This document shows, one piece after another, positions 1 to 24,381 of a DNA stretch of 24,381 bases. Position 1 is the stretch's first letter. Every line of letters starts with the position of its first letter. The stretch covers positions 1 through 24,381 of the IMG/VR virus record IMGVR_UViG_3300006805_000155. One strand, written 5' to 3'. Source of the DNA: a virus. Position numbers and translations under genes: made by a program. Under the pieces are notes generated by a model. That model made no database searches. It was not told the DNA's origin and saw only the letters and a list, made by a program, of their open reading frames with translations.

Positions 1-36
1 AGTCGAGTTTTTGAAACTGATCAGAGAAAGGTTCAT
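1..36 (-). CDS. Possible partial start of the next leftward gene
   Basis: An ATG at 34-36 overlaps the TGA stop of the gp88-like gene (33-35) in the ATGA arrangement used repeatedly in this operon. The reading frame stays open to the window edge (MNLSLISFKNST...). Only 12 codons are visible and the upstream Shine-Dalgarno match is poor, so this rests on the overlap pattern alone. Confidence 0.35.
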   Translation of the reverse strand, partial: MNLSLISFKNST

Positions 37-686
37 AGATTCACCACTTGGATAGATTGAAGGGTTTTTCGGTATTGCCGACCATGACCGATATAGGCAA
101 TGACTGGTGCATTTTTGCTCCAGCAAGCTCGGCAATTCTGACACATGCCCTGCTGCTCCGGAGCAGGGCAAACGAATATGCCGTTTCGGGCATACTCTTT
201 ACGGGGGATGATGGTGGATGTGGTTGGCCAATCGAGTTGTACTAACCCACCCTCAATGCTATCACTAGAGAGTCGGATTACTACATTCTCCAGTTGTTGC
301 ATTTTGGTAAGAATGGGTAAAAACGTAACATCCTTGTGCATCCGGGTGGGCATCCAGTGGCGGGTGTGGGGTGTTGCCTGCATGATCTGGTAAATTTTCT
401 CAGCCAGATCAATATGGTACAGGTCTCCGCTGTCGAACCAGCGAAGTTGCGGTAGATCGTAGATTAGGCGGGTCATCTTACCGACCCAGTTAGCTTCCTG
501 CCACTCAATCGCATTTTTCGCCCTCACCGCCTTTACGTTCTTGAACCGATAATTACCATCGGTTGCGTAGCAAGTGCGGCAAGCATCCACAAGCTGTCCC
601 ATACGGTCGAAGGCTTGTGGGCAGTGTTCGATGGCCTGTAGAGACCAACTGTGGCAGGACATTTTGGATGTTTTTGAAATGGGCAT
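33..686 (-). CDS. Cys-rich phage protein resembling the gp88 family
   Basis: A 217-aa product. It has the layout I associate with phage gene-88-type proteins: an N-terminal WSL element, then ACRTCYA followed by GNYRF, a central RWFDSGDL segment, an RLSSDS strand, and a C-terminal cluster CPAPEQQGMCQNCRACW. The paired cysteines suggest metal or Fe-S binding, but the biochemical role of the family is not established as far as I know. I chose the ATG at 684-686 because AGTAGG lies 8 nt upstream; a GTG nine bases earlier would overlap that site. It is the last complete gene of the leftward operon. The family call is from memory of the pattern, without a search. Confidence 0.65.
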   Translation of the reverse strand: MPISKTSKMSCHSWSLQAIEHCPQAFDRMGQLVDACRTCYATDGNYRFKNVKAVRAKNAIEWQEANWVGKMTRLIYDLPQLRWFDSGDLYHIDLAEKIYQIMQATPHTRHWMPTRMHKDVTFLPILTKMQQLENVVIRLSSDSIEGGLVQLDWPTTSTIIPRKEYARNGIFVCPAPEQQGMCQNCRACWSKNAPVIAYIGHGRQYRKTLQSIQVVNL

Positions 687-700
687 AATTTGCACCTACT

Positions 701-907
701 CTACGGTTGCGGTTGGGTGAATTTCTCGAAATAGCCAGATTCGACCATTTCTAGCAAGCTACCGATGGTCATATTTGAGACCAGACTGGACTGGCGTGGG
801 AAGGCGACGGCATACAAGCTGCTGCCCTGGCATCGAACGACCAGACCATGCTGACGTAGAATGGTTCGGCAATAGCTGAGGGTTTCGCGGTTGGTCATAC
901 CTATCAT
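701..907 (-). CDS. Small hypothetical protein, 68 aa
   Basis: A 68-aa product beginning MIGMTNRETLSYCRT. GGAG lies 8 nt before the ATG, which supports this start; a second Met at residue 4 is possible. It is mixed alpha/beta in appearance (LSYCRTILRQHGLVVRCQGSSLYAVAF), with no membrane segment. The segment could form a small helix-turn-strand fold, but I recognise no family. It sits 15 nt upstream of the gp88-like gene and is probably co-transcribed with it. The intergenic space before it holds a hairpin with a T-run on the opposite strand (945-971). Confidence 0.6.
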   Translation of the reverse strand: MIGMTNRETLSYCRTILRQHGLVVRCQGSSLYAVAFPRQSSLVSNMTIGSLLEMVESGYFEKFTQPQP

Positions 908-944
908 GAGAGTTGCTCCGTAAAAATTGCATGAGGGAATGGTA

Positions 945-972
945 GGGGGGAGTTATGAACCCCCCTTTTTTT
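945..972 (+). terminator. Rho-independent terminator facing right
   Basis: A G-run (945-950) plus GTT pairs with AAC plus a C-run (958-965) around a 3-nt loop, followed by seven T on the + strand. The T-run is on the + side only, so it would stop rightward transcripts although all flanking genes read leftward. Confidence 0.6.
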
Positions 973-1270
973 ACGCTTCAGAACCTAGTGGATGGTTTTT
1001 GATCAGCTCAGTTAGCGTCCCCATGTACTTCTGTTCAGCCACAGAGATCACAGCCAAATCCTTCCAATAACTGTTGCGGGTTTTCTGGTGTGGCTCCAAA
1101 GAGTCTAGCAATTCTGGACGGTTATCACAGATCCAGTGGGTGAAGATTGCCTGAACATTTTCGGGGGTTTGCCAAGCTGGGTGCTCATGGAGAACAGTTT
1201 GGCCATCAATAATCAAGACACCACTTGCGTAGACCTCTTTGTGGCGAATGTACATTTCGATACGTTTCAT
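971..1270 (-). CDS. Hypothetical protein, 99 aa
   Basis: A 99-aa product starting MKRIEMYIRHKEVYASGVLI. GAGG is 7 nt from the ATG. The N-terminus looks like a beta hairpin (YIRHKEVYASGVLIIDGQTVLHEH), followed by helical segments rich in aromatic and charged residues. It has no signal peptide, membrane helix or known catalytic motif. The start overlaps the stop of the 81-aa gene upstream by 4 nt, indicating translational coupling. Function unknown. Confidence 0.7.
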   Translation of the reverse strand: MKRIEMYIRHKEVYASGVLIIDGQTVLHEHPAWQTPENVQAIFTHWICDNRPELLDSLEPHQKTRNSYWKDLAVISVAEQKYMGTLTELIKNHPLGSEA

Positions 1271-1512
1271 GGTGTTACCTCACTTACTTGGATGATGTCG
1301 CAAGGAGTGCTGCCTTGCTCTCGGTGGTATAAGCCGTCAGAGTCATATAGTCGGCATCTTTTGAGAAGACGATGGGGGTTGATCCGACCTTTCCAGTTGG
1401 GATCCAGCTGATCTTCTACTTCTCCCCCTGAGCGGAAGTAGAAAATATAGGTTTGACCCGTCTTGAGTTCGGCCAGATTGATATTGGGGGCTTTCTGAAT
1501 CGTTCGGCTCAT
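1267..1512 (-). CDS. Hypothetical protein, 81 aa
   Basis: An 81-aa product starting MSRTIQKAPNINLAEL. The motif LKTGQTYIFYFRSGGEVEDQLDP followed by RLYDSDGLYHREQG suggests a small beta-rich fold. Both ends overlap neighbours: its stop is fused to the start of the 99-aa gene, and its first base is shared with the stop region of the 141-aa gene. It is therefore almost certainly expressed by coupling within the operon. No family recognised. Confidence 0.7.
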   Translation of the reverse strand: MSRTIQKAPNINLAELKTGQTYIFYFRSGGEVEDQLDPNWKGRINPHRLLKRCRLYDSDGLYHREQGSTPCDIIQVSEVTP

Positions 1513-1937
1513 CAGCCTTCTCCTATTGAAACTTCGTGATAATAAACTTTGCCCTTGCCCTTGCCCTTCGGTTTAGGCTCAACCTCACCCACATCCTTGT
1601 AAACACGGATAGATTTCACAGCTCCTGCTTTGTTGGCCAGTTCGGTTTCAAGCTTGCGAATTTCGGCCAGACCCAAAGGCTCAGTGCCAAACATCCAACG
1701 GTTACCCACGTCAACCTGAACCCCGTAATAGCCGTTGTTCTCGTGGCCAGCCCAGTAGAGAACCTCCCGCTGGGCAGGGGGATAGCGATCAGTCACGACC
1801 GAACCGTCCTCGAAAATGATTTCCGAAATCAGGTCAGGCTTGGATTGAGCTAATGCCCAATCCTTCATGTCGTGATGAAGGCCGTCGATAGGGTGTCCAC
1901 GGTAGTTTGAATAGCATGGTTTCTTTAGGATACTCAT
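1512..1937 (-). CDS. Hypothetical protein with GKGKGK linker, 141 aa
   Basis: A 141-aa product. The first 100 residues contain a strand-rich segment (LISEIIFEDGSVVTDRYPP...WAGHENNGYYGVQVD) and a helix (LAEIRKLETELANKAGA). Near the C-terminus is VEPKPKGKGKGKVYY, encoded by a tandem hexamer and easily varied by slippage. The ATG overlaps the stop of the 51-aa gene upstream (ATGA). I recognise no family; the aromatic-rich WAGHENNGYYGVQVD stretch suggests a ligand-binding or structural domain, but this is only an impression. Confidence 0.7.
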   Translation of the reverse strand: MSILKKPCYSNYRGHPIDGLHHDMKDWALAQSKPDLISEIIFEDGSVVTDRYPPAQREVLYWAGHENNGYYGVQVDVGNRWMFGTEPLGLAEIRKLETELANKAGAVKSIRVYKDVGEVEPKPKGKGKGKVYYHEVSIGEG

Positions 1938-2089
1938 GAAACACTCCAGATTGCGGTTTTGTACAGTCGCCCGTTTTTGAGCAGGTGAGCATAGTCGGCC
2001 TTGAATGTCTGAATCGCACCACGTTTGGAACTGGCCGAGACATCCACATACTGTCCGAAGGCGACGACGAAGCGAAAGGTCTTAGTCAT
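1934..2089 (-). CDS. Small basic hypothetical protein, 51 aa
   Basis: A 51-aa product reading MTKTFRFVVAFGQYVD then SKRGAIQTFKADYAHLL and ending TAIWSVS. A GGAGGG Shine-Dalgarno lies just upstream of the ATG, and the stop overlaps the next start as ATGA. The N-terminal half resembles a strand pair and the middle a helix. Ten Lys/Arg versus few acidic residues make it basic, so nucleic acid binding is possible but unproven. It fills an otherwise unexplained gap in the operon. Confidence 0.65.
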   Translation of the reverse strand: MTKTFRFVVAFGQYVDVSASSKRGAIQTFKADYAHLLKNGRLYKTAIWSVS

Positions 2090-2168
2090 TGCGCCCTCCC
2101 TCCATAACCCGCCAGATTAGGCAGGGGATCAGGATGGAGAAGGCAAGTAGCATTAGGACTAGGCTCAT
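2082..2168 (-). CDS. Putative 28-aa membrane peptide
   Basis: A 28-aa reading frame, MSLVLMLLAFSILIPCLIW followed by RVMEGGRND. Residues 2-19 form one hydrophobic helix with a positively charged C-terminal flank, typical of a single-pass inner-membrane peptide. A GGGGA site lies 8 nt before the ATG. The start overlaps the upstream stop (ATGA) and the stop overlaps the downstream start, matching operon style. Small phage membrane peptides are often lysis or host-interaction proteins, but nothing here shows which. Confidence 0.5.
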   Translation of the reverse strand: MSLVLMLLAFSILIPCLIWRVMEGGRND

Positions 2169-2683
2169 GCAGAGTCCCCTTTGATCAGACCCGCCAAGAC
2201 TCGTGCCTTGTCGAATCGAAAAGTGCTATTTGGCCGTGTGGCATGTTGGGCAAGCACGTTATATTTAGAGCCTTTGATACCTAAATGAGGGTCGAGAACC
2301 ATATAGGTATCAGCCCCGTCAACAAATAGGTCACCCTCCTCAATCTTGATGGGGTTGAGTCGAATCTGAACCCAAGCCTGTGAATTTTCGTCAGGGTCGG
2401 TAACTGCCTCCAAATAACTCTTGGGGCAACCAGTAGCATATGGTCCGGAGGAGATTGACATGTCCTTGTAGCCCCATTTGCCGTCCATCTCTTGTAGTAG
2501 GTTGCACCAGATGGTGACGTAGGATTCAAACAAATCGTGTTCGCGAGGATTGATTTGCACCAACTGCCACAATGTGTTGCCACGCAGTGACTGCTTCAAA
2601 ACCTTGTGTGGAGCAGAGGCGTAGCTGTCGCCCAACTCATCTACCAGTGCTTGCTTGTTGCTCCAGCCGAATGTCCAGCCCAT
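2165..2683 (-). CDS. DUF6927-like hypothetical protein, 172 aa
   Basis: A 172-aa product beginning MGWTFGWSNKQALVDEL. Its central segment reads WGYKDMSISSGPYATGCPKSYLEAVTDPDE. The MGWTF start combined with GYKDM...GP...CP is a pattern I associate with the phage and plasmid family DUF6927; I hold the family number with moderate confidence. No enzymatic activity is known to me for the family. The C-terminal part (GDLFVDGADTYMVLDP...YNVLAQ) looks like a small beta barrel. GGAG 8 nt upstream fixes the start at this Met; longer versions would run into the upstream gene. Confidence 0.65.
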   Translation of the reverse strand: MGWTFGWSNKQALVDELGDSYASAPHKVLKQSLRGNTLWQLVQINPREHDLFESYVTIWCNLLQEMDGKWGYKDMSISSGPYATGCPKSYLEAVTDPDENSQAWVQIRLNPIKIEEGDLFVDGADTYMVLDPHLGIKGSKYNVLAQHATRPNSTFRFDKARVLAGLIKGDSA

Positions 2684-2744
2684 GATGTATCTCCAAAAAT
2701 TTGATTGAGGGACTACCCAAATGGATAGCCCCGAAAGACCCAGC

Positions 2745-3353
2745 TTACTGTTTACACTCCCAAAGCAGATTACGAGCCGTCTCGGACAGATCTTCGTAAG
2801 CATCACGCTCCCAGTACTCGCCCAGCAATTCGGACAAGTACAGCCCCATGAGAAGAGCGGTTTGGGAATATTCCCAAGTAAGTACAGGCTCTTGCCACGA
2901 CTCTACGTCGTAGTAAGGTGTGAAGCCGCTGTGGGGCGTGAGGTTGTCCTTGAAAACGGCCGCCAATTTGTCCTCGTCGATGTTCTTGTAGATCATCTCG
3001 AGTTGGGTTTCGCTGATGTATGCGAAGATCCGATCTGACTCGAAATTGTACTCCCGAGGGGAAGTCAATTTCTCGAAGCTCAGCATTAGACCTGATTTAT
3101 GACGAATCCAGTCCACAATCTGGGCAGCCAATCGAGTGTAGTAGACAGGCCAGTTCACTGAGTCTGAGTCGAGACGCTCTGCATCTTCCTCAGCACAATC
3201 GTTGTCGAACTCAGACTCCCAGACATAATCCCAGATCGAATCGTAGAACCCCATGAAGGGGATTTCGATCACTTTCAGTTTGTGGTGGATGCCTTCGTTC
3301 ATAACACTGTGTGGCAAATTCCAGAGGGGTTTTGTTTGGATGAGGTTTGACAT
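2745..3353 (-). CDS. Acidic hypothetical protein, 202 aa
   Basis: A 202-aa product beginning MSNLIQTKPLWNLPHS. It contains IPFMGFYDSIWDYV near residue 35, then a strongly acidic stretch (ESEFDNDCAEEDAERLDSD). The C-terminal half is helix-rich (TALLMGLYLSELLGEYW...TARNLLWECKQ). The IPF-x-GFY-x-S pattern recurs in phage proteins of unknown function in my memory, but I cannot attach a name. AGGAG lies 9 nt before the ATG; the longer upstream reading frame overlaps the 63-aa gene and was discarded. Confidence 0.7.
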   Translation of the reverse strand: MSNLIQTKPLWNLPHSVMNEGIHHKLKVIEIPFMGFYDSIWDYVWESEFDNDCAEEDAERLDSDSVNWPVYYTRLAAQIVDWIRHKSGLMLSFEKLTSPREYNFESDRIFAYISETQLEMIYKNIDEDKLAAVFKDNLTPHSGFTPYYDVESWQEPVLTWEYSQTALLMGLYLSELLGEYWERDAYEDLSETARNLLWECKQ

Positions 3354-3357
3354 GGTA

Positions 3358-3549
3358 TTACTCCTGTGTGCCGCATTTTGTGATGGATGAGATTTGAAGC
3401 TCGTTGTTTGAAGTCCAGCCACTCTTAAATAACTCACGAGCTTCGGCCTCAGAATTGGCCTCGATAAAGCTATAGTCTGTACGCCAATCACGCTTAAATT
3501 GGCCATAGTTGGCTTCACGCCATTGAAAATCAACACGATATTGTTTCAT
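3358..3549 (-). CDS. Small hypothetical protein, 63 aa
   Basis: A 63-aa product beginning MKQYRVDFQWREANYGQFKR. AGGAG precedes the ATG at good spacing; an upstream Met is out of register with any ribosome binding site. It looks like a strand-helix-strand mini-domain (YRVDFQWRE...SFIEANSEAEARELF...ELQISSI), a layout seen in small phage regulators. Its stop lies immediately before the Shine-Dalgarno site of the 202-aa gene, so the two are probably translated in tandem. No family recognised. Confidence 0.65.
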   Translation of the reverse strand: MKQYRVDFQWREANYGQFKRDWRTDYSFIEANSEAEARELFKSGWTSNNELQISSITKCGTQE

Positions 3550-3551
3550 GA

Positions 3552-4148
3552 TTAGACTCCTAGGTTCCAAGTGTGTAGGTGAACCAGAACGTCTTCTCGA
3601 AGATCGTCAGTGCGCCAACCCTTTGGAAATTCCAGATACTCTAATTCAGCTGAGTATTCCTGCTCATACTCAGTCCCGTTACCCTCCGAGGTATCACGGA
3701 CGTTCTCGAACAGGGTATCTACCAGACAGAGGTAGTCAGAAAGACGCATAGGGTCGAAAGCCACATTGCGCGGCAAACTTACCAAGGCGATGTTATTCCG
3801 AGGAGTATGAGCCTGAAACTCAATCACCCCTTCAGCCCAACGGAGGTAGTTGGGGAGACAGAACCACCCCCGACTATCTAGGATGACTTGCTGGGGGTGG
3901 TTCTGGATTCGCTCAATCAGAAAATCAAGCAGTTTGATATGGGGGAAGATGTTTGATTCAGCCCGCTCAGGCCAGCGGTTTGAAATAGAAGCAAGCATTG
4001 AGCAGACTCCTTGGATCGGTACAAGACGGCTGCGGATTGTGTTACAGATGGCAGAATGGCTAGAAGGCGTATTGCCAGCGTCCAGATTGGCACGCAAGTT
4101 GATGAGTTCGGCCAGCAATTTTGCGAGCCCTGTGGTTGGATTGGTCAT
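3552..4148 (-). CDS. Hypothetical protein, 198 aa
   Basis: A 198-aa product. Residues 1-90 are mostly helical (LAKLLAELINLRANLDA...IKLLDFLIERIQNHP). Residues 90-140 look beta-rich (VILDSRGWFCLPNYLRWAEGVIEFQ). The C-terminal part is acidic and aromatic (EYEQEYSAELEYLEFPKGW). GGAG is 7 nt upstream of the ATG. It has no transmembrane segment and no motif that I recognise. It lies 2 nt upstream of the 63-aa gene and 4 nt downstream of the 106-aa gene. Confidence 0.7.
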   Translation of the reverse strand: MTNPTTGLAKLLAELINLRANLDAGNTPSSHSAICNTIRSRLVPIQGVCSMLASISNRWPERAESNIFPHIKLLDFLIERIQNHPQQVILDSRGWFCLPNYLRWAEGVIEFQAHTPRNNIALVSLPRNVAFDPMRLSDYLCLVDTLFENVRDTSEGNGTEYEQEYSAELEYLEFPKGWRTDDLREDVLVHLHTWNLGV

Positions 4149-4152
4149 GGTG

Positions 4153-4473
4153 TTACTCCATATCTTCGGATAGTAGGTTGGTGGGTAGTGGGGCGATGAA
4201 CATCAAATCATCCTCCCACAACTCCATTAAAACGGAAGCACTCGGGGCATGCACAACTCCCCACATGTCTTGGTGGTACACAATGAAACGCGGAAGATCG
4301 AAATGATATTCCCAGCCCAAGAACCGAAATGCACCTCGGGTCAACAGATTGTAATAACCCAGCGAGCCGTAGTTGTACTGGTTGATGAACCAGAGTTGGT
4401 CGAAACGCTCAACCGGAAGCTTATCCGACTCCCGAGCTTGGCCAGTGAAATTGACCACATATTTGTAAGTCAT
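4153..4473 (-). CDS. Hypothetical protein, 106 aa
   Basis: A 106-aa product beginning MTYKYVVNFTGQARESDKL. It is rich in aromatics (FINQYNYGSLGYYNLLTRGAF) and ends in an acidic tail. It resembles a small compact alpha/beta protein of the DUF type common in phage early regions. The ribosome binding site is weak (GGGGT upstream), so expression may depend on coupling to the 148-aa gene that ends 3 nt before it. Function unknown. Confidence 0.65.
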   Translation of the reverse strand: MTYKYVVNFTGQARESDKLPVERFDQLWFINQYNYGSLGYYNLLTRGAFRFLGWEYHFDLPRFIVYHQDMWGVVHAPSASVLMELWEDDLMFIAPLPTNLLSEDME

Positions 4474-4476
4474 AAG

Positions 4477-4923
4477 TTAGACCCCGTACTTGGCACGATT
4501 GATGTATTCGCCAATGAATTCCTCGGCGTTAGTCCATTGACCATAGAAATAGCCTTCCTTAAAACGCCACCCCATAGATTTCATGATTTCGCAAATTTCC
4601 TCGAATTTGAGAAAGCCTAGTCGAGCAGACTCGACTGAAATCTTGGCACGGCGATTACCATTCCTATCGTACTTGAGCCGGATGATCTCGGCATCCGCAA
4701 TCGTTTTGTGACAGGGCAGATTAGAGGTCCGATGCAGACAGTTTTCCGAACCGTCCCGAGTGATATATGAGAACTCACCCCCAATGTTAATTCCAACGTA
4801 GTTGTAGATTCCGCAACAGGTCTGGAAAATGTAGGGTTGGATAGGCGAAGCGGCGGCGATTGCCTCCTCGTGCTTTTTCAGCAGAAGGGCGTAGGATGGC
4901 GAAAAGGGGCGCAATTGGGTCAT
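4477..4923 (-). CDS. Hypothetical protein, 148 aa
   Basis: A 148-aa product. Residues 1-30 are helical, followed by FQTCCGIYNYVGINIGGEFSYITRDG, which looks like a beta meander with a CC pair. The C-terminal half is mixed (IIRLKYDRNGNRRAKISVESARLGFLKFEEICEIM) and ends WTNAEEFIGEYINRAKYGV. A TAGGA element precedes the ATG. There are no membrane segments and I recognise no family. It belongs to the same leftward operon as its neighbours. Confidence 0.7.
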   Translation of the reverse strand: MTQLRPFSPSYALLLKKHEEAIAAASPIQPYIFQTCCGIYNYVGINIGGEFSYITRDGSENCLHRTSNLPCHKTIADAEIIRLKYDRNGNRRAKISVESARLGFLKFEEICEIMKSMGWRFKEGYFYGQWTNAEEFIGEYINRAKYGV

Positions 4924-4934
4924 GATTAAGATTC

Positions 4935-5279
4935 CTAAAGGGTTGAGGAGGGAGGTTGAATTTCGAGTCGAAGCGAGGTATCAGACTCCTCGGACTCGGA
5001 CTCGGACTCGGACTCGGACTCATAGTCGATACAAGCCAGAAGACAGCTATCGTCTGATCGTCCAAAACCAATGCTGGCCAATTGCCAGACCATTGGTGCG
5101 GGATCGTGACCGCCCGATTCAAAGAAGTACTCGAACTGCTCGTACTCAATAAATTGTGGAGCAGCTTGGGTAAACAACTTGTCCTCGAGAGTTTGTATAG
5201 TCTCGAGGGTAAGACCAAGGAGGGTTCCGACCAGCAGGAGCTGGCGGTTTTGAGGGCGGTAGAGCGAGAGTGAATACAT
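4935..5279 (-). CDS. Hypothetical protein with Ser-Glu repeat, 114 aa
   Basis: A product of about 114 aa. The N-terminal region is hydrophobic and helical (LLLVGTLLGLTLETIQTLEDKLFTQ); the middle is acidic (FIEYEQFEYFFESGG). Near residue 90 is YESESESESESEESD, encoded by about five tandem copies of a hexamer (around 4990-5020). The start is uncertain: the ATG at 5277-5279 has no good Shine-Dalgarno, and a TTG at 5289-5291 would add four residues. The Ser-Glu tract is likely disordered and length-variable. Function unknown. Confidence 0.6.
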   Translation of the reverse strand: MYSLSLYRPQNRQLLLVGTLLGLTLETIQTLEDKLFTQAAPQFIEYEQFEYFFESGGHDPAPMVWQLASIGFGRSDDSCLLACIDYESESESESESEESDTSLRLEIQPPSSTL

Positions 5280-5329
5280 AGAGAAGTCCAAGAGTCCAAA
5301 GGTTCGAGAGAAAGAGGAAGAAACCCTTT

Positions 5330-5749
5330 TTAGGGAAACAGATTAAGATCAGTCAAGACCTGCAACTGAGTCGAGTTAAGACTCCTATGTCCGTAAACTT
5401 GGATGTGACAAGTTCCAGCGATCTCGAATTGGTCAGCCCGACCCAAATGGGGTCGAACCTCGAAATCGGGACTTGGGTAGATACTCTGCACGAGCTCAAG
5501 ATAACTCGCATAATTGCATCTCGTCACCACTTGGTGAGAGACCGTCAGTTCGTTTTCTGTGGTCTCGAGGTACCAAATGTGTCCAGCGGAGGGTTTCGGC
5601 TCAAGCCGATACTCCAGCTTGTCCGACCACATCGGGTCGATGATCTCCAACCATTTTGAGTTGGGTTTACGCGCCCAGACTGTATATGCCTCTGGACTCT
5701 GATTGAACTGCTGGATTAGCTCATGATGTTTGGGGTGTTTGGGGGTCAT
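5330..5749 (-). CDS. Hypothetical protein, 139 aa
   Basis: A 139-aa product beginning MTPKHPKHHELIQQFNQSPE. The segment YTVWARKPNSKWLEIIDPMWSDKLEYRLEPKP resembles short phage proteins in which W and P residues frame a small beta fold, usually annotated only as hypothetical. The C-terminal half is beta-rich (HIWYLETTENELTVSHQVVTR). GGAG lies about 10 nt before the ATG. It is followed by the Ser-Glu repeat gene after a 50-nt gap. No function can be assigned. Confidence 0.65.
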   Translation of the reverse strand: MTPKHPKHHELIQQFNQSPEAYTVWARKPNSKWLEIIDPMWSDKLEYRLEPKPSAGHIWYLETTENELTVSHQVVTRCNYASYLELVQSIYPSPDFEVRPHLGRADQFEIAGTCHIQVYGHRSLNSTQLQVLTDLNLFP

Positions 5750-5846
5750 AGATAAAACTCCAAGTCAGAGGTTAAGAAAACAGGAGGGTGTGAACCCGCC
5801 TTCTTGATTATTCAAGAAACTCATAGCGGCGAGCCGAAAGTTAGGG

Positions 5847-6038
5847 TTAATCCAGAAACTCGAACTCATGTGGTTCGAGCGAAGCTACCAAAAAGGTGGT
5901 TGGTTCACTTAATGTTCCAACCACATGTTTGATCACCAGCTTGCGCGGGGCTTTCCCGTGCCGACGGTCGCGGGTGTTTATTGTTTGTTTGATGCGATAA
6001 GCATCGTCCAATGTCTGAGCAATTGCGATTGGGGTCAT
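5847..6038 (-). CDS. Small basic hypothetical protein, 63 aa
   Basis: A 63-aa product beginning MTPIAIAQTLDDAYRIKQT. The middle is strongly basic (RDRRHGKAPRKLVIKHVVG), the C-terminus acidic and hydrophobic (LEPHEFEFLD). CGGAG lies 11 nt before the ATG. The ATGACCCC start sequence is repeated several times in the 150 bp upstream. A short hairpin with arms TTCTTGA and TCAAGAA (about 5801-5818) lies downstream and may be a weak terminator. No family recognised. Confidence 0.6.
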   Translation of the reverse strand: MTPIAIAQTLDDAYRIKQTINTRDRRHGKAPRKLVIKHVVGTLSEPTTFLVASLEPHEFEFLD

Positions 6039-6071
6039 GATGGGTGAAACTCCGTGGGTTAAGGGGAGGTT

Positions 6072-6182
6072 TTAGCTTATAGCAAAAATATAGCTATAAG
6101 CTAATAGTTTGGTTCGGATTTGTAAGTGAACCAAAGGGTCATGATCAATGGTCATGTGCCCGACGCTTCGCATCGGGGTCAT
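6072..6182 (-). CDS. Doubtful 36-aa reading frame
   Basis: A 36-codon frame beginning MTPMRSVGHMTIDHD fills the space between two operon genes and starts with the same ATGACCCC as the next gene. An AGGT element lies upstream. Much of it lies inside hairpins (6072-6104, and TTTGGTTC pairing with GAACCAAA near 6110-6137), so a structured spacer RNA is an equally good explanation. Confidence 0.22.
   Translation of the reverse strand: MTPMRSVGHMTIDHDPLVHLQIRTKLLAYSYIFAIS
6073..6105. repeat. 12-bp inverted repeat (hairpin)
   Basis: TTAGCTTATAGC and GCTATAAGCTAA form a perfect 12-bp stem with an A/T-rich loop in the leftward operon spacer. It has no adjacent T-run on either side, so it may be an RNA processing or stabilising structure or an operator rather than a terminator. 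Confidence 0.6.
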
Positions 6183-6202
6183 GGGTGAGACCTAAGTTGG
6201 GG

Positions 6203-6721
6203 TCATGGGTTAGGGGGTCGAAGAGCTTCTCGATAGAGCTCCAAGGTTTCGACCAAGGAGCGTCGGGGTAGGCCAGAAGGCAGCTCCTCCGGATTTAGGC
6301 CGAATAGCAGCGCCCAGTTGGGATCCATCTGATAGAACGGCCATACATGATGTATGTAGATGAATCTTCCGAATTCTGGCTGACTGGCCGTTCTTGGCAA
6401 TCTGTACATCTTCGATTTATTATAAAATTGGCAATCCCTCGCCCTTATAATAAATCTATTATTATTAACAGTCAGTGGTTTTAAATACTCCAGAACCACT
6501 GGATCTATTAATAATTGGAAATCTTTATTATCTACTAAATGTAGATATGTTCGGTTTGGTGTCGGTTCGAAGGCATATGGCCTCAAATCTGCGTATTTTT
6601 CAGCCAATTTGCGTGGATTTTTGCCCAAATGGGCGCAGAAGTCCAACCATGTCGCTTCGTAGAGCGTCCCGTCCGAGATATCGCTTTTCAGGAAGAACGC
6701 ATGGGGTGTTCGGTTTGGCAT
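6203..6721 (-). CDS. First gene of leftward operon, hypothetical, 172 aa
   Basis: A 172-aa product beginning MPNRTPHAFFLKSDISDGTL. It contains ATWLDFCAHLGKNPRKLAEKYADLRPY, helical and helix-turn-helix-like in spacing, then a beta-rich centre (TYLHLVDNKDFQLLIDPVVLEYLKPL). GGAG is 10 nt before the ATG. As the first gene after the 1.6-kb non-coding island it may be the earliest product and a regulator, but that rests on position only. The central coding stretch (about 6415-6475) is unusually A/T-rich and includes a sequence similar to the origin-like boxes at 8247-8268. Confidence 0.65.
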   Translation of the reverse strand: MPNRTPHAFFLKSDISDGTLYEATWLDFCAHLGKNPRKLAEKYADLRPYAFEPTPNRTYLHLVDNKDFQLLIDPVVLEYLKPLTVNNNRFIIRARDCQFYNKSKMYRLPRTASQPEFGRFIYIHHVWPFYQMDPNWALLFGLNPEELPSGLPRRSLVETLELYREALRPPNP

Positions 6722-7568
6722 GGGAAATTGCTCCAGATTGTGTCAGTTTTCGGATTCTGACAGGTGAAAAAGGGTGAAAGTGGGATGAAAATGGGGGTTG
6801 ACAACCTAATAGTAAATGTGATATGTGAAATTTGAAAAATAATTTAATTTTGTCGTGAATTGTATAAAATAGGCGTTTTAGAGGCCGAAAAACAGCACAA
6901 TTGGTTAAAAAATGAACTGCTGTATAAATTTTTTATGTACAGGAAAGCACTGTCTTTATTCTTTTTTCTGATAAGAAAGGTGATTGTTAGCGGAAAAAAC
7001 GATGAAGAGTGAAAACTAGATCAAATGATTCGAGCTGTGTCAAATAGAGAAAATTGAAAGTGTTGAAAAAAAGGGGTAAAAACCATACTTTTTAGTGTTT
7101 GTCAACGATTTGGGGGTTTCGAGGGGGGTTGACAACTAAGTGATTGATTCCAGACATGTATTTGGAGCGAAATGTCTGATTGTTCAAAAAACGTACAAAC
7201 CAGCTGCTTGGGCTAAATTGCGAGTTTTTTGGTGGTAGCAGATTTGACTCCCTTTTAGTGACCAAAAAGAGCTGGTTTTTGGGGTCAATTTCGGGCTGAT
7301 TTGATCAAAAAGTGAGCGGTTTTTTCTGTCATTTCGGCCAATTGGGGTTGGTTTTAGATTGACCAAATTAGCGTACAAAATTGGTAGGTATATAGTCATG
7401 GATTTCTGAGCCTCTCAACCATAGAGAGGTCTTGGTTGCGGCATTTTGTGGTCGTTTTTGACCCTGTAAATGGATTTTGGTGGTTGAGTGCGTAAATGTA
7501 AGGGTTGAGGGATTCTAATTATGTCTCTGGATGGCTCTGGGAAGCGTTTAGAGCGCTTTTAGAGCTAC

Positions 7569-7590
7569 TTCTGGTACGTTGGTACCAGAA
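7569..7590. repeat. 9-bp inverted repeat
   Basis: TTCTGGTAC and GTACCAGAA with a 4-nt spacer form a perfect stem. A candidate protein-binding site at the left edge of the nested repeat structure. Confidence 0.6.
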
Positions 7591-7754
7591 GGGTGTCGTA
7601 GGAGGCTCTCAGAGCGTTTAAATTGCGGTGGCTGGCCGAGGGGTGAATTTGAGGTTCTGGCCAGTGGGGTGTGTTTGGGCATTTGTGTGAGGTCTCGCGA
7701 GAGTTCACGATTGCAGTCCTGTCATTTGGGCAAAAGTGCAAATGAGGGTGCAAA

Positions 7755-7980
7755 TTTTAGTGGTAGCAGGTTAGACTGTTTTACGGTTTATACTTCTATA
7801 TATAGAGTTATTTTTGGCTCAAATTATATTTTTTTATTTTTTTTTCTCTAAAAACACTTGACAAACACTTGTCAAGTGTGGTAGCAAAAAATAATTTTTT
7901 GTTACTTGTATAAGATTTTTTTTACTTACCCTATAGCCCTCTACTAAACTCAAAAACAGTCTAACTTGCTACCACTAAAA
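7755..7980. repeat. Large concentric inverted repeat with core palindrome
   Basis: The outer arms are 28 bp each, 7755-7782 and 7953-7980, matching at 27 of 28 positions in inverted orientation. At the shared centre is an 11-bp perfect palindrome, 7854-7864 against 7869-7879 (ACACTTGACAA), with a 4-nt spacer. Both share a midpoint within 1 bp (7867). The arms contain the GTGGTAGCA box. The interior is extremely A/T-rich. This symmetry suggests an initiator or repressor complex site. Confidence 0.75.
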
Positions 7981-8180
7981 AGAGTAAAAAACTGAAATCG
8001 AGCCAGCCGTATCTAATTGGTCTCAAGAATGCCCCTAGAATCGCTCTATTTGCGTCCTAACGCTCCTAAACTACCCTAACTGGCACAACCCTACCTGAAG
8101 GCTCTCAAACAGGCTTAAAACGCTTCCTACGAGCTTCTAGCGCTATGGCACTTTTGGGTTGTCAGAACGTCACTTTTGGC

Positions 8181-8290
8181 ATTTATTATAAACTTTGACC
8201 GCTCACATTATAATGGTCACCAGAATTTATTATAGTGGTGGTCGGGATTTATTATATTAGCAGTCAGAATTTATTATATAGTGGTGAGGG
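8181..8290. repeat. Five-unit 22-bp iteron array
   Basis: ATTATA occurs at 8185, 8207, 8229, 8251 and 8273, exactly 22 bp apart. Four of the five units carry the longer ATTTATTATA (8181, 8225, 8247, 8269). The second half of each unit is looser, with GTCA, GGTC or GACC elements and often CAGA. A 22-bp phase puts each box on the same DNA face, as in iterons bound by replication initiators or in operator arrays. Confidence 0.75.
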
Positions 8291-8294
8291 CGTT

Positions 8295-8320
8295 ATTAAC
8301 TTTCATTAACTGGTATTAAC
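8295..8320. repeat. Three ATTAAC boxes at 10-bp spacing
   Basis: ATTAAC occurs at 8295, 8305 and 8315, directly after the 22-bp array and in phase with it for the first box. The one-turn spacing suggests a second binding module or an unwinding element. Confidence 0.6.
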
Positions 8321-8347
8321 TAGATTTCCCTGACTCTATAGAAATCA

Positions 8348-8521
8348 ATGACTTACGAATTACCTGCACTTTTGGGGTTGGGTGGAGGTGTCCTCAGTTT
8401 TGAGGAGACCACAAAGGCTCGAATTGATCAAATTTTAGCTCCTGAAATTCAGGAGCTAAAATTCAATCAGCTGAGTTTTCGGCCGATTGAATTTCACTCA
8501 CCCCAAAACTGGGGTGAGTGA
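8348..8521 (+). CDS. Small hypothetical protein, 57 aa, frame continues past TGA
   Basis: ATG at 8348 opens a 57-codon frame (MTYELPALLGLGGGVLSFEE... ending SPQNWGE) that stops at TGA 8519-8521. The same frame then stays open for 46 more codons to TAG at 8660. That part is also protein-like (SSKLDDSILSHEEYQQLTD...). No clear Shine-Dalgarno is present. The frame contains three perfect palindromes. It could be a real small gene, a gene broken by a stop, a readthrough product, or a structured non-coding region that happens to be open. I recognise no family. Confidence 0.4.
   Translation: MTYELPALLGLGGGVLSFEETTKARIDQILAPEIQELKFNQLSFRPIEFHSPQNWGE
8431..8463. repeat. 16-bp perfect inverted repeat
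   Basis: The arms 8431-8446 and 8448-8463 are perfect inverse complements separated by one base. The arm includes TTTTAGCTC, which recurs in the terminator stem at 8747-8755. Confidence 0.7.
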
Positions 8522-8522
8522 A
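8493..8522. repeat. 13-bp perfect inverted repeat
   Basis: TTCACTCACCCCA (8493-8505) and TGGGGTGAGTGAA (8510-8522) with AAAC between. The stem covers the in-frame TGA of the small reading frame at 8519-8521. Confidence 0.7.
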
Positions 8523-8629
8523 TTTTAACCACTAGCGGTGGTGCAGCTAGAAGGAAGTCACTACAAAACTTTCGTAGTTCAAAATTAGATGATTCAATTC
8601 TGAGTCATGAGGAATATCAACAACTTACA

Positions 8630-8653
8630 GATGCGTTCAAATTTGAGCGCATC
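8630..8653. repeat. 24-bp near-perfect palindrome
   Basis: GATGCG / T / TCAAATTTGA / G / CGCATC: symmetric except for one position pair (8636/8647). It lies about 30 bp upstream of a TATAAT box, so it could be an operator for the rha promoter. Confidence 0.55.
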
Positions 8654-8682
8654 TATTGGTAGCCAAAACCCCAAAAACCGCT

Positions 8683-8688
8683 TATAAT
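8683..8688 (+). promoter_or_regulatory. Candidate -10 box of rha promoter
   Basis: A perfect TATAAT at 8683-8688 on the rightward strand. The -35 region (TAGCCA at 17 bp spacing) is poor, so activation by a bound protein is plausible. It would give a leader of about 130 nt before rha that includes the 8744-8811 terminator. Confidence 0.45.
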
Positions 8689-8743
8689 AGCTATATCCAC
8701 GGTGAGTAGTGTCTAAGTGGTTGAGATGGCAAGTAAATTTTTG

Positions 8744-8811
8744 AAGTTTTAGCTCTGTAATCGGAGGCTGCTTGCGCCTACACTACCCGATTATAGAGCT
8801 AAAACTTTTTT
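8744..8811 (+). terminator. Attenuator-like intrinsic terminator upstream of rha
   Basis: The stem 8744-8764 pairs with 8787-8807: 13 bp, then a pair that is G-T on the + strand (a G-U pair in rightward RNA), then 7 bp. The apical loop holds AGGC/GCCT. The stem is followed by a run of T (8806-8811). It ends 15 nt before the rha ATG and downstream of the TATAAT at 8683, the position of an attenuator. Confidence 0.65.
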
Positions 8812-8826
8812 ATTGAGTGAAATTTG

Positions 8827-9558
8827 ATGAAAAATACCCTGCAAGTGACTGAAAACGCTGTAGTTTCTATGACGAGTCTAGAAATCGTTGAATTTATCAA
8901 TTCACGCCGTCCAGAGGGTTCGGCTGAGTTGCGTCATGATAACTTTATGGCGAAAGTACCCCAAGTATTGGGTGAAATAGGTGCCCTAAATTTTAAGGGC
9001 ACCTATTTTGACACTCAAAACAAGGAGAGACCCTGCTACCGATTCCCAAAACGAGAATCCATGTTGATGGCCATGTCTTACGACTACGCCGCCCAAGCTG
9101 CAATCTACGACCGCTGGCAAGAGCTAGAAACCCAAGTCCAGCAACTAGAGTCCAAAAAACTCAAACAACTGGAGGATCGCAATTATCTGCTCATTCACGA
9201 CTTATCGGACAACATCAGCCACATCGCCAGCAGTATGAACGCGATTAAGGCTGCCGAAAAGGAGGTTAAGCTGATCAAGACACGCATGGCCGATTATATC
9301 GACGAGCGCGTGACTGATTTGCGTGAAGTGGCCTATGACTTGCGCGAAGCTGGTGAAATCGGACTTGCTAAGGAGTTAATATCAGTGGTTAGGGCTATGC
9401 TCAGAGACCTGAAAGGTGTCACGAACCCTAAGAATGAGGCACTTACTGCTTGGTGTTTTGTGTCCGAGTCAGGACTTGACCGCTACGCACGAGAGCGTGT
9501 AGCACTTATGGATCGCTACGCACAATTGGAACAACTGGAACAAGTTGAAAATTCCTAA
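8827..9558 (+). CDS. rha: Rha-family phage regulatory protein
   Basis: A 243-aa product. Residues 14-95 match the Rha layout: MTSLEIVEFINSRR, the segment ELRHDNFMAKVPQVLGEIGALNFKGTYFDTQNKERPCYRFPKRE, then LMAMSYDYAAQAAIYDRWQELE. Rha proteins are phage regulators with a presumed DNA-binding N-domain. Residues 100-165 are charged and helical, probably a coiled coil (LEDRNYLL...KAAEKEVKLIKTRMADYIDERV). The usual downstream Ant or KilA-type domain is not evident. I chose ATG 8827 over the adjacent TTG; both have only a weak GAGTG site. A 13-bp perfect palindrome (8975-9008) sits inside the Rha domain coding sequence. Confidence 0.85.
   Translation: MKNTLQVTENAVVSMTSLEIVEFINSRRPEGSAELRHDNFMAKVPQVLGEIGALNFKGTYFDTQNKERPCYRFPKRESMLMAMSYDYAAQAAIYDRWQELETQVQQLESKKLKQLEDRNYLLIHDLSDNISHIASSMNAIKAAEKEVKLIKTRMADYIDERVTDLREVAYDLREAGEIGLAKELISVVRAMLRDLKGVTNPKNEALTAWCFVSESGLDRYARERVALMDRYAQLEQLEQVENS
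8975..9008. repeat. 13-bp inverted repeat inside rha
   Basis: AAATAGGTGCCCT (8975-8987) and AGGGCACCTATTT (8996-9008) flank an 8-nt A/T spacer. It encodes ordinary Rha-domain residues (EIGALNFKGTYF), so it is a symmetry embedded in coding sequence. Confidence 0.65.
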
Positions 9559-9608
9559 CCAAAACAGAAATAGCTTTGGTTAAAAATCTCGTAAATCTCG
9601 TAAATCTC

Positions 9609-9642
9609 AAGGAGGGTTTTGAATTTTCAAAACCCTCCTTTC
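9609..9642. terminator. Bidirectional terminator between rha and 70-aa gene
   Basis: The 15-bp perfect arms 9609-9623 and 9626-9640 (AAGGAGGGTTTTGAA) lie between the convergent rha and 70-aa genes. T residues follow on the + side and A/T follows on the other. A weaker 8-bp hairpin (9556-9563 with 9575-9582) starts at the rha stop codon. Confidence 0.65.
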
Positions 9643-9656
9643 TACATCAGACCCTC

Positions 9657-9869
9657 TTAGACCAGCGAAAACCGACGCGCCCCTGCCGTGGCAGTCGATT
9701 TGATTCTTTCGGCTGTCTGATGATGGCGCTTGGCCACTGTGAGTGCAGCGAGGATCGCAACGCTTTCGAGACGGTACTGGCGACCCTCTACAACCCAAAC
9801 AAGTCGGCCATTCATGGCCTTTTGAGTGGTTTCCACTTGGCTATTGCCAACAACAACGAGATTTTTCAT
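9657..9869 (-). CDS. Hypothetical protein, 70 aa
   Basis: A 70-aa product beginning MKNLVVVGNSQVETTQKAM. The first half reads like a strand-turn-helix-strand (LVVVGNSQVETTQKAMNGRLVWVVEGRQYRLESVAIL), the C-terminus is basic (AKRHHQTAERIKSTATAGARR). AAGGAG sits 9 nt before this ATG, whereas an ATG two codons earlier is too close, which decides the start. It follows one copy of the duplicated hairpin leader. Basic charge permits nucleic acid binding; no family is recognised. Confidence 0.6.
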   Translation of the reverse strand: MKNLVVVGNSQVETTQKAMNGRLVWVVEGRQYRLESVAILAALTVAKRHHQTAERIKSTATAGARRFSLV

Positions 9870-9877
9870 AACCATAA

Positions 9878-9976
9878 ACTCCTTCGGCCTTGATAGGTGG
9901 CCAGCCATAAAGCAATGAATTCAAATCTTGAACCCATTGCTTTATGCAGTCAGTTTTATGGCATGACTAGGCCAAA
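9878..9976 (-). promoter_or_regulatory. Duplicated structured leader, copy A
   Basis: Read leftward: a conserved 29-nt block (9976-9948) containing GGCCTAGTCATGCC and CATAAAACTGACT, then a hairpin (9906-9917 with 9935-9946, and an inner TTCAA/TTGAA stem), then conserved GGCTGGCCACCTATCAAGG reaching GCCGAAGGAG, the ribosome site of the 70-aa gene. Copy B is at 10446-10542. The flanks are almost identical but the stem sequence is entirely different. The A/T-rich element may be a promoter -10. Confidence 0.65.
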
Positions 9977-9989
9977 TTTGGGTACTACT

Positions 9990-10130
9990 TCACTTCCGCC
10001 CACGTCGCCGTGAGCAGATAGCTATCTTTTTGGGTTGGATTTTGCGGGGTGCAGGGTGGTAGACACTGGTTATATTGTCAGCTAGGCCAGCACGCCGGAA
10101 GAACCAACTTGGAAACATACTGGTGTCCAT
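9990..10130 (-). CDS. Possible small basic protein, 46 aa
   Basis: The ATG overlaps the stop of the 102-aa gene as TAATG, an arrangement for coupled translation. The 46-aa product begins MDTSMFPSWFFRRAGLADN and ends in a basic tail (SRRRGRK). It has no Shine-Dalgarno of its own. The basic tail and aromatic N-terminus are unusual for a random frame, but the length is too short for certainty. The second Met (residue 5) is an alternative start. Confidence 0.38.
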   Translation of the reverse strand: MDTSMFPSWFFRRAGLADNITSVYHPAPRKIQPKKIAICSRRRGRK

Positions 10131-10438
10131 TAGGCTTCAACCACGTGCCACTTGTCGTGGCTGGTCTTCACCCAATGGATCTCTTGATCGGGGCAGTAAT
10201 CGAACCCACGAATCACTTCAACCACGTCAGCCCCCAAGGGGAGGCTGCACAGAATCTCAAATACCTCACCGAACCCAACATACTTTGCCCCAACATAGGC
10301 CGCGAGGTCACGGCGAATATTGAGTTCTGCGAAGTTTTTGGCAGGTGGGATTGACAGATAATGTGAGGCTGTGCCATTGAAGGTGAACTCTGCGAAAGAC
10401 GCAAGTGTTTCTGTGCTGGTGTAACGAGTGGTAGTCAT
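10130..10438 (-). CDS. Hypothetical protein, 102 aa
   Basis: A 102-aa product beginning MTTTRYTSTETLASFAEFTF. The middle (ELNIRRDLAAYVGAKYVGFGEVFEILCSLPLGADVVEVI) looks like alternating helix and strand. The C-terminus is EIHWVKTSHDKWHVVEA. A strong GAGGAG precedes the ATG, itself the end of leader copy B. I recognise no family. It shares the leader with the 70-aa gene, so both are probably regulated alike. Confidence 0.65.
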   Translation of the reverse strand: MTTTRYTSTETLASFAEFTFNGTASHYLSIPPAKNFAELNIRRDLAAYVGAKYVGFGEVFEILCSLPLGADVVEVIRGFDYCPDQEIHWVKTSHDKWHVVEA

Positions 10439-10445
10439 GGGTAAA

Positions 10446-10542
10446 ACTCCTCGGCCTTGATAGGTGGCCAGCCGTAAAGGTTTGAAAATTATCTAATTTT
10501 CAAACCTTTACGGAGTCAGTTTATAGGCATGACTAGGCCAAA
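10446..10542 (-). promoter_or_regulatory. Duplicated structured leader, copy B
   Basis: The same flanks as copy A: 10542-10514 differs from copy A at about 2 of 29 positions, with CTATAAACTGACT in place of CATAAAACTGACT. The distal flank ends GGCCGAGGAG. Between them is a perfect 20-bp inverted repeat (10472-10491 with 10494-10513, 2-nt spacer) unrelated in sequence to the copy A stem. Keeping pairing while changing sequence argues that the hairpin itself is selected. Confidence 0.7.
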
Positions 10543-10546
10543 CTCA

Positions 10547-10762
10547 TTATCGGCGGTAATATCCAAGCACGTTGGCAATGCACAGCATCGCCATGTAAGA
10601 GAACACATGGGGCATTTGCGCTCTCGCGCCCCAGTAAGAGACCAGTTCAAACTGATCCACGTTGGCGAGAATTGCCAGAATGACCGCAAACACGGCCAGA
10701 ATGAAGCAAAAAACACGGCGGGTGTCCAAAATGGCGACGTTGCGCCAGAAGGTAGTTTGCAT
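10547..10762 (-). CDS. Small membrane protein, two probable helices, 71 aa
   Basis: A 71-aa product. Residues 16-35 (RRVFCFILAVFAVILAILAN) form a clear transmembrane helix. Residues 50-66 (PHVFSYMAMLCIANVLG) are a second probable one, followed by basic YYRR. GGAG precedes the ATG by about 10 nt, and the longer upstream frame lacks a site. A 17-bp hairpin lies just upstream (10784-10820). Two-helix phage membrane proteins may be holins, superinfection-exclusion or host-interaction proteins. There is no lysis gene nearby to favour holin. Confidence 0.65.
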   Translation of the reverse strand: MQTTFWRNVAILDTRRVFCFILAVFAVILAILANVDQFELVSYWGARAQMPHVFSYMAMLCIANVLGYYRR

Positions 10763-10783
10763 GGGGGTATCTCCAGACGTGAT

Positions 10784-10820
10784 TAAACACAAGCAAACGG
10801 ATTCCGTTCGCTTGTGTTTA
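10784..10820 (-). repeat. 17-bp hairpin upstream of membrane gene
   Basis: The arms 10784-10800 and 10804-10820 pair at all positions but one. In leftward RNA that one is a G-U pair, whereas on the + strand it would be A-C. That asymmetry fits a structure acting in the leftward mRNA. It ends about 12 nt before the ribosome site. Confidence 0.6.
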
Positions 10821-10868
10821 AAAACGGCTTTTTCCTACAGAATTTTGAATTTTAAAAAAAGTCCCCAA

Positions 10869-10874
10869 ATTATA
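10869..10874 (-). promoter_or_regulatory. Candidate -10 box, leftward
   Basis: A perfect TATAAT read leftward, about 105 bp upstream of the membrane protein start. No convincing -35 element is seen at 16-18 bp. Confidence 0.4.
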
Positions 10875-10992
10875 AAAATTTGCAAATATCCAGTTTGGCT
10901 TTTGTTGAAAAAGCTTTCTCTCAAAAAAGCCCTTTTAATGTGCATATATCATGTGCATTATAAACACACGACGCACGCCTAAAGCACGCGCC

Positions 10993-11039
10993 CACACACA
11001 CGCACGCACACACGCACGCACACACGCACACACGCACGC
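10993..11039. repeat. 47-bp alternating purine-pyrimidine tract
   Basis: An uninterrupted alternation of C with A or G made of CACA and CACG units, flanked by GCGCG-type sequence (10987-10991, 11051-11054). Such tracts favour left-handed Z-DNA under negative supercoiling and are prone to slippage. Confidence 0.75.
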
Positions 11040-11060
11040 CCACGCAGGGGCGCGTAAATA

Positions 11061-11085
11061 ACACACCCACTTGGGGTGTGTCAAG
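11061..11085 (-). terminator. Hairpin after 52-aa gene
   Basis: ACACACCC (11061-11068) and GGGTGTGT (11074-11081) form an 8-bp stem just beyond the stop of the leftward 52-aa gene, followed leftward by TATTT. It is a moderate intrinsic terminator candidate. Confidence 0.45.
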
Positions 11086-11091
11086 GGTTTT

Positions 11092-11250
11092 TCAGACTCG
11101 GTAGCAGAAGTTGGCTTGGTAGCCATCTTCTAGGGGGTATACTCGGTATACCTGCTGGTCTATCTGGATCAAACAGTAACCGTCAGAATGACGCGGCCAT
11201 TCGATGCGTTGAGTCGTGCTTGGTAGTTGCATTACAATGGTTGGTTGCAT
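11092..11250 (-). CDS. Small hypothetical protein, 52 aa
   Basis: A 52-aa product, MQPTIVMQLPSTTQRIEWPR then HSDGYCLIQIDQQVYRVYPL and a C-terminus EDGYQANFCYRV. TTTGGAG lies 10 nt before the ATG. The pattern suggests a four-strand beta mini-fold (IVMQL, YCLIQI, QVYRVYPL, YQANFCYRV). No family recognised. Two mutually exclusive hairpins end directly at the ribosome binding site (11267-11310), so translation or transcription may be switchable. Confidence 0.6.
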   Translation of the reverse strand: MQPTIVMQLPSTTQRIEWPRHSDGYCLIQIDQQVYRVYPLEDGYQANFCYRV

Positions 11251-11266
11251 AGTTTGGGACTCCAAA

Positions 11267-11310
11267 GGGTAGCCAATTGCTACCCTATACCGCTTGGTCG
11301 GTATAGGGTA
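11267..11310 (-). promoter_or_regulatory. Mutually exclusive leader hairpins
   Basis: GGGTAGC (11267-11273) pairs with GCTACCC (11279-11285). TACCCTATACC (11281-11291) pairs with GGTATAGGGTA (11300-11310). The segment 11281-11285 is needed by both, so only one stem can form at a time. The first stem abuts the TTTGGAG ribosome site of the 52-aa gene. This is the geometry of a switch or attenuator. Confidence 0.6.
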
Positions 11311-11318
11311 AAAATCGG

Positions 11319-11351
11319 ATCAAGGCAGGCATGATGCCTGCCTTGATTTTT
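11319..11351. terminator. 14-bp terminator hairpin after 187-aa gene
   Basis: ATCAAGGCAGGCAT (11319-11332) and its inverse complement (11334-11347) form a perfect stem with a T-run on the + side and an A/T-flanked end leftward. It lies just past the stop of the leftward 187-aa gene; it could act in both directions. Confidence 0.65.
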
Positions 11352-11354
11352 GGA

Positions 11355-11918
11355 TTAGGCGGCCTGTTCGGCTTGTGTGGCTTGCATCGCCACAAGCTCA
11401 GCCGCTATAGTGGCTCGCTGTTCAGCGCTCATACTTTTTAGCATGGCCAAAACTTGTACCACTTGGTCGACTGGCTGTTCAAGCTGTTCAGGCTGTTCAG
11501 GCTGTTCAGGCTGTTCAGGCACGTCATACTTGGACGGCACTGGCAAGTCTAATTCAGGTTCTGGATTTTCCAACTTGTGTTTGATTGCCTGCATCGTTGT
11601 GGTTGCCGCAAACAATTGAATTCTGTTCAATTGTTTGAATAGCTTGACCTGATTTTCTGTTAATTTTGAACCTTTTTGGTTCAGGTTAAACAAGGTACAA
11701 AAGTCGGCATACGAATCTGATTTTGCCGCTTTTTCAATATTGGCAACATTAGAGAAGGTGGCTTGCCATTCGAATTCATTTGCCCACAACGGCAATTTTT
11801 TGTTACCCTGCAAAGATTTTGCAACCTGTAACATTTTTACCGCATTTTTGCCGGTCACTACCATCTGGGATAGTGTTTTTACCGCTTGATCGGCTTGTTT
11901 GCGTGATAGTGTGGTCAT
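11355..11918 (-). CDS. Helical hypothetical protein with PEQ repeat, 187 aa
   Basis: A 187-aa product beginning MTTLSRKQADQAVKTLSQMV. Residues 1-115 look helical (AVKMLQVAKSLQGNKKLPLWANEFEWQATF...NQVKLFKQLNRIQLFAATTTMQ). A Pro-Glu-Gln linker follows (PEQPEQPEQPEQLEQP), coded by a 9-bp tandem repeat at about 11480-11520. The C-terminus is a helix rich in Ala and Gln (MLKSMSAEQRATIAAELVAMQA). AAGGAG precedes the ATG. The long leader from a promoter near 12290 suggests tight control. Two helical domains on a flexible linker fit a scaffold or DNA-binding protein, but no family is recognised. Confidence 0.7.
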   Translation of the reverse strand: MTTLSRKQADQAVKTLSQMVVTGKNAVKMLQVAKSLQGNKKLPLWANEFEWQATFSNVANIEKAAKSDSYADFCTLFNLNQKGSKLTENQVKLFKQLNRIQLFAATTTMQAIKHKLENPEPELDLPVPSKYDVPEQPEQPEQPEQLEQPVDQVVQVLAMLKSMSAEQRATIAAELVAMQATQAEQAA

Positions 11919-12262
11919 GGTGACTACTCCTTAAAACATTGGATGGATTATGGTTTGATCAGTGAGGGGACTTGAGCACGTGGTATCACACATAATGATC
12001 ATCATGTGTGCCTTGTTTTGTTCCTAACAGACCACTTAAAAGTGTCCTAAAGTCAAGCATAAATACACTATGCCCACAGCTTAGGTTATTAACGTGTGAT
12101 ATTCTTACTTTTCACAGTGCAAAATTTGCCCGTGTCCAGTATTTTTAGAATACCGATACCATTACCACGCTCAAGCCTAGAATCGCTTGAGAATATGCCT
12201 AAAAATAGTGCATATGATTGTTGAGCGTGCTAGGCATTATTTCGTCAATAATGCACCCAACG
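11919..12262 (-). promoter_or_regulatory. 344-nt structured leader of the 187-aa gene
   Basis: If transcription starts about 7 nt past the -10 at 12269-12274, the mRNA has a leader of roughly 344 nt. It contains GCATTATT/AATAATGC (12234-12254), CACGCTCAA/TTGAGCGTG (12166-12174 with 12221-12229) enclosing ATATGC/GCATAT (12193-12215), a competing CTCAAGC/GCTTGAG (12170-12176 with 12185-12191), GCCTAG/CTAGGC (12175-12180 with 12230-12235), and CACACAT/ATGTGTG (11987-12010). Competing helices suggest a regulatory RNA. No known riboswitch class was recognised. Confidence 0.5.
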
Positions 12263-12268
12263 TGGCGA

Positions 12269-12297
12269 ACAATACAAGGTATTTTCTACCTTGTCAA
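12269..12297 (-). promoter_or_regulatory. Sigma70-type promoter with internal operator
   Basis: Read leftward: TTGACA (12292-12297), exactly 17 bp, TATTGT (12269-12274). The spacer holds the inverted repeat CAAGGTA / TACCTTG (12275-12281 with 12287-12293), positioned so that a bound repressor would block polymerase. It drives the 187-aa gene. Confidence 0.7.
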
Positions 12298-12335
12298 CAC
12301 TTTTTTTATACAAGATAAGAAAAGTGTTATCATTC

Positions 12336-12376
12336 GCTATACCTAAGCAATCAAGACTTGATTGCTTAGGTATAGC
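12336..12376. repeat. 20-bp perfect inverted repeat
   Basis: GCTATACCTAAGCAATCAAG (12336-12355) and its exact inverse complement (12357-12376) are separated by one base. A further AGACT/AGTCT hairpin follows at 12377-12390. It lies just past the stop of the leftward 55-aa gene, so a terminator or processing site is likely, although no long T-run follows it leftward. Confidence 0.65.
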
Positions 12377-12383
12377 AGACTTT

Positions 12384-12551
12384 TTAGTCTGCTACAAAAA
12401 ACAGCTCATGGTAAATCATAACAGGAGCCGACAAACAAGTGACCAACAATGCAAGCGCACCAAAATAGCCAAAATGCAACGCGCTATCTAACATACCAAA
12501 AAACGCTAACAAACACACAATGAACGATAGAATCAAAACCAATGTTTTCAT
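12384..12551 (-). CDS. Small membrane protein, 55 aa
   Basis: A 55-aa product. Residues 2-20 (KTLVLILSFIVCLLAFFGM) and 29-47 (YFGALALLVTCLSAPVMIY) are two hydrophobic helices joined by LDSALHFG. It looks like a two-pass inner-membrane hairpin. A GGGTAAAG element precedes the ATG, and a promoter fits upstream (12641-12668). Its role could be host takeover or exclusion; nothing identifies it further. The first helix could also be read as a signal-type segment. Confidence 0.6.
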   Translation of the reverse strand: MKTLVLILSFIVCLLAFFGMLDSALHFGYFGALALLVTCLSAPVMIYHELFFVAD

Positions 12552-12640
12552 AACTTTACCCTATAGATGCCTTTTGCCAGAATGACTAGGCTTCTTTATG
12601 ACTTGGTAGCATTTTCCGCTTTTTCCTTGTCATGGCAGCC

Positions 12641-12668
12641 ATTCTACAGGATTTATCATGCTTGTCTA
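12641..12668 (-). promoter_or_regulatory. Promoter of the 55-aa membrane gene
   Basis: Read leftward: TAGACA (12663-12668), 16 bp, TAGAAT (12641-12646). It lies about 90 bp upstream of the ATG. Confidence 0.5.
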
Positions 12669-12870
12669 CCTTTTTTTTATACTTTCTACAAAATAAGTGA
12701 TCTTTCTTTTATTGTTATCTTTATGTAGCCAACTATTGACAAGGGTAGGCACGTTTATATAGGATAACGCGCACGCACACCCACATAACACCCCCGCCCG
12801 ATTTATAAAATTTTAGATTCTTACTCAAATACGTCTCATTCTCATTTACCCCCCCCCACTCCCATGCCCT

Positions 12871-12920
12871 CAGCACCCCTGCTCGCGATGCTACAATGCA
12901 GCACCCCTGCTCGCGATGCT
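12871..12920. repeat. Two 22-bp direct repeats at 28-bp period
   Basis: Two identical 22-bp copies (12871-12892 and 12899-12920) starting CAGCACCCCTGCTCGCG. Each includes AGCA-CCCC-TGCT, a small palindrome. Confidence 0.75.
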
Positions 12921-12932
12921 GCGCGACGCGCA

Positions 12933-13080
12933 CAGGACCATTGGTTTTGATAAAAAAATGTCTGGCACATACAGGACCATTGGTTTTGATAAAAAAATGT
13001 CTGGCACATACAGGACCATTGGTCTCACGTACCTCTTGATAAGAATGTCTGGTGTATGCAGGACCATTGGTCTTAATAAA
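12933..13080. repeat. Four direct repeats with CAGGACCATTGGT
   Basis: CAGGACCATTGGT starts at 12933, 12972, 13011 and 13059. The first two 39-bp units are identical over their whole length, including a seven-A run and ATGTCTGGCACAT. The third unit is diverged and the fourth is partial. Unit spacings are 39, 39 and 48 bp. Confidence 0.8.
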
Positions 13081-13110
13081 GGACCTAACCCAAACCCAAA
13101 ACCAAACCCA

Positions 13111-13133
13111 ATAAAAAGGGAGCCTAAGCTCCC
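13111..13133 (-). terminator. Terminator of the primase operon
   Basis: GGGAGC / GCTCCC (13118-13123 with 13128-13133), 4-nt loop, followed leftward by five T (13113-13117). It lies 20 nt past the primase stop codon. Confidence 0.75.
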
Positions 13134-13152
13134 CCCCTCTCTTCCCAACCAC

Positions 13153-15624
13153 CTACTCAAGTATCTTGATGCCCGAATAATAAGTCCGAACATCCGACCC
13201 CTTATGAAGGGGTTTAATCCCAAACTCAGACATAACCTCTTCAAGCATACCTCTAAACGAGGACATATCATGCTGGTTCCGACCACCCACCGCAGCCGTA
13301 AAGAAAGCCTTAAATTGGTACCAAAGTGCCTCTTCCGAGATCTCATGAGCTGGATCAAACTGCAAATACGGATCCTTTTCTAGGAAGTAAAGCACGGGAT
13401 TGGTCGTGTGGGTTAAGCGGTTTACCAACGCCTTATGAGAACTAGGCAATGTATAATCCGCATTATCACACACAAGTGTGGGCAATGCCTTGAGCGCCCA
13501 GGCGAAGACACCCTCACGCTCTTCACGCAGGATATGATCGGCCAGATTAACATCCACCCGTTCATCCGCAATCACCTGCCCAAACTTGAACATGAGCCAA
13601 CGACGTGTAAAACCTTGTGAGGAGTCATCAGTACGCGGCAGGTGGTTGGAGGCAGCCCAGTGAGCGCAAACTGGGGTCATGTTAAATGCCTCTTTGTACA
13701 AGCGTCTGACCATCACCGAGGACCCATCAATCAGACCCTTGAACAAATCTCCCCGAATCCTTTGCTTCTCCGACAACTCTCCCACCACATTGATCAGTTT
13801 GTTATCCAGACTCACCAACATATTCCCATCTTGCAACTGGCTAAAAGAGACTGAAGCTCGAGCCTCAAGTGGAAACAGACCGCCAATAATCTTCAGAAGT
13901 ACAGATTTGCCTGTCTTGGCCTTGCCAATCAGCAGAAAAGCCCTTTGAAATCTGGGTGCATAACCCAGCAGTGTTGCACAAAGCGCCTGCTGAAGCGCAA
14001 TCAGTTTCTCAGAGTAATCAGGGTCATTGCCCCAGCAATCTTCCAAGAATCTGAGGAAGAGGGGACACTGCGCACCCTCGGCATAACGATAAGGTAGGAC
14101 GTAGGTGGCACCAAATTCAGGATCATGATCAACCAGCGTACCATCTCCCAAGACTGCACCGTTGGCCACGTTGATGCAGGGGCGAAAATCTGTACGAATC
14201 CGTCCATTGGCCAAAATCAACATCTCACGCCAAACACCCGTCGAATCTGAGTTACGTTTCATCACTGGACATTCGATATATCGGTTTGAGACAAACTCCA
14301 TCATCTGAGGCTGATCAACCACTTCCCAATGACTCCCTCTCCATTGGTGCAAGATGCCATCCTGACTTCTCAAATCGCCAAATCTCTTCTGGTAACTCAA
14401 TACTGCTCGCGCAACCTGAGTATGTGAATTCAGTTCTAGGATTGAGCCTGACTCGGCAATCTCGACGTTAATGGCCATCGCTCTAAATCGGTTCAGTTCT
14501 TTTTTCAGATCCTTCACACCCAGATTAAGATGCTTGGTTCTACGCAGAATAGTCTCAAGCAAAACCTTTTCTTTCAATGGATCAATGGTGCGAACTGTCG
14601 CCAACTCTTGCAACACCAGTCTCACTGTATCAACCGTAACCTCTCCCCCTTGGTTATCAAGATCTCCAAAGGCTTGTCTTCCCATCTCCTCATAGGTCTT
14701 TTCAGTTTCTACATCAAACATTCCATAAGCTTTAATTTCCTTCTCAGTCAGGTCCTTATCCCAACCAATTGGCAACTTGCATGAGCGAGCCACTAAGTCT
14801 TGCTTGATAAAATTGATTAGATTACTGACATGTTTGTGGAGGTCCATCGGGTCACCCTCCACCTGCTGGGTGAAGCTTGATTCAAGAACCTGCAAGGTTT
14901 CGATTGCTCTCTTGAGCGTAAGGAAACCTCTCACCACATCAATAGCCAATGCACCTGCCCGTGAGGTCATGGCGTTGTCCCGTCCGCCTGCAGGGACAAA
15001 CTCAGTTAATCCACCATATCTTTCTTTGCTCTGCAATTCATAGTTTAGGCTAGTCAAGATTGCCCGAACCATCTCTTCAAAGTTATCCGGTACAGGCAGA
15101 AAGCTTGGTGATTTCATTGCCTGCAACAGATCACAATTGGCCGTATAAATAATTGGTCCACCTGTCTCAGGGTTCGAGTCTGGATGGACTGAGGGTGGAA
15201 GCACCACCTGAAGTTTGTTGTTCAGGAACTCAACCAGAGTCTTGCCATTCTTGTCCTTCAATCGAAAGGCTTTCTTGATATTCGGATTGAACTTATAGGC
15301 CAAGACCATCCCCTTCTTACCTTTCCTATGCCACAAGGAAACGGGTAATAAGTCGATCAATCGCTGAACCATGAATTCGTCTTCAATATCAATGTCCAAC
15401 ACCGATACGCCTGACTTCGGGCCGAGAACTAATCCGATGTTATGATTGTCTGGCAACTCTAACCAGTTTTGCTTCAAAGCGTCAGTCAATTCATGCTCAG
15501 CCCAATCTGACCAACCATCAGGCACAGGAATCTTCGACTTCACGCGAAGGGGAATAACTGGAATGTTCTTTTTCAGATAGGCAGGCGCGGTGATTGCGTA
15601 GATACCTAGGTTGGGTCTATTCAT
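13153..15624 (-). CDS. Primase-polymerase / D5-type SF3 helicase
   Basis: An 823-aa replication protein. Residues 5-185 match the bifunctional primase-polymerase (AEP-type) domain: NIGLVLGPKSGVSVLDIDIED, with D77 and D79 as likely metal ligands, and LPPSVHPDSN near 142-151. Residues 390-540 look like D5_N. The superfamily 3 helicase follows: Walker A GKAKTGKS at 567-574, Walker B-like LINVVGE near 610-616, and the Asn sensor in AASNHLP at about 657-663 with GFTRRW downstream. It would unwind the origin and make primers in one polypeptide. The start overlaps the 168-aa gene by 4 nt (ATGA) and has GGAAG upstream. A strong terminator follows. The protein is full length, with no breaks. Confidence 0.92.
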   Translation of the reverse strand: MNRPNLGIYAITAPAYLKKNIPVIPLRVKSKIPVPDGWSDWAEHELTDALKQNWLELPDNHNIGLVLGPKSGVSVLDIDIEDEFMVQRLIDLLPVSLWHRKGKKGMVLAYKFNPNIKKAFRLKDKNGKTLVEFLNNKLQVVLPPSVHPDSNPETGGPIIYTANCDLLQAMKSPSFLPVPDNFEEMVRAILTSLNYELQSKERYGGLTEFVPAGGRDNAMTSRAGALAIDVVRGFLTLKRAIETLQVLESSFTQQVEGDPMDLHKHVSNLINFIKQDLVARSCKLPIGWDKDLTEKEIKAYGMFDVETEKTYEEMGRQAFGDLDNQGGEVTVDTVRLVLQELATVRTIDPLKEKVLLETILRRTKHLNLGVKDLKKELNRFRAMAINVEIAESGSILELNSHTQVARAVLSYQKRFGDLRSQDGILHQWRGSHWEVVDQPQMMEFVSNRYIECPVMKRNSDSTGVWREMLILANGRIRTDFRPCINVANGAVLGDGTLVDHDPEFGATYVLPYRYAEGAQCPLFLRFLEDCWGNDPDYSEKLIALQQALCATLLGYAPRFQRAFLLIGKAKTGKSVLLKIIGGLFPLEARASVSFSQLQDGNMLVSLDNKLINVVGELSEKQRIRGDLFKGLIDGSSVMVRRLYKEAFNMTPVCAHWAASNHLPRTDDSSQGFTRRWLMFKFGQVIADERVDVNLADHILREEREGVFAWALKALPTLVCDNADYTLPSSHKALVNRLTHTTNPVLYFLEKDPYLQFDPAHEISEEALWYQFKAFFTAAVGGRNQHDMSSFRGMLEEVMSEFGIKPLHKGSDVRTYYSGIKILE

Positions 15625-16127
15625 TTGCTCTTACTTCCTAAATCTTCCAAACGCTTGATGAAATCCTTGGCGACTTCACTGGATTCTGAATGATGCTCGA
15701 TAAACTCTTTGAGCAGTGCTTCAAGGCTAAACACTCTATCTATGTTAGCCAACCGTTCAGAAATCTCCACTCTCTTTTGTAACAATTCGAACAAGAACTT
15801 ACTCGCACTCACCTTAGAGGCTTCGCTAGAACTCTGATTGGAGATTACGCTGCGAATATCTGAGATGGCATTGTCAATCTGCCACATCAGCATATCCTCC
15901 GGGCGATCCCCTGTGGCCGTCAGCTTGACGTTATTAATGGCTCTATCCTTGGTCTCAGAGTTCAACTCTCGCAGACTACGAACTGCCTTGACTATGCCAT
16001 CTTGCAAAAGGGGTGTGTATGGACAATTGGCTGCCGAGACATAAAGCGGGTCTTTAAGTGCCTCACCAATAATTTCCACTGAAGTTTCAAAGTCTTCCAA
16101 AATGATGCGGGGGTAACGGCTTCTCAT
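15621..16127 (-). CDS. Helical hypothetical protein upstream of primase, 168 aa
   Basis: A 168-aa product, almost entirely helical by appearance (ETSVEIIGEALKDP...IVKAVRSLRELNSETKDRAINNVK...SKFLFELLQKRVEISERLANIDRVFSLEALLKEFIEHH). It is coupled to the primase by a 4-nt overlap, suggesting a replication role such as a helicase loader or co-factor. No small terminase subunit is seen elsewhere in the window, and this protein is the immediate divergent neighbour of the large subunit, so a small terminase is a second possibility. No motif decides. The ribosome site is weak (AAGAGA). Confidence 0.65.
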   Translation of the reverse strand: MRSRYPRIILEDFETSVEIIGEALKDPLYVSAANCPYTPLLQDGIVKAVRSLRELNSETKDRAINNVKLTATGDRPEDMLMWQIDNAISDIRSVISNQSSSEASKVSASKFLFELLQKRVEISERLANIDRVFSLEALLKEFIEHHSESSEVAKDFIKRLEDLGSKSK

Positions 16128-16197
16128 GAGCTTATCTCTTGGATGGGTGTCGAGTATCTTAGCTTATTTATGGGGGTTTCTCTGGCTTTCTGTTGTT

Positions 16198-16213
16198 CAG
16201 TTTCGGTAAACTG
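16198..16213. promoter_or_regulatory. Palindrome in divergent intergenic region
   Basis: CAGTTT-CGGT-AAACTG lies between the leftward primase operon and the rightward terminase. A GATAAT box (16218-16223) is just downstream on the right. The location suits an operator controlling late transcription. Confidence 0.4.
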
Positions 16214-16262
16214 ACTCGATAATATCTTGCAGGCTTCTTGCAATCTCTTTTGGAAGTTTTTT

Positions 16263-18464
16263 ATGAATATTCTCGACGATTTTTCCACCCGGATTTCTCA
16301 GTATCTTCAGGAGAAGGCCGATCCAAAACCCTACACTGATTGGCTGCAGGAAAACACAAAACTGGCTGGTCTGCCCTTCTCAGTCTCTAAGTATCCGTTT
16401 CAGCGGCAAATCTTGAACGATATGCACACCAATCTGTGTTGTGTAAAACCTTCCCAAGTTGGTTTGGCCCTCGCCTTAGACACCCCCATCCTAACTGGTC
16501 ACGGTTGGACTACAATGGGCAACTTGAAGGTAGGTCATTTTATACACGAAGGTTCAGGTTCGGGCGAACTGACCGAGGTCACTTACCTATCACCCATCTA
16601 CACAGACCACGAGTGCTTCTCACTGGAGTTCCACGATGGCACTAAGATTGTCGCAGATGCTGGGCATCGCTGGCCAGTGAGTGTAAACGGAAGCAGGGTA
16701 GAGATCAGAACCACCATTGACCTCTACCAAGAGAAGTATCTGTTTGGTTCAAAGATGACTGTAAAGGGGGGTTTGAGTGGTCAGCTATCTTTCACTTTGA
16801 CAGGCATTTTTAAGGTTCCTGCTGTCCCTGTCCGTTGCTTGACAGTTGCGCATCCAAGCCATCTTTTCTTGTGCGGGGCCAGCTTAATCGCCACTCACAA
16901 CACTGAAGTGCAGGTGCGTAAGGCATTGGCCATTGCTGCACGCAACCCGCATCGGACAGTCATGTTTACGCTGCCCACCGAGGACATGCGCAAACGTCTG
17001 TATCAAACACGGGTCGAGAACCTAATCAAGAACACCCCACTGTTCAATCCTGTGGGAGGTAAACCTTCACGCTCTATCGAGATCAGTCAGATACTAGATA
17101 GCTACGTCCTAATGGTACCTGTGACCGAGGCGGCAGCAACCAGTCAGCCTGCCGATGTCGTATTTAATGACGAAGTTGATCTCTCAAACCAATCACTCTT
17201 GGCGCTGTTTAACTCTCGGATGCAGGGTTCCAACTGGCGCATGTCGCAACGCTTTAGTACTCCAACCTACGAGGGCTTTGGCATCTCCGAAGACTTTGCG
17301 CTGTCAGATCAACACCACTATATGTACAAGTGCCACAAGTGCGGACATCACCAGATTCCTGAGTTTAACCGCAAGTTCGTCACTGTACCCAAGCTGCCAG
17401 AGGAATTGAGCGCAGACTATTCTCTGTTCGAGACTGATTGGATCGACAAGTATGGGTTGCAGATGGACGAGACTTTTCTGCACTGCGAGATCTGTAGAAC
17501 ACCCATGAATCTCAAGAACCATAATGGACGGGAGTGGGTGGCCAAGCATCCTAACCGAACGCATCACCGAGGCTATCGGGTCTCACCCTTTTCAGTCAGC
17601 ACACTCCCACCCAGCTATATCTTCAACCAGCTGTTCACCTATCGACGCAATGACAACCTAAAGGGCTGGTACAACACTGTGCTTGGCCTCCCCTACGAGG
17701 GTGGGGATGAGCGATTATCACGCAGGGACATTTTGGCATGTTTTAGCGAAATGATTCACCCAATCGAGCGCGATGACAATTACCATTACTTCCTCGGGGC
17801 TGACATGGGCAACCTGTGTCACATCACGGTGGCTCGAAGCAAAGACGGGGCAGCCTTAGAAGTAGTCTTGATGGAGGTGGTCAGCTCGAACGGCTACGCG
17901 GATCGGTTGATGGCTCTCAAGGAACGCTATCAGATTGATCTGGGTTTCTCTGACCGATTCCCTCTCACAGAGACGGTCAACCGAGTGCGTGAGTTGTCTG
18001 AGAATACTTTCATCCCCCTGCAGTATCAACACAGTAAAGGGGCTGAGAAGTTTCGCTATCATGATGATGAGCTGGGTAACCTGTCACATGCCTCAGCCCA
18101 GAGAACTTGGCACCTCGATCAGGTGGTGACTAAGGTGAGAAACCAGAAGGTGAGCTTTGCTGGTTATGGTGGTCAGAAGGAACTAATCATCGAGCATTTA
18201 CGTGATATGGTTCGTGAAGCCAAGGACGAAGAGGTGCCAGTATGGAAGAAATTGAATGGTAAGGATCACTATTTTCACAGTCTAGGTTACTGCAATCAGG
18301 CGATGATGCAATTCTTCGATGGAAAAAATTCAAGCACTAACAGTAACACTACGTTATACTTCGGTGGAATTGATGTAAAATTTCCTGCCTCTAATGTAAC
18401 GGGGTTATTTGGAAGCATGGGCAACTCAACACGAGGCAGTGGCAATGGCGGGAATCTCTTCTAA
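16263..18464 (+). CDS. terL: Terminase large subunit (GpA type) containing an intein
   Basis: A 733-aa precursor, 588 aa after splicing. It packages DNA into proheads: N-terminal ATPase motor and C-terminal nuclease. The P-loop is the lambda-like variant KPSQVGLTE with Lys62, split by an intein at residues 69-213. Walker B is VVFNDEVD (about 300-306), the coupling motif is STPTYEGFG (about 332-340), four Cys as CHKC and CEIC (357, 360, 408, 411) could bind zinc, and LGADMG (Asp514) begins the nuclease. GGAAG 7 nt upstream supports this ATG over a TTG at 16227. The portal start overlaps its end. Because the intein splits the ATP-binding loop, the unspliced form should be inactive. Confidence 0.93.
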   Translation: MNILDDFSTRISQYLQEKADPKPYTDWLQENTKLAGLPFSVSKYPFQRQILNDMHTNLCCVKPSQVGLALALDTPILTGHGWTTMGNLKVGHFIHEGSGSGELTEVTYLSPIYTDHECFSLEFHDGTKIVADAGHRWPVSVNGSRVEIRTTIDLYQEKYLFGSKMTVKGGLSGQLSFTLTGIFKVPAVPVRCLTVAHPSHLFLCGASLIATHNTEVQVRKALAIAARNPHRTVMFTLPTEDMRKRLYQTRVENLIKNTPLFNPVGGKPSRSIEISQILDSYVLMVPVTEAAATSQPADVVFNDEVDLSNQSLLALFNSRMQGSNWRMSQRFSTPTYEGFGISEDFALSDQHHYMYKCHKCGHHQIPEFNRKFVTVPKLPEELSADYSLFETDWIDKYGLQMDETFLHCEICRTPMNLKNHNGREWVAKHPNRTHHRGYRVSPFSVSTLPPSYIFNQLFTYRRNDNLKGWYNTVLGLPYEGGDERLSRRDILACFSEMIHPIERDDNYHYFLGADMGNLCHITVARSKDGAALEVVLMEVVSSNGYADRLMALKERYQIDLGFSDRFPLTETVNRVRELSENTFIPLQYQHSKGAEKFRYHDDELGNLSHASAQRTWHLDQVVTKVRNQKVSFAGYGGQKELIIEHLRDMVREAKDEEVPVWKKLNGKDHYFHSLGYCNQAMMQFFDGKNSSTNSNTTLYFGGIDVKFPASNVTGLFGSMGNSTRGSGNGGNLF
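16467..16901 (+). other. Class 3-type mini-intein in the terL P-loop
   Basis: 145 residues. It starts ALALDTPILTGHGWTTMGNL, a typical block A except that position 1 is Ala instead of Cys or Ser. Block B has GTKIVADAGHRW with His67 and Trp69. Block F has RCLTV with Cys124. Block G ends ATHN with Thr143, His144 and Asn145. The next residue is Thr. Trp, Cys and Thr at these places are the WCT signature of class 3 inteins, where the block F Cys makes the first branched intermediate. Removing it restores KPSQVGL-TEVQVRK. No LAGLIDADG or HNH endonuclease is present, so it cannot home by itself. Confidence 0.9.
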
Positions 18465-19920
18465 CATCTTTGCAAAAATGGGCGAAGTGCTTTTACCCAA
18501 GGCCCTCCAAGTGGGGGGTAAAGGGCAGAGTCCTGCTTTCGATGCCTCACGGGGCTCCGACCCAGTGCCACGCCCCATCACCAACAGTCACCAGCGTGAC
18601 TTGTTGGCCGAAAGGTCTGGGACAGATGATGATCTGATTCAGACGCTTATGCGCTATGACTCGGACGTGGCTGCAGCAACTCACGCCTATCTGACCGTGG
18701 CCAATACAGAGATGCGGCATCTCTGCTACGATGAGCTGGGGCAAGTTGATCCAGTGGCGCAGCAAACCATCAGTCAGTTCCTCACATCCCTTGGCACCAC
18801 TATGGATTACAGCCAAGGATTTACAATGAACCGTAGTCTTCGGGCACGCAATGAGAAGATGCGCTACATGCTTCTGAAGCGGGGTTCGGTGGCTGGTGAA
18901 TTATTGTATGACCGCAAGCTGGGGACTATTACAGATTTCCTACTACTAGATACAGGCAGTCTTGACTGGAGCCAGAAGGTTAATGGGAAACTAAAGCCAG
19001 CACAACGGGTTGGGCAGGGCGATCCTATTCCTCTGGACTTCGCCACTGTCTATTACTCCTCGTTTCGACAAGACCCGAGCGATCCCTACAGCAAGAGCTT
19101 CTTCATCTCAGTAATCAACACCATCTATGCACGCACGCAGATCATCAACGATCTGTATCGCATCATGAACATCAATGGTTTCCCTCGCATCAAAATAGAA
19201 TTGCTGGAAGAGACCATCCGTAAGCATGTGCCTCAGTCAATCAAGAATAACCCTACCAAAGTGTCTGAGTTCATCAACTCGATTATTAGCGAGACGCAGG
19301 CCAGCTTCCAGAACATTCGCCCAGATCAACCACTGGTGCACACCGACTCTTCGGTGATCACGGTGATGAATGAGCGCAGCTCTGCAATGTCTTTGGACAT
19401 CAGCCCAATCATCAAAGTGCTGGATGCGCAGAACCAATCATCCCTGAAGACAATGGCCACTATTATTGGTCGGGGTGAGTCTGGGGTGAACACAGCTTCC
19501 GTCGAAGCACGGATCTTTGCGTTGTCGGCGGCCGAACTAAACGACCCAGTGGCGGAATTGTGGGAACAGGCCCTCACCTTCGTGCTGCGATTGTCTGGTT
19601 CGCGCTCCCGAGTTGCAGTTCATTTTGCTGAGCCTGAGTTGCGGGCTGAGAGCGAACTAGAGCCAGCTCGCACCCAGAAGCAGGCTCGCCTGCACAAAGA
19701 TTTATCGCTCGGTCTCATTACCGACGAAGAATACCATTTGCAAATGTACAACCGTCTACCCCCCCAAACTGCTCCCACCTTGTCGGGTACAAACTTTCTG
19801 GGTGGAGATGTTGCACAAACTGCAGAAGTTACAAAAGGGCCTGCTGACCAGCCTAATTCGGTTCAGCGTCAAACCACCACTAAGGCTGACAAGTCTGCTG
19901 CCAGCAACGCCAACAAATAG
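18445..19920 (+). CDS. Portal protein
   Basis: A 491-aa product that would form the dodecameric ring at the packaging vertex. The central segment (TVYYSSFRQDPSDPYSKSFFISVINTIYARTQIINDLYRIM) and the later GRGESGVNTASVEARIFALSAAELNDPVAELWEQ match the layout of portal wing and stem regions. Position directly after TerL and before the protease supports this. The N-terminal 50 residues and the C-terminal 60 (Pro-, Thr- and Gln-rich) look disordered. GAGG lies 8 nt before this ATG; the reading frame starts 20 nt inside the end of terL. Confidence 0.85.
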   Translation: MAGISSNIFAKMGEVLLPKALQVGGKGQSPAFDASRGSDPVPRPITNSHQRDLLAERSGTDDDLIQTLMRYDSDVAAATHAYLTVANTEMRHLCYDELGQVDPVAQQTISQFLTSLGTTMDYSQGFTMNRSLRARNEKMRYMLLKRGSVAGELLYDRKLGTITDFLLLDTGSLDWSQKVNGKLKPAQRVGQGDPIPLDFATVYYSSFRQDPSDPYSKSFFISVINTIYARTQIINDLYRIMNINGFPRIKIELLEETIRKHVPQSIKNNPTKVSEFINSIISETQASFQNIRPDQPLVHTDSSVITVMNERSSAMSLDISPIIKVLDAQNQSSLKTMATIIGRGESGVNTASVEARIFALSAAELNDPVAELWEQALTFVLRLSGSRSRVAVHFAEPELRAESELEPARTQKQARLHKDLSLGLITDEEYHLQMYNRLPPQTAPTLSGTNFLGGDVAQTAEVTKGPADQPNSVQRQTTTKADKSAASNANK

Positions 19921-19929
19921 GAGTAGGCC

Positions 19930-21051
19930 ATGTTTCGTTTACCTTTGACTGCCAGTTTGAAGGCTCTATTACAGAACCGAATGGGTAAAGACCAAGAGGA
20001 TAAGATTAGTCTCTATGAGGTGCTGGTCAACAGCACCAAGCCAATCCCGCGCACCTACGGAATGTATCAGGGTGCGCAGATGAAGCTGAGTTATCTGCAA
20101 GAGATGTCCGCAATCTCCAAGGTGCGTCGTATCCCTATCATCCAGAATCACAACCAGTATTCTATGTTACCTGACGGTGTGGTGTTGGCTGCCGAAACTG
20201 TGCTTCTGGAGGACGGCCAAAACTATGGTCTGCACGCCATTGTCGCAATTCCCAAGAACGAGGATGCCGAGAGTTTAGACAATCGGCTTTCACTTGGCAT
20301 TGTAAATCAGGTTTCTTCAGGTAGTAAGCCAAGTGATCTCTATTGCTCTGAGTGTAATTTCCACTACACCAAAGATGAAGATTCGGTCTCATATCTAAAT
20401 CTGCGTGAACACGAAGCGATGCCGATGTGTCCAAATGACCACAAGGTGGGTGTCAATGGTGTGCACCTAAAGCTGGATGGTTTAGCCTATTGGGACGAGA
20501 TAAGCCTAGTAGTTCAAGGAGCAGTTACCGATGCACGGGTGCTGAGTGAAAATGAATGGGTTTTAAATCGAAAATTTGAGTTGCAACAGTTGGCAGCAAG
20601 TGCCAATACTGATAAACTCCGTCTAGTTACATATGAAGAACAGAAAGATGGCAGATTTGCTGTTGACCCTGTTCCAAATTTAGAACCCAAGGGGGAAGAA
20701 ATGAGCGGTATCACTCTCGCAACTGCAGACTACGAGCAGTTGGTCTTATCCAAGGTCAAGGCTGCCGAGGTCGATGGCCTAAAGCTGCAGCTTCAAACTG
20801 CCGCGACTGCTCTTGCAACTGCTCAGACTGAAAAGGATGCCGCCATTGCAAGCAAAACAGAACTTGAAAACGCAAAACTAGCTGCCGAGTCTCAAGTTGA
20901 GGGTTTAAACTCTCAAGTGATCGCTCTGACTGCTCAAGTTGCTGCGTTGAAAGCTCCAGAAGGCGGTGCTGGTACAGACCCAACAACCCAAGAGGCTCCT
21001 GCCGCAGAATTCTCTGCTGCTGATGCTGCCATGTTTAAAGTCAAACGGTAA
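19930..21051 (+). CDS. Head maturation protease with scaffold-like C-terminus
   Basis: A 373-aa product. Residues 25-205 fit an HK97-type prohead protease: the likely catalytic His74 in IIQNHNQY and Ser192 in DEISLVVQGAVTDARV. Between them CSEC (139, 142) and CPNDH (Cys167, His171) could form a zinc site, an unusual insertion. Residues 258-373 are Ala/Gln/Glu-rich coiled coil (LQTAATALATAQTEKDAAIA...LNSQVIALTAQVAALKA), typical of a scaffolding protein. A GGGGGAAGAA site precedes Met258, so the scaffold may also be made alone, as lambda Nu3 is from within C. The protein would cleave scaffold during head maturation. Confidence 0.8.
   Translation: MFRLPLTASLKALLQNRMGKDQEDKISLYEVLVNSTKPIPRTYGMYQGAQMKLSYLQEMSAISKVRRIPIIQNHNQYSMLPDGVVLAAETVLLEDGQNYGLHAIVAIPKNEDAESLDNRLSLGIVNQVSSGSKPSDLYCSECNFHYTKDEDSVSYLNLREHEAMPMCPNDHKVGVNGVHLKLDGLAYWDEISLVVQGAVTDARVLSENEWVLNRKFELQQLAASANTDKLRLVTYEEQKDGRFAVDPVPNLEPKGEEMSGITLATADYEQLVLSKVKAAEVDGLKLQLQTAATALATAQTEKDAAIASKTELENAKLAAESQVEGLNSQVIALTAQVAALKAPEGGAGTDPTTQEAPAAEFSAADAAMFKVKR
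20701..21051 (+). CDS. Possible nested scaffolding protein, 116 aa
   Basis: An in-frame internal start at Met258 of the protease gene. The sequence AAGGGGGAAGAA ends directly before the ATG, the strongest type of ribosome site seen in this module. The product would be a mostly helical coiled coil (KAAEVDGLKLQLQ...KTELENAKLAAES) ending FSAADAAMFKVKR. In lambda and several other phages the scaffold is produced this way from inside the protease gene. It is inferred here from sequence layout only. Confidence 0.5.
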   Translation: MSGITLATADYEQLVLSKVKAAEVDGLKLQLQTAATALATAQTEKDAAIASKTELENAKLAAESQVEGLNSQVIALTAQVAALKAPEGGAGTDPTTQEAPAAEFSAADAAMFKVKR

Positions 21052-21063
21052 GGAGCCTCTATC

Positions 21064-21486
21064 ATGGCGATGACTAGCAACGTAACACTCCGTGGTACCT
21101 CACTACATGAAGGTCGTTTTACCTTCAATCTGGTACACACTTTGGCCGCAGGTGTAAGCACTGACACTCTGATGGGTTTGGCAGTATCAATCGACACCAC
21201 TGCGAACAACGCTGTTCATTTGGCGGGTAATGGTGAAGAACTGATCGGCGCGATTGTGATTGCCGAGCAAGATATGCAAGGCAACTTGGTCTGCACCGTG
21301 GATACCCTCGGGGGTATCGAGATGCAAGTTTTGGCTGCTGACCCAGCAACACGCGGCACAACTCCAGTTGGCGCGGGTGCAGGTAAGATTAAAGCAGGCG
21401 CAAGCTTGACCGACAAACGTGTTTGGATTTGTTCAAACGCAGGGCTGACCTCGGCTGCCCGTACTGCCACCGTCATGTTCCTGTAA
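21064..21486 (+). CDS. Putative capsid decoration / cement protein
   Basis: A 140-aa product beginning MAMTSNVTLRGTSLHEGRFT. It is small, Ala/Gly/Thr-rich and beta-strand-rich, with GLAVSIDTTANNAVHLAGNGEELIGAIVI and ADPATRGTTPVGAGAGKIKAG. This composition, and the place between protease/scaffold and the major capsid gene, match head decoration proteins such as lambda gpD or DUF2190-like cement proteins. AAGGAG precedes the ATG. It would bind capsid trimers and stabilise the expanded head. Family membership is inferred from context. Confidence 0.65.
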   Translation: MAMTSNVTLRGTSLHEGRFTFNLVHTLAAGVSTDTLMGLAVSIDTTANNAVHLAGNGEELIGAIVIAEQDMQGNLVCTVDTLGGIEMQVLAADPATRGTTPVGAGAGKIKAGASLTDKRVWICSNAGLTSAARTATVMFL

Positions 21487-21496
21487 GGAGAGAACA

Positions 21497-22705
21497 ATGA
21501 AACCACAAGATTTGAAACTGGGCTTTTTCAAAGCAGGTCAGAAATTCTCCCCCGAGATGGTTCTGGCCAAGTTGCAAGCTGAGACCCCAGAAGAGCAATT
21601 TGCCAACGCCTCAATGCTGCTGCGTGATGCTGCAGAATCAGGCTTGAGCTTGGGCGCTCTGCTGGATCGTCATGTAGACTCTACCCATAAAGACCTGGGT
21701 GGTAAGTTTAACGGTCTGCAGCTGAGCGGTCTTGAGTCGGTATTTGCCTTGAACGGCACCCCGCTGACCAAGAACACCGAAGAAGCCTCGGCACGCCTAG
21801 CTGCCACTGGCGACATGTTCACCACTGGTGGTATGAAGGTACTGTTACCGCTTCTAATCGACAACCTAACCCGCGAAGTTCAGAACGAACCTCTGCTGGA
21901 GCGTGTTGAAGATCTGGTTGCTAACACTCGTCAGACTGCGGGCAACGAAATGATCACCGAAATCATCCTTGATAAGGATACTGAGGACTCATACAGCTCG
22001 TTCCGCATCAGCGAAGGTGGCAAAATCCCAGTTCGTAAATTGAAGGCCACCAACCAAGGTGTGAAGTTCTTCAAGATCGGTTCTGGTATTGAGATGACTT
22101 ATGAGGTTGCTCGCCGTGTCGGTCCGCAAGCGATGATTCTGATGGCCAACCGTCAGTCTTTTGAGCGCACTCAGACCGAAGCACGTTTGGCCGTGAAAAC
22201 CTTGATTGAAGGTGATGGCGTTCACCCAGCAGCACCAGTCATTACTCTACAGAGCCTTGACACCTTGGCAACTGGCAAGCTTCGTAACCGTGCTGAAGGC
22301 TTCCTGAAGTGGTTGATGGCCGCTGCCAAAGCAGGTCGTCCAATCGACACGCTGGTAGTAAGCCACAGCACTTGGTTTGAACTGACTGCTCTGTTCCCAA
22401 TCCAAAACACTGCTAACGTTCCTAGCGTTGGTTTGGGTGTTGGTAACACCTTCGGCGCAAACTTCAGCGTAGCAAACGGTATGCGTATGGGTTTCACCAT
22501 CGTGCTTTCAAGCGAGATGGAAGAGAACCGCATCCTTGGCTATCGCAAGCCTGAAACACTTGAGCGTCTGATCGAAACCGGTTCACAGATTAGCGAATCT
22601 GAAACCGCAATTCGCAACCAGAGTGTGCTTGTGACTAACACCGTGAACAGTGGCTTTGCTATGCACTATCACCAGTCGCGTGAAGTGTTGTCTTGGGTGA
22701 ACTAA
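21497..22705 (+). CDS. Major capsid protein (HK97 fold)
   Basis: A 402-aa product. The N-terminal 85 residues are helical and may be a delta domain cleaved on maturation (MVLAKLQAETPEEQFANASMLL). Then come E-loop-like and spine-helix-like parts: VEDLVANTRQTAGNEMITEIILD, MTYEVARRVGPQAMILMANRQSFERTQTEARLAVKTL, and an A-domain-like DTLVVSHSTWFELT. GGAG precedes the ATG. It has more regular, GC-richer codons than the left half, as expected for an abundant protein. A strong terminator follows at 22723-22751. The identity is supported by position and overall pattern. Confidence 0.85.
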   Translation: MKPQDLKLGFFKAGQKFSPEMVLAKLQAETPEEQFANASMLLRDAAESGLSLGALLDRHVDSTHKDLGGKFNGLQLSGLESVFALNGTPLTKNTEEASARLAATGDMFTTGGMKVLLPLLIDNLTREVQNEPLLERVEDLVANTRQTAGNEMITEIILDKDTEDSYSSFRISEGGKIPVRKLKATNQGVKFFKIGSGIEMTYEVARRVGPQAMILMANRQSFERTQTEARLAVKTLIEGDGVHPAAPVITLQSLDTLATGKLRNRAEGFLKWLMAAAKAGRPIDTLVVSHSTWFELTALFPIQNTANVPSVGLGVGNTFGANFSVANGMRMGFTIVLSSEMEENRILGYRKPETLERLIETGSQISESETAIRNQSVLVTNTVNSGFAMHYHQSREVLSWVN

Positions 22706-22722
22706 GCATAACCCTGTGATAC

Positions 22723-22756
22723 AATAAGGGCAGATTAAATCTGCCCTTATTTATTG
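22723..22756 (+). terminator. Terminator after major capsid gene
   Basis: AATAAGGGCAGATT (22723-22736) and its inverse complement (22738-22751) form a strong stem followed by TTATT. It would limit readthrough from the capsid gene into the connector genes. Confidence 0.7.
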
Positions 22757-22764
22757 GAGCCACT

Positions 22765-23100
22765 ATGAAAAAGCTGTACTCTGCCCTCGATGGTTTCATG
22801 GGACATATTGCTGGTCAAAGTGTGACCGGAGGTATCTCCTACGTTTTGGCTGAAGCCGGAGACCCTGAAGTTCGACTATATACCAACACCAAACGTATTC
22901 AGTCTTTGGACTTTGAGTTCCCTGACTCAGCAACCAACCGTCGCTACCGTGAAATTTTTAATGATTGCCAAAATGCAAAGCAGGCCGCTGAGATTTATTT
23001 GGCTGAATTGGGTTTGAGTGCGGAGCTTGAAATTAAGCCTGAGGTTAAGCCTAAGGGTAAGCCTGAGGTTAAACGTATGACTGTTAAAAAAGAGGACTAA
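22765..23100 (+). CDS. Hypothetical head-module protein with KPEVK tail, 111 aa
   Basis: A 111-aa product beginning MKKLYSALDGFMGHIAGQSV. Residues 20-60 are beta-like (GGISYVLAEAGDPEVRLYTNTKRIQSLDFEF) and 60-90 helical. The tail carries two KPEVK units flanking PKGKP, coded by imperfect 9- to 12-bp repeats (about 23032-23075), likely flexible and basic. TTGGAG lies before the ATG. Small proteins in this place are often head completion or capsid-vertex-associated factors, but this one is not recognised. Confidence 0.65.
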   Translation: MKKLYSALDGFMGHIAGQSVTGGISYVLAEAGDPEVRLYTNTKRIQSLDFEFPDSATNRRYREIFNDCQNAKQAAEIYLAELGLSAELEIKPEVKPKGKPEVKRMTVKKED

Positions 23101-23103
23101 TAA

Positions 23104-23823
23104 ATGACTCAGGTGGATTATTTACAAGCTGGTCTCACTAACACTTTTGATTTCGATTGTGTGGTAGGAACTGAGTATGCTATTCCATCTGAGGATTTTC
23201 AAGTCCTTGTCTCAGTAGATGGGGTGGTGACGGTTGGAAGCATTCTAGCCACTCAAGCCACTTCATTCTCCTATGGGCTACCTGTTGTCTCAGTTAATCG
23301 TGGCGAAGTATCTAACCTAAGTATCTTGGTTAAGGCCAAGACCAGTGTGGGTTCTTTTATTCTGCGCCGTAACTTTAAAGTTATTGAGGCAATGGATATT
23401 CCAACTGATACCTTTCAAGTCAAGCGCAAGCTGGGTCTGACAGACAACGACCTGACAGATGCTGAGATTCCTTTAGAGGCGTGCTACTTGCAAACCTATA
23501 AAGCGTTGAGTGCCACTTTCCACGTTGCCCGACTAACTGACCCACTAAAGACGGACACTTACGGTCGCTTCCTAAGTTTATTTTGTGCACTGCGTGTGTT
23601 ACCTGCACTATACCTACGACTGGCCAAGAAAGACAAGACCGAGAATGCTGAGTTTCAAAGACTAGCAGATGCAAAACATCTGGAGGACTTGAGAGACCTG
23701 CTTATTGAGGAGCTGAATGACGTGATTGATGAATTGGGTGTTGATCTGGTGGGTGTTGAGACTCTGTTGCCAACCATCTTGGCCTTCGTCACGATCACTC
23801 CTGATCGTATTACTGGGGTCTAA
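23104..23823 (+). CDS. Putative head-tail connector protein, 239 aa
   Basis: A 239-aa product. Residues 1-95 look beta-rich (FDFDCVVGTEYAIPSEDFQVLVSVDGVVTV...ILVKAKTSVGSFILRRNFKVI). Residues 100-239 are helical (TFQVKRKLGLTDNDLTDAEIPLEACYLQTYKALSATF), reminiscent of adaptor proteins (HK97 gp6-like) that bind under the portal. It starts 3 nt after the preceding gene, using GAGG inside the end of that gene. The connector role is from gene order and helical pattern only; a virion structural protein of another type is possible. Confidence 0.6.
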   Translation: MTQVDYLQAGLTNTFDFDCVVGTEYAIPSEDFQVLVSVDGVVTVGSILATQATSFSYGLPVVSVNRGEVSNLSILVKAKTSVGSFILRRNFKVIEAMDIPTDTFQVKRKLGLTDNDLTDAEIPLEACYLQTYKALSATFHVARLTDPLKTDTYGRFLSLFCALRVLPALYLRLAKKDKTENAEFQRLADAKHLEDLRDLLIEELNDVIDELGVDLVGVETLLPTILAFVTITPDRITGV

Positions 23824-23824
23824 G

Positions 23825-24367
23825 ATGGATACTCGGCAGATACCTCGGCACTTTCAGACCTTCCGATTGGCAGACAGTCCAAATATGCAGATCAAGGGCT
23901 TCTTCCATGAGCCTCCTGTGACTGCTTCCATGAGTGTAAATCCACCACGTCTGCTTCAAGTAAGTGAGCGGGTGCTGCCTGAGACAGTGCTTGGTAAGAT
24001 GTTGATCAGTGCCACTCGGGTACCAAGCCGTCATTTAGTTAGCGAGTTTATGATGGCTCAGGACAGTTACATCTTCAAGACCTATGAGGCTACCCAGTTT
24101 CTGACGATGTACCGAGAAAGTATTGTAAATCACCCAGTTACTAAGATGCCGATCAAAGACCCAAACCCATTGGTTCAAGAGCGGTGGTTTAATGTGGGGT
24201 TGGTTAATATCGGACCCTCAGGTAGCTCAGGAAACCCAGTAAGTGAGTACCAGATTCGCTCGCACGAAGAGTTGAAGGAAAGGGATTTGATTGGTCCCTT
24301 TATTGTGAAGCAGGTGGTGATTGAGAACGGTCTCTATCTGGCGAGGGCAGAACATCATGGCTCGTAG
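23825..24367 (+). CDS. Putative head completion / neck protein, 180 aa
   Basis: A 180-aa product beginning MDTRQIPRHFQTFRLADSPN. It is mixed, with FHEPPVTASMSVNPPRLLQVSERVLPETVLGKM and a central HLVSEFMMAQDSYIFKTYEATQFLTMYRESIV. The C-terminus is beta-like (LIGPFIVKQVVIENGLYLARAEHHGS). GGGG precedes the ATG weakly, and the start follows the previous stop by one base. Position suits a stopper or neck protein. No motif fixes the call; an upstream ATG at 23726 lies inside the connector gene and was rejected. Confidence 0.55.
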   Translation: MDTRQIPRHFQTFRLADSPNMQIKGFFHEPPVTASMSVNPPRLLQVSERVLPETVLGKMLISATRVPSRHLVSEFMMAQDSYIFKTYEATQFLTMYRESIVNHPVTKMPIKDPNPLVQERWFNVGLVNIGPSGSSGNPVSEYQIRSHEELKERDLIGPFIVKQVVIENGLYLARAEHHGS

Positions 24368-24381
24368 AGTTGCCTATGACG
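24357..24381 (+). CDS. Start of next head-module gene, partial
   Basis: ATG at 24357 overlaps the end of the 180-aa gene and is preceded by GAGGG at good spacing. Eight codons are visible (MARRVAYD) before the window edge. It is likely the next connector or tail gene; nothing more can be said. Confidence 0.6.

Follow-up and report, generated by a model that had tools for sequence, protein, structure and literature searches.

The DNA analysed here (the window) is the 24,381-base virus record IMGVR_UViG_3300006805_000155, in which the gene for a terminase large subunit (terL) is interrupted in frame within the ATP-binding loop of its product (Table 1). Positions 12263-22461 of the window recur with 100% identity in a 67,569-base IMG/VR contig (the 67.6 kb twin). 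Because the insert is present in both contigs, it cannot be put down to faulty assembly of a single contig; this further copy of the window's intein, the only one seen, comes from an identical phage. A possible ribosome site, GGAAG, is located 5′ of the terL ATG. The gene product is matched by PHROG 675 (terminase large subunit; E 1e-98) and, over precursor residues 228-416, by Pfam GpA_ATPase (PF05876; E 5e-14), and both flanking sequences (exteins) align throughout with TerL homologues, which places the protein among the GpA-like terminase large subunits. Its identity to TerL from Acinetobacter, Achromobacter, Caulobacter and Pseudoalteromonas phages is at most 43%. The gene order, in which a divergent primase gene and a small gene are followed by terL and the portal gene, is common to phage EAb13 and JWF-like phages: the portal gene likewise lies directly downstream of terL in EAb13, and the primase gene is placed as in the window in EAb13, JWF, Seuss and Lumi.

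Several repeats are scattered over the window. Immediately 3′ of the primase gene, the intergenic segment 12932-13095 contains 39-bp direct repeats, with 2.4 perfect copies of ACAGGACCATTGGTTTTGATAAAAAAATGTCTGGCACAT accompanied by a diverged GCAGGACCATTGGT unit, and a short tandem repeat of CACACACGCACG is found at 10995-11039. An antirepressor-like gene (PHROG 63; E 7e-17) occupies 8824-9558. A+T-rich, imperfect 22-bp tandem repeats at 8207-8279 stand just before position 8298, where by offset the identical 67.6 kb contig begins, and are possibly the point of an assembly break.

Table 1. Features of the terL locus in the window, and inteins found at the same residue of TerL relatives (positions in the latter refer to their own contigs).
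Feature	Position	Strand	Description	Basis
terL	16263..18464	+	terminase large subunit precursor, 733 aa; ATG at 16263	PHROG 675, TerL homologues
N-extein	16263..16466	+	68 aa; ends CVKPSQVGL (non-classical Walker A, stops before Thr)	alignment, seven intein-free TerL
Putative class 3 mini-intein	16467..16901	+	145 aa, precursor residues 69-213	alignments, structural matches
Cys50 codon	16614..16616	+	aligned with Msm DnaBi1 Cys48	alignments; invariant in eight same-site inteins
Block B core	16656..16673	+	D-A-G-H-R-W: Asp64, His67 (B:10), Trp69 (B:12)	alignment; D64/H67/W69 invariant at site
Cys124 (block F:4)	16836..16838	+	predicted first nucleophile	aligns with Msm DnaBi1 Cys118, Mch DnaB1 Cys124 (PMC6195587, PMC7664689)
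Block G	16893..16901	+	Thr143 (G:5), His144 (penultimate), Asn145 (terminal, for cyclisation)	alignment
+1 Thr of C-extein (TEVQVRK)	16902..16904	+	predicted second branch-point nucleophile; mature Walker A Thr	alignment
C-extein	16902..18461	+	520 aa; remaining ATPase domain and nuclease half	Pfam, alignment
Portal protein gene	18409..19920	+	directly 3′ of terL	PHROG 3753, E 2e-87
P4-family primase gene	13153..15624	-	divergent from terL	TIGR01613 E 5e-33; PHROG 1156
Same-site intein, window twin			145 aa, mini	
Same-site intein, L032	3557-4000		148 aa, mini	
Same-site intein, L018 (=L005)			364 aa, LAGLIDADG_3	
Same-site intein, L024			366 aa, LAGLIDADG_3	
Same-site intein, L035	1-897		at least 299 aa, ends at contig end, LAGLIDADG_3	
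Same-site intein, L046			373 aa, LAGLIDADG_3	
Same-site intein, L065			372 aa, LAGLIDADG_3	
Same-site intein, L067			344 aa, LAGLIDADG_3	
Same-site intein, L069 (copy: L071)			403 aa, LAGLIDADG_3	

Position of the insert and its class 3 residues

The insert (435 nt, 145 codons) is in frame, free of stop codons and close to terL in base composition, and TerL without it comprises 588 aa. Alignment with seven intein-free TerL proteins of isolated phages (EAb13, JWF, Achromobacter 2-1, KB12-38, Seuss, Lumi and PMBT3) leaves a single clean gap exactly at the insert, a comparison that the first-pass annotation had called for. The junction in most of these proteins reads KPSQ[V/I]G[L/M]-[T/S]E; the joined sequence of the window is KPSQVGL-TEVQ and that of EAb13 KPSQIGL-TEVQ, and the ligated junction peptide of mature TerL is predicted to be CVKPSQVGLTEVQVR. 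An insert of 145 residues between Leu and Thr of KPSQVGL-TE, leaving a product of about 588 aa, is what the first-pass annotation had described, and the open reading frame and the alignment agree with it exactly. Its placement of the insert in the P-loop also stands, with one refinement: KPSQVGL-TE is a non-classical terminase form with Lys at the start of the motif, and Leu, not the classical Lys, precedes the splice point, so that the insertion point precedes the Walker A Thr but does not fall between 'GK' and T. The motif-initial Lys is presumably the functional one, as in phage lambda terminase. Deviant Walker A motifs in terminases were treated by Mitchell and Rao (2004), as cited in PMC5727402.

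In phmmer comparisons with solved structures, the insert matches Msm DnaBi1 (6bs8; E 5.8e-25, residues 1-145) and, end to end, Mch DnaB1 (6rix, E 5.4e-22; 6riy, E 2.6e-21); the gp41-1 inteins follow as far weaker matches. The class 3 signature was defined by Tori and Perler as Trp at B:12, Cys at F:4, Thr at G:5 and Ser or Thr at +1 (PMC5222942). All of these are present here: Trp69 is aligned with Trp67 of 6bs8, the +1 residue is Thr, position 1 is Ala and hence lacks a Cys, Ser or Thr nucleophile, and Asp64-x-x-His67 replaces the TxxH of class 1, as in Msm DnaBi1. None of 200,000 shuffles of the insert gave even a loose HxW...C...THN spacing. The class 3 call of the first-pass annotation is therefore upheld by full-length matches and a complete signature, and the residues that it named (Ala1, Trp69, Cys124, Thr143, His144, Asn145 and the +1 Thr) are all where it put them.

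An AlphaFold model built from same-site relatives is of moderate confidence (pLDDT 76, pTM 0.63); its best structural matches are inteins (6rix, Z 8.3, rmsd 4.5 over 119 residues; 6bs8, Z 7.8), and together with the sequence match to 6bs8 it points to a HINT (Hedgehog/intein) fold. Between blocks B and F, at about residues 75-118, the sequence diverges and the model is in part of low confidence; as a whole, the model adds little to the sequence evidence. Pfam and NCBIfam intein models gave no match above their cut-offs on the window's insert, and automatic annotation would therefore miss this intein. All available sequence tests support its assignment to the class 3 mini-inteins, with the ATP loop of TerL as its site.

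Alleles at the same site

The insertion is precise, in frame and within a conserved motif, and the site is empty in most relatives. IMG/VR was searched with the C-extein alignment, and the best 80 of 344 relatives were retained; among these 80, the splice point is empty in 69, lies off the contig in one and carries an insert at the identical residue in ten. The ten loci represent nine distinct cases, the window (as its twin) included. Seven of the nine match LAGLIDADG_3 above the cut-off, and the two mini-inteins, those of the window and L032, do not. The inteins of L018 (=L005), L024, L046, L065, L067, L069 and L032 share with the window the insertion point KxSQxG[LM]-TE and the class 3 residues, with 50-57% identity to its intein in the splicing domain; unlike the window's, all of them except that of L032 carry LAGLIDADG_3 and are 344-403 aa long. 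THN before Thr-Glu and the block F Cys occur in every same-site intein, and Asp64, His67, Trp69 and Cys50 are kept in all eight that have a complete N-part. Conservation of Cys and Asn in related TerL inserts, on which the first-pass annotation had staked its reading, thus extends to all of them and favours that reading. The only class 3 residue to vary among the eight is position 1, which is Ser in one: the intein at L005:259-1350 starts with Ser (SISLDTP) yet has the Trp-Cys-Thr set.

On a tree of the exteins alone, the presence and absence of the intein require at least eight changes, without clear clustering. The TerLs nearest to the window's, L016 and L017, are empty, and L024 and L067 adjoin empty near relatives. 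The mini-intein locus L032 and the endonuclease-bearing L035 have 99.6% DNA identity along a 5.4-kb stretch that takes in the final 78 nt of the intein, and they diverge abruptly upstream of this shared 3′ end; their sister on the tree, L031, is empty (site near 4000). The scattered presence is the pattern of a homing cycle in which an intein is gained, its endonuclease decays and the intein is lost (model in PMC1654191), plus recombination between alleles. Because the mini-inteins of the window and L032 sit far apart on the TerL tree, they are likely to have arisen by independent endonuclease losses; less probably, both may go back to a shared ancestral mini-intein that moved. A splicing-domain tree (106 columns) names no nearest endonuclease-bearing parent for the window's mini-intein.

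Neither LAGLIDADG_3 nor Hom_end matches the 145-aa insert, and the full-length same-site inteins do match. The LAGLIDADG_3, HNH, HNH_3 and GIY-YIG models, applied to find a separate endonuclease gene that could act in trans, gave no match for any of these four families in either the window or the 67.6 kb twin, two records that together may not span the whole genome. The earlier observation that no endonuclease is present is thus correct for the intein and holds for these four families in both contigs. The conclusion drawn from it, that the element is fixed or lost by chance, is right in that the data fit a mini-intein that no longer homes by itself, but is too strong in view of the endonuclease carriers at the same site and of the 3′ end common to L032 and L035, which means that recombination between alleles can also move the intein. 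The mini-intein can travel with recombining terL DNA, and it is lost only if it is deleted precisely or an empty allele takes its place. A single P-loop position in one phage TerL family that is empty, occupied by an endonuclease-bearing class 3 intein or occupied by a mini-intein is a tidy natural experiment; the near-isogenic L032 and L035, a natural pair in which to study endonuclease loss, together with the empty L031 cover the three homing-cycle states within one small group of phages.

Splicing and alternative readings

After translation, Cys124, aided by His67, would attack the Leu68-Ala69 bond at the N-junction of the precursor, leaving a branched thioester at Cys124 from which the acyl group would then move to the +1 Thr. 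Asn145 would cyclise and the extein halves would be joined as KPSQVGL-TE, so that the ATP-binding loop of the 588-aa terminase is restored. The window's intein is most likely the relict of a homing intein whose endonuclease was lost, because its same-site relatives carry a LAGLIDADG endonuclease that it lacks, and the mini-intein would persist because any phage bearing it must keep it spliceable. A probability of about 0.95 is assigned to this explanation as a whole, namely a class 3 mini-intein that splices through Cys124 and descends from a homing intein. The unspliced TerL is likely to be inert and would probably fail to hydrolyse ATP, because it has the insert between the Walker A Lys and Thr and because, as cited in PMC6195587, the ATPase function of P. 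horikoshii RadA is disrupted by an intein in its P-loop.

That packaging is gated by splicing, as was first proposed, can only be inferred. Splicing that is slow or redox-controlled through a Cys50-Cys124 disulfide, such that packaging starts only late or in a reducing environment and the mini-intein is retained for this role, is unlikely, although it has a precedent in Msm DnaBi1, itself a class 3 mini-intein of a P-loop, which H2O2 inhibits reversibly through an inhibitory disulfide between Cys48 and the catalytic Cys118 (PMC6195587). The equivalent of Cys48, Cys50, is invariant at the TerL site, and a gating role has been suggested as a hypothesis for the TerL inteins of cyanophage Mic1 (PMC7156551). 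However, fast splicing in a reporter was seen for five TerL-type inteins of mycobacteriophages (PMC5050341), which counts against a gate by default, and 69 of the best 80 of 344 TerL relatives carry no intein at the site. Moreover, every Cys48 mutant of Msm DnaBi1 that was tested lost splicing (PMC6195587), and conservation of Cys50 may therefore serve the splicing reaction and not sensing. Doubtful still further is the narrower proposition that the mini-intein is retained as a redox or timing switch in which the Cys50-Cys124 pair would hold TerL unspliced until conditions are reducing or packaging is due; if Cys50 and its partner did sense the redox state, they would constitute a testable packaging switch.

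It is very improbable that the insert is a decayed intein or an unspliced insertion domain, with a TerL that either works with it or is dead. One linker of low confidence in the AlphaFold model would suit such decay, but all catalytic residues are kept, the frame is open, the remainder of TerL and the flanking portal, capsid and primase genes are intact, and the insert splits the Walker A motif. The least probable alternative, with hardly any weight, is that a class 1 or class 2 intein has been misread: Ala at position 1 alone would also fit class 2, but it is accompanied by Trp B:12, Cys F:4, Thr G:5 and the +1 Thr, Asp replaces Thr in the block B TxxH, and the best matches are class 3 structures.

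Comparison with known class 3 inteins

A search with the intein alignment gave 471 related viral loci. The C-terminal end was placed by script in 72 of the best 80 of these 471, and 19 of the 72 are mini-inteins (<220 aa), a count that includes near-identical contigs, with host proteins judged by their flanks. At most of the loci measured among these best 80, the intein lies directly before the Ser or Thr of a Walker A-like motif, such as SRQxGK, RKNGK, KSARVGY or KPSQVGL. Class 3 inteins are thus common in the Walker A loops of terminase-like proteins, and in phages they show a strong preference for the position just ahead of the Walker A Ser/Thr. Two TerL genes (L006:917-4387 and L007:3374-7162) contain two inserts, the first being an endonuclease-bearing class 3 intein at the P-loop GK-S; the second, downstream, is intein-like (CMTAETRVL... 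or CLTAETRVL...VVSHN-T) and looks like class 1. At L136:3001-3423 and L140:3001-3480, class 3 mini-inteins in terminase-like P-loops end in PTSN, with Ser for the penultimate His. Natural split class 3 inteins were considered at three loci that lacked a clean C-terminal end, and rejected: L136 and L140, with their PTSN for PTHN, proved to be complete mini-inteins, and the sequence of L167 stops at a contig end.

The window's intein is a good but ordinary example, because class 3 inteins at the TerL P-loop are already known. Mycobacteriophages have been described with TerL inteins of class 3, and also with TerL inteins in the P-loop, at the TerL1-a/b sites (PMC5050341); P-loop class 3 inteins can be read from the TerL sequences of Bruin, RaK2 and RcDurkin. 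Mycobacteriophage Bruin and its relatives share class 3 with the window, the Bruin intein being at the TerL P-loop GK-T; the TerL intein of Gordonia phage JonJames is also of class 3, but unlike that of the window it lies outside the P-loop. The inteins of Bruin with its relatives and of JonJames differ from that of the window in their length (331-337 aa), their endonuclease-like middle part and their terminase families. The TerL intein of Klebsiella phage RaK2 is a class 3 intein at the P-loop GK-T, as the window's is in the P-loop, but has 342 aa with a LAGLIDADG endonuclease (PMC5259590) and belongs to a T4-type terminase. The closest counterparts are Msm DnaBi1 (6bs8) and Mch DnaB1 (6rix, 6riy), which align with the window's intein over the full length, with the same WCT and DxxH residues, an equivalent of Cys48/Cys50 and no endonuclease. 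Msm DnaBi1 likewise interrupts a P-loop, its +1 residue being the Ser that follows the insertion point (PMC6195587). The host protein of these two inteins is the mycobacterial replicative helicase and not a terminase, and their splicing domains are 44-47% identical to that of the window.
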